From assembly GCF_009834765.1 (NCBI RefSeq), contig NZ_WVHP01000025.1:186001-250000 (forward strand): DNA of 64,000 bases. Direction: 5' to 3'. The stretch is from Saccharibacter sp. EH611 (GTDB lineage: Bacteria; Pseudomonadota; Alphaproteobacteria; Acetobacterales; Acetobacteraceae). The notes under the pieces are model-generated. The model saw only the letters and a list, made by a program, of their open reading frames with translations. It was not told where the DNA came from and ran no database searches. Made by a program: the position numbers and the translations under genes. Shown one piece after another: positions 1 through 64,000 of this stretch (its first letter is position 1; every line of letters starts with the position of its first letter).

Positions 1-145
1 GCACAGTGAGAGTGGCCTTCCCTTGCGCACGGGCCCATTCAACATGTTCTGGACGAAATTTAGTACCGATAGAGGTACATCCACTCATGGCGGTGAGTAC
101 GACGCACAAAGTGAGGTTAAGAAGAAAATGGCGGTTTATCGTCAC
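1..145 (-). CDS. Lipoprotein, N-terminal part (gene runs off the window start)
   Basis: Only the first 48 or so codons are in the window. The start is read as GTG at 145, because an in-frame TGA lies a few codons upstream. The product opens with a basic residue, a hydrophobic stretch and the lipobox TAMSGC around residues 19-24, so it should be a lipid-anchored envelope protein. After the cysteine the sequence continues TSIGTKFRPEHVEWAR. The pattern of a short lipoprotein followed by a small soluble domain recalls SmpA/BamE-like proteins, but too little is visible to name a family. The frame stays open to the window edge. Confidence 0.6.
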   Translation of the reverse strand, partial: MTINRHFLLNLTLCVVLTAMSGCTSIGTKFRPEHVEWARAQGKATLTV

Positions 146-500
146 AGAGGTCTTTTTCCGTCATGATGGAATAACTGTGAGATAAAATTTCTTTAGATTT
201 TTGTCGAGAATAAATAGACCTTATGAATGTGATTTGATCCCATATGTGACTTTTGTGTGAGGCAGGCATGTATTGCTCGCTATCATGGTAAATACGATAG
301 ATTATGCCGTGTAGCAGTCAGAGACATGGTTTTTATCAAAATATAAGAACAGTTGAGCTTTTGAAGGGGATGAAGGGCAGGTGTCTTCATGCCGGCCTTA
401 TGGGTTTCTAAAGATGCCTGTGGAACGAGCTTACTCTGTCATATGTGAATGATGGCTGACTGTGTGGGTTTATTGAGGTCTGGAAATAAACGCTGTGATA
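146..500. other. Intergenic region, no gene seen
   Basis: About 350 bases upstream of the lipoprotein gene. Frames are short and unconvincing. On the minus strand a TCGACA hexamer and a TATCTC hexamer 17 bases apart lie about 30-60 bases before the lipoprotein start and could be its promoter; this is a weak match. Confidence 0.4.
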
Positions 501-537
501 TAAAAAACGCACGTCCCAACTATGCGAGACGTGCGTT
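501..537 (-). terminator. Rho-independent terminator of the Ton operon
   Basis: AACGCACGTC (506-515) and GACGTGCGTT (528-537) form a perfect 10-bp stem with a 12-base loop. Read on the minus strand the stem is followed directly by a run of Ts (complement of 502-507). It lies about 35 bases past the stop of the TPR gene, so it probably ends the tonB-exbB-exbD-exbD-TPR transcript. Confidence 0.85.
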
Positions 538-572
538 CTGAATGCGGTGCGCGTACGAGCTAGCGCGGCGCG

Positions 573-1853
573 TTAGCGTGCGGCTGCACTGCGGAGATAC
601 ACAGCCCAGAGCTGGGCGAGGTCATTGACGACACCATCGCCATTCATAGCGCTTAGAAGCGTTACAGCGTCTGCCTTACGGCCTGCATCAATCAACGCCA
701 TCCCTTTCTCAAGCTGGGCAATGTCGGGGAAGCGCGGTTTCTTCTCTTGCCCTTGCTGGATGAGCGCCAGTCCTTGGTCAACTTGACCATTGAGGATCAG
801 GTTATACCCAGCGGTAAGAGATGGCCCGGCTGTTGGTGTGCGTCCGGCTTCTTGTACTGCAGCAGGGAGCTCGTTACGCGTTTTTGCAGCCTGTTGAGCG
901 ACAAAAGAGCGGAAATGCTCCTGTGATCCAGCTGCAGGGCCTGTGCCGAGAAGATGGCGATTGTAGCCTTCATTGAGAAGGTTAAGTGCCAGTTGCGGTA
1001 GGCCCATTTGCACAGCTCGTTCTGCCATGTCCTGAAAGTCGGAAGGGTTGGTGAGCACACCCGTGGCGAGCCGCAAACGCTGAAGGTTAAAGACTAAGCG
1101 TGGTGATAATGATTGATCGCTGACCAGATTATGGATCAGGATCTGCCAATATTGCGTGCGTGGATAATATTTTACCAGCTGCACATAAGCGTTGGTTTGG
1201 CCGGGGAGGTCACGTAAATTGCCATAGGCCGTTGCCATCATTTGAAGCTGGCTTTCGGCAGGGGTGCGCTTAGCCTTTTGGTCTGCTGCGATAATCCCGC
1301 GGACAGCGGCAATCGTGCCCTTCCAGTCTTGCTGAAGATAATAGCACTGCACGAGCAGGGTCTGCATCTGCGGGTCGGCCCCGTAATCATGGGTATAGCG
1401 CGCTGCTGCTTTAGCCGCACTGGCATAGTCACGCGCACTATAGGCCATGCTCGCTTGCGCCATGAGCATCTGCTTTTTAGAAGCGGCAGGCGTGCGGGCG
1501 CTATTGATCAAGACATCATAGGCCTTGAGAGCCGCTGATGCATTGCCAGATTGCGCGGCAACGGCAGCGCGCATTTGCGCAATCACATAGGCTTCGTAGC
1601 TGCTTTTGTTTTTGACGGCATCAGCAGCATCTACAGCCTCCATCGCTTGGCTAAGATTGTGGGCTGAGAGTGCTTTTTGAGCTTGTTGCAGATGACCGCC
1701 GACGTCTTGGCCGAGAGCATCCTCAGCATAAGCCGTAGAGACCAGTGCCCCTCCCCCGTTAAAGGGAGCATGGTGTGGTGCGACAAATGCGGCCAGACCA
1801 AAGGCGCTCGCCATCAATACTGTACGAGAGATCGTGAAGGGAGAGGAGGCCAT
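573..1853 (-). CDS. Exported TPR-type protein of the Ton operon
   Basis: 426 residues. The start is ATG 1853, preceded by an AAGGA ribosome site inside the end of exbD2; the frame stays open further upstream but that would overlap exbD2. The N-terminus has a long signal peptide (hydrophobic core around residues 12-25, Ala-rich cleavage region near residue 45). The mature part is helical and Ala/Leu/Gln-rich, with repeating 34-residue-like units (for example AEQALSAHNLSQAMEAVDAA-type pairs), as in TPR solenoids. It is the last gene after two exbD genes, an arrangement known in acetic acid bacteria, which suggests a periplasmic partner or scaffold for TonB-dependent uptake. The exact role is unknown. 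Confidence 0.75.
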   Translation of the reverse strand: MASSPFTISRTVLMASAFGLAAFVAPHHAPFNGGGALVSTAYAEDALGQDVGGHLQQAQKALSAHNLSQAMEAVDAADAVKNKSSYEAYVIAQMRAAVAAQSGNASAALKAYDVLINSARTPAASKKQMLMAQASMAYSARDYASAAKAAARYTHDYGADPQMQTLLVQCYYLQQDWKGTIAAVRGIIAADQKAKRTPAESQLQMMATAYGNLRDLPGQTNAYVQLVKYYPRTQYWQILIHNLVSDQSLSPRLVFNLQRLRLATGVLTNPSDFQDMAERAVQMGLPQLALNLLNEGYNRHLLGTGPAAGSQEHFRSFVAQQAAKTRNELPAAVQEAGRTPTAGPSLTAGYNLILNGQVDQGLALIQQGQEKKPRFPDIAQLEKGMALIDAGRKADAVTLLSAMNGDGVVNDLAQLWAVYLRSAAAR

Positions 1854-1857
1854 TGGT

Positions 1858-2298
1858 TTATTGTCCTTCCATGAATTGATCCAGGCCGACAATACCCAGC
1901 TTGGTGACGCCAAGACGCTGAGCATCTGCCATCACATGCGCCACCGTCTTATAACTTGCAAGACGGTCTGGATGGATATGCACTTCAGGCTGTCCATCTT
2001 CAGGGCCGGAAACAGCATTGCGCAAGTGCGCTTGCAGGGACTCTTCTGATGTAATCGGAGAGCCATTCCAGAGGATGGAATTATCATAGCTGACGGCAAT
2101 CGTCACAATTGGTGATTGCACGCTGGAGGGAGGCGGGTTCCCATGAGGCAGATCAATCGAAACAGAATGTGTCTGCAACGGGATGGTGATGATGAGCATA
2201 ATCAACAGCACCAACATCACGTCAATCAAAGGCGTGGTGTTGATATCGACGATACCTTCGTCTTCATGGGTGCTGTCAGAGCCAACACTCATAGCCAT
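1858..2298 (-). CDS. exbD: ExbD/TolR-family biopolymer transport protein (second copy)
   Basis: 146 residues. Start ATG 2298 is chosen because GGAG lies 8 bases upstream and the ExbD signature begins soon after. The order is typical of ExbD: short cytoplasmic tail, the motif DINTTPLIDVMLVLLIM with the conserved membrane Asp that carries protons, then a periplasmic domain ending in VTKLGIVGLDQF. It would work with ExbB as the proton-driven motor that energises TonB. It is about 98 bases downstream of the first exbD, separated by a hairpin, and 4 bases upstream of the TPR gene. The two ExbDs differ clearly in their periplasmic parts, so they are paralogues and not a recent duplication. Confidence 0.92.
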   Translation of the reverse strand: MAMSVGSDSTHEDEGIVDINTTPLIDVMLVLLIMLIITIPLQTHSVSIDLPHGNPPPSSVQSPIVTIAVSYDNSILWNGSPITSEESLQAHLRNAVSGPEDGQPEVHIHPDRLASYKTVAHVMADAQRLGVTKLGIVGLDQFMEGQ

Positions 2299-2360
2299 AA
2301 GGCAGTCTCCAGAAAGCGCATGCCCTATCGGTGGGGTAGAGCATGAGAAAGAGGGATGGA

Positions 2361-2390
2361 AGGGCGAGAGCATGTGGTCTCTCTCGCCCT
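2361..2390 (-). other. Intercistronic hairpin between the two exbD genes
   Basis: AGGGCGAGAG (2361-2370) and CTCTCGCCCT (2381-2390) are perfect 10-bp arms with a 10-base loop, just after the stop of exbD1. No T-run follows on the minus strand, so it is more likely an mRNA-processing or stability element, or a partial attenuator, than a full terminator. Confidence 0.6.
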
Positions 2391-2395
2391 TCTGC

Positions 2396-2824
2396 TTAGT
2401 TTGCGTCGTGGGGCTGTTCTGTAATGAAGTCGATATGGGCAATACCGGCTTCCTGACAGGCGGCTACGGCTTGGCCGACAGCCATATATTTTGCCGCACC
2501 ATCCCCTCGGATCTGGATCTGAGGCTGTGGTGTTTGGCGAGCCGCCTCAACGAGGCGGTTGAGCAGCTCCTCACGGCTCCGTAGCGGTGTCGTGTTCCAG
2601 TAGGTCTGTCCATCAGCAGTAATCGCCAAGACGACATTGCCCGGTTTGGTGTGTGTCGGTTGGTTATGGTCAACCGGCAATTTCACCTTCACCGTATGAG
2701 TGGCAACAGGGATGGTGATCAAGAAGATGATGAGCAGCACCAACATGACGTCGACGAGTGGCGTGGTGTTAATCGCCGACACCACTTCGTCGTCACCGCC
2801 ACTTCCTCCGACGTTCATAGCCAT
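2396..2824 (-). CDS. exbD: ExbD/TolR-family biopolymer transport protein (first copy)
   Basis: 142 residues. Start ATG 2824 lies 4 bases after the exbB stop, so translation is probably coupled. A Gly-rich N-terminus leads into the ExbD motif AINTTPLVDVMLVLLIIFL, which contains the proton-carrying Asp inside the single membrane helix, followed by a periplasmic domain of about 95 residues. It acts with ExbB to convert the proton gradient into work by TonB at the outer membrane. The longer upstream frame overlaps exbB and was not used. Confidence 0.93.
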   Translation of the reverse strand: MAMNVGGSGGDDEVVSAINTTPLVDVMLVLLIIFLITIPVATHTVKVKLPVDHNQPTHTKPGNVVLAITADGQTYWNTTPLRSREELLNRLVEAARQTPQPQIQIRGDGAAKYMAVGQAVAACQEAGIAHIDFITEQPHDAN

Positions 2825-2828
2825 ATTC

Positions 2829-3893
2829 TTAGACTCGCTGGCTGGTGGTTGTGGTGGTTGGTGCAGCGTCGCTTTTACCAACGTCAAGCGCCACAGAACC
2901 GTGACGATAGCCACCAATCAAAATGGAGTGAATGTCAGACCCGAAGTTACGCACGCGATCCATAGCCCCTTTGTTGCGGCGGACGAGCAGGTTGTAGCCC
3001 AACACAGCTGGAACAGCGGTTGCCAGACCGATGGCCGTCATAATGAGGGATTCACCGACTGGGCCTGCCACTTTGTCGATGGAGGCTTGGCCAGCAATAC
3101 CGATAGCTGTCAGTGCGTGGTAAATACCCCACACGGTTCCGAACAGACCAATAAATGGAGAGGTGGAGCCCACCGTTCCCAAGAAGGCCAGCCCGCCTTG
3201 GAGGCGTGTATTGACCGTCTCAATGGAACGCTGGATGGACATGGCGATCCATGACGGCAGATCAATCGAATCCCGCATAGACCCTTCATGGTGTTGAGCA
3301 GCAGCGATACCTGTTTCAGCAATGTAACGGAAAGGGGATTCAGCCTTAAGCTTCTTAGTGCCTTCCTGAACAGACTTCTGGTTCCAGAATGTATGGCCGG
3401 CATCACGCGCTGCTTTGAAGAGGCGGGCTTGCTCAATGAATTTCGTAACCAGAATGATCCATGTGCCCAAAGACATAATCGCCATGATGAGTAGAACGCC
3501 ACGGGCGATCACGTCACCATTTTTCCACAAAGCCTTGAGGCCATAAGGGTTCTCAGCAGGGGCTTTATCAGCAGGTTTGTCACCCTCGGCAGGCTTGTCG
3601 CTCACTGGGGTTGCGGTAACAGGCGTGCCGTTGGAGGGCGCTGGTGCATTTGCATCAGGCGTTGTTGCACCAGCAGGGGGAGCCGCTGGGGTTGTGGCTC
3701 CAGCAGGAGGGGCAGCCGGGGTTGTCGCACCGGCAGGTGGAGCGGCCGGTGTCTGTTGTTGGGAAGCATCCTGTGCAAATGCAGCAGGAGCGGAGACGCT
3801 TACGAGAGCCAATGTAAGCGCAAGAGCGGTGCCACCTACAGTGCGCGCCTTAGGCGAAGCAGGGGTTACAGGAAGGCGGAACAGTCTGGTCAT
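2829..3893 (-). CDS. exbB: ExbB/TolQ-family proton channel with an extended Pro/Ala-rich N-terminus
   Basis: About 354 residues from ATG 3893; ATG 3902 is an alternative. The N-terminus looks like a signal sequence ending near AFA-QDAS. It is followed by an Ala/Pro/Thr-rich linker with three copies of PAAPPAGATT, and then the MotA/TolQ/ExbB domain: a first membrane helix (MAIMSLGTWIILVTKF), a cytoplasmic domain, and the pair of conserved helices with GLAFLGTVGSTSPFIGLFGT and ESLIMTAIGLATAVPAV. Long ExbBs with a cleavable leader and periplasmic extension are known in some proteobacteria. It is 183 bases downstream of tonB and is followed directly by exbD. Confidence 0.93.
   Translation of the reverse strand: MTRLFRLPVTPASPKARTVGGTALALTLALVSVSAPAAFAQDASQQQTPAAPPAGATTPAAPPAGATTPAAPPAGATTPDANAPAPSNGTPVTATPVSDKPAEGDKPADKAPAENPYGLKALWKNGDVIARGVLLIMAIMSLGTWIILVTKFIEQARLFKAARDAGHTFWNQKSVQEGTKKLKAESPFRYIAETGIAAAQHHEGSMRDSIDLPSWIAMSIQRSIETVNTRLQGGLAFLGTVGSTSPFIGLFGTVWGIYHALTAIGIAGQASIDKVAGPVGESLIMTAIGLATAVPAVLGYNLLVRRNKGAMDRVRNFGSDIHSILIGGYRHGSVALDVGKSDAAPTTTTTSQRV
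3661..3750. repeat. Three tandem 30-bp repeats inside exbB
   Basis: Three 30-base units in a row (starting at 3661, 3691 and 3721), each encoding PAAPPAGATT on the minus strand. The units differ at third-codon positions, so the repeat is old enough to have drifted or is under protein-level selection. Copy number may vary between strains and change the length of the periplasmic linker. Confidence 0.9.
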
Positions 3894-4028
3894 GAATCCC
3901 ATATCCTCGTCAAAAGTCAGACACCCGCTGAGTGGAGGGGTGCGCTGGAAGGGGGCTTGTGGAGTTGGCCGCCCTCCCGAAGTTAAGCTGATCTTTCGCC
4001 TAAGAAAAGGCAAAAGCGAAGAAATCTC

Positions 4029-4066
4029 GCCCCTTCCACGTTCCCGAATGGTGAGGTGGGAAGGGG
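4029..4066 (-). other. Intercistronic hairpin between tonB and exbB
   Basis: GCCCCTTCCAC (4029-4039) pairs with GTGGGAAGGGGC (4055-4066) with one bulged base. It sits in the tonB-exbB gap (3894-4076) and has no T-run on the minus strand, so it may set relative expression of tonB and exbB by processing or partial termination. Confidence 0.5.
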
Positions 4067-4076
4067 CAGGCGGTGG

Positions 4077-4760
4077 TTATTCCTCGTTCCCACCACCTAA
4101 ACTAAAGTCCACATGAAGCACGTGGTTATGCTCCACAACGGGTTGCCCATTAATCACAGCAGGCTGATAGCGCAGCCGTGGGCTTGTGAGGAATTCCATT
4201 GCGCTTTCTGCAAAGTCACTCCCACCCTTCACACTGATCACCTTACAATGTGCAGGATGGCCGTCTGGCATAATATCACACGATGCCGTGACAGAGCCCT
4301 CACGGCTTTCGGACTCAGCGTCCTCTGGGTAGTTCAGAGGGGGCTTGCTAATCGGGCTTGCACTGACGCCGTGATCCGTTTCCGCCGTGTCTGCACTAGA
4401 AGGCGCTGCCGTTGGGGCCGGTGGCGTCGGGGACGTGGCCGGTGGTTGTGCCTTCGGTGGCTTCTGATGTGTCACATGCCGCATGGGTGGTTTGGGCGGT
4501 GGTGGCACATTGATCTTTGGCGGTGGAATATATGGTGGAGGCGGCTGCACCATCGTCGGCGGAGGCGGCGGTGGTGGAGGTGGCGGCGGTGGTGGTGGTT
4601 CACTGATGACGCGCGTCTGAATGGGTGCGTGGGGTGGCTCAGACTTGCTGAACGGATGGCGCGTCAGGGCATAGACCACCACGCCCATGGCCAAAATGGC
4701 CACGACAACCGCGACGATATAGTCCGTCGGCTTGCGTTGCTGGGCGGCGTAGCTCTTCAT
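4077..4760 (-). CDS. tonB: TonB energy-transducing protein
   Basis: 227 residues; start ATG 4760 with AAGAAGG 8 bases upstream. Order of parts: short cytoplasmic tail, one membrane helix (about residues 14-32, IVAVVVAILAMGVVVYAL), a very Pro-rich periplasmic spacer with 14 consecutive prolines around residues 55-68, and a C-terminal TonB domain containing LNYPEDAESESREGSV and the end LHVDFSL. TonB spans the periplasm and transmits ExbBD energy to outer-membrane receptors. It is the first gene of the minus-strand operon and would serve the TBDRs at 15.4, 20.3 and 24.1 kb. Confidence 0.95.
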   Translation of the reverse strand: MKSYAAQQRKPTDYIVAVVVAILAMGVVVYALTRHPFSKSEPPHAPIQTRVISEPPPPPPPPPPPPPPTMVQPPPPYIPPPKINVPPPPKPPMRHVTHQKPPKAQPPATSPTPPAPTAAPSSADTAETDHGVSASPISKPPLNYPEDAESESREGSVTASCDIMPDGHPAHCKVISVKGGSDFAESAMEFLTSPRLRYQPAVINGQPVVEHNHVLHVDFSLGGGNEE

Positions 4761-5204
4761 TTCGAAACCTTCTTACCCCTTATTCCCTAAGTCCGCCCCG
4801 GCGCCTGCCTAGATGATAGGGCCGGGCAGCGTGGCGGGTCAGGTTGCGTGTTGTCTTGACCCAAACCAGCTCTGCGGTGGAACTTGCCTAGGTCTCCCCT
4901 TCATACCGGGCCTGTCTGGTCCAGAAAAGGGGGGATCCCATAATCACCGCAAAGAAATGGTTATTTACGGAACAAGTTGGGCCGATCAATGGCTTTTCTG
5001 TCAAGCGTTGTGGGTGCCATCATATATCTTTTTTAGTCAAAGAGCGTCTTCTTTAAAAGCGGGGACAATGCGTATAAATGGAAAGAAATCCCAGTTTTCT
5101 AACATTTCGAACACGTTCTGACTGTGCATTATAATGATAGAAATCTGCGTTATTTTTTTATTCTTTAACTGCGCAAGAACGCAATGAAACTTCATAAAAA
5201 TGTC
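4761..5204. other. Intergenic region upstream of tonB
   Basis: No convincing gene; the only long frame (plus strand 4813-5121) has no family features or good ribosome site. The part next to tonB is G+C-rich and the part towards prfB is A+T-rich. The tonB promoter must be here, but no clear -35/-10 pair or Fur box could be assigned by eye. Confidence 0.5.
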
Positions 5205-5241
5205 ACAAAAGAAGGGTGCAAAGAGAATCTCCTTACACCCC
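5205..5241 (-). terminator. Terminator of the mrcA-prfB unit
   Basis: On the minus strand the arms GGGTGTAAGGAGA and TCTCTTTGCACCC (within 5214-5240) form a 13-pair stem that includes G-U pairs. TTCTTTT follows. It lies about 30 bases past the prfB stop. Confidence 0.75.
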
Positions 5242-5272
5242 TCTTAAAGCAATAACGTTTCATCAGGCGGCG

Positions 5273-6404
5273 TTATTGGGCATCAGCACTGGCTTGTGAG
5301 CGCGTCGCACTGACACGTTGGGCCAATGAGGCGGCCATAAACGCATCTAGGTCACCATCCAGCACAGCATCTGGATTGGTTTTCTCGATATTGGTTCGGA
5401 GGTCTTTGACCAGCTGATAGGGTGCGAGCACATAAGAGCGGATTTGATGGCCCCAGCCAATATCGGTTTTGGCGGCCTCGTTTGCTGCGGCTTCGTTCTC
5501 ACGCTTTTGCAGCTCTGCTTCGTACAGCCGAGCGCGGAGCATTTCCATCGCCGTGGCACGGTTACGGTGCTGGGAGCGGTCTGTTTGGCAAGCCACCACG
5601 ATCCCGGTTGGGATATGGGTAATACGGATCGCTGAATCCGTCTTGTTAACGTGCTGCCCACCGGCCCCGGAGGCACGGAATGTATCAACGCGGAGGTCAG
5701 AATCCAGCACTTCCACCTCAATCGTGTCATCCACAACGGGGTACACCCAGATGGAGGCGAAGGAGGTTTGACGACGGGCGGCGGCATCAAAAGGTGAGAT
5801 CCGCACGAGGCGATGCACACCGGCTTCTGTTTTCAGCCAGCCATAGGCATTGGGGCCACTGACGAGGATGGTAGCCGACTTGATCCCAGCTTGTTCGCCA
5901 TCGCTATTTTCCATAAGCGTGACTTTATAGCCGTGCTTTTCGGCCCAACGCGTGTACATACGCAGCATCATGAGTGCCCAATCCTGAGCCTCTGTGCCAC
6001 CCGCACCAGAATTGACCTCTAGGTAACAGTCATTACCGTCGGCTTCACCAGAGAGCAGGCTTTCTGTCTCACGCTTCTGGGCCTCTTCGGAGAGTTCCTT
6101 GAGGGTCGCGATGGCCTCCGTCACGACGGCCGTGTCGTCTTCCATTTCTGCGAGTTCGACAAGGTCGAGCGTGTCGCGCGTTCTTTCTTCAATCAGCTGA
6201 ACACCCTCAATCTGATTGGCGAGCATGGTGCGCTCGCGCATCAGTTTCTGGGCGGCCTCAGGATTATTCCAAAGGTCGGGGTCTTCGCTCTGATGGTTCA
6301 GTTCGGCAAGGCGTGTTGTGGCGACATCCCAGTCAAAGATGCCTCCTCAGCAGCGCCACGGACTGCTTGATCTGCTCGGAGAGTGCTTCGGTCTCAGCCG
6401 ACAT
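5273..6404 (-). CDS. prfB: Peptide chain release factor 2, expressed by programmed +1 frameshifting
   Basis: RF2 recognises UGA and UAA stop codons and triggers peptide release. Two frames make the protein. The first runs from ATG 6404 for 23 codons to an in-frame TGA at 6335-6333; the second continues from GAC at 6334 to the stop at 5273, giving about 376 residues. The shift site is CTT TGA C, with AGGAGG at 6347-6342 three bases before it, the same design as E. coli prfB. The second frame contains the RF2 anticodon-like tripeptide SPF (RISPFDA) and the catalytic GGQ loop (SGAGGQHVNKTDSA). It is 40 bases downstream of the PBP1A gene. The shift is autoregulatory in known cases: low RF2 favours shifting. 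Confidence 0.96.
6332..6347 (-). promoter_or_regulatory. prfB: prfB programmed frameshift signal
   Basis: Minus-strand sequence AGGAGGCATCTTTGAC. It has an internal Shine-Dalgarno (6347-6342), the slippery CTT codon (6338-6336), the RF2-dependent TGA (6335-6333) and a C in the next position, which weakens termination. All elements of the classical bacterial prfB frameshift site are present. Confidence 0.95.
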
Positions 6405-6444
6405 CCGTCTTTCTCCAAAAATAAAGGTTAGCGTTAGGCTTGCG

Positions 6445-8982
6445 TTAGTACAGCCCTCCTACGCCAATGTCACCACCTTCGCCACCATTCTTTGGTGGGG
6501 GCGTGTTAGGCGTGCTCTGTGAGCTGTCAGATGGGTTTGCTGAAGGAGGAGGCAGCGGTGTGTTCCCGTCCGGTGCGGGTGTACTGCCGGGCATGTCATT
6601 TTCAGAGTCGGGCAGCATATCCGCTCCCGTATCCGCCGCGGTAAGAGCTTGCGTGCCAGAGCCAAAGCCGTGCAGGGGCACAGAGGCACCGGGGATCTGC
6701 CCCGGTTTGAACGCATCGATAGCAGGAATACGACCTGTGTCGTAATGGGCCAAGGTCATCCCCTCAGGGGTAGGGAAGTCGAGACGTGGGCGGGTGGCGA
6801 ACACCGCTTTCATGATCTCATTCCAGATCGGCCCGGCAATATGGCCGCCCGTTTCGTTTTTCCCCAAGGATTGCGGCGTGTCATATCCGATCCACACAAC
6901 GGTGACGACATCGGGGGAGAAACCAGCAAACCACGCATCGCGGTAATCTTGGCTGGTGCCTGTTTTCCCAGCAATGGGGCGATCAATGCCGATCCCTGCG
7001 CGGATGCCGGTACCATGCTGGATGACATCACGCATCATGACTTGCATCTGATAAGCACTTTGCGGGTTGGCCAACACAGGGCGTGTGTCATGAAGGACGG
7101 GTGTTCCTGTATCGGTGCTGAGCATTTTAGCGGGGTCTTGCGCGCGCCAGATGACCTGCCCGTCTGGGTTTTGGATATAGTCGATCACGCTTGGGTTGAC
7201 GACATGCCCCCCATTCGCAATGGCAGCATAAGCACCGGCTTCACGCAGCACGGTTGTTTCTACAGCGCCAAGAGCGGAGGGGAGGTAAGGCGGCATTTTA
7301 TCGACAAGGCCGGAGCGCACGGCGATATCACCGACTGCATCCATCCCCAGATGGGCGGCAACGCGGATCGTGACGAGGTTGCGGCTTTCGCGCAAAGCAT
7401 CATGCAGCGTTGTGGGGCCCCAATTATCATGTTCGTAATTTTGCGGGTGCCAGTCACCGAAGGAAATAGGCGAATCGTCAAAGGTCTCTGACGGTGAAAT
7501 ATCGCGTTCCATCGCGGCGAGATAGACGAGCGGCTTAAAGGACGAGCCCGGTTGGCGTTGGGCCTGTGTCACGCGGTTAAACCAGCTTTGTTTGAACGAC
7601 CAACCACCGACCATGGCCAAGATACGGCCTGTATGGACATCCATCGTGACGGTTGCGCCCTGCACACGGGGGACTTGCTGCAAGGCGGCGCTGTCATGAT
7701 CGCTTTGCGGTTCAACCATCACCACATCACCGGTGGTGAGGGGATGACGACGGCGGGCCCAGCTCAGGTCTTCTTTACGCAGCGTGGCGTGGTGGGGTTG
7801 TTTATTTTCCAGCCAACTGACCTCTCCTGTTGGGGAGAGAACGACAGCGAGACGCCATGAGGTGAGCATCCCCAAAGGCGCTTTCATTTTAGCCAAATCG
7901 TCTTCCCACTGAAGTGAGTCGATGAGATGGCCAACGGGGCCGCGCCAGCCTTCATGAGAGCGGTCATATTGCATCAGCCCATTGCGCAGAACGCGTGTGC
8001 TGACCTGCTGAAGGTGCGGGTCTAGGCTGGTATGGACATCTAAGCCACCCTCAGCGGTTTGGTCCTCTCCATAACGGGCGATGAGTTGGCGGCGGACTTC
8101 GGTCGCGAACCATTCAGAGTTGGGAAGTGGGCCTAAACGGCGGCGCGTTTGGGGCACCAAAGGTTCTTGCTTGGCCTCTTCAGCTTCTTGAGCAGAGATA
8201 ATATGAATATCGCTCATCCGATCCAGCACCCAGTTACGCCGCCAGAGAGCGGTTTTGGGGTGGAGGAACGGGTTATAATTGCTGGGGGATTTAGGGAGCG
8301 TGCCCAGCATCGCGGCTTCGGCATCGCTGAGCTGATCGAGCGATTTATTGAAATAGGTCTGTGCGGCGGCTTCGACTCCGTAAGCCCCGTTACCGAGATA
8401 AATGCCGTTGAGGTAAATTTCGAGAATACGGTCTTTTGGAAGAGCTTGTTCCATCCGCATGGCCAGCAGGGCCTCGCGGGCTTTGCGGGTAATGCTCAAC
8501 ACATTATTGTTCAGCAGCATCACCTTAGCGACTTGCTGGGTAATGGTGGAGGCCCCTAAAGGGCGCTTGCCGTGGCGGGCGACGAGGTCGGTTAAACCTG
8601 CGCGTGCAATAGCGAAATAATCTACCCCGCCATGGCTGTAGAAATTTTGATCTTCCGCCGCAATAAAGGCGTTCCGCACCCGTGGAGGGATGGCGCTAAT
8701 GGGCACGTAAATGCGCCGCTCATGAGAAAGTTCGGCCATCAGCGTGTCATCGGCAGTATAAAGGCGACTGACCACGGGGGGATGATACTGCTTCAACGCG
8801 TCCACACTGGGGAGGTCTGAGCTGATATGGAGGTAGAACCCATAAGCAGCAATCAGCGCTCCGCCAAAGCCCATCACGGCTAAGGCTGAAACGGTCGCAA
8901 GGAAAACACGCACACGGCGAAAGCGTGGTGTGCGGATCGGCGAGGCGGAGCCATCAGGGCGGAGAGAGGAACGCGTCATCAT
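6445..8982 (-). CDS. mrcA: Penicillin-binding protein 1A (bifunctional peptidoglycan synthase)
   Basis: 845 residues. It polymerises lipid II into glycan strands and cross-links them in the periplasm. The N-terminal membrane anchor is at about residues 27-50. The glycosyltransferase-51 domain carries the EDQ motif (110-112) and GASTITQQ (143-150). The transpeptidase domain carries SSFK (480-483, active-site Ser480), SRN (533-535) and KTG (673-675), so both activities look intact. The C-terminal tail is Pro/Ser/Gly-rich and low in complexity (about residues 770-845). The order PBP1A then prfB is common in alphaproteobacteria. It is divergent from rph. Confidence 0.95.
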   Translation of the reverse strand: MMTRSSLRPDGSASPIRTPRFRRVRVFLATVSALAVMGFGGALIAAYGFYLHISSDLPSVDALKQYHPPVVSRLYTADDTLMAELSHERRIYVPISAIPPRVRNAFIAAEDQNFYSHGGVDYFAIARAGLTDLVARHGKRPLGASTITQQVAKVMLLNNNVLSITRKAREALLAMRMEQALPKDRILEIYLNGIYLGNGAYGVEAAAQTYFNKSLDQLSDAEAAMLGTLPKSPSNYNPFLHPKTALWRRNWVLDRMSDIHIISAQEAEEAKQEPLVPQTRRRLGPLPNSEWFATEVRRQLIARYGEDQTAEGGLDVHTSLDPHLQQVSTRVLRNGLMQYDRSHEGWRGPVGHLIDSLQWEDDLAKMKAPLGMLTSWRLAVVLSPTGEVSWLENKQPHHATLRKEDLSWARRRHPLTTGDVVMVEPQSDHDSAALQQVPRVQGATVTMDVHTGRILAMVGGWSFKQSWFNRVTQAQRQPGSSFKPLVYLAAMERDISPSETFDDSPISFGDWHPQNYEHDNWGPTTLHDALRESRNLVTIRVAAHLGMDAVGDIAVRSGLVDKMPPYLPSALGAVETTVLREAGAYAAIANGGHVVNPSVIDYIQNPDGQVIWRAQDPAKMLSTDTGTPVLHDTRPVLANPQSAYQMQVMMRDVIQHGTGIRAGIGIDRPIAGKTGTSQDYRDAWFAGFSPDVVTVVWIGYDTPQSLGKNETGGHIAGPIWNEIMKAVFATRPRLDFPTPEGMTLAHYDTGRIPAIDAFKPGQIPGASVPLHGFGSGTQALTAADTGADMLPDSENDMPGSTPAPDGNTPLPPPSANPSDSSQSTPNTPPPKNGGEGGDIGVGGLY

Positions 8983-9150
8983 GATATGTTCATAACACGG
9001 GCTTTATAAAGACGGGAAGCGGTCTTGCACGCGTGGCATGCGGGACGCCCTTTAAGGGCATTTCCTTAGAAAAACCGCGCCCTCTATGAGGAGGGATGGG
9101 GCTGTGATACTGTCATGGAAAGATTAAACTTTCCTAAGGATGCCTCCATT

Positions 9151-9858
9151 ATGTCTCAACGCCCTTCCGGTCGTGCCGTTGATGAACTTCGCTCACTCTC
9201 TATTGAGCCGGGCTTTTCTCACCATGCAGAAGGGTCGGTTCTGATCCGTGCTGGCGGGACGGAGGTGCTGTGCACAGCGTCGGTCGAAACGCGCGTACCG
9301 CCATTTTTGCGCGGGAAAGGCCAAGGTTGGGTCACGGCGGAATATGGGATGCTCCCTCGCGCTACGCATACGCGCGGTTTGCGTGAAGCCGCCAAGGGCA
9401 AGCAGTCTGGTCGTACGCAAGAAATTCAGCGCCTGATCGGTCGCTCCTTGCGTGCCTGTGTAGATCTTAAAGCGCTGGGTGAATGTTCCATCACGTTGGA
9501 TTGTGACGTGCTGAATGCGGATGGTGGCACACGGTGTGCATCCATCACGGGGGCATGGGTTGCGTTGGCTCAGGCGCTTAAAAGCATGGGCCGTTCGTCA
9601 GCATTGACAGGCCAAGTAGCGGCCGTGTCCTGCGGGCTGACCAAAGCCGGAGCGGTGCTCGACCTTGATTATGATGAGGACAGCACAGCCCAGGCGGATA
9701 CAAACTTCATCCTGACCGCTGATGGCGGCATTGTTGAAGTGCAAGGCACGGCAGAAGACAAGCCTTTCCGCCCAGAAGAATTTATGGAGCTTTTCTCTCT
9801 TGCGCAGAAGGGCACTAAAGAGCTTTTTGACGCACAGCGTAAAGTGCTGGAAGGCTGA
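9151..9858 (+). CDS. rph: Ribonuclease PH
   Basis: 235 residues. It is a phosphorolytic 3'-5' exoribonuclease that trims tRNA 3' ends. Start ATG 9151 is preferred over ATG 9115: it gives [14 protein letters not shown], the usual RNase PH N-terminus, and AAGGA lies 10 bases upstream. Visible family features include the phosphate-binding region [20 protein letters not shown] and the segment [20 protein letters not shown]. It is 5 bases upstream of rdgB, a gene pair common in proteobacteria. Confidence 0.95.
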
Positions 9859-9863
9859 GAGTC

Positions 9864-10487
9864 ATGAGCGGCGAAGACACAACCCGCCGCCTCGCTCATG
9901 GGGCGGAGATTGTTTTAGCAAGCCATAATGCAGGGAAGTTGCGCGAGTTTGCGCTTCTTCTTGGCACGAGTGGCATCACGGTGCGCTCGGCTGCTGAGCT
10001 AAACCTGCCAGAACCTGTTGAAGATGCTGATAGCTTTGAGGGCAATGCGCTGATTAAAGCGCGCGCCGCTGCGACCGCGACGGGGCTGCCGGCTTTGGCT
10101 GATGATTCAGGCTTCTGTGTTGCCGCGCTTGATAATCGTCCGGGTGTGTATTCTGCCCGCTGGGCGGGGCCTGAACGGGACATGACGGTCGCGATGGGCC
10201 GTGTTGAGCGCGAGCTCGCTGAAGCGGGCTCTGACGATACGCGGGCGGCTTTTGTCGTGGTGCTGTGTCTGGCATGGCCAGATGGTACCTACCGTATGGT
10301 TCATGGACGTTGCGACGGCACGGTAAGCTTTCCAGCACGAGGCGAGCACGGCCATGGCTATGACCCGATCTTCATCCCCAAGGGAGAAACCCGTACCTTT
10401 GCCCAGATGAGCGAGACAGAGAAAAATCGTTTCAGCCATCGTGGACAGGCGATGGAGCGCTTTTTAGCCGACTGCGTTGAGCGCTAG
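9864..10487 (+). CDS. rdgB: dITP/XTP pyrophosphatase (RdgB/HAM1 family)
   Basis: 207 residues. It hydrolyses non-canonical purine nucleotides (dITP, XTP) to monophosphates and keeps them out of DNA. Family motifs: N-terminal IVLASHNAGKLREF (substrate loop), FEGNALIKARAAA, the ADDSGFCVAALD segment, GVYSARWAG, and near the C-terminus GHGYDPIFIP and SHRGQAMERF. It is cotranscribed with rph. Its TAG stop is embedded in a CTAG palindrome that also supplies the TAG stop of the convergent gene at 10484-10825, so the two coding regions overlap by 3 bases. Confidence 0.95.
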   Translation: MSGEDTTRRLAHGAEIVLASHNAGKLREFALLLGTSGITVRSAAELNLPEPVEDADSFEGNALIKARAAATATGLPALADDSGFCVAALDNRPGVYSARWAGPERDMTVAMGRVERELAEAGSDDTRAAFVVVLCLAWPDGTYRMVHGRCDGTVSFPARGEHGHGYDPIFIPKGETRTFAQMSETEKNRFSHRGQAMERFLADCVER

Positions 10488-10825
10488 TTCGTGCCGGGGA
10501 ATGAAGCGACCCTTTGAACCTTGAGGTCCGGGAAAGCGTCGACATACTGGATTTTAAGATCGGGGAAGCTGTCTACGAGTTGAAATTGCCCGCAACTGTC
10601 GGGGAAGTTTTCCACGGTTTGTACTTTGAGATCTGGGAACGCGTCGACTTTTTGCAGCTTGATATCAGGAAAGCTGTCGACAATTTGCACACGTCCATGC
10701 AGCGGGATGCCATTATAGCTGCATGAGGCCTTGTCGAACCCCTTAGGGCTATCAGCCCATGCAGAGGGGGCTAATGATAAGATGAGGCCGCACAGGCACG
10801 TTAAAAAGAAGCGTTGGCCTGTCAT
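10484..10825 (-). CDS. Secreted 11-residue-repeat protein, probable 7(1) septoil-knot type
   Basis: 113 residues with a signal peptide (cleavage near AWA-DSP, residue 25). After a short CSYNGIPLHGRV segment the whole mature protein is built of an approximately 11-residue unit, V-D-x-F-P-D-x-K-x-Q-x: VDSFPDIKLQK, VDAFPDLKVQT, VENFPDSCGQFQL, VDSFPDLKIQY, VDAFPDLKVQR, VASFPGTN. Two cysteines (CSYNG and DSCGQ) could form a disulfide. The repeat and the flanking CSYNG segment match my recollection of the small exported proteins annotated as 7(1) septoil knot domain; that assignment is from memory and needs a profile search. Function is unknown. Confidence 0.8.
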   Translation of the reverse strand: MTGQRFFLTCLCGLILSLAPSAWADSPKGFDKASCSYNGIPLHGRVQIVDSFPDIKLQKVDAFPDLKVQTVENFPDSCGQFQLVDSFPDLKIQYVDAFPDLKVQRVASFPGTN

Positions 10826-10971
10826 GAGAGAAGAGTCCCTTCATAGAGGATAGCGTCATGACATTTTCGACATTGATGAGCCCATGAAGATATGGGCCCT
10901 ATTGATGGAAAGAAGGCAATGTTCTTTGTCTTCTCGTGCGATCCTGTCAGTCAAAAAGGTCGAGCACTTCC

Positions 10972-11562
10972 TTACGCAGTGACAGCCTTTTCAAATTCTT
11001 GGACAGAAAAGATTGCGCCGGATTTGGGCAGGAGTGTCTCGGTCAGAAAGCGGTGCGCCTCAGCGTCACTATCTGCGCAGGCATCGTGCAGAACCATGGG
11101 GCTATAGTCCAAATCGAAAGCGCTATTAAAGGTTGAGAGCACCACATGAGAGGTGGCAACACCGGCTAGAATGACCTGTTCGATGCCTTGAGCACGCAGG
11201 ATCATATCTAGGTCTGTCCCGGTAAACGCACTGACGCGATGTTTACGGATGACCGGTTCATCATCACGCGGTGTGAGGGCGGAGTGGATACGGACGGCGT
11301 CGCTGTTGGCAGGGGCGAGGTTATTATCGCGAATGGTTGAAAAAAGCGCATTGCGTGAGCTCACCTCAGGATAGCCAGCGCGGAAAGAGACAGTGACGTA
11401 AATGACAGGAAGCCCTGCTTGCCGTGCTGTGCTGAGGGCCTGTTCTGCTTTCTGGGTGACGTGTTTTGCTGCTTCGGGGGAGATGAAGTTGTCCAAGATA
11501 AAATTCTGGAAATCCATCAAGAGCAAAGCAGTTTTCTGAGGAGAGAAAGAAAGCTGTGTCAT
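10972..11562 (-). CDS. Isochorismatase-fold hydrolase lacking the catalytic cysteine
   Basis: 196 residues from ATG 11562, with AGGA 9 bases upstream. The fold is recognisable from TALLLMDFQNFI (Asp17), the Lys in IRKHRVSAF (Lys107) and GVATSHVVLST. In cysteine hydrolases of this superfamily the last motif is G-x-x-T-x-x-C; here the cysteine position is Val140, so classical nucleophilic hydrolysis looks impossible. A subfamily with GxATSxVVLST and a following DLDY..V..DAC.D motif exists in many bacteria and is poorly characterised. It lies 25 bases downstream of the MFS gene, with which it is probably cotranscribed, and both may be regulated by the divergent GntR protein. Confidence 0.85.
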   Translation of the reverse strand: MTQLSFSPQKTALLLMDFQNFILDNFISPEAAKHVTQKAEQALSTARQAGLPVIYVTVSFRAGYPEVSSRNALFSTIRDNNLAPANSDAVRIHSALTPRDDEPVIRKHRVSAFTGTDLDMILRAQGIEQVILAGVATSHVVLSTFNSAFDLDYSPMVLHDACADSDAEAHRFLTETLLPKSGAIFSVQEFEKAVTA

Positions 11563-11587
11563 AATCCGTTGTCCTAAGATGAGTGCA

Positions 11588-12808
11588 CTAAGAGTGGTGA
11601 GAGCGGGAACGGTGCTGACTAAGACACCAATTCCCGAAAGCTGATACAAGTAAAAGAACACTTGTGATCAGGAAAACAGAGCGCATGCTGACATGGCCAC
11701 CCATAAAACCACCTAATAAAGGGCCGATCACTTGCCCGGCATATTGGGCTGAAATGGTATAGCCTAGAACGGTTCCAACAGCATGGTTGGGCACATTATG
11801 GCGCACGACAGCGATAATGCAGGGAATGAGTCCGCCTAAAGCGATCCCCATGAGGAAGCGCAGCGCAATGAGTTGCCACCCGGAGGTGACGAAGGCCTGT
11901 GGGATGAGCAGCAGCCCTGCTACCGCGAGTGAGCCGATGACGACTCTGTTGGCGCCGATTTTATCAGCTAAGTGCCCCAGCCAAGATGCCGATAGAATAC
12001 TCCCCAAGGCAGCAGCAGACATCACGAGCCCCGCAATGAATGTGACGGAGGAGGCCGGGGCAAATGTGCGTATATAAAGCGTAATAATAGGCTCGATAGA
12101 CATATTCGCCATCATGAGCAGCATTCCGGTGCTGAGCATGACAATCACAAGGGTTTTATTGGGGATTTCAGACCATTTTTTCTTCGATGTTGGCGCTTTC
12201 TTCTGGGTGACTGGTGTTTCTTGCACCAAAAGCACTGTCACAAGAAAGGTGACGAAGATCAGAAGACTTGCGCCAACGAAGGTCATACGAATGCCAATAA
12301 GGTGCGGGAAAAGCCCACCCACTAAAGGCCCTGCAAGATTGCCCGCCATAACGCCGGAGGAGAGGAGCCCAAGGGCCCAAGCCGACCGTTCTTTAGGCGC
12401 TTGGGCGGCAATCATAATCGTCGCCCCGGATGAGTAACCAGCGGCTAATCCAGCCAGAAAGCGTAAGGCGATAAGCTGCCAGACTGTTGTGACACATCCC
12501 ATAAGACCCATGGTAAGGGTCATACCGAGGCTGGCTCGTAAGAGCATGGGTTTCCGCCCGTATCGGTCTCCTAAATGCCCCCAAAAAGGAGCGATGATCC
12601 CTGCCGTGAAAAAGGTGGCCCCGTAAGCGACGCCGGACCATTGCGCGATGGTTGTTTTGCCTACAGCTCCGAGCTGCTGCACATAGAGGGGCAAAAAGGG
12701 CAGGATCACGGTCATCGCTAAAAAGGTTGTGAACGAGCCAAATAGGCACACGAGGAGATTACGGTGCCAGTAAGATGGGGCTTGGTCATTTACGGAGTGA
12801 AGGGGCAT
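11588..12808 (-). CDS. MFS efflux transporter (MdtG/multidrug type)
   Basis: 406 residues with about 12 hydrophobic helices. The loop 2-3 signature GHLGDRYGRKPML is a classic major-facilitator motif, and a second related loop GHLADKIGANRVV appears in the C-terminal half. The motif GxxxGPxxGG (GNLAGPLVGGLF and GQVIGPLLGGFM) is typical of drug:H+ antiporters, so export of a toxic small molecule is likely. It forms an operon with the isochorismatase-like gene and is divergent from a GntR regulator across a palindromic operator. Confidence 0.9.
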   Translation of the reverse strand: MPLHSVNDQAPSYWHRNLLVCLFGSFTTFLAMTVILPFLPLYVQQLGAVGKTTIAQWSGVAYGATFFTAGIIAPFWGHLGDRYGRKPMLLRASLGMTLTMGLMGCVTTVWQLIALRFLAGLAAGYSSGATIMIAAQAPKERSAWALGLLSSGVMAGNLAGPLVGGLFPHLIGIRMTFVGASLLIFVTFLVTVLLVQETPVTQKKAPTSKKKWSEIPNKTLVIVMLSTGMLLMMANMSIEPIITLYIRTFAPASSVTFIAGLVMSAAALGSILSASWLGHLADKIGANRVVIGSLAVAGLLLIPQAFVTSGWQLIALRFLMGIALGGLIPCIIAVVRHNVPNHAVGTVLGYTISAQYAGQVIGPLLGGFMGGHVSMRSVFLITSVLLLVSAFGNWCLSQHRSRSHHS

Positions 12809-12831
12809 GATAGAACCGTAATATCAGAAGA

Positions 12832-12872
12832 GCTTTACCTTGGTATACCAAAAAGGTGTACCAAGGTAAAGC
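12832..12872. promoter_or_regulatory. Large palindromic GntR-type operator
   Basis: Two 18-base arms (12832-12849 and 12855-12872) are inverted copies with one mismatch and a 5-A spacer. Each arm holds a smaller dyad of the FadR/GntR type, TTGGTATACC and GGTGTACCAA. It sits between the start of the MFS gene and the start of the GntR gene, so it probably binds that regulator and controls both directions. Confidence 0.8.
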
Positions 12873-12905
12873 AGTGTCGTGGATGATAGGAAAAAGAGCG
12901 AAGCA

Positions 12906-13574
12906 ATGGGCAAACCAGCCACTCAAGTTCAGCATGCCGAAACAAAGTTGCGTCAGCTTATTTTGAATATGAACATTCGGCCCGGTGAACGAATGACAGA
13001 ACGTCATATTGAGGGGATGTTGGGGGTGTCGAGAACATCCGTGCGGACAGCCTTGCTGCATCTCGTCAATGAAGGGCTGGTGTCTCAACAGGGGCGGGGA
13101 TGGATTGTTTCGCCGATTGATTTGGACGAAATTTCACAATTATGCACCTATCGAAAGATTCTTGAGCTGGGTGCTATCGGTCACTGCACACCCGCTATTA
13201 TTCGCAGTGATATTGCTCAGGGCGAGCAGCTTTTAAGTGCGGCTGCCTCTATGACGGCGTATGAAGAGTGTGATCAGGCGGGGTACGATTTTCATCTGTG
13301 GATTGCGACGCTTTCGAGAAATGATTTTGTTATTCAGGGTGTTGAAAATGCGACCCTACGTTTGCGGCGTGCTCGGTGGCTTGCTGACGATCATAATCGC
13401 AATGAATGGGACGAGCATCGCGCTATTGTCGCAGCGCTGAAAGAGGCAGACCTGACGAAAGCCAGCCGTCTGACAGAAGATTTTCTTCAGAGGAAGCGTC
13501 AGAAATTGTTGGGGGTTTTACAAGAGAAGAAAAAGCTCCTCACAGAACAAGGCGCCTTATTTTTCCCTGTGTAA
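12906..13574 (+). CDS. GntR-family transcriptional regulator (FCD/FadR subfamily)
   Basis: 222 residues from ATG 12906; a GTG at 12879 in the same frame is possible. The N-terminal winged helix-turn-helix is clear (GERMTERHIEGMLGVSRTSVR), followed by an all-helical FCD ligand domain with the metal/ligand histidines suggested by FHLWIATLSRN and EHRAIVAALKEAD. FCD proteins usually repress an adjacent operon and respond to an organic acid. Here the divergent MFS/isochorismatase-fold pair and the palindrome between them are the likely targets. The ligand is not predictable. Confidence 0.9.
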   Translation: MGKPATQVQHAETKLRQLILNMNIRPGERMTERHIEGMLGVSRTSVRTALLHLVNEGLVSQQGRGWIVSPIDLDEISQLCTYRKILELGAIGHCTPAIIRSDIAQGEQLLSAAASMTAYEECDQAGYDFHLWIATLSRNDFVIQGVENATLRLRRARWLADDHNRNEWDEHRAIVAALKEADLTKASRLTEDFLQRKRQKLLGVLQEKKKLLTEQGALFFPV

Positions 13575-13598
13575 TGTTAAAAAATAGTTTGTGGGGAG

Positions 13599-14258
13599 TT
13601 ATGTAGCATTATTCCTATAATAAGACTTTGTGCTGCTCCATTCATGCTGAGCGAAGATATGCCCCTGACCGCTATAAGGGGAGTGGTCATAATGATGAGG
13701 AATAAAATAGTGACTTGGCCATATTGTGTAATCCGTGTAATGAAAAACGCGAAAGCATTAGGTTAATGTTAAAGGTCCTGTCATTTTCCATACGTGATCG
13801 GCCGTAATATGTGGGATGTTTTTAATCGTATTGATGACCTCAAGGAGAAGTGGGTTTTGGGGGGTCGCATACATGTAAGTGTTGGCAATGAGGCCTGGAC
13901 GAGCTTTTTCATTTTCCCATGAGGCGCAAAATGAGCTGTCAAAAAGCCAGTCTTCTAGGGGGCGTACGCACACGGTGTCTGCATCCACATAGAACCCCCC
14001 ACATGCGTATAAAATCTCATAACGCATAATATCGGCAATGCCGGTGAGATAGTGTGTATTTTTCTCTGTCTGGAACGTGTGGATATGAGTGTCGTTTTCC
14101 CATGAACAGTCAAGAAGATGTTGGTTTCCCCATAGGTGAACCGTCCATGACGGATTCATCTCCACCCATGTGCGCATTGCTTCACGAGGCATTTTTGTGT
14201 CATCGCCAACCCATATGAGATGGATGTGTTTATGAGGTGGAGGAGGATGGGAAGGCAT
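13599..14258 (-). pseudogene. GT32-type glycosyltransferase interrupted by an in-frame TAA
   Basis: The reading frame from ATG 14258 encodes 166 residues of a DXD sugar-transferase (family-32-like): IHLIWVGDD at the N-terminus and GIADIMRYEILYACGGFYVDAD-type core with DAD at residues 92-94. It stops at TAA 13758-13760 just after TGPLTLT. The same frame continues past the stop for another 52 codons to TAA 13599-13601, encoding DYTIWPSHYFIPHHY and HEWSSTKSYY, which is the expected C-terminal end of this family. A single substitution (for example CAA to TAA) explains the break. The short form may still be made, but it lacks the last quarter. Alternatively this is a sequencing error. Confidence 0.85.
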
Positions 14259-14317
14259 AACGACTTTCTGATTTAAAGGGAATGATTTCCTCAGGTTATC
14301 TTAATGACACCCTTGGC

Positions 14318-14351
14318 AAAAGGCCGGAAGGCTTCCACCTACCGGCCTTTT
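14318..14351 (-). terminator. Terminator downstream of gpmA
   Basis: AAAAGGCCGG (14318-14327) and CCGGCCTTTT (14342-14351) form a perfect 10-bp stem. It works on the minus strand after gpmA; T-tracts on both sides would also let it stop plus-strand transcription. Confidence 0.85.
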
Positions 14352-14380
14352 TCTTTGATCGCTTGACCGATCAGAAAGGC

Positions 14381-15133
14381 TTATTTGCCTTTGCCCTGAT
14401 TAGCCACAGCGGCTGCGCGTGCTGCGATTTCTTCAGCATCGCCCAGGTAATAGTGATTGACTGGTTTGAAGTTCTCGTCGAATTCATAGACCAGCGGTGC
14501 ACCCGTTGGGATGTTCAGGCCGATAATGTCATCATCGCTGATGCCATCAATATGCTTCACCAAAGCGCGCAGGGAATTCCCGTGAGCGGCAATGATGACC
14601 TTCTCGCCTTTTTTGAGGCGTGGCAGGATGGTCTCTTCCCAGTATGGCACAACGCGCTTGATGGTTAGAGCCAAGCTTTCCGTTGTAGGAAGCTGATCAG
14701 GCGTCAGGTTCGCATAACGTGGGTCATGCCCTGGGAAGCGTGGGTCATCACGATCCAACTCAGGAGGGGTGACCTCAAAGCCACGGCGCCATTGTTTAAC
14801 CTGATCTTCACCGTATTTTGCAGCGGTTTCAGATTTGTTCAGGCCTTGCAGTGCCCCGTAATGACGCTCATTCAAACGCCATGATTTTTCCACAGGCAGC
14901 CATGGACGATCAACCTGATCGAGAATGTTCCAAAGCGTGTGGATCGCCCGTTTCAGGACAGAGGTGTAAGCGAAGTCGAAGGTGTAGCCCTCTTTCTTCA
15001 GCAATTCACCGGCAGCTTTCGCTTCACCGCGGCCTTTTTCAGACAGCTCGGCATCATACCAACCGGTAAAGCGGTTTTCGTTGTTCCATTCACTTTCGCC
15101 GTGGCGAACCAGAACCAGCTTAGTGACAGCCAT
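14381..15133 (-). CDS. gpmA: 2,3-bisphosphoglycerate-dependent phosphoglycerate mutase
   Basis: 250 residues, the usual length of the dimeric/tetrameric bacterial enzyme. It interconverts 3- and 2-phosphoglycerate in glycolysis and gluconeogenesis. The phosphohistidine motif is [10 protein letters not shown] near the N-terminus. The second active-site region is [16 protein letters not shown] and the second catalytic histidine lies in [15 protein letters not shown]. An excellent AAGGAGG ribosome site lies 8 bases before ATG 15133. It is a single-gene unit with its own terminator. Confidence 0.97.
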
Positions 15134-15308
15134 GGGCTACCTCCTTACTACACCGTTATAGGCCCCATCGCGTGATGGGTACCTGCGTGCGCCCTTCAAC
15201 GGATGAAGCAGCGCGTTGACACTGGCTATCGTAATCCAAAAATCGACAATGTGTAAGACATGTCTGTTATGCGCTAAATCGTAACAATCAGGAGATATTT
15301 CTCTGATG

Positions 15309-15328
15309 AATGGGAGTTTTCTCCCATT
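15309..15328. other. Small hairpin past the end of the first TBDR gene
   Basis: AATGGGAG (15309-15316), TTTT, CTCCCATT (15321-15328): an 8-bp perfect stem 40 bases past the TBDR stop. There is no T-run on the minus strand, so terminator function is uncertain. Confidence 0.4.
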
Positions 15329-15369
15329 GGTGAGTTCTCTCCTCTGATACAGGATAAAGGCAGTCTTTT

Positions 15370-17622
15370 TTAAAAATTATACCGAATATTTCCCCCGATC
15401 CATCGTGGGGTCTGGATATATTGCACGCGGCTATTATCGTTCCCGGTGTAAGAGTAGCTATTGCCGTGGCGGTTGAGGAGGTTATCAACATACACAGCCG
15501 CCACCCATTTGCCGCTCTTGGGGCCGACTTCCATCCGCAAGCCCATGGAGCTGATCTTGCTGCTTTTCCCGTTCGGGTCGCCAAGCTCCAGCAGCATATT
15601 GTCTTTCCACGTGTAGCTGGCCTGCAAGGTCATCCGGTAATCGCTGGGGAGGTTGATGGCGTAGCGTGCAACAGCGCTCCAAGAAAAGCGCGGGGCGAAG
15701 GGCAGGGCGGAATTCCGGCCAACATTACTCAGAAGAGGTAGGCCGTTAATGCTGCTTGTCCCGCGCGTGGCTTTAGCGTCCAGATAAGCAAAGGAGCTGT
15801 TGAGGTCGAGATTAGGGATCAGGTTATGGAACGTGCCCGAGAGTTCTCCACCACGGGTGCGGGCACGCGGCAGAGATCCGAGCGTGAGAGACGTGGTTTT
15901 GGGCATTTCAGCGACAAAAAGCGTTTGCCGATTATGATATTCATAATCAAACAAGGAGCCTTCTAGCTGGAGCTTGTTGTTCAACAGGCTTGTTTTTGCA
16001 CCGATTTCATAGGCCACCATATTTTCAGGGCGGACATAGCTTTGGGCTGAAGCCGCAGAGACGGCCCCTGCAAAGTAAGAGCCTGCCTTATACCCGTTGG
16101 AGATGGTGCCATAGACGAGGGTGCCGGGGGCAATGGTATAGCGGAGCCCAACACGCCCGGTCAGGCGGCTATAACGATGATGGTCATCGAGGGAGGAGAT
16201 TGCTCCGCCAGCATTGGTGAAAGCGCCCCCTTGGTCGATTGTGCCGCCATGATAGCCGCGATCATCGTAGGAATAGCGACCAGAAGCGATGAAATCGAGC
16301 CCACGGACAATCTTCGTAACGGTATTAAGATACACGCCCGTGGAGATATTTTGTTGCACAAAATGGTTGGTCAAATTCCCGTTAGGGATGCCCAAAAGAT
16401 CGGAGCGCAGGCCAGTATAGGCGCCATTGATTTTGTCGTACGATTCATACACCCCAACGCTTAAACGCACGCGCTTGGCAAAGGTCGTGCGGAAGTGCAT
16501 GTCGTGGGACTGTGCAAGGGAGGTATCGTTCCAGTGATAATCCCCAATGCTGAGTGATTCACCATCGTAATTATCGTAATCATTGCGGCGGAACGCATCA
16601 AAACCCGTTGTGGACGTGAACGTCCCAACATCAAAACGATGCGTATAATTGATGGATACACCCCCGCCATTTTCATCACGGCTGGCACGGTCTCCACCGA
16701 CATTGACGTCATGATACCGGGCGTTAGACCCCACACTGATCGTGCGATTAGGACGATTATTGAGCACGTCACCGTCTGTATCTTGAGGGGATTGCGGCGT
16801 GCCACGGTCGCGTGTGTAATGGATGTTCAGTAGGAGGGAGGAGCGATCATCAATGAGGAATTGTGTGAGGTTTCGCAGGCCGAGTTGGTCTTGAGAGCCA
16901 TAATGGCGACCAGTGTGAATATCACGCTGCCACCCACCACCGTTGATGTAGCTAAAGGCGGTGCGGTTAAAGATGGTCTTGCTAATGGGCATATCAACAG
17001 CCGCGCGGGCGGTATTGGTGCCGTAGCTGCTATAGCCCCAATCAAGATACCCACCGAAATGATGACCCGGGCGTGTGGATTCAACGCTGATATTGCCCCC
17101 CGTGCTGCTGCGGCCATAATCAAAGCCTTGGGGGCCTTTTTCAACACTGACCGTTTGGGTATCGAACATTTGGCCTGTGTAAAAAACAGGATAGGGCGCA
17201 AAGACACCATCTTGGTAAATGCCAATACCGCCCATATTGTTTCCGGTAAAATCATCCAGCCCAATCCCACGGATAGAGAAGAGCGGTGTGCTGCCTGAGG
17301 TGGCGTTTACAGCGGTGAGGCCGGGGGTATAGGCGGCAATATCTTTGGGGCTGGTAATATTGAGCTCACGCAGCTTCTTGGCACTCATCACATTGACGGT
17401 ACCTGCGCTGGCACGAAGGCGTTGTAGGTGAGACCCACCGACACGAATTGTTTCAGGCTTAGCGGCGATGACGGGGCGATGATGATGGGCGGGGTGATGC
17501 GTCCCGGTGCGGTGCTGTGGAGGTGAGGCGAGGGCTGTGGAGGTGAAGAGATAGGCCGCTCCAGAAATGGTCATAACCCATTTTGTTGCAGAACACTGAC
17601 CTGTGATCACACCATCTCTCAT
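15370..17622 (-). CDS. TonB-dependent outer-membrane receptor 1
   Basis: 750 residues. A signal peptide (hydrophobic core MTISGAAYLFTSTALA, residues 17-32) is followed by a short His-rich segment (HRTGTHHPAHHHRP). The plug domain shows INTSPKD-like text and the conserved SVEKGPQGFDYGRSSTGGNI. The protein ends in a beta-barrel with terminal Phe (IRYNF), the outer-membrane assembly signal. The plug sequence with FSIRGIG and YQDGVFAP recalls siderophore or complex-substrate receptors, but the ligand cannot be named. It is energised by TonB-ExbBD. It is divergent from the alginate-export-type porin across 290 bases. Confidence 0.93.
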   Translation of the reverse strand: MRDGVITGQCSATKWVMTISGAAYLFTSTALASPPQHRTGTHHPAHHHRPVIAAKPETIRVGGSHLQRLRASAGTVNVMSAKKLRELNITSPKDIAAYTPGLTAVNATSGSTPLFSIRGIGLDDFTGNNMGGIGIYQDGVFAPYPVFYTGQMFDTQTVSVEKGPQGFDYGRSSTGGNISVESTRPGHHFGGYLDWGYSSYGTNTARAAVDMPISKTIFNRTAFSYINGGGWQRDIHTGRHYGSQDQLGLRNLTQFLIDDRSSLLLNIHYTRDRGTPQSPQDTDGDVLNNRPNRTISVGSNARYHDVNVGGDRASRDENGGGVSINYTHRFDVGTFTSTTGFDAFRRNDYDNYDGESLSIGDYHWNDTSLAQSHDMHFRTTFAKRVRLSVGVYESYDKINGAYTGLRSDLLGIPNGNLTNHFVQQNISTGVYLNTVTKIVRGLDFIASGRYSYDDRGYHGGTIDQGGAFTNAGGAISSLDDHHRYSRLTGRVGLRYTIAPGTLVYGTISNGYKAGSYFAGAVSAASAQSYVRPENMVAYEIGAKTSLLNNKLQLEGSLFDYEYHNRQTLFVAEMPKTTSLTLGSLPRARTRGGELSGTFHNLIPNLDLNSSFAYLDAKATRGTSSINGLPLLSNVGRNSALPFAPRFSWSAVARYAINLPSDYRMTLQASYTWKDNMLLELGDPNGKSSKISSMGLRMEVGPKSGKWVAAVYVDNLLNRHGNSYSYTGNDNSRVQYIQTPRWIGGNIRYNF

Positions 17623-17847
17623 AGTGAGCGCTTTCTCCCTCGTTAAGGCCGTCTATTGGACAGGCCGCTATCGTTAATGAGCCCAATAAAGAGGAAGGAA
17701 GTGGCTGATTACTGACGTAAAATAAATATGTTTCTTTTTAGGAAAGGCCTGAGCTGTGCTGTAGAGGTCATTTCGGAAAGGCACTGTGGTGGAAAAAGCA
17801 CAGTCTCTCAATAGTGGGTGATAAAATAGGAAATACATAAATTAACT

Positions 17848-17864
17848 AATTTACATTGTAAATT
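17848..17864. promoter_or_regulatory. AT-rich inverted repeat in the TBDR/porin divergent region
   Basis: AATTTAC (17848-17854) ATT GTAAATT (17858-17864), followed by two CAATTTA repeats. The whole stretch 17820-17890 is strongly A+T-rich, about 50 bases before the porin start, so it is a likely promoter/operator region. The regulator is unknown. Confidence 0.5.
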
Positions 17865-17912
17865 GAACAATTTAACAATTTATTTTGCCATAATGGTGTT
17901 AAAGGAGGCTGC

Positions 17913-19550
17913 GTGGCAGAGAAGCACCGTTACCCCACCCTGCGTCAGCTAGGATTGATGGTGCTTCTTGGTCTGGGGAGCTTCCATAATGCATTGGCTG
18001 ATGCGCCTAATGCTCCACCAGCGGTTGAAACATACCCGCTAGCGGGTGTGATCGGTCAGCCACGTCGGGTTGGGGTGCCTCATGGCAAGGAGGCCCGGCG
18101 CCATCAAGGGGATTGGGGCCGTTTTAATTACGGCAATGGTGAGTTTGCCGGGTTTGGCCCTGTTGGGATGTATGGTGTTGCGCCTTGGGCTGAAGATTGG
18201 AGTGCGTTGCGGAACCCTTCGCGGCGACGTGACTTTTTGGATCCTCTCAAATTTATCGCCCTCAATGAGGCGCGTACGATTTGGCTTTCTTTGTCGGGTG
18301 AATCACGCGCGCGCTATTGGTATGAGGCTCAACCACGGCTTGGCACGGTCGGTCATCAAGGGGCGAGCCGTTTTACAACGCGGAATTTTTTGGGTGCTGA
18401 CTTGCATTTGGGCCAGCATGTGCGTCTCTTTGGGCAGCTCAATAACGGTACAGCAGCGGGGTCACGGTACTACGGCTATAGCGCGACATGGCGCCGTCGG
18501 TTGGGGGTGCAACAGCTCTTTGCTGAGGTGAAAGGGACGGTCATCGGGGCGCATATGGGGCTGATGGTTGGGCGGCAACAGTTTTTGGATGCTCCCTCAT
18601 GGCTGCTCTATCAAGGAGAGACGCCCAATGTGCCGCTTACGTGGAATGGCGTGCGGGGCTATGCGCTCTGGAACGCGATCCGTGTCGATGCGTATGACTT
18701 TGTGCAAACTCAGGTTACGCATGACACGATTATGGGCGGTGGGTTTGATCGTTCCACCCGTTTGTATGGGCTGGATGTCACGTCTGCTTTGCCGCTTTTT
18801 ACCATTGGCCGCCAGCAGGTGCATTCTTTTCTGGATCTGTTCTGGATGGGGTTTCGTTTCCAAGGCGCACAGGCTCGTTTGATGCAGCGCACGGGGGATG
18901 CGTCGGGCACGCAAACACGGCAAAATATCGGTTTCCGTTGGTATGGGTCTGCGCCGGCTTTTGAGTATGACTTGAGTGCGGTATATCAGACAGGCCGTTT
19001 TTATGCGGCCAAAGCCGGAGGGAACCGCCCCATCAGCGCGTATGCGGGGCGTGCGGTGGTGGGGTGGCGTCATTCTTCTTCTTTTTTCCACCCCTTTGTT
19101 GGCGTGCAAGCGGAGATTTACTCCGGCGGTCGAGCCTTCTATCAAAATGGTGAGGTGACGGGGTTTGTCGCGCCTTTTTCCCCACGTAATGGTACGTTTG
19201 ATGCGTCTCGCACCTTAGTGCGGGCGAACCTCATGAGCATTGGCCCGTTGTTGAGCGCGACGCCGCTGCCGCGGTTAAACTTCCAGTTCAAACTTCCCTT
19301 TATGTGGCGGCAACGTCTGGGCGATGGGCTCTATGGCAATGGCAGTCGTTATACGTTTTTCAACAGTTCATCTCTCCATAAAGCGGGGCGCTATGTTGGG
19401 TTTATTCCGCAACTGAGCATGCGGTATCAAATCACTCAGCACCTCACCTATCAGGTGAATGGTGGGGCTCTAGTGATGAGCAAGGGCGTGCGCCGTGAGG
19501 GAGCGAAGAACGGCACATTTATGATTTCAGATCTCGTTTTCCGCTTTTGA
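17913..19550 (+). CDS. Alginate-export-type outer-membrane porin
   Basis: 545 residues. Start GTG 17913 with AAAGGAGG 4 bases upstream. A signal peptide (LGLMVLLGLGSFHNALA) precedes a region with FLDPLKFIALNE and WLSLSGESRARYWYEAQP, the opening strands typical of the alginate_exp family (AlgE-like 18-strand barrels). The C-terminus ends in DLVFRF with terminal Phe. In acetic acid bacteria such porins are usually not linked to alginate synthesis and may pass sugars or acids; here no alginate genes are nearby. It is divergent from a TBDR. The family call is strong but the substrate is unknown. Confidence 0.88.
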   Translation: MAEKHRYPTLRQLGLMVLLGLGSFHNALADAPNAPPAVETYPLAGVIGQPRRVGVPHGKEARRHQGDWGRFNYGNGEFAGFGPVGMYGVAPWAEDWSALRNPSRRRDFLDPLKFIALNEARTIWLSLSGESRARYWYEAQPRLGTVGHQGASRFTTRNFLGADLHLGQHVRLFGQLNNGTAAGSRYYGYSATWRRRLGVQQLFAEVKGTVIGAHMGLMVGRQQFLDAPSWLLYQGETPNVPLTWNGVRGYALWNAIRVDAYDFVQTQVTHDTIMGGGFDRSTRLYGLDVTSALPLFTIGRQQVHSFLDLFWMGFRFQGAQARLMQRTGDASGTQTRQNIGFRWYGSAPAFEYDLSAVYQTGRFYAAKAGGNRPISAYAGRAVVGWRHSSSFFHPFVGVQAEIYSGGRAFYQNGEVTGFVAPFSPRNGTFDASRTLVRANLMSIGPLLSATPLPRLNFQFKLPFMWRQRLGDGLYGNGSRYTFFNSSSLHKAGRYVGFIPQLSMRYQITQHLTYQVNGGALVMSKGVRREGAKNGTFMISDLVFRF

Positions 19551-19565
19551 CGGAGCGGTTCTCTT

Positions 19566-19940
19566 CTAGTCGCTTTCCTTTCCGGTGAGAGAACCATCGT
19601 CATGGCGGACGAAACGGAAACTTTCTGTCATGGGGTCATCATGAATGAGGGCGTGGACAGTGCAGTCATAGACCGCTTTAAAGCCTTGCACGGGAGAGCA
19701 CGATACGCTGTCTACATGGAGGCTTTTAGTAATCTCATTGGTAATGTCTTGGCGCTTTTTATTAATCGCATTTTTATCGCCAAAAATGTCGGTCAGGAGA
19801 CCTTGGACTTTCAAGGAATTATGGGAGGTGCGTTCTTTTAAAAATTGCTCCACCTCATGTTTGTTGGGCGCATTATCGCCACATGAAACGAGTAGGAAGC
19901 AGGCCGATAAAAGCGCCGGGAAAGCATAGCGTACGGTCAT
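19566..19940 (-). CDS. Small lipoprotein of unknown function
   Basis: 124 residues. The signal sequence ends in the lipobox FLLVSC (Cys around residue 20). The mature part is hydrophilic: an N-terminal KHEVEQFLKERTSHN helix, then a domain with two cysteines (VSCSPV and YDCTVHA) that may pair, and a final FRFVRHDDGSLTGKE. The layout resembles small envelope lipoproteins with a single alpha/beta domain, but no family is recognised. It is convergent with the porin gene (15-base gap). Confidence 0.75.
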   Translation of the reverse strand: MTVRYAFPALLSACFLLVSCGDNAPNKHEVEQFLKERTSHNSLKVQGLLTDIFGDKNAINKKRQDITNEITKSLHVDSVSCSPVQGFKAVYDCTVHALIHDDPMTESFRFVRHDDGSLTGKESD

Positions 19941-19979
19941 GAGAGAAGATCCATCATAGAAGGGTCACGATAAGTCTTT

Positions 19980-20192
19980 TTATGTGTGACGATAGAGAAG
20001 AAAAATTAATTTAATGACTGCATTTCTAAACTGTCCACGTACCTCAGGAATGAGATGCGCCTGACCATCGGCCTCATAAGAAACTAGAGATTTGGTGGTA
20101 CCTAGGTCGATCTCGATGATCGCAGAGAGGGCCTCATTCATAAACGAATCACTGTATGATGGGCCCTGATAGTATGATTTAGACCATCCCAT
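19980..20192 (-). pseudogene. Fragment of an Hsp70-family (HscC/DnaK-like) chaperone gene
   Basis: A 70-codon frame whose middle reads AIIEIDLGTTKSLVSYEADG followed by QAHLIPEVRGQF. This is the first strand pair of the Hsp70 ATPase domain (IGIDLGTTNS plus the LIPN region), closest in style to HscC-type proteins. After that the sequence diverges into NAVIKLIFLLYRHT and stops, so about 95 percent of an Hsp70 is missing. It is best read as the relic of a deleted gene. Confidence 0.75.
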
Positions 20193-20308
20193 ATCGGGAA
20201 AGAAATAAAATCAGCGCTTTCAATTTGTTATATTATAACATAATACTCTATTCATATCTTATGAGGATGTCATGGCGTGAGCCTGACAAAGACAGGGCAG
20301 ATAAGGGT

Positions 20309-22453
20309 ATGAAAGTCGGGAGATTATGGCGTTGGTTGTTTATAGGGGTGTGTCTTTTAGGAGGGGCTAGCAGCGCTTGGGCCGATAACGTTGAAAAGAT
20401 CCGTGTGACGGCGAAGCGCTTGGATCAAGCACGAGAGGCGCTCCAGCCCTCTATTGGTGCGACACAAACGCATTTTAGCCGCCAAGCGATTGAGGCGAAC
20501 CCGGGTGGGGACAATGCGGGGATGAATAGCCTTCTTCTCCAAGCACCCGGTGTGGCACAAGATAGTTATGGGCAGCTCCATATCCGTGGTGATCATAATA
20601 ATGTGCAATACCGCCTTGATGGGGTCGCGCTGCCGGAAGGCATGAGCGTTTTTTCCCAAGTTCTGATGAACCGTTTTGCTCATGACCTCAGCCTCACCAC
20701 TGGTGTGCTTCCTGCGCAATATGGGTTTCGCCAAGCGGGGGTGATCGACATCACCACTAAGAATGGCTTTACCGATAAAGGTGGGATCTTATCGGTCTAT
20801 GGTGGGTCTCGTGATTATGGGCAGCCTTCCGTGCAATATGGCGGCCATTGGGGGAAATGGGACGGCTTTATAACCGCCGATGCTGTGCATAATCGGGTGG
20901 GGATTGAAAACCCCACGCCGAGCTATAATGCGTTGCATGATTTGAGTACGCAATATCATATGATGGCGCATCTGCGTTATACGGTTAGGCCTCAAACCCG
21001 CATCAGTCTTACAGCGGGGGTGGCTAATGGGTGGTATCAATTACCGAATAATCCCGGCCAACAACGCCAATTCGCGACACCGCTTTTTAAAAACCAAGGG
21101 CCCTCGGCTCAGGCGGCGAACGTGGATAGTAGCCGCCTTGATGAGCGGCAGCAGGAATTAACAGATTTTGCGATGCTGTCTTGGCAGGAAAATCATGACA
21201 ATTTCAGCATGCAAACGTCGGCGATTTTGCGGTACAGCTCATTGCGTTATTCGCCCGATGAGGTGGGAGACCTTGTCTATAATGGTATTGCGCAGCGCGC
21301 CGCGCGGTCGGTGTTTTCCTCGGGTGTGCAAAATGACACGACGTGGAAAATTGCTAAGAACCACACATTGCGTGGTGGCTTTCAGGCCTATGGGGAACGC
21401 GTTATCAACAAAACGGATTCCCTTGTTTATCCTGTTACAGAGGGAGGGCAGGTTGGCTCTACGCCTGAGCGTATCCACGATGGGTCAGGCAAAAGCGGGG
21501 CACTTTATGGCGCGTATCTTCAGGATGAATGGCGAATAACCCCCAGCTTGACGCTCAATGGCGGGTTTCGTTTTGATGGGGTGGAGCAATATACCCATGC
21601 GCACCAGCTTAGCCCACGGATTACGTTAGTGTGGACACCGTGGAAGGGCGGGCGCTTTCATATTGGGTATGCACGTTATCTCACACCCCCTCCTTTTGAA
21701 AATTTAGGGAGTTCGTCGCTGTATAAATTTGCCAATACATCGGCCGCACCGGCTAATTTTGGCAATAGTGCCGTGAAGGCTGAGCGAGATAATTATTACG
21801 ATGTAGGCTTTATGCAAAAGCTCTTGCCCGGTTGGCATGTCGGTATTGATGCCTATTTAAAACGGGCGAAGAATTTACTTGATGAAGGGCAGTTTGGCGC
21901 CCCGGTGATGTTGGCTTCCTATAATTACCGGAAAGGGAAGGTGCATGGCTATGAGTTCACAACAGATTATACAAATGGCCCGCTAACACTTTACGGGAAT
22001 TTCGCTTGGTCACGCGCTATGGGCAAAGACATTAATTCCGCGCAATGGAACTTTGACCCTGACGACCTCGCAACGATGCGGAAACAGTGGGTGCATCTGG
22101 ATCATGACCAGCGCTGGACAGCGTCTGCAGGGGCAGCTTATCGTTTCTTTCATCGCACAACGCATCCGCTTCAGCTTTCAGGGAGTATGGTCTATGGCAG
22201 CGGTTTGCGTAAGGACAGCGCCACAACGCCCAACGGGGCAACGGTTCCGCAATATGTCACATTTAACCTCAGCGCGGTACAGTCGGTTAAAACGCCGCTT
22301 TGGATGGGCGGTGGGGTGATGCGTTTCCGCCTTGATGTGGTCAATCTTTTTGACCGCCATTACGAGCTGCGTGATGGCACAGGCATTGGTGTAGGGGCGC
22401 CGCAATATGGGTTGCGTCGTACAGTGATGGGAGGGGTCTCTTATCAATTCTGA
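20309..22453 (+). CDS. TonB-dependent outer-membrane receptor 2
   Basis: About 714 residues from ATG 20309; further in-frame ATGs lie at 20261 and 20267. A signal peptide (WRWLFIGVCLLGGASSAWA) is followed by EKIRVTAKRL, which may be a TonB box region. The plug contains LLLQAPGVAQDSYGQLHIRG, DGVALPEG and GVIDITTKNG. The barrel ends VSYQF with terminal Phe. The short extracellular loops and QYGFRQAGVIDI text suggest a receptor for a small complex or oligopeptide, but the substrate is unassigned. An A+T-rich palindrome, GTTATA-T-TATAAC, lies about 75 bases upstream. Confidence 0.93.
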   Translation: MKVGRLWRWLFIGVCLLGGASSAWADNVEKIRVTAKRLDQAREALQPSIGATQTHFSRQAIEANPGGDNAGMNSLLLQAPGVAQDSYGQLHIRGDHNNVQYRLDGVALPEGMSVFSQVLMNRFAHDLSLTTGVLPAQYGFRQAGVIDITTKNGFTDKGGILSVYGGSRDYGQPSVQYGGHWGKWDGFITADAVHNRVGIENPTPSYNALHDLSTQYHMMAHLRYTVRPQTRISLTAGVANGWYQLPNNPGQQRQFATPLFKNQGPSAQAANVDSSRLDERQQELTDFAMLSWQENHDNFSMQTSAILRYSSLRYSPDEVGDLVYNGIAQRAARSVFSSGVQNDTTWKIAKNHTLRGGFQAYGERVINKTDSLVYPVTEGGQVGSTPERIHDGSGKSGALYGAYLQDEWRITPSLTLNGGFRFDGVEQYTHAHQLSPRITLVWTPWKGGRFHIGYARYLTPPPFENLGSSSLYKFANTSAAPANFGNSAVKAERDNYYDVGFMQKLLPGWHVGIDAYLKRAKNLLDEGQFGAPVMLASYNYRKGKVHGYEFTTDYTNGPLTLYGNFAWSRAMGKDINSAQWNFDPDDLATMRKQWVHLDHDQRWTASAGAAYRFFHRTTHPLQLSGSMVYGSGLRKDSATTPNGATVPQYVTFNLSAVQSVKTPLWMGGGVMRFRLDVVNLFDRHYELRDGTGIGVGAPQYGLRRTVMGGVSYQF

Positions 22454-22514
22454 TATGCATGTCTTTATGATTGACCGGGGTGCAAAAAGGATGTCTTAAG
22501 TACGGCCGAAAATT

Positions 22515-22536
22515 GAGGAGGAGATTCATCCTCCTC
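22515..22536 (+). promoter_or_regulatory. Leader hairpin that masks a strong Shine-Dalgarno-like run
   Basis: GAGGAGGA (22515-22522), loop GATTCA, TCCTCCTC (22529-22536): a perfect 8-bp stem 17 bases before the EamA start. The GGAGG core in the first arm would be hidden when the stem forms. It may act on translation of the next gene, or be a simple barrier after the TBDR gene. Confidence 0.5.
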
Positions 22537-22552
22537 ATAAGACAATAAAGAC

Positions 22553-23533
22553 ATGATGCCTCTCCCCCAAACTTCTCCAACCCTCCCACGCAGACATCGG
22601 CTTATGCGCGCGCTTCACTCCGGTATTGTGCTGGCGTTAGCAGGTTATGCGTTCTTCTCTATCAGTGATGCGTGCTCTAAAGGCCTTGCCGGGCGGATTG
22701 ACCCGTTTGAAGTGGCCTTTTTTGGTGGTGTTTTTGGTATTTTAATTTTGCCTTTTATCCGTCAAAAAGGCGAATCCTATAGTGTGATGTTTCGCACAGA
22801 CCATCCGTGGATGTGGCTTTTGCGGGCTGTGTCGGTTTTTGCAGCTACGGCGTCCTCTGTCATGGCCTTTATGCTATTGCCGATGCCAGAAGCGCTTTCA
22901 CTGATGTTCCTTATGCCCTTCTTTGTGACGATTGTTTCCGTCGTTGCGCTTAAAGAGGCGGTGAGCGTGATCACATGGGCATCAGTCGGTTTGGGGTTTT
23001 TGGGTGTGCTGATTGTGCTACGCCCTGGGGCTCATGCGCTGCATCTAGGGCATTTATGTGCTATCATTTCAGCATTGGCGAGTGCCATTAGCGTCATTGC
23101 CTATCGTTTTGCGGGTATACAGACATCACGTTTGGCATTGTTTGCGCCAAGTTTGATAGGCCCTTTAGTAGGCGATAGTATTTTGATGGCCGTACATGCT
23201 CATTTCCCACATGGTTGGGCTGAGTGGTCTCTGCTTTTTGGGTATGGCTTTCTGGCCGCTTTGGGCCAGCTTTTTATGATGTTGGCAACGGCAGTGACAC
23301 CGGCAAACCGTGTAGCTTTGCCTCAATATAGCCAGATGATCTGGGTGGTGGCTTTTAGTTATCTCATCTTCCATCAACCGTTGGATGGATGGGATATTGT
23401 CGGCATTATTGTTGTGACATCCTCTGGGATGGTGAACTGGGTGTGCCAGAAAATCCGTTATGAACATATGATTTTGAGGGAATGGTGGCGACGTTACCGG
23501 TTTGGCCCGCCACCTCCTATGAATAATCCCTAA
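22553..23533 (+). CDS. EamA/DMT-family transporter
   Basis: 326 residues with about ten hydrophobic helices arranged as two EamA repeats. The first repeat has LALAGYAFFSISDACSKGLA and the helix VMAFMLLPMPEALSLMFLMP. The second ends GWDIVGIIVVTSSGMVNW. DMT proteins of this type export metabolites such as amino acids or purines; the substrate is not predictable. A C-terminal basic tail of about 25 residues (RYEHMILREWWRRYRF) is cytoplasmic. The start is ATG 22553 or 22556 and no strong ribosome site is exposed. Confidence 0.9.
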   Translation: MMPLPQTSPTLPRRHRLMRALHSGIVLALAGYAFFSISDACSKGLAGRIDPFEVAFFGGVFGILILPFIRQKGESYSVMFRTDHPWMWLLRAVSVFAATASSVMAFMLLPMPEALSLMFLMPFFVTIVSVVALKEAVSVITWASVGLGFLGVLIVLRPGAHALHLGHLCAIISALASAISVIAYRFAGIQTSRLALFAPSLIGPLVGDSILMAVHAHFPHGWAEWSLLFGYGFLAALGQLFMMLATAVTPANRVALPQYSQMIWVVAFSYLIFHQPLDGWDIVGIIVVTSSGMVNWVCQKIRYEHMILREWWRRYRFGPPPPMNNP

Positions 23534-23538
23534 TAGAT

Positions 23539-23578
23539 TCCCCCTTTATAAACAGATCTTATGGAGGGGGATTTTATT
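23539..23578 (+). terminator. Terminator after the EamA gene
   Basis: TCCCCCT (23539-23545) and AGGGGGA (23565-23571) form a 7-bp stem followed by TTTTATT. It lies right after the stop of the EamA gene. Confidence 0.8.
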
Positions 23579-23636
23579 ATGACATATATTATACTCTATT
23601 ATTTTTATATATTAATGTAATAAGAGGCTGTGTTGA

Positions 23637-23947
23637 ATGAAGCAGAAAATTTACTTACTAGAGCTTCAAAGTATTATTCACTCTGTATCAGAAAATGACA
23701 GAGAGCAATATGTAAACCTTCTTGTCGAACGTATCAGAAACCCTGTTGTAACGTTTGGTTTAAGCGCCTTTTTAGGGTCTTGGGGAGCTGATCGTTTTTA
23801 TATGGGGATGTGGGCCTCGGTATTGTTAAGCTCCTGACCTTTGGCGGGTTTGGTATTTGGACATTGATTGATCTCTTCTTTGTTGCTGGCACAACGAGAG
23901 AAAAGAATATTCAGCTGGCACGGGAGCTTAAAGCATCCCTTATGTGA
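23637..23947 (+). pseudogene. TM2-domain membrane protein, frameshifted at a G run
   Basis: Frame 1 from ATG 23637 encodes NPVVTFGLSAFLGSWGADRFYMG, the first half of a TM2 domain (membrane helix plus the conserved G-x-D-R-F-Y turn), then runs into an early stop. In the -1 frame, starting in the GGGG run at about 23803-23806, the missing second half follows without gap: GDVGLGIVKLLTFGGFG, IWTLIDLFFVAGTTRE and a tail ending KASLM-stop at 23945-23947. Restoring one G would give an intact protein of about 103 residues. It is a one-base deletion, a phase-variable homopolymer or a sequencing error. Confidence 0.85.
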
Positions 23948-23989
23948 TGTGTGGTGTCGTTTTGTTGAAAATGATGCGTGACGTGTGAA

Positions 23990-24022
23990 AACCCCTCCAT
24001 GAATAGAGCTCATGGAGGGGTT
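23990..24022. terminator. Bidirectional terminator hairpin
   Basis: AACCCCTCCATGA (23990-24002) and TCATGGAGGGGTT (24010-24022) make a perfect 13-bp stem with a 7-base loop. It lies between the TM2 pseudogene and the convergent TBDR gene; TTTTC follows on the minus strand, so it probably ends the TBDR transcript. Confidence 0.85.
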
Positions 24023-24051
24023 CTCATAGGCGTATCAATTCAGCTTCTTTT

Positions 24052-26400
24052 TTAGAAGGACGTTGATACGGTTCCCGTAACGGTAAAGCGTGGCACAGCG
24101 TAGAAGAGTGCGCCAGAGCCAGCAGCAGGGCCTGCATGACCGTTTGTGAGGGCGACTGCATGGCGGTTGAGCTGAATACCATTGGCACCGCTGCGCACTT
24201 TAGCACCTGTCAAGTTGGTAAAGTTCAACTTGAAGGTAGGGCTTTTGGCAAAGAGGAAAGCCGGGAAATGGTACCCAATGGAGAGGTTATTGGTGATGTA
24301 CCCTGGCATCCGTTGGTCGCCAACCAGCGTAACGGATTGTGGGCCTGCATAATGAAGGCCAAAATTGCCGAAGAAATGGCTATCATCATAGGTGAGGCCA
24401 ACGTTAGCCATCACATGAGGGGCCAGCGGTGCTTGTTTCCCTTTCGTGGGGAGGTAGCCTGCGGACTGGTACGCCACGTTTGTGTCAATCGTGGAGTGGA
24501 GATACTCCACCGACGCGTAGGGGCTGAAATGATGATACGATTTTCCGGCAATGAGGAAGTCAAACCCGCGTGAGGTTTGATTGCCTGCATTGATGGTATT
24601 GCTGACGCCACCCCCGAGATAGGTGGTCACTAAGCGGTTGGTGATGCTGTAGTTGAAGAAGGACGCATCAATCATGAAGTAGCGGTTATTGTAGCGGTAA
24701 CCGAGCTCTTCTTTGATGGAATATTGGTTTTTGGGAAGCTGAGGGCCACTGGCAACGAGGTCAGACGGTGTGGGTTGGCGGAAGTCCCCCTCTGCGTTCA
24801 CATAGATCTGATTATGCGCGTCAATTTTGTACCCAATGGAGAGTTGAGGCATGGGTGACGTGTCATTTTTGCCTAAATGATGCGCTGTTCCCGGGGCCGT
24901 GGTATTATACCAATAATTGGTCATAATAAATTTCAGACCCGTGATGACCGTTAGGCGATTATGCAGATAATGGGAGCTATTCTGCACAAACAACCCGTGA
25001 ATCTCATAGCCAGCATCCACGGTGCTGGTATTGCGCAGCAGCTGGCCGTTCTGCTTCACAAAGGTTTGGTTGTCCCCACGGTTGGGGCTGACGGCACCGC
25101 CGGAGCTGTCTGTCGTGCTGGTGGGGAAGCCAACTTCAGAAATGTTGTTTTCATACCAATAACCCGCGGTGAAGCGGTTATGACGGTTCCAATCCACATT
25201 GAACTTGGCAATGGCCCCGGCCACGCGGTTCTGATTTTGCTGGAAATAGCTGGTCAGCTGCTGTCCTTCTGCCACTTGGGTGCCATTGCTATAATACACC
25301 GCTTGATCGCCTGTTCCAGCCAGAGAGCTGCTGGGGCCGTTGGCTGTCCACCCTTGGCCAAAGCTGAGATAAGGGGTGAGGTCAAAGGAGATTTTCGGGG
25401 TGATAACGGCATGAAGGGGGGCCGTAACAAAAAGCTGGTTCCATGAGTTGGTGCTGGCCCGCCAGTAATTATTACTTCCGCCAAGGTTAGTGTAGCGATC
25501 AGAATGGTTCCAGCCGATGCCCGTATGTTTGTTGAGCTTAAACTGCTCTTCGGTGGGATAGTTATCAATGGGCATCACTTCATTGTTCCACGAGGTGTGG
25601 ATGCTGAAGGTTGAGCCATTATCCCAGTCTTTGCGTAGGCCGAAGTCGATATGCTTACGCTCGCTTGTGCCGGCGCCCATCCAGCTCCGTGCATGAGCGT
25701 GCGAGAAGGACGCGAAGGTACGAATGCCAGAATGGCCAATCTCACCACTATCAAAACGAATAAACTCGCGTGAGAGATTGTTTGTCCCGTAAGAGAAATC
25801 GACCATCCCACCGCGTTTTTTCGACGGGTCACGCTGGCTGACATTCATCACCCCAGCAGCTGCGGAGGAGGTGGGAATGTCGAGCGCAGAACTACCGGGA
25901 GTGACGGAGACATTCTCAATATTTTCGGGGTCTGTTTCCTCGTTGAGGTAATTGACATTTGTTGTCGGGGCCCCGTTGAGCATCAGGCCCATATCCGCAT
26001 CGGTCAGGCCGCGAATAGCAATCGCTCCGCCTTTCATGCCCGAGGTATCAGAGGGTGTGACATTCATGCTGGGGAGCATCTGCACAAGGTCGAGCGGCGT
26101 AGAGGTTGGGCTCCGTGTGGCGATATATTCTTTTGTCACTGTTTGGACAGAGTGCGGCGCTGTCTCTTGGCGGATCATTCCACCGCCGCCATTACGGGAA
26201 CGACGCGAAAACTGTACCGTAATATGTTCGGCAGAATGGCTCACCATGGCATGTGGTTTTTTATGCGGATGGTGGACGGCACTGCTATGGGGGCTGCTAT
26301 TCCCATGAGCGTGAGAGGGGGCAGCTGAGGCGTGCGACACCATCATACCACCCAGTAGGCTTATTCCGAGCTGTGACAAGCGCGTCGTTTCTGAACCCAT
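24052..26400 (-). CDS. TonB-dependent outer-membrane receptor 3, with a His-rich N-terminus
   Basis: 782 residues. The signal peptide (LGISLLGGMMVSHASA) is followed by a segment with about ten histidines in residues 30-60 (SHAHGN, AVHHPHKKPH, SHSAEH). This may bind a transition metal before the plug. The plug has TPLDLVQMLPSMNVTPSD, AIAIRGL and ENVSVTPGSSALDIPTSSAAAGVMNV. The barrel ends TVSTSF with terminal Phe. Related receptors take up siderophores or metal complexes; a metal role is an inference from the histidines only. It depends on TonB/ExbBD. Confidence 0.92.
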   Translation of the reverse strand: MGSETTRLSQLGISLLGGMMVSHASAAPSHAHGNSSPHSSAVHHPHKKPHAMVSHSAEHITVQFSRRSRNGGGGMIRQETAPHSVQTVTKEYIATRSPTSTPLDLVQMLPSMNVTPSDTSGMKGGAIAIRGLTDADMGLMLNGAPTTNVNYLNEETDPENIENVSVTPGSSALDIPTSSAAAGVMNVSQRDPSKKRGGMVDFSYGTNNLSREFIRFDSGEIGHSGIRTFASFSHAHARSWMGAGTSERKHIDFGLRKDWDNGSTFSIHTSWNNEVMPIDNYPTEEQFKLNKHTGIGWNHSDRYTNLGGSNNYWRASTNSWNQLFVTAPLHAVITPKISFDLTPYLSFGQGWTANGPSSSLAGTGDQAVYYSNGTQVAEGQQLTSYFQQNQNRVAGAIAKFNVDWNRHNRFTAGYWYENNISEVGFPTSTTDSSGGAVSPNRGDNQTFVKQNGQLLRNTSTVDAGYEIHGLFVQNSSHYLHNRLTVITGLKFIMTNYWYNTTAPGTAHHLGKNDTSPMPQLSIGYKIDAHNQIYVNAEGDFRQPTPSDLVASGPQLPKNQYSIKEELGYRYNNRYFMIDASFFNYSITNRLVTTYLGGGVSNTINAGNQTSRGFDFLIAGKSYHHFSPYASVEYLHSTIDTNVAYQSAGYLPTKGKQAPLAPHVMANVGLTYDDSHFFGNFGLHYAGPQSVTLVGDQRMPGYITNNLSIGYHFPAFLFAKSPTFKLNFTNLTGAKVRSGANGIQLNRHAVALTNGHAGPAAGSGALFYAVPRFTVTGTVSTSF

Positions 26401-26858
26401 TGGCTCGTGTGTTCCCCTTATTTTGCATATCAGGTACGCGGCCTGCCTATAGCGACTCTGTCATAAAAGGGGAACATTTCATTGAACGATCAGGGCGCCC
26501 CTGTTGCCATAAAGCCACCATAATCTGATCAACAGAGCCTGAACGCGGGAGAGGATTTATGCTCATCACAGAATGATTATTGCGTGAGAAATGGCCAAAA
26601 ATAAGCTCATCAGCGCTTTCGTATCATGTGTGGCATCATGGGTACGTATTTTGTGTTTATTGGGTCATCGCGGGGATGAGGGCGCGGTGTTTTGAGGGGG
26701 GTATGGGATTCTTTGAATGGAGTCTCTGGAAAGGCGGCTGTTGACGTCTGTTATGACCAGAGGGCTCTAAGTGGATTTCTCCAAGAGCGTTCCATGTGCG
26801 AGTTAAGCACTGGGTCTGACAAAATATGTATATGTTTTCAGAGCAATGGCGCTGCTAT
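26401..26858. other. Intergenic region between the TBDR start and the dnaB end
   Basis: No convincing gene. A 70-codon plus-strand frame (26692-26904) has no ribosome site and a cysteine-rich, unstructured composition. The TBDR promoter should lie in the first 100-200 bases. No operator could be assigned. Confidence 0.5.
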
Positions 26859-26885
26859 GGCGTGGCTCATCATAAGAACCACGCC
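26859..26885 (-). other. Hairpin after dnaB
   Basis: GGCGTGG (26859-26865) and CCACGCC (26879-26885), a 7-bp stem about 35 bases past the dnaB stop. No T-tract follows, so it is a possible terminator or 3'-end stabiliser only. Confidence 0.4.
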
Positions 26886-26919
26886 CGCTGATGCGTTTAC
26901 ATGATGCCCGTCTTTTCCT

Positions 26920-28422
26920 TTATTCGTGATCGAGGTCGAGGTTCCCAAAGCGTGTGAATTCGCCTTCAAAGTAAAGCGGAATGGTGCCAGTTGGGCCGTG
27001 ACGTTGTTTTTCCAAAATCAATTCCGCTTTATTGTGAACGAGCGCCATTTTACGGTGCCATTCTTCAAGAGCCGCCTGATATTTATCCGTGGACTCAAAG
27101 GCGCTGTCTTTTGGTTGGCGTTGCTGCAGGTAATATTCATCACGATAGACAAACATGACCGCATCAGCGTCCTGCTCAATAGAACCGGATTCACGCAAGT
27201 CAGACAGCATGGGGCGTTTATCATCCCGAGCTTCCACTTGGCGGGAGAGCTGAGACAGCGCGATGACAGGCACAGCGAGTTCTTTGGCGATCGCTTTGAG
27301 CCCTTGGGTAATCATGGAAATTTCCAGCACGCGGCTATCCGGGCGGGTGCCGATAGCGGGGCGCATGAGCTGGAGATAATCCACCACAACCAAGCTTAGT
27401 CCTTTGGTGCGGGCAAGGCGACGGCAGCGCGTACGCATGGCCGATAGTGAGATAGCCGGTGTATCGTCAATATGAAGCGGCATACGCTGCAATTCACGTG
27501 AGACGCGGACGAAACGGTCAAAGTCTTTCTGGTTAATGTCCCCACGACGGATGCGCTCCCCCGGGACTTCAGATTGCTCGGACAAAATACGTGTAGCCAG
27601 CTGCTCAGACGACATTTCCAGTGAGAAAATCGCGACACTACCGCGGGGTTTTTCGCCTTTATCCTCGGCTTCACGCAAGAGCGCCTGCGCTGCGGAGAAG
27701 GCGATTTTGGTCGCCAGTGCTGTTTTCCCCATCGCTGGACGACCTGCCAGAATGAGCAAGTCAGAAGGGTGAAGGCCACCCGTTTTCTTATCAAAGTCAC
27801 GCAAGCCCGAGGTGAGGCCGACAATATCACCGGTGCGGTTAAAGGCTTGGGCGGCGGTATTGAGCGCTTCGGCCATGGCGTGTTCAAACGTGACAAAGCC
27901 GCCATCTTGGCCTTTATCGGTCGCTAAACGGAAGAGCGCTTCCTCAGAGGCGGAAATCTGATCCGCCCCATCGAGGTCAACACGGGCGCCATAGGCGTTA
28001 TTAACGACCTCGCTGCCAATATCGATTAATTGGCGGCGGATCCAGCAATCATGAATAACGCGGCCATAATCACCCGCATTCACAATGCCGACCATCGCGT
28101 TCATGAGCTTGGCAAGATATATTGGCCCACCTGCTTCATCGAGCAGACCTGTATGTTCAAATTCGGCCCGCATGGTGACGGGGTCGGCAAGCTGGCCACG
28201 TTCAATCCGGCGAGAAATCGCCTCGTAAATTCGCCCATTAATTGGGTCTGAAAAATGCGATGGCTGAAGGAAATCGGAGACCCGCTCATACGCCTTATTA
28301 TTGGTCAGAATAGCTCCCAACAGTGCTTGTTCAGCGGCTACATTGGCCGGCGGGGTGCGCTGTAGGAGAGACTCTAACGTGTTCGGTGTATCCGTACTAT
28401 CGGTAGGAGAGGCAGTATTCAT
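26920..28422 (-). CDS. dnaB: Replicative DNA helicase
   Basis: About 500 residues from ATG 28422; a TTG 11 codons upstream is an alternative. DnaB is the hexameric 5'-3' helicase of the replication fork. The N-terminal domain opens NVAAEQALLGAILTNNKAYE. The RecA-like domain has Walker A AGRPAMGKTAL, the Walker B region SLVVVDYLQLM, and the DnaB signatures SQLSRQVEARDDKRPMLSDL and RESGSIEQDADAVMFVYRD. The C-terminus has the usual EKQRHGPTGTI segment. It follows accD-folC on the same strand but after a 51-base gap, so cotranscription is possible. Confidence 0.97.
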   Translation of the reverse strand: MNTASPTDSTDTPNTLESLLQRTPPANVAAEQALLGAILTNNKAYERVSDFLQPSHFSDPINGRIYEAISRRIERGQLADPVTMRAEFEHTGLLDEAGGPIYLAKLMNAMVGIVNAGDYGRVIHDCWIRRQLIDIGSEVVNNAYGARVDLDGADQISASEEALFRLATDKGQDGGFVTFEHAMAEALNTAAQAFNRTGDIVGLTSGLRDFDKKTGGLHPSDLLILAGRPAMGKTALATKIAFSAAQALLREAEDKGEKPRGSVAIFSLEMSSEQLATRILSEQSEVPGERIRRGDINQKDFDRFVRVSRELQRMPLHIDDTPAISLSAMRTRCRRLARTKGLSLVVVDYLQLMRPAIGTRPDSRVLEISMITQGLKAIAKELAVPVIALSQLSRQVEARDDKRPMLSDLRESGSIEQDADAVMFVYRDEYYLQQRQPKDSAFESTDKYQAALEEWHRKMALVHNKAELILEKQRHGPTGTIPLYFEGEFTRFGNLDLDHE

Positions 28423-28473
28423 GAGATGGCTCAGTGTATCAGGAGGATCAGACAATAACAGCCGTCTGTAGGT

Positions 28474-29808
28474 CTAGCGTAGAGAGGTGCCATCCTGGGC
28501 TAACACACAGCCTGCCAGATAGAGGCTTCCACAAATGAGCACCCGGGCAGGGCCAGCGTCGGGCTGGGCATTGCGGGCCAAGTGGGAAAGGGCGTCACGC
28601 ACTGTTGGGCCTCTTTGAGCGCTGACCCCTAGAGACTGTGCTGCCTCTATGATGGTGTTCACCGGCATGGCGAGATGTTGCTCGGGCTCGGCTACGGCGT
28701 GAACAGTATGGGCCAGTGGCAGAAGAGGGCGGAGGAACCCGCTGACATCCTTACTATCTTTAAGGCCGATAATAAGGTGCAGTGGTCGGTCATTTTGGGT
28801 TTTCAGAAAAGCCGCAAGTGCTTGCCCCGCTCCCGGATTATGGCCGCCATCGAGGGTGAGAGTCCAATGGGCAGGCAGGAGGGCAGCTAAGGCCCCATGC
28901 AAAGGCTGAAGGCGCGCCGGCCAATGCGCTTGGGCAATGCCCTCATAGGCGCTATCGGGCAGTGAAAGGCCAGAACGGCGTAGGGCAGCAATGGCTAAAC
29001 CAGCATTCTCCGCCTGATGCGGGCCGATCAGCGCAGGGGCTGGAAGGGAGAGTGCCCCTTGCTCATCACGATAAGCGAGCCCGTCTTTGCTGAGTTGAAC
29101 TGTGATGTCATCGCCCAAAAGAGAGAGTGGTGCATCGTTGTTCTGAGCGCAGAGCGATATCGCTTCCAGTGCATGTGGCTCTTGAGGGGCGACAATGACG
29201 GGAACCTCTGGCTTGATAATTCCCGCTTTTTCAAGGGCAATCTGGGCGAGGTCATCTCCAAGGAACGCCTGATGGTCGAGGCTGACGGAGGTGATGATGC
29301 AGGCCCGTGCTGTTGGAATGACATTGGTGGCATCATAGCGCCCACCGAGCCCAACTTCTAAAATGGTGAGGTCGGCAGGATAGCGTGAGAAGAGCAAAAA
29401 GCCAGCGGCTGTGAGCACCTCAAAGACCGTAATAGGTGCGCCGTCATTGATGCGCTCAATCTCTTCAAGCGTTTCAATGAGGACGTCTTCACTCACCAGC
29501 GTTCCGGCAATACGGAAACGCTCCGTGACATCCAGCAAATGCGGGCTGGTCATGACATGCACGCGCAAGCCGGCATGTTCGGCAATAGCGCGGAGATTGG
29601 CGCAGGTGCTGCCTTTGCCGTTCGTCCCTGCGACATGGATCACCGGTGGCAGCTGGCGTTCCGGATGGCCCAGACGTGCTAAAAGCTGCTCTAATCGGCC
29701 TAAAGAGAGGTCGATCAGCTTAGGATGCAGCTCCTGTAGGCGGAGCAGCACGGTGCGAGCGCGACCACGAAATTCGCTTGGGGGTGAGCCGTCATGCCGG
29801 GATGTCAT
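28474..29808 (-). CDS. folC: Bifunctional folylpolyglutamate / dihydrofolate synthase
   Basis: 444 residues. It adds glutamate to dihydropteroate and then to tetrahydrofolates. The Mur-ligase P-loop HVAGTNGKGSTCANL lies near residue 59, followed by TSPHLLDVTERFRI, the omega-loop/Mg site EVGLGGRYDATNVI and SVSLDHQAFLG. The C-terminal domain contains LDGGHNPGAGQALA. It is 24 bases downstream of accD, the usual accD-folC pair of alphaproteobacteria. Confidence 0.96.
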   Translation of the reverse strand: MTSRHDGSPPSEFRGRARTVLLRLQELHPKLIDLSLGRLEQLLARLGHPERQLPPVIHVAGTNGKGSTCANLRAIAEHAGLRVHVMTSPHLLDVTERFRIAGTLVSEDVLIETLEEIERINDGAPITVFEVLTAAGFLLFSRYPADLTILEVGLGGRYDATNVIPTARACIITSVSLDHQAFLGDDLAQIALEKAGIIKPEVPVIVAPQEPHALEAISLCAQNNDAPLSLLGDDITVQLSKDGLAYRDEQGALSLPAPALIGPHQAENAGLAIAALRRSGLSLPDSAYEGIAQAHWPARLQPLHGALAALLPAHWTLTLDGGHNPGAGQALAAFLKTQNDRPLHLIIGLKDSKDVSGFLRPLLPLAHTVHAVAEPEQHLAMPVNTIIEAAQSLGVSAQRGPTVRDALSHLARNAQPDAGPARVLICGSLYLAGCVLAQDGTSLR

Positions 29809-29832
29809 GATAAGGATCCGCTTCGTGAAAGA

Positions 29833-30753
29833 TTAGCTCTTTTTTGCTGACGCTGCTTGGAGCGTCTGAGCGGCGGCTTCTGCTGTGGCATCAGGCTCCC
29901 CCTCTTGCGGCTCTGGTGCAAGCATCGTGATGAGACGACCGAGCAACGCAGGAAGCTCCTGACGGGTCGCGATGGTATCAACCATCCCATGATCGCGCAG
30001 ATATTCTGAGCGTTGGAAACCTTCGGGGAGTTCTTCACGCACGGTATCACGGATGACACGCGGGCCAGCAAAGGCGATCAGCGCGTTGGGTTCGGCAACA
30101 TGGACATCCCCCAACATCGCGAACGAAGCGGAAACACCGCCCGTGGTGGGGTTGGTGAAGACCACGATATACGGCAAGCCTGCTTCACGCAGCATCTGCA
30201 CCCCAATGGTTGTGCGGGGCATCTGCATGAGGCTGATCGCTCCTTCCTGCATCCGCGCCCCACCAGAGGCGGTGAAGATGATCAGCGGTGCTTTCTGCAA
30301 GATCGCAAGGCGGCAAGCGGCGAGAAAAGCGGAGCCCATGGCGCCACCCATCGTGCCGGCCATAAATTCAAACGCCATAACGGCCACAACAGCGTCACGC
30401 CCGCCAATCTTCCCATACGCGACTTGCAAGGTATCGTCTAAGCCTGATTTGTGACGGCTGGCCTTGAGACGGTCTGTATAGCGTTTGGAATCACGAAACC
30501 CGAGCGGATCGGTCGGCATATCGGGAAGGTCAATGGTGGTGTAAAGCCCATCATCAAACGTCCATTTAAGCCGTTCGTGAGCTAAGGCACGCGTATGATG
30601 GCCGCAATGAGGGCATACCTTCTTATTACGCTCTAGCTCTTTGACCAGCAGCATGCGGGTGCAAGAATCGCAATTAGTCCAGAGATTGTCTGGCACATCC
30701 CGTTGCAGCAGACTCCGCAGTTTGGGACGAACGTGATCGGTCAGCCAGCTCAT
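29833..30753 (-). CDS. accD: Acetyl-CoA carboxylase carboxyltransferase beta subunit
   Basis: 306 residues. It is part of the enzyme that makes malonyl-CoA for fatty acid synthesis. The N-terminal zinc finger is visible as CDSC and CPHCG (about residues 28-51). The crotonase-like core has GGRDAVVAVMAFEFMAGTMG, GGARMQEGAISLMQM and TNPTTGGVSASFAMLGD. A 40-residue Ala/Glu-rich tail follows. It heads the accD-folC pair. In many alphaproteobacteria trpA lies directly upstream; here trpA is 13.5 kb away with accessory genes in between. Confidence 0.97.
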   Translation of the reverse strand: MSWLTDHVRPKLRSLLQRDVPDNLWTNCDSCTRMLLVKELERNKKVCPHCGHHTRALAHERLKWTFDDGLYTTIDLPDMPTDPLGFRDSKRYTDRLKASRHKSGLDDTLQVAYGKIGGRDAVVAVMAFEFMAGTMGGAMGSAFLAACRLAILQKAPLIIFTASGGARMQEGAISLMQMPRTTIGVQMLREAGLPYIVVFTNPTTGGVSASFAMLGDVHVAEPNALIAFAGPRVIRDTVREELPEGFQRSEYLRDHGMVDTIATRQELPALLGRLITMLAPEPQEGEPDATAEAAAQTLQAASAKKS

Positions 30754-30914
30754 AGGTCTCGTTTACTCTCCGGATGCAGTGCAAAATCAGATAGCCCTGA
30801 CGACCATATGGGCGCTTTATGTAAGGCACACAAGCACAGCCAACAGCCGAAGGGGCGTTACGGTGGAGGCGGACTTTATCCGCACTATGGCGAAGATACC
30901 AGACCCCATAGAGT

Positions 30915-30947
30915 GCCGCCACCTTTTCTCGTGCGCAGCGTGGCGGC
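30915..30947. other. Hairpin downstream of the Lrp gene
   Basis: GCCGCCAC (30915-30922) and GTGGCGGC (30940-30947) form a perfect 8-bp stem just past the stop of the Lrp-type gene. There is no T-tract in either direction, so termination is uncertain. Confidence 0.4.
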
Positions 30948-30957
30948 TGTACAACCG

Positions 30958-31434
30958 CTATGAGAAGGGGGACTTCAGCGGCAATGCGCTGTTTTCTTTC
31001 ACTTGCTTGAGGCCGATATACGATTTCACATGGGAAACTGTCTGAAGGGCGAGCAGTTTGGTGGTGACGAAATCAGACAGCGTTTCCAGTGTTCGGGCGA
31101 CGATTTTGAGCATATAATCAGCATCACCACTAACAGCATAGGCTTCTTGGATCATCGGATCAGCACTAACAAGAGTGCGGAAAGCTCCAAAGGAATCGGC
31201 GCTATGGTCTTTAATGCTGACTTGCACAAAGGCGAGAACAGGCAAACCGACAGAAGGGGCATCAATGCGTGCGGCATACCCACGGATGATCCTGTTCTCT
31301 TCCAATAAAAGGCGGCGGCGTGAGCATTGAGAGGGGGAAAGATTAACGAGCTCACTGAGCTCACGGTTGGTCAGGCGGCCGTTCTGTTGCAAAGCTGAGA
31401 GAATACGCCAATCGAAATGATCCATCATATCCAT
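30958..31434 (-). CDS. Lrp/AsnC-family transcriptional regulator
   Basis: About 158 residues from ATG 31434; ATG codons at 31455, 31428 and 31425 are also in frame, and 31455 lies inside the operator. The N-terminal helix-turn-helix is clear: DHFDWRILSALQQNGRLTNR followed by ELVNLSPSQCSRRRLLLEE. The C-terminal RAM ligand domain follows (AFVQVSIKDHS, EAYAVSGDADYMLKIVA). Lrp proteins sense amino acids. It is divergent from ipdC across two palindromes, so it very probably controls the aromatic keto acid decarboxylase and itself, with an aromatic amino acid as the likely effector. Confidence 0.9.
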   Translation of the reverse strand: MDMMDHFDWRILSALQQNGRLTNRELSELVNLSPSQCSRRRLLLEENRIIRGYAARIDAPSVGLPVLAFVQVSIKDHSADSFGAFRTLVSADPMIQEAYAVSGDADYMLKIVARTLETLSDFVTTKLLALQTVSHVKSYIGLKQVKENSALPLKSPFS

Positions 31435-31435
31435 G

Positions 31436-31458
31436 ATTATGCACAGATTGTGCATAAT
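31436..31458. promoter_or_regulatory. Lrp/AsnC operator 1
   Basis: ATTATGCACA (31436-31445), GAT, TGTGCATAAT (31449-31458): perfect 10-bp arms with a 3-base centre, the size and A+T-flanked form of Lrp-family sites. It lies directly upstream of, or overlaps, the Lrp start, so autoregulation is likely. Confidence 0.75.
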
Positions 31459-31477
31459 ACGCTATATTTTGTTTATT

Positions 31478-31495
31478 TATGCACACAATGTGCGT
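31478..31495. promoter_or_regulatory. Lrp/AsnC operator 2
   Basis: ATGCACA (31479-31485), CAA, TGTGCGT (31489-31495): the same dyad as operator 1 with one mismatch. The centres are 40 bases apart, close to four helical turns, so both would face the same side of DNA, as expected for an Lrp octamer. Confidence 0.7.
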
Positions 31496-31588
31496 CTCTT
31501 TTCAGATAGTGTGCAGAGAAGAGGGAAAAGACTATGGACGTCGCATGGTCTGATCTACCCTAGGATATTTCTTTAGGATTTCTTGTTT

Positions 31589-33274
31589 ATGCATATGATG
31601 ATTGGTGATTTTCTCGCTCGCCGTCTGACGGAAATGGGGTTGCGCCATATTTTTGGCGTCCCCGGCGACTTTAATCTTTCCTTTTTAGAACAAATCAACG
31701 CGCGGGATGATCTCGCTTTTATTGGCAACACCAATGAGCTGAACGCCTCGTATGCGGCTGACGGATATGCCCGCACGTCTGGACTTTCTGGGGTGATTAC
31801 GACCTGGGGTGTGGGCGATATGAGCGCTATTGGCGGGCTGGCAGGGTCTTATGCTGAACGCTTGCCAATTGTGCATATTACAGGCCTCCCACCGCTCTAT
31901 GCGGTTGAAAGCCGTGCTCTCCTTCACCATACCTTAGCAGATGGTGGGTATGGCAATATTGGCCGGTGCATGGCGGAATTTACCGTGGCTCAAACACGGC
32001 TAACCCCTGAAAATGCCGTGACTGAAATTGACCGCGTCCTTCAGGCTTGCTGGCGGGAACGTCGCCCGGTTCATATTCAGTTGCCCTCTGACATCACGCA
32101 TTTAGAGATTGAGGTTCCGCAAACACCGCTCGTGTTGGCTGAGCCTACGGGAGATTCACGTCAGGTGGCGCGTGCCGTGGAGCAGATCGTCGCTAAGCTG
32201 AATGCGGCAAAAGCGCCTGTGCTGCTGATTGATGCGGAGGCTGATCGGTATGGGATTGCGGCAGAGCTCGCGGCCTTGTCAGAGAAATGCGGGATTCCCT
32301 ATGCGTCACTCTTGCCCGGCAAGGCGATTTTGGATGAGACGGGGGCGTTCTATCTAGGCGGTTATGCCGGTGCGGCTAGCCTCCCTCATGTGCGTGAGGC
32401 TGTGGAAGGATCTGACTGTCTCATTGGTATTGGGGCGCGCTTTACCGATACAAGCTCGGGCTTCTTTACCGATCAAATTCCGACGGAATCCTATATCGAT
32501 CTGCGTGCGCACGATCTGAGCATTGGGCGGGAACCTATTGTAGCGGCTCCGATGAAGGCGGTTGTGCAGGGGGTTCTATCGCAGGTAAAGGCGGTCTCTC
32601 GTCCAGCGCCGCACAAGCCTGCTCAAGCGCCCATAGAGGCTGCTCAGCCCGATGAAGCCCTGACACATAAAGCGTTATGGCCGCGTATTGAGCAGTTTTT
32701 CCGTCCCGATGACGTGATTATTGGTGAGGCGGGAAGCAGCCATACGGCCCTTTCTGGCCTGACCTTGCCAAAAGGCAGCACCTATATTGCGCAGCCTGTT
32801 TGGGGGGCAATTGGCTATACGCTACCGGCGCTTTTCGGCTCTCAGCTAGGGCAGATCTCACGCCGTCACCTGCTCTTCATTGGGGATGGTTCTATTCAGC
32901 TGACGGTTCAGGAGCTTTCCTCCATTCTTCGTCATAAGCTGAAACCAATCATCTTCCTGATTAACAATCAGGGTTATACAGTTGAGCGCATGATTTTGGG
33001 CGAGCACTCAGCCTATAATGACATCGCTCAGTGGCGTTATACGGAGCTTCCGGGTGTCTTTAATGCAGAAGCGACGGTGATGACGCGTGTTGTGGAGACG
33101 GCTGGTCAGCTTGAAGAAACATTGAGTGCCTTGCATGCTCATGAACATGCGGCTTTGATTGAGCTTAAACTTCCGACGCTAGATGCGCCTGAAGCGTTGA
33201 AAAAATTTGGGAAAGCTGTGGCTGATTATGACTATGGTCTCTTTGGCCCGCGCAATGCCTCTCAACGTTCTTAA
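31589..33274 (+). CDS. ipdC: Thiamine-diphosphate 2-keto acid decarboxylase (indolepyruvate/phenylpyruvate type)
   Basis: 561 residues from ATG 31589. It decarboxylates a 2-keto acid to an aldehyde. With this start the catalytic Glu falls at residue 50 (NTNELNASYAADGYAR) and the catalytic His pair at 113-114 (ALLHHTLADG), exactly as in pyruvate decarboxylases. The thiamine-diphosphate motif is GDGSIQLTVQELSSI to NNQ. Overall the N-terminus (IGDFLARRLTEMGLRHIFGV) resembles indolepyruvate and branched-chain keto acid decarboxylases more than Zymomonas/Acetobacter pyruvate decarboxylase. The downstream aromatic aminotransferase and the divergent Lrp protein support aromatic keto acids as substrates. 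Simple pyruvate decarboxylase activity cannot be excluded. Confidence 0.88.
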   Translation: MHMMIGDFLARRLTEMGLRHIFGVPGDFNLSFLEQINARDDLAFIGNTNELNASYAADGYARTSGLSGVITTWGVGDMSAIGGLAGSYAERLPIVHITGLPPLYAVESRALLHHTLADGGYGNIGRCMAEFTVAQTRLTPENAVTEIDRVLQACWRERRPVHIQLPSDITHLEIEVPQTPLVLAEPTGDSRQVARAVEQIVAKLNAAKAPVLLIDAEADRYGIAAELAALSEKCGIPYASLLPGKAILDETGAFYLGGYAGAASLPHVREAVEGSDCLIGIGARFTDTSSGFFTDQIPTESYIDLRAHDLSIGREPIVAAPMKAVVQGVLSQVKAVSRPAPHKPAQAPIEAAQPDEALTHKALWPRIEQFFRPDDVIIGEAGSSHTALSGLTLPKGSTYIAQPVWGAIGYTLPALFGSQLGQISRRHLLFIGDGSIQLTVQELSSILRHKLKPIIFLINNQGYTVERMILGEHSAYNDIAQWRYTELPGVFNAEATVMTRVVETAGQLEETLSALHAHEHAALIELKLPTLDAPEALKKFGKAVADYDYGLFGPRNASQRS

Positions 33275-33294
33275 GTTCTGAATAATCGTGACGA

Positions 33295-33338
33295 AGCCCT
33301 CTTTTCTTTCGGATTGAAGGTGAGGAGGGCTGGCTTTT
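33295..33338 (+). terminator. Terminator-like hairpin between ipdC and the aminotransferase gene
   Basis: AGCCCTC (33295-33301) and GAGGGCT (33325-33331) form a 7-bp stem, with GGCTTTTTG after it. It could reduce read-through from ipdC into the aminotransferase gene. Confidence 0.6.
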
Positions 33339-33368
33339 TGACCCCTGACATAAAAAGTTCTGCCTACT

Positions 33369-34568
33369 GTGTTTCAGAAAATTGACGCTGCTCCCGGTGA
33401 CCCGATCCTTTCTTTGATGGAAGATTTTAAGGCTGACCCACGGTCTGAGAAGGTTAATCTCAGCATTGGCCTTTATTATAATGGTGAAGGCTTCGTACCA
33501 CAGCTCGACTGTGTGAAAGAAGCACGGCAGCTGTTGGATAAAGACAATGCGACGCCGGATCTGTACCTTCCTATGGAAGGGCTCGCTGCCTATCGCCAGC
33601 AGGTGCAGAGGCTGCTCTTTGGGGCCGATAGTGCAGGGGGTAATGATGAACGAATTGCGACCGTTCAGACGGTTGGTGGTTCGGGGGCTTTAAAAGTCGG
33701 AGCAGATTTTCTCAAACATTTCTACCCTTATGCTGAACTTTGGGTGAGCGATCCCACATGGGAAAATCACCTGTCCATCTTTGAAGGAGCAGGCTTTAGA
33801 ACGCATCGCTACCCGTATTTTAATGCGGAAACAGGGTTGGTTGATCTGCCTGCGATGCTGGCCTGCTTACGGGACGTTCCAGCACAGAGCGTCGTGTTGT
33901 TGCACCCTTGTTGTCATAACCCCACCGGGGCGGATCTTACGAATACGCAGTGGGATGAGGTGATTGCTCTCCTTAAAGAGCGTCATCTCATCCCTTTCCT
34001 GGATATGGCCTATCAGGGTCTTGGCGCTGGGCTGGAGGAAGATACCTACGCCATCCGTGCGATGGAGAGAGCGGGGCTGAATTTCTTGGTGAGTAACTCT
34101 TTCTCCAAGATTTTCTCTCTTTATGGCGATCGGATTGGGGCTTTGTCCGTTGTGTGCGCTCATCGTGATGAAGCAGAGCGCGTTCTTAGCCAACTGAAAC
34201 GCACGATACGGCGTAATTATTCCAGCCCTCCTGTGCGTGGTGCGCAGATTGTTACGACGATTTTGGGGGATGCACTATTGGCCCAGAAATGGCGTAACGA
34301 GGTCGAGGCCATGCGGGTACGCATTGTTGATATGCGCCAGAAACTCGTGGCTCAACTGGGGGAGCGTGTGCCCAATTATGATGCACGCTACCTCACGGCT
34401 CAACGCGGCATGTTTAGCTATACGGGTCTGTGTGGGGAGCAGGCTGATCGCCTACGCGAAGCCTACGGGATTTATATCCTCCGCAGTGGGCGTGTCTGTA
34501 TGGCAGGGCTAAACGACCACACACTTTCTCGCGTTGTGGAAGCTATAGCGCAGGTTCTTACCGCTTAA
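33369..34568 (+). CDS. tyrB: Aromatic amino acid aminotransferase (class I, TyrB type)
   Basis: 399 residues; the start is GTG 33369. It is a PLP enzyme moving the amino group between aromatic amino acids (or aspartate) and keto acids. The N-terminus FQKIDAAPGDPILSLMEDFK and VNLSIGLYYN is typical of TyrB. The PLP lysine is Lys247 in SNSFSKIFSLYGDR; HPCCHNPTGAD and the final arginine region (RSGRVCMAGLN) are present. Together with ipdC it could convert Phe, Tyr or Trp to the matching aldehyde. A role in tyrosine and phenylalanine synthesis is also possible. Confidence 0.92.
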   Translation: MFQKIDAAPGDPILSLMEDFKADPRSEKVNLSIGLYYNGEGFVPQLDCVKEARQLLDKDNATPDLYLPMEGLAAYRQQVQRLLFGADSAGGNDERIATVQTVGGSGALKVGADFLKHFYPYAELWVSDPTWENHLSIFEGAGFRTHRYPYFNAETGLVDLPAMLACLRDVPAQSVVLLHPCCHNPTGADLTNTQWDEVIALLKERHLIPFLDMAYQGLGAGLEEDTYAIRAMERAGLNFLVSNSFSKIFSLYGDRIGALSVVCAHRDEAERVLSQLKRTIRRNYSSPPVRGAQIVTTILGDALLAQKWRNEVEAMRVRIVDMRQKLVAQLGERVPNYDARYLTAQRGMFSYTGLCGEQADRLREAYGIYILRSGRVCMAGLNDHTLSRVVEAIAQVLTA

Positions 34569-34576
34569 TCATTAAG

Positions 34577-34613
34577 GGAACCCGCCTTTTAAAAGCGAAA
34601 AGAGGCGGGTTCC
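34577..34613 (+). terminator. Hairpin terminator after tyrB
   Basis: GGAACCCGCCT (34577-34587) and AGGCGGGTTCC (34603-34613) form a perfect 11-bp stem. A T-run (TTTTTT) comes about 17 bases later, so it may end the ipdC-tyrB unit. Confidence 0.7.
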
Positions 34614-34693
34614 GACTATTGATAGTGTTTTTTAAAAAAAGTCGGTGTAGGGTTAAAGGTATTCTTTTACTTCTCCTCTGAGGAAATGGTGGC

Positions 34694-34891
34694 ATGAATG
34701 TCTCTTTGACCCTGTATAATGTGACGTTTCGTGGCGAGTTAAGAGCAACGAAGCAGGAGACCTTGCTGAATAAGCCCATTCAATCATCTGCAACACAGAA
34801 GCAAGTGCTAGATGATGCTGTGACCTATTCATTAAGTGCACAGTCACCATTTGATAAAGTGAAGTCTGTGGACGCAAATAAGGTTAAGTAA
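34694..34891 (+). CDS. Possible small protein of unknown function
   Basis: A 65-codon frame starting ATG 34694 with GAGGA about 10 bases upstream. The product is polar with no signal peptide or membrane segment (MNVSLTLYNVTFRGEL start, KVKSVDANKVK end). No family is recognised. It is the only frame in this gap with a plausible ribosome site and could be spurious. Confidence 0.3.
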   Translation: MNVSLTLYNVTFRGELRATKQETLLNKPIQSSATQKQVLDDAVTYSLSAQSPFDKVKSVDANKVK

Positions 34892-35474
34892 AAGCGTTCT
34901 GCGTTGTTAGCTGTTTCTATATAGGCTTGGAGATCAGGTGAGAGCGTGTCTGGATGAAGAGCGCGCCGGTAACATCTTTTCTCGTGGGCATTAATGATGG
35001 TGCGTCCCTAAAGGAACGTATCCCCAAGAGTAGGATTGCCAACGACTAAAGGCGATGCCTACACGCTAAAGAACGTTTGAAGCGTCTCTTGTAGCAGGCG
35101 CAGAAAGTCAGAGAAACAGCTTGCCTGAAATGGCCTTTCTTTTCGTTGGTCTTATGTCTTCTTGTCAGACCTATGAGAGCCGTCTGCAGGATCTCACACT
35201 ATAGGGCTGTATCACGTCTTTAAACGAGCTTTCCAACGTGTATGAGCGTTTCGATATTATAGGTAACGCTGAGCAAGATGCCAGAATGGCTCGTCGTCTC
35301 GGTGCCGTTTTGCGCGTTGGCTATGATGGCAGGGGATAAGGCCAAAAGATTGTCTTTAGACGTGAAAAAGGCCATAAAAAGACCTCATGATCGTATGGCT
35401 GAAGCGGTGATGTTACATCCCAAGGAGATATGTTCCTTCTAAGTATGGTCAGCCATTGTTGATAGAGGATCACT
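34892..35474. other. Gene-poor stretch, possibly decayed coding DNA
   Basis: About 580 bases with no intact gene. On the plus strand one frame reads MSSCQTYESRLQDLTL, a stop, then LNELSNVYERFDIIGNAEQD in the same frame. On the minus strand GRTIINAHEKRCYRRALHPD lies between stops. These look like remnants of broken genes, but no family could be matched. Confidence 0.35.
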
Positions 35475-36260
35475 ATGGCAGAGCCATTTCCCCCTTCTAG
35501 AATGCCCATTGTTTATGCCCTTATTGTGGTGAATCTTATTGTCTATGTGGGCATGGTTGGTGCGTTCGGTCGCTTATCATTTTCGCCCCGTATGCTGTAT
35601 GTGGCTGGGGCCGGGTGGTCGGAACAGCCTCTCTCGGAGGCGCCTTGGCGGCTGATAACCAGTGCGTTCATTCACGTCACCCCCGGACATATTATCAGCA
35701 ATATGATCACTTTGCTTTTCTGGGGGCGGCAGACAGAATATCGCTTTGGTTCAGTGACGTTTTTGGTCATTTATCTGCTGTGTGCGCTTGGGTCTGGCGT
35801 ATGCAGTCAGCTTCTGTTGACGCATGCTGTGTTTGCTGGGGCGTCTGGAGCCATTGCGGGTGTGTTGGGGCTAATGGTCATCTTGGCATTCGTGGGTGAT
35901 CCCGCCATTGAGTGGTCGTATATTGGGGGCAATCTCGTCGTTAATGCTGTGTTAGCCTATATTTACCCTGTCAATTGGATTGCTCATTTGAGTGGCTTAA
36001 TGTGCGGCATTATTTTGGGTGGCGTTGTGGTCTGCTTCCTCAAACGCCCTCTGTCGTGGCAGAAAATAGCACCTTCGACGGCGGTTCCCTTATCGTCTGG
36101 TGTAGAAGCGGGCCCTATGGCTCAGCGAGCCCCGCCTGTATCGTTTCTTGATGCGGATACATTGTATGAGCGGCTCCGTAAATTGGCAGAGCTTCGTGAT
36201 AAAGGCATTTTGACAGAAGAAGAATTTGTCCAACAAAAGACGCGTTTGCTCAATCAATAA
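35475..36260 (+). CDS. Rhomboid-family intramembrane protease with a C-terminal SHOCT domain
   Basis: 261 residues with about six membrane helices. Rhomboid features: helix-2 HVTPGHIISNMITL (His and Asn of the oxyanion site), the serine motif GASGAIAG (Ser124) and the partner His171 in WIAHLSG. Both catalytic residues are present, so it should be active against membrane proteins. After a Pro/Ser-rich linker, residues about 230-261 (LYERLRKLAELRDKGILTEE) match SHOCT, a short helical domain found at the end of many oligomeric proteins. A rhomboid-SHOCT fusion is unusual but not unique. It is convergent with cueR (5-base gap). Confidence 0.9.
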   Translation: MAEPFPPSRMPIVYALIVVNLIVYVGMVGAFGRLSFSPRMLYVAGAGWSEQPLSEAPWRLITSAFIHVTPGHIISNMITLLFWGRQTEYRFGSVTFLVIYLLCALGSGVCSQLLLTHAVFAGASGAIAGVLGLMVILAFVGDPAIEWSYIGGNLVVNAVLAYIYPVNWIAHLSGLMCGIILGGVVVCFLKRPLSWQKIAPSTAVPLSSGVEAGPMAQRAPPVSFLDADTLYERLRKLAELRDKGILTEEEFVQQKTRLLNQ

Positions 36261-36265
36261 AGTGT

Positions 36266-36679
36266 TTATGAGTGCGGCGGCGTTTGGGCGTGGTCTAAGG
36301 CTGAGAGAATAGGGCAGTCTGCTCGCTCTTCATTGGTGGCGCAGTCATCCACGAGTGCTTGCAAGGTTGTCAGCATGCTCTCCAGAGCTGTCATTTGGTC
36401 ACGTAATTGCGCAATATGCGCGTTAGCAACATGACGCACATGCGCATTATCACGCTTCTTCTGCCATAGTTCAAGGAGAGAGCGGATATGCGGCACCGAA
36501 AAGCCGAGGGCTCGGGCATGGCGAATAAAGCGTAACTGTTGTAGGTCAGTCTCACGGTAAGAGCGGTAGCCGGACTCTGTGCGGTGCGTCGGTGCAATCA
36601 GGCCAATCTCTTCATAATAACGGATCATCTTGATCGATACACCTGTTTCACGTGAAGCGGCTCCGATGTGCATGGTCAT
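36266..36679 (-). CDS. cueR: MerR-family copper-responsive regulator
   Basis: 137 residues. The N-terminal winged helix reads IGAASRETGVSIKMIRYYEE, followed by a dimerisation helix and the metal loop with Cys113 and Cys122 (DCATNEERADCPIL), the two thiolates expected for Cu(I). The loop has eight residues between the cysteines, one more than in E. coli CueR (C112, C120). It follows copA on the same strand after 81 bases. It should bind the 19-bp-spacer promoter before copA and activate it when copper rises. Confidence 0.9.
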   Translation of the reverse strand: MTMHIGAASRETGVSIKMIRYYEEIGLIAPTHRTESGYRSYRETDLQQLRFIRHARALGFSVPHIRSLLELWQKKRDNAHVRHVANAHIAQLRDQMTALESMLTTLQALVDDCATNEERADCPILSALDHAQTPPHS

Positions 36680-36760
36680 ATGAGTCCTTACCGACGTGGA
36701 ATGGAGATGGCAGAGCTTGAGGGACGCCTATTTTGAAGGAAAGGCGTCCCTTTGCAGCTT

Positions 36761-39214
36761 TTATGTGACGTTTTTATCTGCTGCGAAAGGTGGGGTGAAA
36801 CGACGCAGGCGGAGCGTGTTACTCAGCACACACACGCTGGAGAGGGCCATCGCACCGGCAGCAAACATGGGGGAAAGTAAAATGCCCCAGAATGGATAGA
36901 GAACCCCTGCCGCAATGGGAACGAGGACGATGTTATAGGCAAAGGCCCAAAAGAGATTTTCGGTAATAATACGCAGCGTGGCACGTGAGAGGGCGATGGC
37001 CTGCACAACGGTGGTGAGCTGCCCATTCACCAAGACGACATCGGCAGAATCCATTGCGATATCCGTGCCATGCCCGACGGCAATGCCGACATCAGCTTGA
37101 GCAAGGGCGGGGGCATCGTTAATCCCATCACCGGCAAAGGTGACGGATTGTCCTTTCTGTTGGAATGTCTTGATGGCGTCCACTTTCCCACGTGGCAAGA
37201 CATTGGCGACGATGTTCGTAATCCCGAGCTGCCGACCAATGGCTTCAGCGGTCGTGCGTTGGTCTCCGGTAATCATTACGACTGTAAGACCATGAGCTTG
37301 GAGGGCCGCAACTGTGTCTTTGCTATTGCTTTTTAAGGGATCAGACACGGCCAATAGAGCAGTGAATGCGCCATCAAGGGCAACATAAAGGGGTGTTTTC
37401 CCTTGTTGCGCAAGGGTGATGGCGGCTTCGTGGACAGGGGAGAGATCCACAGAGAGCGTGTCCATAAAATGAGCGGAGCCGATCTGAACGCGCGTACCGT
37501 TGCAGATGCCCTGCACGCCCATACCGGTGATGGCCTCAAAGCCTGTCACATCTGGCAGGGTGTGTGTGTCGTTTGGTGAGGCCGCCTTTGTTAAGGCTGT
37601 CGCGAGTGGATGTTCGGAGCGTGATTCAACAGCAGCCACGGCACGTAAAACCATAGAACGGTCAATTCCCGGTGCGAGATGGATGTCCGTCAGTGTCGGT
37701 TTGCCTTCCGTTAAGGTGCCGGTTTTATCAAAAGCGACAACATTGCTGTCTCGCAAGCGTTGGAGCGCGTCACCTTTGCGGAAGAGGATGCCAAGTTCAG
37801 CCCCTTTGCCCGTGCCGACCATAATGGCGGTTGGTGTGGCCAAGCCCATTGCACAGGGGCACGCGGCGATCAGCACGGCAACAGCATTTACCAAAGCGAA
37901 GGACAGGGCAGGGGCGGGGCCAAAGGCAAGCCAGCTCAGAAAGGTCAGTACAGAGAGCGCCATAATGGCGGGCACGAACCAGCGCGTTATGGCATTGACG
38001 CGGGATTGAATGGGAAGTTTGCTGCCCTGAGCATTTTCCACCATTGTGATGATATGTGAGAGCATCGTATCACCACCAGTAGCGGTGGTGCGGAAGCGGA
38101 AGGCGCCGTTTTGGTTGACTGTCCCTCCGATCACGACATCCCCTGTTTTCTTGGCTGCAGCCATAGGTTCGCCGGTGATCATAGCTTCATCAATCCAGCT
38201 CTCTCCTTCTGTGATGATCCCATCTACCGGCAAACGCTCACCGGGGCGGATGTCGATCACATCGCCAAGGGCAATCTGGTCAATGGGTTCATCATGAAGG
38301 GTTCCCTCGCGCAGCACGCGGGCTGTGCGTGGCTGAAGGGAGGTGAGAGCACGAAGAGCTGCTGACGTTCGTCCTTTAGCGCGAGCTTCGAGAAAGCGCC
38401 CAAGCAAGACAAGGGTGATGATTCCCGCTGCTGCTTCATAATAAAGTTGAGCCGTCCCATGAGGGAGGAGGAACGGTGCGAATGTGGAACAGACAGAATA
38501 GAGATAAGCAGCCCCGCTCCCAACAGCAACAAGGGAGTTCATCTCAGGGGCACGGCGCCAGAGAGCGGGGAGGCCATGGAGAAAAAAGCGGCGCCCGGGC
38601 CCGATAAGAAGAGCCGTCGTCAGGAGGGCTTGCACCACGGCATCAGGGCAGGAGCCGAGCGTTGAGCGTGCCCAAGGAAGCATTTCCAGCAGGGCAATCG
38701 CCACCCAGAGGAGAGCCGCGCTGTAAACATCACGCAGTAAGCGGCGGCGTTCTTGGGCTTGCTGGGCATCACGGTCTTCTGGTGACGTTGTAGCCTTACG
38801 GAGCTCGTGGGCGGTAAAGCCTGTGGCTGTGATGGCTTTAATGAGGGTTTCTTGTGTGGCAATTCCGGTGATGGTCGCACGTTCGGTTGCGAGATTAACG
38901 GTGACTTCCAACACGTCTGGGCGTTTTTGTAAAACGCGTTCAATGCGTGCGCTGCATGACGCACAGCTCATCCCACCGATGGCGAGCTCAATCGTTTGAG
39001 AGGGCACGTCAAACCCTGCTTTCCTTACGGCGTCGATGAGAAGTGGGAGGCTGAGTGGTTGGATGCTGTCGAGATAGGCGTTTTCGGTTGTGAGATTGAC
39101 GGTAACGGCGGTGACGTTTGGTTGCTTGTGCAAGACACGCTCAAGGCGAGCGGCACAAGAAGCGCAGCTCATGCCGGCTATGGGAAGCTGAGTATGGATC
39201 ACAGAGGCCGCCAT
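36761..39214 (-). CDS. copA: Copper-exporting P1B-type ATPase
   Basis: 817 residues. It pumps Cu(I) from the cytoplasm. Two heavy-metal-binding domains carry GMSCASC at residues 14-20 and 81-87. The membrane metal site is CPC (452-454); the phosphorylation site is DKTGT (Asp496). ATP-binding features HP (SEHPLATAL) and GDGINDAPAL are present, as are the P1B-1 signatures in the last helices (YN, MAxSS: FAYNIVLVP, AGAMALSSVCVL). The AGGAG ribosome site is well placed. It heads the copA-cueR unit; both are controlled by the operator at 39257-39287. Confidence 0.97.
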   Translation of the reverse strand: MAASVIHTQLPIAGMSCASCAARLERVLHKQPNVTAVTVNLTTENAYLDSIQPLSLPLLIDAVRKAGFDVPSQTIELAIGGMSCASCSARIERVLQKRPDVLEVTVNLATERATITGIATQETLIKAITATGFTAHELRKATTSPEDRDAQQAQERRRLLRDVYSAALLWVAIALLEMLPWARSTLGSCPDAVVQALLTTALLIGPGRRFFLHGLPALWRRAPEMNSLVAVGSGAAYLYSVCSTFAPFLLPHGTAQLYYEAAAGIITLVLLGRFLEARAKGRTSAALRALTSLQPRTARVLREGTLHDEPIDQIALGDVIDIRPGERLPVDGIITEGESWIDEAMITGEPMAAAKKTGDVVIGGTVNQNGAFRFRTTATGGDTMLSHIITMVENAQGSKLPIQSRVNAITRWFVPAIMALSVLTFLSWLAFGPAPALSFALVNAVAVLIAACPCAMGLATPTAIMVGTGKGAELGILFRKGDALQRLRDSNVVAFDKTGTLTEGKPTLTDIHLAPGIDRSMVLRAVAAVESRSEHPLATALTKAASPNDTHTLPDVTGFEAITGMGVQGICNGTRVQIGSAHFMDTLSVDLSPVHEAAITLAQQGKTPLYVALDGAFTALLAVSDPLKSNSKDTVAALQAHGLTVVMITGDQRTTAEAIGRQLGITNIVANVLPRGKVDAIKTFQQKGQSVTFAGDGINDAPALAQADVGIAVGHGTDIAMDSADVVLVNGQLTTVVQAIALSRATLRIITENLFWAFAYNIVLVPIAAGVLYPFWGILLSPMFAAGAMALSSVCVLSNTLRLRRFTPPFAADKNVT

Positions 39215-39256
39215 GACATGTCTCCTGCGTGAGAGAAGAGAGAGTGTGTGCCCTTT

Positions 39257-39287
39257 GAGATAAGGTCTCCCATCATGGGAGGGTCAA
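39257..39287 (-). promoter_or_regulatory. CueR-controlled promoter of copA
   Basis: On the minus strand: -35 TTGACC (39287-39282), a 19-base spacer and -10 TATCTC (39262-39257). The spacer contains the perfect dyad CTCCCAT-G-ATGGGAG (39267-39281). A 19-bp spacer with a central dyad is the hallmark of MerR-family promoters. Confidence 0.85.
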
Positions 39288-39579
39288 GTGTTTTATGCTG
39301 ATGCAAAGAAATGCATCATAGTGCAGGAAATATTACTGAGTGGGTAGGATTAGGTAAGGTGTTTGAAGGAGCTTTCTTAGGATTTTGAATTACTCAAAAA
39401 AGCGCTTAAGAAAGATTTCTCTTTATGGTTGAAAATGCTTGCTATGACCAGACAATTCGAATAGGTGTGTTGTCGAAAATATGACGGAATGATCCTGATT
39501 GATGCATTCTGGAAGGGAGTATTCTTGATTATGGGGAACTGCTTGTTGTTTTTATCATTCGTTAGTAATCGAGTTATGC
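39288..39579. other. Intergenic region upstream of the polysaccharide locus
   Basis: Holds the inverted repeat TGATGCA (39299-39305), AAGAAA, TGCATCA (39312-39318) and an A+T-rich stretch leading into the kpsE-like gene. No gene is visible. The promoter of the polysaccharide locus should be here, and the dyad is a candidate regulator site. Confidence 0.5.
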
Positions 39580-40653
39580 GTGTCTGATATGGCAGATTCA
39601 GTTGCCCTTATCCCGTTTTACCGCAAGCGACTTTTTTGGCTTGTTTGTGGGATTCCTACTCTTGTAAGTTCGTTTTATCTCTTTATATGGGCGACGCCTA
39701 GGTATAAGAGTGAAGCGATATTGCATGTTTATGAGGCGGGTCAAGATTCATCTTCTGCGGGGGGGGGAGAGATGGCGGCAATGGGCGGCGGGTCTTCAGC
39801 GTCGCCGGGAGCTTATGTTTTCAAGAGTTTTGTTACGAGTTGGAATGCCTTTAACTCTCTAGACCCACGGTATATGAAAAAAAACTGGTCCCAGGGTGAC
39901 GTGTGGACGCGGTTTGGTGGTGTGCCTACCTTTTTCTCTTATAATCCAATGTGGCTGTGGTCGTATTACCGCTCCCATGTGATTGTTACTATAGATGATA
40001 CTTCTGGATTGATTAATCTAAGCGTAGAAGGTTATGATGCTCAATTCTCACATGATCTAGCAGAGCGTGTTATTGAGCTAGGGAGGTTGGAGTTGGCACA
40101 GTCAGGAATTAAGGCTGACCGTGCCGAACGAGAGATGTTGTTAAGGCGTTTGAATGCTGATAGAAATCAACTAGCTATTGATCTGGAAAGTATTCAAGAA
40201 CTTCAAAAACACGTTGGTATTTCTGATCTTAAGTCTGAATACGCATCGTTAAATATGAATTTATCGAACTTTCAAAAGGAGCGTTTCACTGTTAACACTA
40301 AAGCGGCCGCAGCTGCTTATTTGGCTCAACGTAACCAGCAAATGGCGACTTTAAGAGCCCAGCTTGCTGCTATTGATAGTGAAATTTCTTCTCAACGCAA
40401 AGAGGTTCGTAGTAAGTCCAAGATTTATGAAGCGTTCAGTAAATTGCAGCAGGCTGTTTCTGAAGATAGTCAGGTGATTATGTTAGATCAGACGAGCCTA
40501 TTGGAAAGCGAGCAAAACTCAGTGCGTCATGCATATTATATGGACTGTGTTGAATCTCCAGTTTTGCCCACTGATCCGACTTTGCCGAAAGCTTTGGTCT
40601 GGTCATTTTTTGTCTTGGTTTTATCTTTTGTTGTTTATTTTATTGTCAAGTAA
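39580..40653 (+). CDS. KpsE/CtrB-like inner-membrane polysaccharide export protein (PCP type)
   Basis: 357 residues; start GTG 39580 (ATG 39589 is also possible). There is an N-terminal membrane helix (FWLVCGIPTLVSSFYLFIW), a large periplasmic domain with a long coiled coil (about residues 175-290: RAEREMLLRRLNADRNQLAI and LAQRNQQMATLRAQLAAIDS), and a C-terminal helix (ALVWSFFVLVLSFVVYFIVK). This is the polysaccharide co-polymerase layout of capsule exporters. There is no kinase domain or Walker motif. A Gly/Ser-rich insert (GGGEMAAMGGGSS) lies near residue 65. It is followed by the Wza-like gene and would link the inner-membrane synthase to that outer-membrane channel. The region is A+T-rich. 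Confidence 0.8.
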   Translation: MSDMADSVALIPFYRKRLFWLVCGIPTLVSSFYLFIWATPRYKSEAILHVYEAGQDSSSAGGGEMAAMGGGSSASPGAYVFKSFVTSWNAFNSLDPRYMKKNWSQGDVWTRFGGVPTFFSYNPMWLWSYYRSHVIVTIDDTSGLINLSVEGYDAQFSHDLAERVIELGRLELAQSGIKADRAEREMLLRRLNADRNQLAIDLESIQELQKHVGISDLKSEYASLNMNLSNFQKERFTVNTKAAAAAYLAQRNQQMATLRAQLAAIDSEISSQRKEVRSKSKIYEAFSKLQQAVSEDSQVIMLDQTSLLESEQNSVRHAYYMDCVESPVLPTDPTLPKALVWSFFVLVLSFVVYFIVK

Positions 40654-40679
40654 ACGTTTTTGTCGGAGACAAACGAAGT

Positions 40680-41822
40680 ATGCTAAAAATGACTTCTTCA
40701 TCCCTCCGGAGTCTCACTGCCATTGCGACTTCGTCTTGTCTTGTTGCGTTGAGTGGGTGCGCCTTCATGCCTTCCTCTGGGCCGCATGCGAGTAATATTA
40801 TTGAGCAGGCGAAGCAGAAACATTGTCCACCGCTGATAGATGTTTCTTCGAGGGAAGCCCTGTCAATTGCCGATAGGATTAAGAGGAACCATCTTACTAA
40901 AGAAAATTCCTTACTTTCTTCTTTGATGTCTCCGGTTCATGTGGAGAGTAAAATAGGAGCAGGAGATCAGCTCAGGATTACGATCTGGTCTCAAGGAGGA
41001 GGTGACGCTGGTTCAAGCTCTGCGACAGGGGATGTTGCCCTACAACCTAGCTCTCATAAAATGGGTGTTTTCTCTGTAGATTATGCTGGAAATATTGATC
41101 TCCCTTATGCTGGGTGGGTACATGTAGGTCATTTATCTCCTCGAGAAGCAGAGAGTGCAGTTAAAAAAAGGCTGGATGCAACGAATCTATTTGAGAGCGT
41201 GGAAGTTAATATTCAACCAGAAGTAAGTCATTATCAGAATATTATTGTCTTAGGAGCTGTCCAAAAACCAACCATTTTGAGTTGGAACAGCGGTGGGATA
41301 GATCTCGTTGAATCTATGGCTCAAGCGGGTGGTTATCAAGTTGGGACACCATTACAGGGCGCTGATATAGGTATTAATATTACCTTGTCGCGTAAAGAAA
41401 AAACGTATGATATTCCCCTTCGTCTGGCTTTAAGTCACTCAATTCCCTTACAGCCTGGAGATCGCGTTATAGTTCAGCATCGTCCTAGCGTGCGTGTGTA
41501 TGCTTTGGGTTCAGGGTGGACACGACCATCAATGGTACCATTTGATCAGGTTCCTACGCTTTCTCAGGTTATGGCCTCCGCTCAAGGGTTGAACTATAAT
41601 ACAGCGCAAGGACGAGCCATTTTTGTTTTAAAGTCTGATCATTCTATTATCTACCGCGTGAATTTTGATACTGCCGATGGTATGGAGGTAGCACAGGTGT
41701 TGCCGATTGAGGACGGTGATATGGTTTACGTTCCAGTCAGTCGTTCGACGACTCTTCAGCAGATCATGAATATGATGATGGTCGTTGCCGGACAAGGTAT
41801 GTCAGGAGCATCAATACGATGA
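40680..41822 (+). CDS. Wza/BexD-like outer-membrane polysaccharide export lipoprotein
   Basis: 380 residues. The signal peptide ends in the lipobox LVALSGC. The poly_export domain is visible (GAGDQLRITIWSQGGG, FSVDYAGNIDLPYAGWVHVG, LSPREAESAVKKRL), followed by SLBB-like repeats (NIIVLGAVQKPTILSWNSGG, VRVYALGSGWTRP) and the C-terminus DGDMVYVPVS. Wza-type proteins form the outer-membrane channel for capsule or exopolysaccharide. It is 26 bases downstream of the KpsE-like gene and overlaps the next small ORF by ATGA, so these are one operon. It is lower in G+C than the flanking genes. Confidence 0.85.
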   Translation: MLKMTSSSLRSLTAIATSSCLVALSGCAFMPSSGPHASNIIEQAKQKHCPPLIDVSSREALSIADRIKRNHLTKENSLLSSLMSPVHVESKIGAGDQLRITIWSQGGGDAGSSSATGDVALQPSSHKMGVFSVDYAGNIDLPYAGWVHVGHLSPREAESAVKKRLDATNLFESVEVNIQPEVSHYQNIIVLGAVQKPTILSWNSGGIDLVESMAQAGGYQVGTPLQGADIGINITLSRKEKTYDIPLRLALSHSIPLQPGDRVIVQHRPSVRVYALGSGWTRPSMVPFDQVPTLSQVMASAQGLNYNTAQGRAIFVLKSDHSIIYRVNFDTADGMEVAQVLPIEDGDMVYVPVSRSTTLQQIMNMMMVVAGQGMSGASIR

Positions 41823-42022
41823 TTTTAAAGAACATTGCGCAAGAGGTTCTTTCTGAAGAAGCGGAATGCTGCTCCTATGAGAGCTGGGAAAGCTTAAAGA
41901 AAGATATTTTGGCAAAAGTGGAATATTCTCCTTTGCCGCCTGTGAATTATAAAAGATTTGCACCTGTTGATAATAAGATAGAGCGTTATAGAGATGTTGT
42001 GATGAAATTTCTTCTATTTTGA
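41819..42022 (+). CDS. Small protein of the polysaccharide locus, unknown function
   Basis: 67 residues, starting at the ATG of an ATGA overlap with the Wza-like gene, which is strong evidence that it is translated. It is acidic at the start (SEEAECCSYESWESLKKDIL) and has a Pro-rich centre (YSPLPPVNYKRF). No signal peptide or membrane helix is seen, so it is probably cytoplasmic. Two adjacent cysteines (CC) are present. No family is recognised. It could be a regulator or partner of the downstream OpgH-like enzyme. Confidence 0.6.
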   Translation: MILKNIAQEVLSEEAECCSYESWESLKKDILAKVEYSPLPPVNYKRFAPVDNKIERYRDVVMKFLLF

Positions 42023-42049
42023 AAAGAGGCCCTGTAAAAGGGCCTCTTT
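42023..42049 (+). terminator. Terminator/attenuator between the small ORF and the OpgH-like gene
   Basis: AAAGAGGCCCT (42023-42033), loop GTAAA, AGGGCCTCTTT (42039-42049): a perfect 11-bp stem beginning right at the stop of the small ORF, followed by ATTG. It has only three Ts beyond the G+C core, so it may attenuate and not fully stop transcription into the OpgH-like gene. Confidence 0.7.
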
Positions 42050-42102
42050 ATTGAAGATATAAAAGAAGAAAATTTCTCACTGCACCTTGGGGTGGTTTTC
42101 GA

Positions 42103-44139
42103 ATGGGTCTGTCTCCAGAAAAAAATTCTATGAATTGGGAAAAAGCAAGTGAGAAGCGACTTCTGATTGTTCGTTTTCTAGCATTTTGCTTATCGAGCTT
42201 TCTTTTCTCGGTTTCTATCATTGCAATGGTTCTTTACCATGTGTCCTTGTGGATTGCGATGCCTTTCATTCTTGCATCTACAGCATTAGGACTTCTGGGG
42301 ACTACGACATTTTTATCTATGTTTGTTGGTCTTTGGTCGGCACTACGTCCTCTTGAAAAAGACATTTATCATCCTTTTCATACAGCTAAGCCGTTAAAGG
42401 AGGACACACGTATCGCGATTCTAATGCCAATTTATCATGAAGATGCTCGCCGAGTAGCTGGAGCATTAAGTGCAATGATTGAGGATTTAAAGCGATATGA
42501 TGACTACAAAAAGTTTCATTTCTTTATTTTGTCAGATAGTCGTAAAGAAGATCTTATTGCACAAGAGATCGCAGTAACGCAGATTATGCGTGACAGATAT
42601 AAAGATATTTCTATATTTTACAGGCAAAGAATAATGAATTCCTATGCAAAGATGGGGAATACATCTGATTTCTTTAAAAGGTGGGGGAAGAATTATAATT
42701 TTGTTGTTATGCTTGATGCTGACAGCATTGTTCCCGCAAACACGATCATGAAAATGGCTCAATCTATGGAGGGGAATTCACGGATCGGCCTAATACAAGC
42801 TGTTTGTTATGGCATTAATGGAGAAACACTTTTTTCTAGATGGAGAAGTTTTTTAAGTAATATATCTGCTTCTGTGTTTCTCCATGGACAGTATTTTTTT
42901 AAACTAGGTCGTGGGAATTACTTTGGTCATAATGCCATAATAAGGGTTGATGCTTTTATGAAGTATTGCAATCTGCCCGATTTTAGGAGAAAGGGTCCTT
43001 TTAGTGCTGGGAAGCCTCTTTCACATGATTTTGTAGAAGTGATGTTTTTAGAGGGTGCCGGTTATGATAGTTGGTTATTGCCTCAGCTTGATAGCTATGA
43101 GGATCAAGTTCCAACATTAATTGATGCCTTGAAGCGAGAGGCTCGTTGGATGAATGGAGCTCTAGCATGGTTACGTCTTTTTATGATGAAGCGTTTTTCA
43201 AAATTTGGAAGAATGCAGCTTTTTGTTTCTGCAATGAGTTATTTTAACGTTGTTACTGGGCTTATATTCTTTTTAATCGGGTTGTATGGAACTAGTTACA
43301 TACTATCTCACCCTTTAAAATCAATGATTATTCTAAAAAAATTCCATACTATTTTTGTTATTTCATTTGTTTATATTGTCATAGGTATGTTAGCACCTTT
43401 TTGTTTGTATGCACTATATTTTTACAAAATGAAAAAAATGAAGCATTTTGGTGGATTTATGAAATTTGCATGGTCGTATGCTTTGGCTATTTGTTTGCAG
43501 TTAATAATAGCTCCTCTAGAAATGATGCAGCTTGTAAAGATATTATTTTTCTGGGCTAAAGGGAAGAAACTCGTGTGGAGCGAACAAAATCGTTCTGCGA
43601 GGGTTGTCCCTTGGAAAGAAGCTATTGATTATTTTCTGTGGGTTAGTGTATTCGGCGCTCTAGTCTTGTACTACTTTTTATTTTTTATTCTTTCAAAAGA
43701 TACACCAAAAGTAGACAAAATGTTACACTTTAAGGGGTTTGTTGTTTATTTTTGGTTTCTTCTACCATTGCTTGGATTGTGTTTAGCTCCTTTTTGGGTA
43801 CGAGTTACAAGTCGTGAATATAAATGGATGAAACAGCTTTATTGGTTTGCTGAACCTTCAGAGACAGCATTACCAACCGTTGTTGGGAGAACGCATGAGT
43901 TAACAAGTGAATATGAAAGAAAGGTGCCGGAAAATTTCTCATTCGAAGATATATTAGTAAAGCCATGGTTTTCATTGCGTTATATGGCAACTATTCCGTC
44001 ACGACCACACAAAACTAAATTTTGGTCTGAACATTTTGAAGGGAAAAAAATAAAAGATCTGAATCGTTTAGAAAAGCTTTTGATTAGTAGAAATCGTGAT
44101 TTATGGGAAATTTTCTTTAGAAAACATCATGGCATTTGA
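42103..44139 (+). CDS. OpgH/MdoH-like membrane glucosyltransferase (GT2)
   Basis: 678 residues. Two N-terminal membrane helices (about residues 22-78) precede a cytoplasmic GT2 domain with ILMPIYHEDARRV, DAD (205-207), SHDFVEVMFLEGAGY (307-321) and LDSYEDQVPTLIDALKREAR with RW at 348-349. These match the OpgH motifs (in E. coli the region before RRW is EEVPPNLIDELQRD). Several more membrane helices follow and a cytoplasmic tail of about 110 residues. OpgH makes linear beta-1,2-glucan from UDP-glucose for periplasmic glucans. It is shorter than E. coli OpgH (847), mainly lacking the long N-terminal region. No opgG is nearby; its neighbours are capsule export genes. Confidence 0.85.
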   Translation: MGLSPEKNSMNWEKASEKRLLIVRFLAFCLSSFLFSVSIIAMVLYHVSLWIAMPFILASTALGLLGTTTFLSMFVGLWSALRPLEKDIYHPFHTAKPLKEDTRIAILMPIYHEDARRVAGALSAMIEDLKRYDDYKKFHFFILSDSRKEDLIAQEIAVTQIMRDRYKDISIFYRQRIMNSYAKMGNTSDFFKRWGKNYNFVVMLDADSIVPANTIMKMAQSMEGNSRIGLIQAVCYGINGETLFSRWRSFLSNISASVFLHGQYFFKLGRGNYFGHNAIIRVDAFMKYCNLPDFRRKGPFSAGKPLSHDFVEVMFLEGAGYDSWLLPQLDSYEDQVPTLIDALKREARWMNGALAWLRLFMMKRFSKFGRMQLFVSAMSYFNVVTGLIFFLIGLYGTSYILSHPLKSMIILKKFHTIFVISFVYIVIGMLAPFCLYALYFYKMKKMKHFGGFMKFAWSYALAICLQLIIAPLEMMQLVKILFFWAKGKKLVWSEQNRSARVVPWKEAIDYFLWVSVFGALVLYYFLFFILSKDTPKVDKMLHFKGFVVYFWFLLPLLGLCLAPFWVRVTSREYKWMKQLYWFAEPSETALPTVVGRTHELTSEYERKVPENFSFEDILVKPWFSLRYMATIPSRPHKTKFWSEHFEGKKIKDLNRLEKLLISRNRDLWEIFFRKHHGI

Positions 44140-44168
44140 TTCTTCATACAGTATCTTTATCTGAGTAG

Positions 44169-44206
44169 AGGACACCATATTTTTTCGTATTTTGATATGG
44201 TGTCCT
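44169..44206. terminator. Bidirectional terminator between the OpgH-like gene and trpA
   Basis: AGGACACCATAT (44169-44180) and ATATGGTGTCCT (44195-44206) form a perfect 12-bp stem with a T-rich loop. It serves the plus-strand polysaccharide locus and the convergent trpBA operon. Confidence 0.85.
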
Positions 44207-44212
44207 TTGATT

Positions 44213-45028
44213 TCATCTGTTCTTGGTAGCTTGCGATAAAGACAATATTTTCTCCAAAGCCGTTGGCACACTCGCCTCGGTCGCTTTGCCGTCATCAAAG
44301 GTTGCAGCCATGGCTTTGATGATGGCTGAGGCGACAACGGCGCCGTCGGTGATGCGGGAGGCCGTGCGTGCTTGTTCAGGGGTGCGGATTCCAAAACCGG
44401 CAACAACGGGAATGTCCGTTGCACGGCGCAGGCGGGTCATGGCTTGGGTGAGTTGGTCTTCTGTTGCCGTATTTGTGCCGGTAATTCCCGTGATGCTGAC
44501 GTAATACACAAAACCAGAGGCCTCAGCGAGGATCGCCTTGAGGCGTTCATCAGGCGTGGTCGGAGCGGCGAGTGTGATGAGATCCAGCGCGTTTGCTTTG
44601 ATATGAGGGCGGATAATGCCGGCCTCTTCGGGGGGGAGATCAACGACGATCAACCCATCGACACCCGAGCGTGCAGCCTCTTGGCAGAAGCGTTCCACGC
44701 CATAATGATCAATCGGGTTGAAATAGCCCATGAGCACAATGGGTGTGTGGTCATTAGTGCGGCGGAACTCTGCGACCATCTCCAGAACACCCGTTAGGGT
44801 TGCGCCCGCCTTGAGGCCTCGTTGGGCGGCGAGCTGGATGGTGGGGCCATCGGCTGATGGATCAGAGAACGGTACGCCAACTTCGATAATATCAGCGCCG
44901 GCCTTTGGCATGGCATTTAGCAGCTTTTGGGATGTATCACGATCTGGGTCAAATGCTTCAAGATACGGGATCAGTGCGCCGCGCCCTTCCGCTTTGATGG
45001 CGTCAAAACAGGCTTTGATACGACTCAT
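44213..45028 (-). CDS. trpA: Tryptophan synthase alpha chain
   Basis: 271 residues. It cleaves indole-3-glycerol phosphate to indole, which is channelled to TrpB. Catalytic Glu lies in GADIIEVGVPFSDPSADGP (E and D of the active site), and the TIM-barrel phosphate loop is VVAGFGIRTPEQA. It is 12 bases downstream of trpB. In related genomes accD-folC follows; here a convergent polysaccharide locus follows instead. Confidence 0.97.
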   Translation of the reverse strand: MSRIKACFDAIKAEGRGALIPYLEAFDPDRDTSQKLLNAMPKAGADIIEVGVPFSDPSADGPTIQLAAQRGLKAGATLTGVLEMVAEFRRTNDHTPIVLMGYFNPIDHYGVERFCQEAARSGVDGLIVVDLPPEEAGIIRPHIKANALDLITLAAPTTPDERLKAILAEASGFVYYVSITGITGTNTATEDQLTQAMTRLRRATDIPVVAGFGIRTPEQARTASRITDGAVVASAIIKAMAATFDDGKATEASVPTALEKILSLSQATKNR

Positions 45029-45040
45029 GGGACGGGTTCC

Positions 45041-46264
45041 TTACAGCTGTACGCCAAGATGGGCGGCGACGGTGGGGACATCTTTATCGCCACGGCCAGA
45101 GAGATTCACGACGAGATTTTTATCAGTACCCATCGTCGGGGCCAGTGTGCGGGCATAAGCGACCGCGTGGGCACTTTCGAGTGCTGGAATAATGCCTTCA
45201 AGGCGCGTTAGCTCTTGGAAAGCCTGCAAGGCCTCGTGGTCTGTTGCACTCACATAGTTCACGCGGCCAATATCGTTAAGCCATGAATGTTCTGGCCCGA
45301 TGCCGGGATAATCTAGTCCCGCACTGATGGAATGAGCTTCGGTAATTTGGCCGTGGGTGTCTTGAAGCAGGTAGGTACGGTTGCCGTGTAGCACACCGGG
45401 CGAACCACGTGCGATGGAGGCGGCTGTTTCCCCGCTATCAAGGCCTAAACCGCCCGCTTCCACGCCGTAGAGGGGGACATCGACATCATCAAGGAAAGGG
45501 TGGAAGATCCCCATGGCGTTTGATCCCCCGCCAATGGCGGCGATGATACCATCGGGCAGACGGCCTGTTTGTTCTTGGATCTGTACGCGTGCTTCGTCAC
45601 CAATAACAGACTGGAAATCACGTACCATTGCTGGGTAAGGGTGCGGCCCAGCGACGGTGCCGACGAGGAAGTAGGTGCTGTCCACATTGGCGACCCAATC
45701 ACGCATGGCTTCATTCATCGCGTCTTTGAGCGTGCCGGCTCCCGTCGTAACGGGTGTGACTTTAGCGCCGAGGAGATGCATGCGGAAAACATTGGGCTTT
45801 TGACGTTCGACGTCTTTGGCGCCCATGTAAATCACGCACTCAAGACCAAAAAGCGCGCAAACGGTCGCGGTGGCGACACCGTGCTGTCCAGCACCCGTTT
45901 CCGCAACAATACGCTTTTTGCCCATACGACGCGCGAGCAAGATCTGGCCCATCACGTTATTGAGCTTGTGGGAGCCGGTATGGTTGAGCTCTTCACGTTT
46001 AAGGTAAATCTGGGCTCCGCCAAGTGCGTTACTCAGGCGTTTAGCATGCCATAAAGGGCTTGGACGACCGACATAGTCACGAAGATAATAGGCACGCTCT
46101 TCATGAAAAGCCGGGTCTGCTTTAGCTTTTTTGTAGGCCTCATCCAGTTCCAGCATGAGCGGCATGAGGGTTTCAGCCACAAAGCGCCCACCAAAAGGGC
46201 CGAAATGGCCAGAAAGATCAGGCCCTGCACGGAGGGAGTTAGGCTTTTGATGTGGTGTCGTCAT
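45041..46264 (-). CDS. trpB: Tryptophan synthase beta chain
   Basis: 407 residues. It is a PLP enzyme that condenses indole with serine. The PLP lysine is in [15 protein letters not shown]. The phosphate loop is [13 protein letters not shown], and [17 protein letters not shown] and the final GRGDKDV region are intact. It is the first gene of the trpBA pair; no trpF or other trp gene is visible upstream, where an immunity-like gene begins on the other strand. Confidence 0.98.
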
Positions 46265-46461
46265 ATGGAAGAACTTTCTGTCAAAACGTGACGATAGAAT
46301 ACGTTATAGGCGGTCAGCTTAACCTATGATGGAGGTCTATTCCAGTAGGGGGATTGGGGTGTGTTCCATTAAGATAATAACGCTGTTCATTGGAGGGGAA
46401 GGAGTGTAGGTGCGAATGATAAGGATTGAGAAATGACGATGAAAATTTTGGAGAAACGAAA

Positions 46462-47049
46462 ATGATTTACGGTGATCCCTACAAATTTGCCCTTCAATTT
46501 GATGCTGTAAAATGCTGGAATGAATATAAACAATTTTGGATAGGTAGCGTATTTACTGTTTACATAGAAGGGAAAATTTTCTTTCCGTCTTCTATTGATG
46601 TTCCCAATGTTACGTTAAATATAGGTTTTGGTGCTTATCAAATTAATATTGATAAGTGGCTTTCTCGCGCGATCAATACGGATAAAGAGATAGAGGTAGA
46701 GATTGATTTAAATAGAAATCCAGGAGAGGTTTGTGAAGAAATATATGAAAAAGCTTATGGGAGAATAGACGACGAAGAGGATGTAAACATTGATGAAAAA
46801 GACTTTAGAATAAAAAACTTTCTAGATTTGACCTCTATGGAGCTGATGGATGAAGGGCATCATATTTTCTGCTTTTTGTTGGACGATAATGATATCATAT
46901 TTTACGGAACTTCAGATCATATAAAGGATTCTAAAAAAGCAGTTTTACCAAAAGGCACGATAAGAGAGCTCTTGGAGGATATAGCTAAATACCCTTTAAT
47001 CCCACCATATCGTATCTCCTGGGGAGAGAATTATCATTATTATCCGTAG
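46462..47049 (+). CDS. Probable immunity protein (Imm42-like) of a polymorphic toxin system
   Basis: 195 residues from ATG 46462, with GGAGA 8 bases upstream. The frame is open further upstream without a good start. The opening MIYGDPYKFALQFDAVKCW with a following IEGKIFFP resembles the start of Imm42 immunity proteins as I recall them; this is family memory and not a search. The protein is acidic, soluble and encoded by A+T-rich DNA unlike trpB and sucA on either side, which suggests horizontal transfer. No toxin gene is adjacent, so it would be an orphan immunity gene that protects against neighbours' toxins. Confidence 0.6.
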   Translation: MIYGDPYKFALQFDAVKCWNEYKQFWIGSVFTVYIEGKIFFPSSIDVPNVTLNIGFGAYQINIDKWLSRAINTDKEIEVEIDLNRNPGEVCEEIYEKAYGRIDDEEDVNIDEKDFRIKNFLDLTSMELMDEGHHIFCFLLDDNDIIFYGTSDHIKDSKKAVLPKGTIRELLEDIAKYPLIPPYRISWGENYHYYP

Positions 47050-47057
47050 CGCTATTT

Positions 47058-47090
47058 AGCACAGACCAACCATAAGGGGAGATCTGTGCT
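47058..47090. terminator. Terminator-like hairpin between the immunity-like gene and sucA
   Basis: AGCACAGA (47058-47065) and TCTGTGCT (47083-47090) form an 8-bp stem, followed by TTTC on the plus strand. It separates two convergent genes and may act on both. Confidence 0.55.
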
Positions 47091-47114
47091 TTCAGAGCAT
47101 AACGACAGCACGCT

Positions 47115-49826
47115 TTAAGAAGGCGGCGTGCGTTCGGGGATTTCTTCGCCTGTCAGAGCAGCGGCTACGAGAGCTTCTTGCTGCTCTTTGTGCATGCTGG
47201 CGATCCCTGTTGCGGGGGAGGCGCTGGCATCGCGTCCAACATAGCGCAGGCGTGAGACGGGGTGGTCAAGGTCACGCAAGGTATATTCAATCCGCCGATC
47301 AATAAAACGCCAGGCTCCGCTATTGCGTGGTTCTTCTTGGCACCAGATCACATCATGTGCGTTGGGGTGTCGAGCCAGCACATCAGCAAGGGGATGATGA
47401 GGGTAGGGATATAGTTGCTCAAGGCGGATGAGGGCGATTCCTTCCAGCTTTTGTGCGTCACGTGCGGCGAGCAGGTCGTAATAGACTTTGCCTGAGCAGA
47501 TGACGATACGGCGGGCATTTTTAGGGGTAGCGGGATCACCCAATACCGGCTGGAAGCGCGTGTGAGGCCCCATCTCTTCCAACGTGGAAACGGCCTTTTT
47601 ATGGCGTAGAAGAGATTTCGGCGTAAAGACGATCAGCGGCTTGCGGCAACGGCGGGCAATTTGGCGCCGTAAAGCATGGAAGAAGTTTGCCGGTGTGGAG
47701 GGCATGCACACACGCAGGTTATTTTCTGCACAAAGTTGCAAGAACCGCTCTGGTCGTGCGGAGGAGTGTTCTGGCCCAGCCCCTTCATACCCATGAGGGA
47801 GAAGAAGCGTGAGCCCCGACGTGCGCAGCCATTTCGTCTCCCCAGCGGCGAGGAATTGGTCAATCACAATTTGTGCGCCATTGGCAAAATCGCCAAATTG
47901 CGCTTCCCACAATACGAGGGCTTCGGGGTTGCCTTGTGAATAGCCATATTCAAAGCCCAAGACCCCATATTCAGAGAGAGGGGAATCCCAAATCTCAACG
48001 GGGGCTTGGCGGCGTGCAATATGGGCGAGCGGTGTATAATGCGCGCCTGTTTTTTGGTCGCTCAGTACCGCATGGCGCTGGCTGAAGGTGCCGCGTCCGC
48101 TATCTTGGCCAGAGAGACGCACCGGATGGCCATCAAGGGCCAACGTACCAAAAGCGAGCGATTCCGCCGTAGCCCAATCAATGGGGCCGTGAGCGGTCAG
48201 AGCGTCGTTCCGTGCTTTCAGCTGGCGGGCTAAGCGTGGGTGAACGTGAAAGTCACGCGGTGTCGCGGTGAGGCCTTCGCCTACCGTGAGCAGCCGTGGG
48301 AGTGGCACGCCGGTCATGGGTTGGATACGTTGGGGCGTATCTTGCAAGCGTGTGGGGTCTTGCGGACTATAATCGAGCCACTCGGTGGGGTCTGGCTGGT
48401 AATGATCCGCTTCTTTAAAAGCCCGTTCGAGTGTGGCTTGCACATCATCCCACAAACGTTGAGCGTGATCGTCCTTAATAGCGCCTTGGTCTTGGAGTTT
48501 CTGCGCATAGAGACGGCGTAAGGTGGGGTGATTTTTGATCGTGTCCACCATGGCGGGTTGAGTAAAGCCGGGGTCGTCCGTTTCATTATGGCCATGGCGA
48601 CGGTAGGCGATAATATCGACCACAATATCGGTTCCGAACGTTTGTCGCCATTCATGGGCCAGCATCGCACAGCGTGCAACAGCTTCGGGGTCATCGCCAT
48701 TGACGTGAAGGATCGGTGCTTGCACGGTTTTGGCGACATCACTGTTCCAAATGCCGGAATGAGCGGCTTCTTGGCCTGTGGTAAAGCCGATCTGGTTATT
48801 GACGATTAGATGAACTGTGCCGCCTGTGCGATACCCTTCTAAGCGAGAGAGTTGTAGGGATTCATATACAACACCCTGTCCTGCAAAAGCGGCATCACCG
48901 TGGACGAGAACGCCTAGATGCTTTTGGCGTTGTGTATCATGATGGCGGTCTTGGTCTGCGCGGACACGGCCCAAGACGACGGGATCCACCGCTTCTAAAT
49001 GTGACGGGTTGGGCAGGAGGGCCAAGCGAAGTTGGTGGCGGCCTTGATGGAGCGTGGTTGCTGTGCCGAGATGATATTTAACGTCGCCTGAAACGGGAAT
49101 GCCTTCAGGGTGGAAAGACTGCCCTGCAAACTCGCTAAAAATAGCGGCATAAGGTTTGCGCAAAATGTTCGCCATGGCGTTTAGGCGCCCGCGATGGGGC
49201 ATGCCTAAAGAGATGGACGCGCTATTGCTCTGCATCGCGCAGTTAATAAGCGTTTGGAGCGCGACATTGAGGCTTTCACTCCCTTCTAGGCCAAAGCGCC
49301 GCATACCGGTGAAGCGTTGCTGACAGAATGTCTCAAACCCTTCAGAGCGTGTCAGTAGGGTGAGAATATGGTCGGGTGAGAGAGGGAGAGGTGCTTGATG
49401 GGGTGTTTCAAAGCGTTCAATCCACCATTGGCGCTGTGCATCATCAAGCAGATGCATAAATTCTACACCGATCGTGCCGCAATAAGCCCGTTTTAGGCGC
49501 GCGAGGAGGGTGGGGTCTGCATCTGTAGGGGAAAGAGCGTCTTGTTGACGCGGCGGGTGGAGGGCCAGCGGGTCAAGCTGGGCGCTGAGATGGCCAGAGA
49601 CTCGGAAAGCATGGCGGAGCTGTTCGTCACGCAGACTGGCAGAAGCCCCTCCTTCAGCGGAGGAAGGTCTTTGAGGCGCGCTGTCACCAAGTGTTTCAAA
49701 AAGGGCGGCTGTTTGGGGATCAACAGACTGAGGATCGGCCAACCACTGTGCATGCAGGCTGTCCAAATACGCACTATTGTCGCTTGTGATGGCGTAGCGG
49801 AGGTCAGGCGAGTTGGTGGTGGTCAT
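47115..49826 (-). CDS. sucA: 2-oxoglutarate dehydrogenase E1 component
   Basis: 903 residues. It is the thiamine-diphosphate subunit that decarboxylates 2-oxoglutarate in the TCA cycle. Family features: YCGTIGVEFMHL near residue 135, SISLGMPHRGRLNAMANIL, HGDAAFAGQGVVYESL with the cofactor region, YRRHGHNETDDPGFTQP and WVAQFGDFANGAQ-type text (LWEAQFGDFANGAQIVIDQF). It starts at ATG 49826 with GGGGAAAG upstream. No sucB or lpd lies beside it; downstream is the immunity-like gene. So the E2 and E3 genes must be elsewhere or absent. Confidence 0.97.
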   Translation of the reverse strand: MTTTNSPDLRYAITSDNSAYLDSLHAQWLADPQSVDPQTAALFETLGDSAPQRPSSAEGGASASLRDEQLRHAFRVSGHLSAQLDPLALHPPRQQDALSPTDADPTLLARLKRAYCGTIGVEFMHLLDDAQRQWWIERFETPHQAPLPLSPDHILTLLTRSEGFETFCQQRFTGMRRFGLEGSESLNVALQTLINCAMQSNSASISLGMPHRGRLNAMANILRKPYAAIFSEFAGQSFHPEGIPVSGDVKYHLGTATTLHQGRHQLRLALLPNPSHLEAVDPVVLGRVRADQDRHHDTQRQKHLGVLVHGDAAFAGQGVVYESLQLSRLEGYRTGGTVHLIVNNQIGFTTGQEAAHSGIWNSDVAKTVQAPILHVNGDDPEAVARCAMLAHEWRQTFGTDIVVDIIAYRRHGHNETDDPGFTQPAMVDTIKNHPTLRRLYAQKLQDQGAIKDDHAQRLWDDVQATLERAFKEADHYQPDPTEWLDYSPQDPTRLQDTPQRIQPMTGVPLPRLLTVGEGLTATPRDFHVHPRLARQLKARNDALTAHGPIDWATAESLAFGTLALDGHPVRLSGQDSGRGTFSQRHAVLSDQKTGAHYTPLAHIARRQAPVEIWDSPLSEYGVLGFEYGYSQGNPEALVLWEAQFGDFANGAQIVIDQFLAAGETKWLRTSGLTLLLPHGYEGAGPEHSSARPERFLQLCAENNLRVCMPSTPANFFHALRRQIARRCRKPLIVFTPKSLLRHKKAVSTLEEMGPHTRFQPVLGDPATPKNARRIVICSGKVYYDLLAARDAQKLEGIALIRLEQLYPYPHHPLADVLARHPNAHDVIWCQEEPRNSGAWRFIDRRIEYTLRDLDHPVSRLRYVGRDASASPATGIASMHKEQQEALVAAALTGEEIPERTPPS

Positions 49827-49963
49827 GACTATTCTTTCCCCTAGAGACTAAAGCAGGTTTTAGCTCAATCTGCCCAGCAGAGGAACCATTTCTGACACAT
49901 AGAGGGTGTGCTGTAAGAAGACGCTTGCTGAGGACGGTTAAAGAGAGGTAGCGTGAGGCCGTT

Positions 49964-50605
49964 ATGACGATGGGTTTATCTTTAAATTACGAGGCTGTGC
50001 GGCGTGCTGAAGTCGCGACGCATCCGTGCCCTCACCTTGTAGTGACGGACTTTCTCAGTGCTGAGACGCTGCAGAAAGTTGTCTCGCTTCTGCCAGAGCT
50101 TAAGTCTGGGGGGTCTTACCCTCCCAGTGTTTTGTCGCTTCCTCCGGCATTGGCGGGCCTGTTGGAGGAGTTTCAGGGCTCTTGGCTCAAAGAGATTGTC
50201 TCTGAAAAATTCAATATTGATGTGCGCACAGCACCGAGCATGATGACCATGCGTGGCCGCACGAGGGAAAAGGATGGTCGCATCCATCGTGATAGCAGCG
50301 CCAAGCGTGTGACTATCTTGCTGTATCTCAATGACGGAGAGCGTGATTGGAGTGCGCATGATGGGTGTTTGCGTTTCCTCAACGGGCCGGATGATATTGA
50401 GGATTACGCGGTAGAGATTCCACCGGCTGGGGGTACGTTGGTGATCTTCCCCAATGGCCCTGATACATGGCATGGGCACCGAACATATGTGGGGCCGCGC
50501 TTTACTGTGCAGCTTAATTATATGGCTGGTGATGGAAAAGCCCAGCATGAAATCAGGCGCCACGGTCTTTCCGCATTGTGGAAGCGTTTGGTGCGTTCAG
50601 CGTAA
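49964..50605 (+). CDS. 2-oxoglutarate/Fe(II)-dependent oxygenase family protein
   Basis: 213 residues. The iron ligands are visible as H-x-D (His108, Asp110 in DGRIHRDSSAKR) and a distal His170 or His172 in WHGHRTYVGPRF; Arg179 would bind 2-oxoglutarate. The fold segment VTILLYLND and GGTLVIFPNGPDTWH fit the double-stranded beta-helix of prolyl-hydroxylase-like enzymes. Start ATG 49964 has GAGG 5 bases upstream. The substrate is unknown. It is divergent from sucA and probably in one unit with the LysE-type gene. Confidence 0.82.
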   Translation: MTMGLSLNYEAVRRAEVATHPCPHLVVTDFLSAETLQKVVSLLPELKSGGSYPPSVLSLPPALAGLLEEFQGSWLKEIVSEKFNIDVRTAPSMMTMRGRTREKDGRIHRDSSAKRVTILLYLNDGERDWSAHDGCLRFLNGPDDIEDYAVEIPPAGGTLVIFPNGPDTWHGHRTYVGPRFTVQLNYMAGDGKAQHEIRRHGLSALWKRLVRSA

Positions 50606-50642
50606 GATGATGGCGTAAAAGGCACGAGTAGGGAGCGATTGG

Positions 50643-51290
50643 GTGAGCCTGTATGTCATGCCGCTATTGGCGTTCTTTGTCACATTTATGGTCATCCTCA
50701 TTACCCCGGGTTTGGATATGGCCATGATGATCCGAACAACGGTGAATGAGGGACGCCGGGCGGGTTTGGGCGCGGCCTGTGGTATCTGCTTAGGGTTGGG
50801 CGTTTGGGGGCTTGCGACTGTGCTGGGGTTGAGCACAGTGTTAGCGGCTTCTGCTGTGCTTTTTACGGCATTAAAATGGGCAGGAGCCTGCTATCTCGTC
50901 TGGCAAGGGATCAAGCTGATCTTGTGGCCGCGTGCACAAGCTGTTGACCTTGATGGTGGCGTGGCTGAGGGGCAGAGCTCTTCCTTTGGGAAAGGCGTGA
51001 GGCTGGGGTTCCTGTGTAATATTCTTAACCCCAAAGTCGGGATTATTTTTATCAGCCTGCTTCCCCAATTTATTCCCGCCGGTGTTAATCCGTCACTTTA
51101 TACGCTCTTCCTGACTGGCTTTCAGATCGTGATTGCCTCTCTTTGGTATGTCAGTTTCGTCTTGCTCATTGTGCCGATTAAGTCTCTCCTCACAAAGGGA
51201 CGTTTCGTAACGGTGATGGATCGCGTGACAGGGTGTGTGTTTGTCGGGTTGGGCCTGAAATTGGTGCTGACCAAAGCACCCACACATTGA
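50643..51290 (+). CDS. LysE/RhtB-family amino acid exporter
   Basis: 215 residues; start GTG 50643. Six membrane helices are predicted. The N-terminal signature ITPGLDMAMMIRTTVNEGRRAGLGAACGI is characteristic of LysE/RhtB (PGP/D..motif), and GFLCNILNPKVGIIFISLLPQF is the second conserved block. These proteins export amino acids or related metabolites. It follows the oxygenase gene by 37 bases and is convergent with the PhzF-like gene. Confidence 0.92.
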   Translation: MSLYVMPLLAFFVTFMVILITPGLDMAMMIRTTVNEGRRAGLGAACGICLGLGVWGLATVLGLSTVLAASAVLFTALKWAGACYLVWQGIKLILWPRAQAVDLDGGVAEGQSSSFGKGVRLGFLCNILNPKVGIIFISLLPQFIPAGVNPSLYTLFLTGFQIVIASLWYVSFVLLIVPIKSLLTKGRFVTVMDRVTGCVFVGLGLKLVLTKAPTH

Positions 51291-51305
51291 CCCAACCCGG
51301 TGGGC

Positions 51306-52148
51306 TTAAAGATGAAGCGTGCCCGTTAGGGTGCTGTGGGTATGGCCGCCCACCCAAATCGTGCCATCATCATGCTTGTCGATTGAAATCAGGCCATCAC
51401 GCCCCAAGGCTGCTCCTTGTGAAACGGTATAATGGGCAGGGGCTCTGTTTTGCCCAATCAGCCACTGGGCCATGCTGGCATTGAGGCTTCCGCAGACGGG
51501 GTCTTCATTAGCGCCATGATTCATAGCAAAAGCGCGGAGCTCAAAGTCAGCGCCTGGGCCATCTTTTTCACGATCCCACGGGCCGATGACACCAAGGCAG
51601 AGATCCTCCATTGTCGCAAAAGCGGGCTTGAGGGCGAGCACTTCTTGGCGAGAGCGGAGGAGAAGGCCCATCCAACCGGGGCCATTATCCACCCATGACG
51701 AGGCCACAATTCCACTGACGGAAAGATTGAGCCCATGGGCAATGCGTTTAAGAAGGTCAGGCGCAATAGGGCCAGAGCGAATAAGGGGAGGGGCTGCAAA
51801 GGCGAGCTGGTCATCGGTGCGTTGAACGGGAATAAGGCCCGCTTTGCACTCTTGTATGATGGTGTCACCACGTGGCGTCCCACCGGCTTCCAGCCACGCA
51901 TGACAGGTGCCGAGCGTGGGATGGCCGGCAAAGGGAAGCTCACCAGCGGGCGTGAAGATTCTAACCCGGTAATCGGCCTTGTCTGTCGTGGGAGGGAGGA
52001 TGAATGTCGTTTCACTCAGGTTCGTCCAACGCGCAAATTGCTGCATTGCGTCATCGTTAAGCCCGTCTGCTTGCGTGACGACAGCCACAGGGTTCCCCAT
52101 CAATGGGTGTGTAGAAAAGACATTAACTTGCGTGAACGGGAGTGTCAT
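51306..52148 (-). CDS. PhzF-family isomerase-like protein
   Basis: 280 residues. The family fold is shown by TQVNVFSTHPLMGNPVAVV at the start, the catalytic Glu in NLSETTFILPP (Glu45) and FAGHPTLGTCHAWL, with GANEDPVCGSLNAS in the C-terminal half. Members isomerise small carboxylic acids (PhzF in phenazine synthesis), but most relatives, including this one, have no known substrate. No phenazine genes are near. It is convergent with the LysE-type gene. Confidence 0.93.
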   Translation of the reverse strand: MTLPFTQVNVFSTHPLMGNPVAVVTQADGLNDDAMQQFARWTNLSETTFILPPTTDKADYRVRIFTPAGELPFAGHPTLGTCHAWLEAGGTPRGDTIIQECKAGLIPVQRTDDQLAFAAPPLIRSGPIAPDLLKRIAHGLNLSVSGIVASSWVDNGPGWMGLLLRSRQEVLALKPAFATMEDLCLGVIGPWDREKDGPGADFELRAFAMNHGANEDPVCGSLNASMAQWLIGQNRAPAHYTVSQGAALGRDGLISIDKHDDGTIWVGGHTHSTLTGTLHL

Positions 52149-52351
52149 AGCGTAGCACTTTTTGTGATCAACGAAGAGTGATGACGCGATGTTGAACGAA
52201 TGTGACAGAGATTGGCAAGAGAAGCGGTTAAAAACAGTTAAGAAAGTGCGTGTCTTTTAGGGCTTGTCGCTTGCGTCTGAATTCAGAGCATGTTCCTATT
52301 CCACGGGAATAGTGTTGGTTATATTTGGGTGACAGCCCAAAGGAGATGATT

Positions 52352-53422
52352 ATGGGGTATAAAGTTGCGGTTGTCGGGGCCACAGGTGCTGTTGGGCGGG
52401 AGATTCTGCGCATTCTGGCAGAGCGCAACTTCCCTATCGACGAGATTGTCGCCCTTGCGTCAGCGCGCTCTGTTGGGCGTGAGGTGTCCTTTGGGGACAA
52501 AAAAGTGCTCAAGGTGCAAAATCTTGAGACGTTTGATTTCGGTGGATGGGATCTAGCCCTCTTTTCCCCTGGTGGGGCGGTATCGGCTAAATATGCGCCG
52601 CGTGCGGCCGCTAAAGGCTGTATCGTGGTGGATAATACGTCCCATTTCCGGATGGAACCGGGCGTGCCGTTGGTGGTGCCAGAGGTTAATGCCTCTGCTC
52701 TGAAAAAAGCTCGACGTGGCATTATCGCGAACCCGAATTGTTCCACGGCTCAGATGATGGTGGCGTTGAAGCCTCTTCATGACCTGTTTGATATTCAACG
52801 GGTGGTGGTGTCCACCTATCAAGCCGTGTCTGGTGCGGGTAAATCGGGGATGGATGAGCTATACCATCAAACCAAAGGCAGCTTTGTGCATGATGCCCCT
52901 GAGGTGTCGCAGTTCACCAAGCAGATCGCCTTTAACGTGATCCCCCATATTGATCGCTTTATGGATGATGGCGCCACGAAGGAAGAGTGGAAGATGACCG
53001 TCGAGACACGCAAAATTCTCGACCCGGACATTAAAGTACTCGCCACTTGTGTACGCGTTCCTGTCTTTATTGGTCATTCTGAAGCGATCAGCATTGAATG
53101 TGCAAAGCCGATTGACTTAGACGCGGCGTATAAAGCACTGCGTGAAGCGCCGGGCGTTATTGTGCGCGATGAGCGTGAAGATGGCGGCTATGTTACACCG
53201 CTGGAATGTGTTGGCGATGATGACACCTACATCTCTCGTTTGCGCATTGACCCAACGGTTGAGAATGGTCTGGCTTTCTGGTGTGTGTCTGACAATCTCC
53301 GCAAAGGGGCGGCCCTCAATGCGGTGCAAATTGCGGAAAGTTTGGACAAGCAGAAGCTGCTAGGGCCAGATACGCCGCTCGGTAAACCTGTTGAGCGCCC
53401 TGAAGAGCCTCCTGAAGACTAA
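52352..53422 (+). CDS. asd: Aspartate-semialdehyde dehydrogenase
   Basis: 356 residues. It reduces aspartyl phosphate to the semialdehyde, the branch point to lysine/diaminopimelate, threonine and methionine. Start ATG 52352 is set by AAAGGAG 6 bases upstream. NADP-binding VVGATGAVGREILRIL is at the N-terminus and the catalytic Cys130 is in NPNCSTAQMMVAL. A C-terminal extension ends PVERPEEPPED. It links to dapB (61.0 kb) and metK (59.6 kb) in the same pathway family, but those genes are separate transcription units. Confidence 0.96.
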   Translation: MGYKVAVVGATGAVGREILRILAERNFPIDEIVALASARSVGREVSFGDKKVLKVQNLETFDFGGWDLALFSPGGAVSAKYAPRAAAKGCIVVDNTSHFRMEPGVPLVVPEVNASALKKARRGIIANPNCSTAQMMVALKPLHDLFDIQRVVVSTYQAVSGAGKSGMDELYHQTKGSFVHDAPEVSQFTKQIAFNVIPHIDRFMDDGATKEEWKMTVETRKILDPDIKVLATCVRVPVFIGHSEAISIECAKPIDLDAAYKALREAPGVIVRDEREDGGYVTPLECVGDDDTYISRLRIDPTVENGLAFWCVSDNLRKGAALNAVQIAESLDKQKLLGPDTPLGKPVERPEEPPED

Positions 53423-53440
53423 GAGTTTCTCTTTTAATTA

Positions 53441-53495
53441 ACGAGGGGAGGTCTATATTTAGTATATGTCTTACTTCACTTATACCTCCCCTCGT
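53441..53495 (+). promoter_or_regulatory. 12-bp inverted repeat bracketing the hemH start codon
   Basis: ACGAGGGGAGGT (53441-53452) and ACCTCCCCTCGT (53484-53495) are perfect reverse complements. The 31-base loop contains the hemH ATG (53466). The first arm holds the only Shine-Dalgarno-like run (GGGGAGG) near the start and the second arm lies in codons 7-10. Formation of this stem would hide the ribosome site, so it may regulate translation. Confidence 0.75.
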
Positions 53496-54500
53496 CATCC
53501 TGTCCCGCCAGAAGGGCGGGCCGGGGTGTTACTGATCAATCTCGGGACGCCTGACGATACGGGGTATTTCTCCGTAAGGCGTTATCTGCAAGAATTCCTC
53601 TCTGATCGTCGTGTGATCGAGGCGCCTCCTGCCATTTGGCAGCCTATCTTGCAGACGGCTGTACTCTCACGCCGTCCTTTCCAAAGTGGGGAAAATTACG
53701 CCCGTATTTGGGATAGAGCTGAAAACGCGTCGCCTCTACTCGTTTATACAAAGCGACAGGCCGAGCAGCTGGCAGAGCGGCTGGAACCAGACGGTATCCC
53801 AGTGGCGTATGGCATGCGTTATGGCAAGCCATCCATTAAGGCAGCGGTGGAAAACCTGATGGATCGCGGGTGTGACCGCATTGTGAGTATTCCGCTTTAT
53901 CCGCAATATTCCGCTACCACGACTGCCACAGCGAACGATCAGCTTTTCCGTCGTCTCATGCGGTTGCGGCGCCAGCCTTTTATCACGACGGTGCCGTCTT
54001 TCCCTGACCATCCAGCCTTTATTAAAGCCTTAGAGACGTCTGTGCGGGAACGATTTGCTGAGCTTTCCTTTAAGCCTCAGCGTCTTATTGCGTCTTATCA
54101 TGGCTTGCCCAAAACCTGCGTGGAGCAGGGCGACCCGTATCAGGAAGAATGTGCTCGCACCACCAAAGCCCTTGCTAAAGCGTTAGATCTGCGTGATGAG
54201 CAACTCCCGATGACCTTCCAGTCCCGCTTTGGGCCAATGGAATGGTTGCAGCCTTATACGGCACCATTTGTTGCGTCTTTACCAGCACAGGGTATCACAA
54301 AAATTGCTGTTATTATGCCGGGCTTTATGGCTGATTGCATCGAAACGCTTGATGAAATTGGTCATGAACTTCGTGATGAATTTATGGAAGCCGGTGGCGA
54401 GGAATTCGCACTTGTGCCGTGCCTCAATGACTCTGCTGGTGCGATTGATCTTCTCGAAGAACTTGCACGCCCTTATGTGACGAGTTTCCGCTCTTCTTAA
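53466..54500 (+). CDS. hemH: Ferrochelatase
   Basis: 344 residues. It inserts Fe(II) into protoporphyrin IX, the last step of haem synthesis. Motifs: GVLLINLGTPD near the N-terminus, SGENYARIWDRAENASPL, IPLYPQYSATTTAT, the catalytic His in LIASYHGLPKTCVEQGDPY and FMADCIETLDEI with the second active-site Glu. The start ATG 53466 lies within the loop of an inverted repeat. It is 43 bases downstream of asd and ends at a strong terminator. Confidence 0.96.
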   Translation: MSYFTYTSPRHPVPPEGRAGVLLINLGTPDDTGYFSVRRYLQEFLSDRRVIEAPPAIWQPILQTAVLSRRPFQSGENYARIWDRAENASPLLVYTKRQAEQLAERLEPDGIPVAYGMRYGKPSIKAAVENLMDRGCDRIVSIPLYPQYSATTTATANDQLFRRLMRLRRQPFITTVPSFPDHPAFIKALETSVRERFAELSFKPQRLIASYHGLPKTCVEQGDPYQEECARTTKALAKALDLRDEQLPMTFQSRFGPMEWLQPYTAPFVASLPAQGITKIAVIMPGFMADCIETLDEIGHELRDEFMEAGGEEFALVPCLNDSAGAIDLLEELARPYVTSFRSS

Positions 54501-54522
54501 AGAAGAGAGGAGATTAGATATA

Positions 54523-54559
54523 AAAAACCCCGGTGGCTGAGAAGCACACCGGGGTTTTT
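54523..54559. terminator. Strong bidirectional terminator after hemH
   Basis: AAAAACCCCGGTG (54523-54535) and CACCGGGGTTTTT (54547-54559) form a perfect 13-bp stem ending in T5 on both strands. It serves hemH and the convergent small gene. Confidence 0.95.
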
Positions 54560-54579
54560 GTTAAGCGATGTGAATTTCT

Positions 54580-54945
54580 TTATTGAGCAGCAGCAGGTGT
54601 TGCGCTCGCTTGGCCTGAAGCTGGTTTAGCAGGCGCTTGTTCAGCATCATACCACTGGCCTTTTTGAGCGAGCGTCGCTTTTTTGTTGGCCTGTGGGTCA
54701 TTTGCATGTTCTTTGTCCCATGCAGCGGCTTTTTGACGCAGGTTTTTGCGGTATTTATGGCGCTGATACATGCCAACAGCGCAGCCCCCAACGGCTCCAA
54801 GTACACCGTGGCGTTTAGCAACATGGCCAGCAACGGCTCCTGCAGCTCCATATTTCAGGCAACCACCCGGTTCAGCAAAGGCCAGCGGTGTGGAGGAGCC
54901 TACCAAGAAAGTGGCAGCGAGAAGGGAGCAAAATGTACGATTCAT
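54580..54945 (-). CDS. Small secreted glycine-zipper-like protein
   Basis: 121 residues. The signal peptide (LLAATFLVGSSTPLAFA, cleavage near residue 24) is followed by a Gly/Ala-rich stretch (KYGAAGAVAGHVAKRHGVLG and AVGGCAVGMYQRH) that looks like a glycine zipper, capable of inserting in or along a membrane. The rest is charged, then Ala/Pro/Gln-rich. Two cysteines (GGC and GGC) flank the zipper. The family is not named; similar small proteins appear in acetic acid bacteria. Confidence 0.8.
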   Translation of the reverse strand: MNRTFCSLLAATFLVGSSTPLAFAEPGGCLKYGAAGAVAGHVAKRHGVLGAVGGCAVGMYQRHKYRKNLRQKAAAWDKEHANDPQANKKATLAQKGQWYDAEQAPAKPASGQASATPAAAQ

Positions 54946-55087
54946 GGTCTATCCTTAAACCCAAACGTTACGTGTAACGTAAAATCCCTAACATGAAGAA
55001 ACGTCAGGATCTCTTTCGTAGGGTCTATTGATAGTAAAGCAAAAGAAGGGCAACGTCTATAAGAGAATGACGGCCCTACGACCAAGA

Positions 55088-55164
55088 TGGTCGGAGTGAG
55101 AGGATTCGAACCTCCGGCCCCTGCGTCCCGAACACAGTGCTCTACCAAGCTGAGCTACACTCCG
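55088..55164 (-). tRNA. tRNA-Pro (anticodon CGG)
   Basis: 77 bases with an encoded CCA end. Acceptor arms CGGAGTG and CACTCCG pair fully; the D-loop region is TAGCTCAGCTTGGTAGAGCA. The anticodon stem CTGTG/CGCAG carries the loop TTCGGGA, so the anticodon is CGG and it reads CCG. The T arm is GGAGGTTCGAATCCTCT. It stands alone between the glycine-zipper gene and the etf genes. Confidence 0.97.
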
Positions 55165-55252
55165 TTTTCGTGCTTTTCTTCCTACTCTTGGCAGGGGGGA
55201 AGTGCAAGGGGGGTGGTTAGGTTTTTGTGTCTTCTAGAGGGGAAGAAGGCAT

Positions 55253-55293
55253 AAAAAACCCCCCTCCAATAGAGTGCCATTGGAAGGGGGGGG
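55253..55293 (-). terminator. Terminator of the etfBA unit
   Basis: On the minus strand a G+C-rich stem (CCTTCCAAT with ATTGGAGG, extended by C/G runs) is followed by TTTTTT. It lies 20-60 bases past the etfA stop. Confidence 0.9.
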
Positions 55294-55313
55294 AATGCTG
55301 TGCCGTGGTAGGC

Positions 55314-56225
55314 TTAAAGCGCTTTGGCCAGTTCTGGCATGACCTCGAACAAATCACCCACTAAGCCATAATCGGCCACTTTGAAGATAGGGGCATCAGG
55401 GTCGATATTAATCGCCACGATGGTGCGGCTATCTTTCATTCCCGCGAGATGTTGCAGAGCGCCTGATAGACCAACAGCAATGTAAAGTTCGGGCGCAACG
55501 ATCTTACCTGTTTGGCCGACTTGCATCTCATTAGGTGCGAATCCTGCATCCACAGCAGCGCGTGATGCACCAATAGCAGCGTCTAGCTTATCAGCTACCG
55601 GAGCGAGGAGCGTCTCAAAATTACGCGCGTCCTTAACGCCCTTACCACCGGAGATAATGACGCGTGCGACCTCAAGCTCTGGTCGGTCAGAGTCGGAGAG
55701 TTCAACACGTACAAAGCGGCTTTTTTCGTCTTCAGCTGGAAGATCCAGAACCTCAACAGCAGCAGACCCGCCTGTTGCGTCAACAGGGTCAAAGTTAGAA
55801 CTACGGATCGTGAGCACTTTAATACGATCAGCAGACTGAACGGTGACGAGAGCATTGCCTGCGTAGATGGGGCGCACGAATGTATCATCGCCTTTGATCT
55901 CGATCACATCTGTCAGAGGCTGTACATCAAGCAACCCTGCAACACGAGGGAGGACGTTCTTCCCAGTCGCGGAAGCGGGGCTGAGGATATGGCTATAAGC
56001 CTCAGCATGCTGGGCGATGAAGGCAGCCGTAGGTTCAGCTAACAGATGAGGCGCTGCTGGCACATGCAGCACTTTACGCACACCAGACAGGGCAGACGCT
56101 GCGTCGACACCTTCGCCAAAAAGCAGAACGTCAACATCACCAAAGCGTGATGCGGCAGCAATGGCAGAACGTGATGCCTGGCGCACTTGTCCCTGTTCGA
56201 TTTCGATCAGAACCAGAGCTGTCAT
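55314..56225 (-). CDS. etfA: Electron transfer flavoprotein alpha subunit
   Basis: 303 residues. With EtfB it carries electrons from acyl-CoA and other dehydrogenases to ETF-QO. The FAD-binding C-terminal domain has [37 protein letters not shown] and [20 protein letters not shown]. It overlaps etfB by 4 bases (ATGA), so the two are translationally coupled. Confidence 0.97.
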
Positions 56226-56974
56226 GGGAGTACCTTTGCTTCTGTCTTGAGCTTATTGACAAGCTCTTCCACGCTCTCAACGATCACACCAGCTTCGCGT
56301 GCCGGTGGTTCAGACACGGAAACAACCTTCAGACGCGGAGCGATATCGACATCAAGCGAGCCGGCCTCAATCGTTTCCAACGGCTTCTTACGCGCCTTCA
56401 TGATGTTCGGCAGGGACGCATAGCGTGGCTCATTAAGGCGTAGATCAGCTGTAATGACAGCCGGAAGGGTAAGGGAGACGACCTCCACGCCACCATCAAT
56501 CTCGCGTGAGACAATCGCACTGCCATTATCGATGATGACTTCGCTGGCAAAGGTGCCTTGTGGCCAGCCCAGCTTAGCGGCCAAAATTTGACCGGTTGCG
56601 TTCATGTCATCATCAATCGCTTGCTTACCCATGCTGACAAGGCCGGGCTGCTCGCGCTCAACGACCGCCTGTAGAAGCTTTGCAACAGCCAGTGGCTCAA
56701 GCTCAGCATCCGTACGGATGAGAATGGCGCGGTCTGCACCCATGGCCATGGCGGTGCGCAATGTATCTTGGGCCGCTTGTGGGCCAATGGAGACCGCAAC
56801 CACCTCTTGAGCATGGCCTTTCTCACGGAGGCGAAGGGCCTCTTCAAGGGCGATTTCGTCGAAAGGATTCATGGACATTTTCACGCCCTGAGTTTCGACA
56901 CCGCTACCATCAGCCGCGACACGCGGCTTGATGTTGTAATCAACAACCCGTTTGACGGGGACAAGAACTTTCAT
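56222..56974 (-). CDS. etfB: Electron transfer flavoprotein beta subunit
   Basis: 250 residues from ATG 56974; an ATG two codons upstream is also possible. The N-terminus [19 protein letters not shown] and [20 protein letters not shown] is typical, followed by [11 protein letters not shown] (AMP/nucleotide domain) and the recognition loop [20 protein letters not shown]. It partners EtfA. It is downstream of the ETF-QO gene with 97 bases between. Confidence 0.97.
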
Positions 56975-57071
56975 GGGCATCTTTCGTTGCTGTCGCCGCT
57001 GATAATATTCTGCGCAGACTAACCTGTCTGCGCGGAAAAGTCACATCATGGTCTTGTATAGCTGCTTTGCC

Positions 57072-58736
57072 CTACATACCGGAAGGGTAATTTGGCCCGC
57101 TTCCGCCTTCAGGGGGGCACCAGCGGATATTTTGCGTAGGGTCTTTAATATCGCAGCTTTTACAATGAACGCAGTTTTGGGCGTTAATTTGGAGATACGT
57201 CTCCCCATTGTCCCGTGTGTTGGCTTCATACACGCCAGCGGGGCAATAGCGGCTTTCTGGAGAGGCAAAGCGCGCTTCATTAACCTCATTCCACAGAGCT
57301 GCATCACGCAATTTGAGATGCACAGGCTGGTTATCATCGTGGCTCAGATTGCTGAGATAGACAGAACTTGTACGGTCAAATGTGAGGGTTCCATCCGGTT
57401 TAGGATAGTCAATCTTCGGAGCTTCTTTTGCGGAGATAAGGGTCTGATGATCTGCATGAGGGTGGTGCAGTGTCCAAGGGGCTTTCCCACGGAAGATCAT
57501 GCTATCAATCCCGCTATACAGCGCGCCGAGCTGCATGCCCCATTTGGAGAAGGAAGGGCGGATATTACGGGCTTCGTACAGTTCAGACCATAGCCAAGAA
57601 TTTTGCAGCCGTTCTTGGTAGGTTTGAGCTTCAGGATTCGTTGAACGAAGAGCCTCTGAGACCGCATCAGCGGCAATCATGCCGGATTTGAGGGCGGTAT
57701 GCGTGCCCTTAATTTTGGGCATGTTAAGGAAGCCAGCACAATCGCCTGTCAGCACCCCGCCGGGGAAGGTAAGTTTTGGGAGGGATTGGAAGCCCCCTTC
57801 TGAAAGAGCGCGGGCACCGTAAATAATCCGTCGTCCGCCTTCAAAATGAGGGCGGAAGGCCGGGTGCTGCTTGGTGCGCTGCATTTCCTCAAAAGGTGAG
57901 AGCCACGGGTTACGGTAATCGAGGGCGGTGACAAAGCCATAGGAGACGAGATTTTCCCCAAAATGGTATAGGAACGCCCCACCATAGGTGTGATTATCCA
58001 GCGGCCAGCCAAAACTATGCTGCACAAAACCGGGGCGATGATTTTCTTTGGGGATCTCCCACACTTCCTTAATCCCGAGCCCATAAGTTTGCGGGTCGGC
58101 ATTTTCGCGAAGTTTGTAATGGCTGATCACGTCTTGACTGAGAGAACCCCGCGCTCCTTCGGCTAAGATCACCTGACGGGCTCTTAAAATCATGCCGGGC
58201 ATAAATTCCGACTTATGGTTGCCGTCTCGGTCAACGCCCATATCGCCCGTGATAACACCGCAGACGCAGCCATCTTCGATATGGAGCTGAGCACCGGTAA
58301 AGCCGGGGTAGATTTCCACGCCAAACAGCTCTGCCTGTTGGCCAAGCCAGCGGCAGAGATCACCAAGGGAAACAACATAATTTCCGCGATTATCCATTTG
58401 CGGCATCAGCAGATGCAGAGCCGGAACGGGGATAGAGCCTTGCTTGGTGAGATAGAGCAGCTTTTCTTCAGAAACGGGCGTTTTAAGAGGAGCGCCGCGC
58501 TCTTTCCAGTCGGGAAGAAGCTCCGTGAGAGCCTTCGGCTCAATGACCGCGCCGGAGACGATATGCGCCCCAATTTCGCTGCCTTTTTCAAGGACGCAGA
58601 CCCCCAATGTCGGGTTTTTCTGCCGAAGTCGGATCGCGGCGGCCAATCCAGCCGGCCCTCCGCCGACGATGACAACATCGAAGGCCATTTCCTCACGTTC
58701 AACAGTGTTCTGTGCGTCGTTTGGTGACTGTGTCAT
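57072..58736 (-). CDS. Electron transfer flavoprotein-ubiquinone oxidoreductase
   Basis: 554 residues. It is a membrane-associated flavoprotein that passes electrons from ETF to ubiquinone. The FAD site VVIVGGGPAGLAAAIRLRQ is near the N-terminus. The C-terminal [4Fe-4S] cluster cysteines are in RYCPAGVYE, NCVHCKSCDIKDPTQ and IRWCPPEGG. AAGGAG lies 8 bases before ATG 58736. Together with etfAB it makes a complete ETF chain, which implies oxidation of acyl-CoAs or other ETF donors. Confidence 0.97.
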   Translation of the reverse strand: MTQSPNDAQNTVEREEMAFDVVIVGGGPAGLAAAIRLRQKNPTLGVCVLEKGSEIGAHIVSGAVIEPKALTELLPDWKERGAPLKTPVSEEKLLYLTKQGSIPVPALHLLMPQMDNRGNYVVSLGDLCRWLGQQAELFGVEIYPGFTGAQLHIEDGCVCGVITGDMGVDRDGNHKSEFMPGMILRARQVILAEGARGSLSQDVISHYKLRENADPQTYGLGIKEVWEIPKENHRPGFVQHSFGWPLDNHTYGGAFLYHFGENLVSYGFVTALDYRNPWLSPFEEMQRTKQHPAFRPHFEGGRRIIYGARALSEGGFQSLPKLTFPGGVLTGDCAGFLNMPKIKGTHTALKSGMIAADAVSEALRSTNPEAQTYQERLQNSWLWSELYEARNIRPSFSKWGMQLGALYSGIDSMIFRGKAPWTLHHPHADHQTLISAKEAPKIDYPKPDGTLTFDRTSSVYLSNLSHDDNQPVHLKLRDAALWNEVNEARFASPESRYCPAGVYEANTRDNGETYLQINAQNCVHCKSCDIKDPTQNIRWCPPEGGSGPNYPSGM

Positions 58737-58791
58737 TGGGCGATCTCCTTCCTTTCAAAAGCGGCAAACAGGCTCTCTACACAGCGGGATG

Positions 58792-59487
58792 TCACCCGCG
58801 GCGGGTGAACGTCCAGTAAAAAGGCTGTCGTCCTTCACGAAAAGCTTTGGCCTCATACCGTGTTGGAGACCAATCATCAGGGCGTTCAAGCAGTGGTGGC
58901 GCTGTGTCGAACAGTTCTTGTTGGCTCATCACCTCTTCTACCCATTCCTGATAAACGGGGTGGTCACTGGCAACACGCCACACGGCACCGGGTTTGAGCA
59001 AGCGGGCCATCTGGGCGATATTTGCCGGATGGATAAAGCGTCGCTTGGCGTGGCGTGCTTTAGGCCACGGATCAGGGAACATTAAGTAAGCACGATCAAG
59101 GCATTGATCAGGCAATTTCCGCAGAAGGTCACGCGCATCTTCTGCCCAGAGACGAAGAGTCTCAGGTGGGGTAGAGGTCGCTTCTTCTCCCTCAGGCACG
59201 AGGCGCGACAGCAAAGAGCAAACGCCATTATCAAAGACTTCTGACGCGATATAGCCGACATCAGGATGGCGCTGTGCTTGGTCGTACGCATGTTCGCCAT
59301 TGCCGAAACCCACTTCCAAGAACAGCTTTTTCACAGACTTTGAAAATCCCTCTAAGGGAGCATCAAAAGCCTTAAAGCTGAGCCGTGGGAGGGCTTCATC
59401 CAACAGGCGCTGTTGGCGTTGGCGCAAAGGATGGCCGCGTTGGCGTCCGTACAAGCGTTCAGGTTGGGGTTTCAGATCGTCAAGCAA
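58792..59487 (-). CDS. trmB: tRNA (guanine-N7-)-methyltransferase
   Basis: 231 residues. It makes m7G46 in tRNA using SAM. The start appears to be TTG 59487, because no ATG precedes the conserved region and a stop lies upstream; no clear ribosome site is seen, so the N-terminus is uncertain. The SAM site is KLFLEVGFGNGEHAY and the family signature is YLMFPDPWPKARHAKRRF. It follows metK on the same strand across a terminator-like hairpin. Confidence 0.93.
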   Translation of the reverse strand: MLDDLKPQPERLYGRQRGHPLRQRQQRLLDEALPRLSFKAFDAPLEGFSKSVKKLFLEVGFGNGEHAYDQAQRHPDVGYIASEVFDNGVCSLLSRLVPEGEEATSTPPETLRLWAEDARDLLRKLPDQCLDRAYLMFPDPWPKARHAKRRFIHPANIAQMARLLKPGAVWRVASDHPVYQEWVEEVMSQQELFDTAPPLLERPDDWSPTRYEAKAFREGRQPFYWTFTRRG

Positions 59488-59514
59488 CGGTGTCGGTCAC
59501 ATGTGTTGAGAGAT

Positions 59515-59560
59515 GGAAAAAGCCCCTGACCAGCAGGCGAATACCTATCAGTCAGGGGAG
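59515..59560 (-). terminator. Terminator between metK and trmB
   Basis: CCCCTGAC (59523-59530) and GTCAGGGG (59551-59558) form an 8-bp perfect stem; on the minus strand CTTTTT follows. It lies about 45 bases past metK and about 30 before trmB, so trmB would need read-through or its own promoter. Confidence 0.75.
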
Positions 59561-59602
59561 CGAAAGAGGAGAGAGTAGGGATCCCTCCCATGATTGTGCC
59601 AA

Positions 59603-60787
59603 TCAGCGGTTAAGAGCGCTCTTCAGCTTTGCGGCGAGGTCTGTATTCTCCCACGTGAAATTATCCAGCGCAGGGTCAGGAATACGACCAAAATGCCCGT
59701 AAGCAGCGGTCTTGCTATAGATCGGACGATTCAAGCGCAGATGCTGACGGATACCGCGTGGGGAGAGATCCATAATCTCATTAAGAAGCGCCCCCAGACG
59801 GGCTTCATCCACATCTTTCCCCGTGCCGTCAAGGTCTACATAGACAGACAGCGGACGGGAAACACCAATCGCGTAGCTGAGCTGAATGGTGCAGCGATCG
59901 GCAAGGTCAGCCGCGACAACATTCTTTGCCAGATAGCGCGCGGCATAAGCAGCGGAACGATCCACCTTGGTGGGGTCTTTACCAGAGAAGGCGCCGCCAC
60001 CGTGAGGTGCTGCACCGCCATAGGTATCAACAATGATCTTACGGCCTGTTAGACCAGCGTCGCCATCAGGGCCACCAATGACGAAGTTGCCTGTTGGATT
60101 GACGTAAAACTCATTGTCAGGGCACATCCAGCCTTCAGGCAGAACATCACGAGCTGTCTGCTTTACCATCTCGCGGATCGTGTCTTGGCTCATATTCGCT
60201 TCATGCTGGGTGGACACCACGATGGAGTTCACTCCAACAGGCTTACCATCAACATAGCGCAATGTGACTTGGCTTTTCGCGTCTGGCAGAAGGCCAGCGC
60301 CGCGTGGGTCACCTTGTTTGCGGTAGTCGCGGATACGCTCAAGAAGGGTTTGTGCATAAAAGAGCGGGGCTGGCATGAGCTCTGGCGTTTCGCGCGTTGC
60401 AAAGCCGAACATAATGCCCTGATCGCCAGCACCTTCATCTTTATCGCCCGCGCTATCAACGCCAGCAGCGATGTCAGCAGATTGAGCGTGAAGATGAGAG
60501 ACAATATCAGCTTTTTTCCAAGAAAAACCTTCTTGGTCATAGCCGATATCTTTGATGGCCTCGCGGGCACGGTCGATCAGGGTCTTTTCAACCGCGGCCG
60601 GCCCACGCACTTCCCCAGCGAGCACAACGCGGTTTGTGGTCACCAGTGTTTCACAGGCTACGCGTGCTTCCGGGTCGGCCTCCATATAAGCGTCTAGGAC
60701 AGTATCAGAGATACGGTCTGCAACTTTGTCAGGATGGCCCTCAGAGACAGATTCAGAGGTGAAAAGGAAATCGCCGTAATTGCGCAC
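59603..60787 (-). CDS. metK: S-adenosylmethionine synthetase
   Basis: 394 residues; start GTG 60787 with GAGG 8 bases upstream. It makes SAM from methionine and ATP. Signatures: [30 protein letters not shown] and the phosphate loop [19 protein letters not shown]. The start codon lies inside a small stem (CACTCA with TGAGTG), and a terminator-like hairpin with a competing stem is 28-65 bases upstream, so expression is probably controlled at the RNA level. Confidence 0.97.
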
Positions 60788-60814
60788 TCAGGGACCTCGC
60801 AGGGAATGAGTGGT

Positions 60815-60852
60815 GAAAAAAAGGGCTACGATCATGCCCTTGATGGCAAGGG
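60815..60852 (-). promoter_or_regulatory. metK leader: intrinsic terminator with an alternative anti-terminator stem
   Basis: On the minus strand AAGGGC (60841-60836) and GCCCTT (60826-60821) with a 9-base loop form a stem followed by seven Ts, a complete intrinsic terminator about 28 bases before metK. The first arm can pair instead with the segment just upstream: CCCTTG (60852-60847), CCAT, CAAGGG (60842-60837). The two pairings exclude each other. Two more small stems lie upstream (60865-60877 and 60882-60898). This is the design of an attenuator or riboswitch; no known SAM riboswitch class could be recognised by eye. Confidence 0.65.
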
Positions 60853-60904
60853 ATAAACCGCAGCATGAGGGACTCATCGCTTGGCGTAAATAACGCCACG
60901 GGTC

Positions 60905-60948
60905 AAGGGGAAAGGCACTTTTAAGACAGAGAAGTGCTCATTCCCCTT
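60905..60948. other. Hairpin between dapB and the metK leader
   Basis: AAGGGGAA (60905-60912) pairs with TTCCCCTT (60941-60948), and GCACTT (60915-60920) with AAGTGC (60932-60937). It begins about 14 bases past the dapB stop. There is no T-run on the minus strand; TTTATTTT follows on the plus strand. It may separate the dapB and metK transcripts. Confidence 0.5.
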
Positions 60949-60962
60949 TATTTTACAACAAG

Positions 60963-61721
60963 TTAGTCTGTATGCTTTCTAAGCGCATCTTCCATGCCAT
61001 ACAGGCCTGCATCACGATGGTGCGCCAGCCAATGCGCTGCTTTGAGTGCGCCACGGGCGAAGACGCGCCGGTCAAGTGCGCGATGAGAGAGGGTAATATC
61101 TTCATCCGCAGCATAGAAATGGAGGTCATGCTCACCGACGACTTGCCCACCGCGCAATGAAGCAAAACCGATAGCACCATCGGGACGTTTTTCATTTTGA
61201 TCCATACGGGCGACCTGGTCGAAGGGGACGTTACGCCCGGCTGCCACAGCGCGACCGATGGCGAGTGCCGTGCCAGAGGGGGCGTCGATCTTTTGGCGAT
61301 GGTGGGTCTCAGCAATTTCAGCGTCATAGTCCGGTAAAGCGGCGCCGAGTTCGCGTGCTAAGGCGAGCAGCATGGTTAAAGCGGGGGAGAAATTAGCCGC
61401 TTGCAACACGGCAATGGTTTTAGAAGCGTCATTGACGGCGGCTTGAGCTGTCTTATCCAAACCGGTTGTGCCGAGCACCCAAGCGCAACCAGCCTCAGAA
61501 AAAGCGTGTGCATGATGGGGCACGAGGCTTGCATGGCTGACATCAATAATGACGTCACATGATTGGGCGAGTGTGCTGGCATCTGTCACAATATTGCGGG
61601 CTGGGTCTGCGTGGCGCGACAGGCCACCGGCGAGAAGCGGGCCGGCTTCTTGTGCGCAGAGGGAACCAAGCCGGCCGGTGATGCCAGCAATACCGATACG
61701 GGGAGAAGAAGAATGTGTCAT
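60963..61721 (-). CDS. dapB: 4-hydroxy-tetrahydrodipicolinate reductase
   Basis: 252 residues from ATG 61721; ATG 61742 is an alternative. It is the second step of the diaminopimelate/lysine branch. The NAD(P)-binding motif is IGIAGITGRLGSL, where the usual G-x-x-G-x-x-G is kept. The catalytic HH pair lies in AETHHRQKIDAPSGTAL, and GEHDLHFYAADEDI is the C-terminal signature. It is upstream of metK on the same strand, with 175 bases containing several hairpins between. Confidence 0.95.
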   Translation of the reverse strand: MTHSSSPRIGIAGITGRLGSLCAQEAGPLLAGGLSRHADPARNIVTDASTLAQSCDVIIDVSHASLVPHHAHAFSEAGCAWVLGTTGLDKTAQAAVNDASKTIAVLQAANFSPALTMLLALARELGAALPDYDAEIAETHHRQKIDAPSGTALAIGRAVAAGRNVPFDQVARMDQNEKRPDGAIGFASLRGGQVVGEHDLHFYAADEDITLSHRALDRRVFARGALKAAHWLAHHRDAGLYGMEDALRKHTD

Positions 61722-62006
61722 GCTGCGATCATGCCCGCTCATGCGCAGAAGGCAAGGGGGACGTGAGAATATAAGAGGCCTGTATTGTGTAGAAGGAAAG
61801 GTCGCTTTTTTGTCTTTCCGTTTTCATGAGATGGATGAAAGGTGTCTTTTGCACTATTGAGCGAGAGGGTAGGTATCTGTGCAACTATGATTCCATCGTT
61901 AAGATATATTTTTTATTATTTTACTGTGAATTGAAAGTTCGTGAAAGAATACATTATAGATCGTGAGTTATGTTTTGATATGTAATAAATAACAGGGATT
62001 ATTGAG

Positions 62007-62294
62007 ATGAAAAAAGATGATGATTTTTCTGACAAAGGTGAAGAAAATTACAAGCGTAACGTACCGTTAGAAACTTGTGAGATGGAGGCCATATATTGTA
62101 CGCAGGAAGAGGCCCCTGAGGGAGAAGCAGGTTGGTATGTCGTGATGGGCGATATAATAAATTGTGACGTTTTTGCGTCTCAGCAGGCGGCTGATGCTTG
62201 GATTAATCAGGGTGGCTCGGGTTATTTAAAGCCGAAACCTCTTTATCCGCCTGAATATTTCATACAGCTTTATGGTGAAGATAATAATTCTTGA
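62007..62294 (+). CDS. Small acidic protein of unknown function
   Basis: 95 residues. It is strongly acidic at the N-terminus (MKKDDDFSDKGEENYKR), then has a compact segment with two cysteines (LETCEMEAIYC) and GWYVVMGDIINCDVFASQQA, ending in PLYPPEYFIQLYGEDNN. No signal peptide or membrane helix. The upstream DNA is A+T-rich, and the composition differs from dapB and dnaJ on either side, so it may be foreign. No family is recognised; an immunity- or antitoxin-like role is only a guess from its size and acidity. Confidence 0.6.
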   Translation: MKKDDDFSDKGEENYKRNVPLETCEMEAIYCTQEEAPEGEAGWYVVMGDIINCDVFASQQAADAWINQGGSGYLKPKPLYPPEYFIQLYGEDNNS

Positions 62295-62324
62295 GATTTC
62301 CCACCGAGGGAAGCCTAGGATAAT

Positions 62325-62354
62325 AAAAAACCCCGGAAGATTGTTCTTCCGGGG
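62325..62354 (-). terminator. Terminator of dnaJ
   Basis: CCCCGGAAGA (62331-62340), TTGT, TCTTCCGGGG (62345-62354) is a perfect 10-bp stem, with TTTTTT following on the minus strand. It is about 10 bases past the dnaJ stop. Confidence 0.95.
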
Positions 62355-62365
62355 GAAAAGAATCC

Positions 62366-63508
62366 TTAGTTTTCAAAGAATTCCTTAACGCGGGCAAAAA
62401 ATCCGCTGCTTTCTGGACTGGCTTTGTGACTATCGCCAGAGGCGTCTTCAAATTCCTCCAACAATTCACGCTGCCGTTTAGAGAGGTGCTTCGGTGTTTC
62501 AACAGAAACCTGAAGATACATATCCCCACGTGCACTGGAGTGCAGAACGGAGAAGCCTTTACCACGTAGGCGGAATGTTTCTCCTGCTTGTGTTCCAGCA
62601 GGGATTTTCACCTTCGTGCGGCTACCGTCAATAACAGGCACTTCGATTTCGGTGCCCAAGGCAGCCTGTGTTAAGCGCAGGGGAACGCGGCAATAAATAT
62701 TGGCGCCATCACGTTGGAAGAGGTCATGCCCTTCCACAGCGACGAGCACATACAGATCGCCAGGAACAACGCCTTCACCGCCAGATTCGCCTTTACCGGC
62801 AACGCGGATGCGGGTGCCATCTTCAATCCCAGCAGGGATGTCGATTTTGACACTCTCCTTAGCAGCTTCCGTGCCGCTGCCCTGGCAGCTCTTGCAAGGA
62901 TTGGCCACTGTCTGGCCAGAGCCGTGGCAGGTCGGGCAGGGGCGCTCGACGAGGAAGAAGCCTTGCTGAGCGCGGACAACGCCGCGACCATGACAGGTCG
63001 CACAGGTTGAACGCTTCGCGTTAGGGTCGGCAGAGCCAGAGCCGTTGCAGCTTGAGCAGTTCGTGCGTGTCTTGACCTCAACATTTTTGCTAACGCCACT
63101 AAAGGCCTCAGCAAGGCTGATCTCAACTTGCACCTGCACGTCTGCAGCGCTCTGCTGGCGCGGGCCACCACGACGGCCGCCCATGCCGAACATCTGTTCA
63201 AAGATATCGCCAAGGCCGCCAGCATCGAAGCCGCCAAAGCCACCACCGCCGAAGCCGCCGCCTCCGCCGCCCATGCCGCTTTCAAAAGCTTCATGACCGT
63301 ACTGGTCGTAGGCTGCGCGCTTTTGTTCATCTTTGAGAACATCATAAGCAGCGCTGATGTCTTTGAACTTTTGTTCTGCTTCTTTATCGCCGGGGTTACG
63401 GTCTGGGTGGTAGCGCATGGCTTGCTTGCGATAAGCGCGCTTAATTTCGTCACCACTTGCGGTGCGAGAAACACTCAGAAGTTCGTAGTAATCTATATTT
63501 GTGGCCAT
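62366..63508 (-). CDS. dnaJ: Chaperone DnaJ (Hsp40)
   Basis: About 380 residues from ATG 63508, with GAGG 6 bases upstream; ATG 63520 is an alternative. It delivers unfolded proteins to DnaK and stimulates its ATPase. The J domain has the HPD motif (RYHPDRNPGD). A Gly/Phe-rich region follows, then four zinc-finger CxxCxGxG repeats (CSSCNGSG, CATCHGRG, CPTCHGSG, CKSCQGSG) and the C-terminal substrate domain. It is directly downstream of dnaK with two hairpins between. Confidence 0.97.
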   Translation of the reverse strand: MATNIDYYELLSVSRTASGDEIKRAYRKQAMRYHPDRNPGDKEAEQKFKDISAAYDVLKDEQKRAAYDQYGHEAFESGMGGGGGGFGGGGFGGFDAGGLGDIFEQMFGMGGRRGGPRQQSAADVQVQVEISLAEAFSGVSKNVEVKTRTNCSSCNGSGSADPNAKRSTCATCHGRGVVRAQQGFFLVERPCPTCHGSGQTVANPCKSCQGSGTEAAKESVKIDIPAGIEDGTRIRVAGKGESGGEGVVPGDLYVLVAVEGHDLFQRDGANIYCRVPLRLTQAALGTEIEVPVIDGSRTKVKIPAGTQAGETFRLRGKGFSVLHSSARGDMYLQVSVETPKHLSKRQRELLEEFEDASGDSHKASPESSGFFARVKEFFEN

Positions 63509-63558
63509 GTCGGTCCTCATTTCTCGAGGGTGATCGGCAGATGGGGCCCCATGAAGAA

Positions 63559-63592
63559 AGGGCGCCTCCCCTTGAACGGGAAGAGGCGCCCT
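63559..63592 (-). terminator. Hairpin 2 between dnaK and dnaJ
   Basis: AGGGCGCCTC (63559-63568) and GAGGCGCCCT (63583-63592), a perfect 10-bp G+C-rich stem with TTTCTT after it on the minus strand. It lies 50 bases before dnaJ and can reduce dnaJ relative to dnaK. Confidence 0.75.
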
Positions 63593-63601
63593 CAGGGGTG
63601 G

Positions 63602-63628
63602 ATTAAACTAAGGATTCCTTAGTTTAAT
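63602..63628 (-). other. Hairpin 1 between dnaK and dnaJ
   Basis: ATTAAACTAAGG (63602-63613), ATT, CCTTAGTTTAAT (63617-63628): a perfect 12-bp A+T-rich stem 15 bases past the dnaK stop. It is not terminator-like and may be a processing or stability element, in tandem with the G+C-rich hairpin. Confidence 0.6.
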
Positions 63629-63643
63629 ACGCACTCCGCCTGA

Positions 63644-64000
63644 TTAGTCTTTCTTCTTCTTATCATCGACATCTTCGAATTCAGCATCGACGACGTCTTC
63701 GTCTTTCTTACCAGACTCTTGAGCCCCTTCAGCGCCCTGCTGACCTTCAGCACCCTGATGGACAGCCTGACCAACTTTCATAGCAGCCTGTGTCAGGCGG
63801 TCACTGGCGCTCTTGATCGCTTCAGCATTGTCACCTTCAAGAGCTTCGCGAGCAGCCTTGATGGCTTCTTCTGCTTCGGTCTTATCAGCAGCAGGAACCT
63901 TATCCCCACCTTCAGAGATGGATTTCTCTGTCTGATGGATCAGGCCTTCTGTAGCGTTACGCTGTTCGATGAGCTCACGACGGGCTTTGTCAGCATCAGC
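63644..64000 (-). CDS. dnaK: Chaperone DnaK (Hsp70), C-terminal part
   Basis: The last 118 residues are in the window; the gene runs off the end. The visible part is the helical lid of the substrate domain (ARRELIEQRNATEGLIHQTE and ISEGGDKVPAADKTEAEEAI) and the disordered Gly/Gln/Glu-rich tail ending EFEDVDDKKKD, the conserved DnaK C-terminus. It is the usual partner gene upstream of dnaJ. Confidence 0.97.
   Translation of the reverse strand, partial: ADADKARRELIEQRNATEGLIHQTEKSISEGGDKVPAADKTEAEEAIKAAREALEGDNAEAIKSASDRLTQAAMKVGQAVHQGAEGQQGAEGAQESGKKDEDVVDAEFEDVDDKKKKD

What the first reader, a model, noticed from the sequence alone, without database searches (positions are those of the whole stretch)
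60788..60960. Possible new riboswitch or attenuator in the metK leader
Seen: a complete intrinsic terminator (stem plus T7) about 28 bases before metK, an upstream CCCTTG stem that excludes it, two further small stems, and a stem over the GTG start. Known: metK is often controlled by SAM riboswitches, but I could not match the conserved cores of SAM-I, SAM-II or SAM/SAH. Inference: an uncharacterised SAM- or methionine-sensing leader in acetic acid bacteria.
Basis: partly seen in the sequence, partly recalled or inferred. Interest (0 to 1): 0.65.

Follow-up and report, generated by a model that had tools for sequence, protein, structure and literature searches.

The report
Ultraconserved hairpin at metK start
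In acetic acid bacteria the gene for S-adenosylmethionine synthetase begins with a 28-base hairpin over its ribosome site and start codon that is letter-for-letter the same (except one base) in 47 species of 12 genera, behind a terminator-like hairpin, which points to an undescribed switch on this essential gene whose signal is unknown.

Summary
Hairpin A (60864-60825, minus strand, then CC-T7) is supported by covariation: in 11 relatives of two genera all pairs form, 6 of 7 pairs change on both sides, 0/500 shuffles match. The CCCTTG stem lies inside hairpin A and does not compete with it; the small upstream stems are not conserved. The striking part is the start stem: CACTCATTCCCTGNGAGGTCCCTGAGTG (60812-60785) occurs once per genome, always at metK, in 47 of 397 Acetobacteraceae genomes (12 genera) without one mismatch although 3 were allowed. 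The longest comparable run in metK itself is 8 nt, at neighbouring gene starts 4-5 nt. It was not found outside the family. No Rfam family matches. I read it as an undescribed translational operator of metK, joined to an attenuator-like hairpin in several genera and transcribed from a family-wide CTTGAC-type promoter. SAM or methionine sensing is possible but untested; unvarying stems and the lack of a conserved upstream aptamer speak against a classical SAM riboswitch.

The parts
60785..60812 (-). Element B: invariant 28-nt start-codon hairpin CACTCATTCCCTGNGAGGTCCCTGAGTG. Outer stem 60812-60807 with 60790-60785, inner CCU 60803-60801 with AGG 60797-60795; Shine-Dalgarno GAGG 60798-60795; GTG start 60787-60785; the only variable base is 60799
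   Evidence: 47/47 copies without mismatch in 12 genera; 27 of 28 columns invariant in 38 distinct loci, against at most 20 in any 28-nt window of metK, 8 at the dapB start and 7 downstream of metK; fold -7.0 kcal/mol
60825..60864 (-). Hairpin A: terminator-like stem-loop; conserved helix 60864-60858 with 60831-60825, extended to 9 bp; nested inner helix 60852-60847 with 60842-60837
   Evidence: Covariation in 11 sequences of two genera: 100% of cells paired, 6/7 pairs with both sides changed, 0/500 shuffles, slid controls 23-51% paired; RNAalifold agrees
60813..60824 (-). CC-T7-CAC pyrimidine tract between hairpin A and element B (U-run of the terminator)
   Evidence: Sequence. T7-T8 in the own genus, T6 in L007, T4-T7 in g33; only TTCT or TTTT in g55
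60879..60907 (-). Promoter-like bipartite motif CTTGAC (60907-60902) and TTACGCCAAGC (60889-60879; relatives TTCCGYCAARC)
   Evidence: CTTGAC in 66 of 72 metK leaders with the second block at fixed spacing. Promoter function inferred
59603..60787 (-). metK, S-adenosylmethionine synthetase, 394 aa, GTG start
   Evidence: Pfam PF00438, PF02772, PF02773
60963..61742 (-). dapB, upstream gene on the same strand
   Evidence: Pfam DapB_N and DapB_C

Best explanation
The metK leader of this clade of acetic acid bacteria is a two-part cis-regulatory RNA. Transcription probably starts just after the CTTGAC-N17-YCAARC motif. The short leader first forms hairpin A, an intrinsic-terminator-like attenuator in the own genus and several others. 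It then forms element B, a 28-nt hairpin that holds the Shine-Dalgarno sequence and the GTG start codon. Element B is read in a sequence-specific way by something in trans, most likely a dedicated RNA-binding protein (MetK itself or a SAM-responsive factor), which sets how often metK is translated; that its stem, loops and start codon do not vary reflects this recognition. Shown: the anatomy, the extreme conservation of B, the covariation of A, restriction to one clade, no known family. Inferred: the transcription start, that B acts at the RNA level, that a trans factor reads it, and any link to SAM or methionine.
For: The boundaries of B coincide with the hairpin ends and with the start codon; 60 nt upstream no column is invariant, and after codon 2 ordinary wobble variation resumes. 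The start codon is GTG in all bearers and ATG in the other Acetobacteraceae leaders inspected, so the start codon joined the stem. The single free base lies in the middle of the hairpin loop. B is the most stable start-region fold of 43 in the window and lies downstream of the conserved promoter-like motif. Hairpin A covaries. Single copy, only at metK.
Against: The stem of B has no covariation at all, so its pairing is not proven by comparison. In longer contexts (-75..+12) predicted pairing of the outer stem averages only 0.59. Hairpin A has a weak U-run in g55 and no counterpart is evident in g86. No trans factor has been identified. Invariance of both strands would also fit a DNA operator.
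Confidence: 0.5

Rival explanations
1. Element B is a very small translational riboswitch that itself binds SAM (or SAH or methionine) and locks the ribosome site.
For: metK is the usual target of SAM feedback; SD and start codon are inside the hairpin; the free base sits at the second position of a possible GNRA loop (GNGA); no other conserved region is present. The organism uses a SAM-II riboswitch for another methionine gene, so SAM sensing by RNA exists in this pathway.
Against: Helices of riboswitch aptamers normally covary; this outer stem is identical in 12 genera. At 28 nt it is smaller than the known SAM aptamers (own knowledge). No known SAM class matches.
Confidence: 0.18
2. Element B is a DNA operator of a dedicated transcription factor that overlaps the start codon (half-sites CACTCA/TGAGTG two helical turns apart, or TCCCTG repeats 11 bp apart).
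For: Perfect inverted repeat; invariance of both strands; direct repeat TCCCTG at 11 bp spacing (sequence). SahR regulates metK in other Proteobacteria (PMC4239095).
Against: No second site in the genome with the same half-sites; it lies about 100 nt downstream of the promoter-like motif; the inner 16 bp are equally invariant; its limits match SD and start codon. The published SahR site is a 20-bp palindrome, this one spans 28 bp (PMC4239095).
Confidence: 0.15
3. Element B is the target of a conserved trans-acting small RNA.
For: Would explain invariance of both paired and unpaired positions.
Against: No long complement exists elsewhere in the genome on either strand at up to 3 mismatches; the SAM-II leader RNA shows no special complementarity. 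Short seed pairing could not be tested.
Confidence: 0.08
4. Hairpin A is simply the dapB or leader terminator, and element B is an unusually conserved but unregulated ribosome binding site.
For: Hairpin A with T7 is an ordinary intrinsic terminator in shape; metK is essential and needed in quantity (own knowledge).
Against: Hairpin A lies downstream of the conserved promoter-like motif in the genera where both occur. Ordinary start regions in the same genomes keep at most 8 of 28 columns, and a hairpin over SD and start codon is a poor design for unregulated strong translation.
Confidence: 0.09

Closest known systems
SAM/SAH riboswitch (RF01727)
   Same: Short leader RNA upstream of metK in Alphaproteobacteria, translational control at the SD
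   Different: No sequence or model match. It is an H-type pseudoknot (PMC7367207) and reported only in Rhodobacterales (PMC4239095); here the SD and start codon lie inside a simple hairpin
SAM-II riboswitch (RF00521)
   Same: SAM control of methionine genes in Alphaproteobacteria; present once in this genome, before a MetZ-like gene
   Different: No match at metK
Translational operator hairpins bound by a protein (thrS, ribosomal protein leaders)
   Same: Hairpin over SD and start codon; sequence-specific recognition proposed
   Different: Stems of those leaders normally vary between species (own knowledge); here none do. No binding protein known
Intrinsic-terminator attenuators
   Same: Covarying hairpin followed by a U-run between promoter and gene
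   Different: No conserved antiterminator or leader peptide found; the U-run is degraded in part of the clade
SahR operators (SAH-responsive repressor)
   Same: Control metK in other Proteobacteria, palindromic site
   Different: 20-bp palindrome serving several SAM-cycle genes (PMC4239095); here a 28-nt element found only at metK

Membership tests
Known SAM/SAH riboswitch classes (Rfam) | Match to a curated covariance model | tested here: not met
   No hit in the window at gathering score, none resembling SAM or SAH families at E<=10 nor in 11 relatives at E<=1
Riboswitch (any) | Conserved core with covarying helices | tested here: inconclusive
   Hairpin A covaries; element B is invariant, so it offers no covariation
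Riboswitch (any) | Direct binding of a metabolite | not testable with these tools
   Needs in-line probing or ITC
Transcription attenuator | Stable hairpin followed by a U-run, between promoter and gene | tested here: met
   Window: hairpin A, CC, T7; covariation; promoter-like motif upstream. Weak U-run in g55
Transcription attenuator | Mutually exclusive antiterminator | tested here: not met
   CCCUUG stem is nested, not exclusive; no conserved upstream partner; small stems not conserved
Translational operator | Structure that sequesters SD and start codon | tested here: met
   Fold of the 28-mer in all three variants; pairing 0.98 alone, 0.59 in -75..+12 context; prediction only
Translational operator | Known trans-acting factor | not testable with these tools
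   No candidate identified
SahR or other DNA operator | Several sites of the same motif in the genome | tested here: not met
   Only the metK site matches the half-site palindrome exactly; a single-site operator would not be excluded by this

The most novel reading that the evidence does not exclude
Element B is a new, minimal (about 28 nt) SAM-sensing riboswitch class in which the start codon itself is part of the aptamer stem, working in tandem with a covarying attenuator hairpin.
Probability: 0.15. Interest if true: 0.9.

Novelty: new variant of a known kind. Interest (0 to 1): 0.6.

Why it matters
S-adenosylmethionine synthetase is essential, and how acetic acid bacteria control it is not described in the papers I could search. 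A non-coding stretch that keeps 27 of 28 bases through 12 genera, while the gene behind it falls to 63% identity, is exceptional for bacteria and signals strong, specific recognition. It gives a compact, testable control element in industrially used bacteria.

Tried and rejected
Known riboswitch classes. Coding explanation for B: the variable base gives TGA in one forward frame and the other third positions do not vary (sequence). Mutual exclusion of the CCCTTG stem and the terminator. A conserved upstream antisequester strand pairing with either half of B: genus medians mostly 0.2-0.9, only g30 reaches 0.01. Pairing between the SAM-II leader RNA and B. Further copies: own genome by covariance model and by palindrome, viral contigs, plasmids, 385 genomes spread over the class. 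CIRCE/HrcA: shares CACTC/GAGTG half-sites, but the spacer is 18 instead of 9 (own knowledge of CIRCE). An RNA stem CUUGAC/GYCAAG in the promoter-like motif: A-C mismatch or disrupted in most leaders, so I read it as DNA. Relation to the sister-genus element TACCCCGCNTGCTGAGAGGTCACGGGA: shares CUGNGAGGUC, but the covariance model does not find it; left open.

Full report
What was checked. The finding lies on the minus strand between dapB (Pfam DapB_N/C) and metK (Pfam S-AdoMet_synt N, M, C). The sequence and folds confirm a strong stem-loop followed by CC and seven T, and a 28-nt stem over the GTG start. The leader folds far better than shuffled sequence (z -4.8).

Known families. Rfam release 15 gives only a tRNA in the whole window at curated thresholds. 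The leader alone at E up to 10 and 11 relatives at E up to 1 show no SAM- or SAH-related family. The own genome does carry a SAM-II riboswitch before a MetZ-like gene (sequence), as reported for Gluconobacter oxydans (PMC5756330); that paper's list of seven predicted cis-elements does not include the metK leader.

Relatives. metK was located in 145 of 150 Acetobacteraceae genomes. Leaders were compared directly. Three features emerged.

First, the start-codon element. CACTCATTCCCTGNGAGGTCCCTGAGTG was sought with up to three mismatches in 397 genomes of the family: 47 genomes of 12 genera carry it, once each, with zero mismatches; only the middle base varies (C, T or A). All sampled genomes of those 12 genera have it. 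A spread of 385 genomes over the class gave only two hits, both in this family. In 38 distinct loci the run CACTCATTCCCTGNGAGGTCCCTGAGTGCG has one variable column, while pairwise identity of the metK coding sequence falls to 63%; the longest such run within metK (away from its start) is 8 nt and the best 28-nt coding window has 20 invariant columns (mean 12.4). The 60 nt upstream have none. As controls, the dapB start region and the region downstream of metK in the same genomes have longest runs of 5 and 4. On the metK tree most bearers group together, with non-bearing genera g26, g38 and g80 branching near them; the root is unsure. The element ends exactly in the start codon, which is GTG in bearers and ATG in the other Acetobacteraceae leaders inspected.

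Structure of the element. All three sequence variants fold into the same hairpin, -7.0 kcal/mol: outer stem CACUCA/UGAGUG, inner CCU/AGG with loop GNG; the Shine-Dalgarno GAGG lies in loop and inner stem, and GUG is the end of the outer stem. Alternatively GNGA can be read as a GNRA tetraloop with the free base at its second position. It is the most stable start-region fold among 43 predicted genes of the window. Predicted stability depends on context: mean outer-stem probability 0.98 alone and 0.59 with 75 nt upstream and 12 nt downstream. Because nothing varies, covariation neither supports nor refutes the stem.

Second, hairpin A. In 11 alignable leaders of the own genus and g55 (which includes a record titled uncultured Neokomagataea) the helix 60864-60858/60831-60825 is paired in every sequence and 6 of its 7 pairs change on both sides; no shuffle reaches this and slid controls pair 23-51%. 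So the terminator-like hairpin is selected as RNA. The inner CCCUUG/CAAGGG stem is part of it, not a competitor. U-runs are T7-T8 in the own genus, T6 in L007, T5 in g47, T4-T7 in g33, but only TTCT or TTTT in g55, so termination strength probably differs between genera. No counterpart is evident in g86.

Third, a promoter-like motif. CTTGAC occurs in 66 of 72 leaders with a second conserved block TTCCGYCAARC at fixed spacing, upstream of hairpin A. A lax sigma-70 consensus with a -35 box ttGnnn is published for G. oxydans (PMC5756330); the second block is not a usual -10 box. It is not repeated convincingly elsewhere in the genome. If it is the promoter, the leader holds little besides hairpin A and element B, and no space is left for a classical aptamer before the terminator.

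Tests for a switch. No upstream strand is consistently complementary to either half of the element. No divergent copies were found with a covariance model in other metK leaders or in the own genome. Three sister genera (g26, g38, g80) have a different start-region element, TACCCCGCNTGCTGAGAGGTCACGGGANGATCA, also without mismatch, which shares the core CTGNGAGGTC flanked by another possible stem CCCG/CGGG; this may be a related form with a changed stem, but three sequences are too few.

Verdict. I commit to a translational operator over the start codon plus an attenuator-like hairpin, read most likely by a protein (0.5). A SAM-binding mini-riboswitch stays possible (0.18), as do a DNA operator (0.15) and an sRNA site (0.08). 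No paper on metK leader control in acetic acid bacteria was found in the searched library.

Noticed in passing
L009, L016, L017 (metK upstream; G025, G037, G079): A second highly conserved metK start-region element, TACCCCGCNTGCTGAGAGGTCACGGGANGATCA, in three sister genera, preceded by a small hairpin GCGGY..GCCGC.
   Followed up: partly
window 60907-60879 (minus) and 66 of 72 Acetobacteraceae metK leaders: Family-wide bipartite motif CTTGAC-N12-TTCCGYCAARC, promoter-like with an unusual second block; may be a regulated or alternative sigma promoter.
   Followed up: partly
L184 1501-1580 (G000 contig C1:300651-300730): SAM-II riboswitch (68.5 bits) upstream of a MetZ-like gene in the same genome.
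   Followed up: yes
L135, L136 (genus g30), about 30 nt upstream of the element: CAGGGUUAUGAGG could pair with CUCAUUCCCUG of the element and free the ribosome site; seen clearly only in this genus (p about 0.01), weaker in the own genus.
   Followed up: partly
window 62007-62294 (+): 95-aa open frame between dapB and dnaJ on the opposite strand without a Pfam match.
   Followed up: no
window 62354-62331 (minus): Strong ordinary terminator CCCCGGAAGAACAATCTTCCGGGG-TTTTTT just after dnaJ.
   Followed up: no
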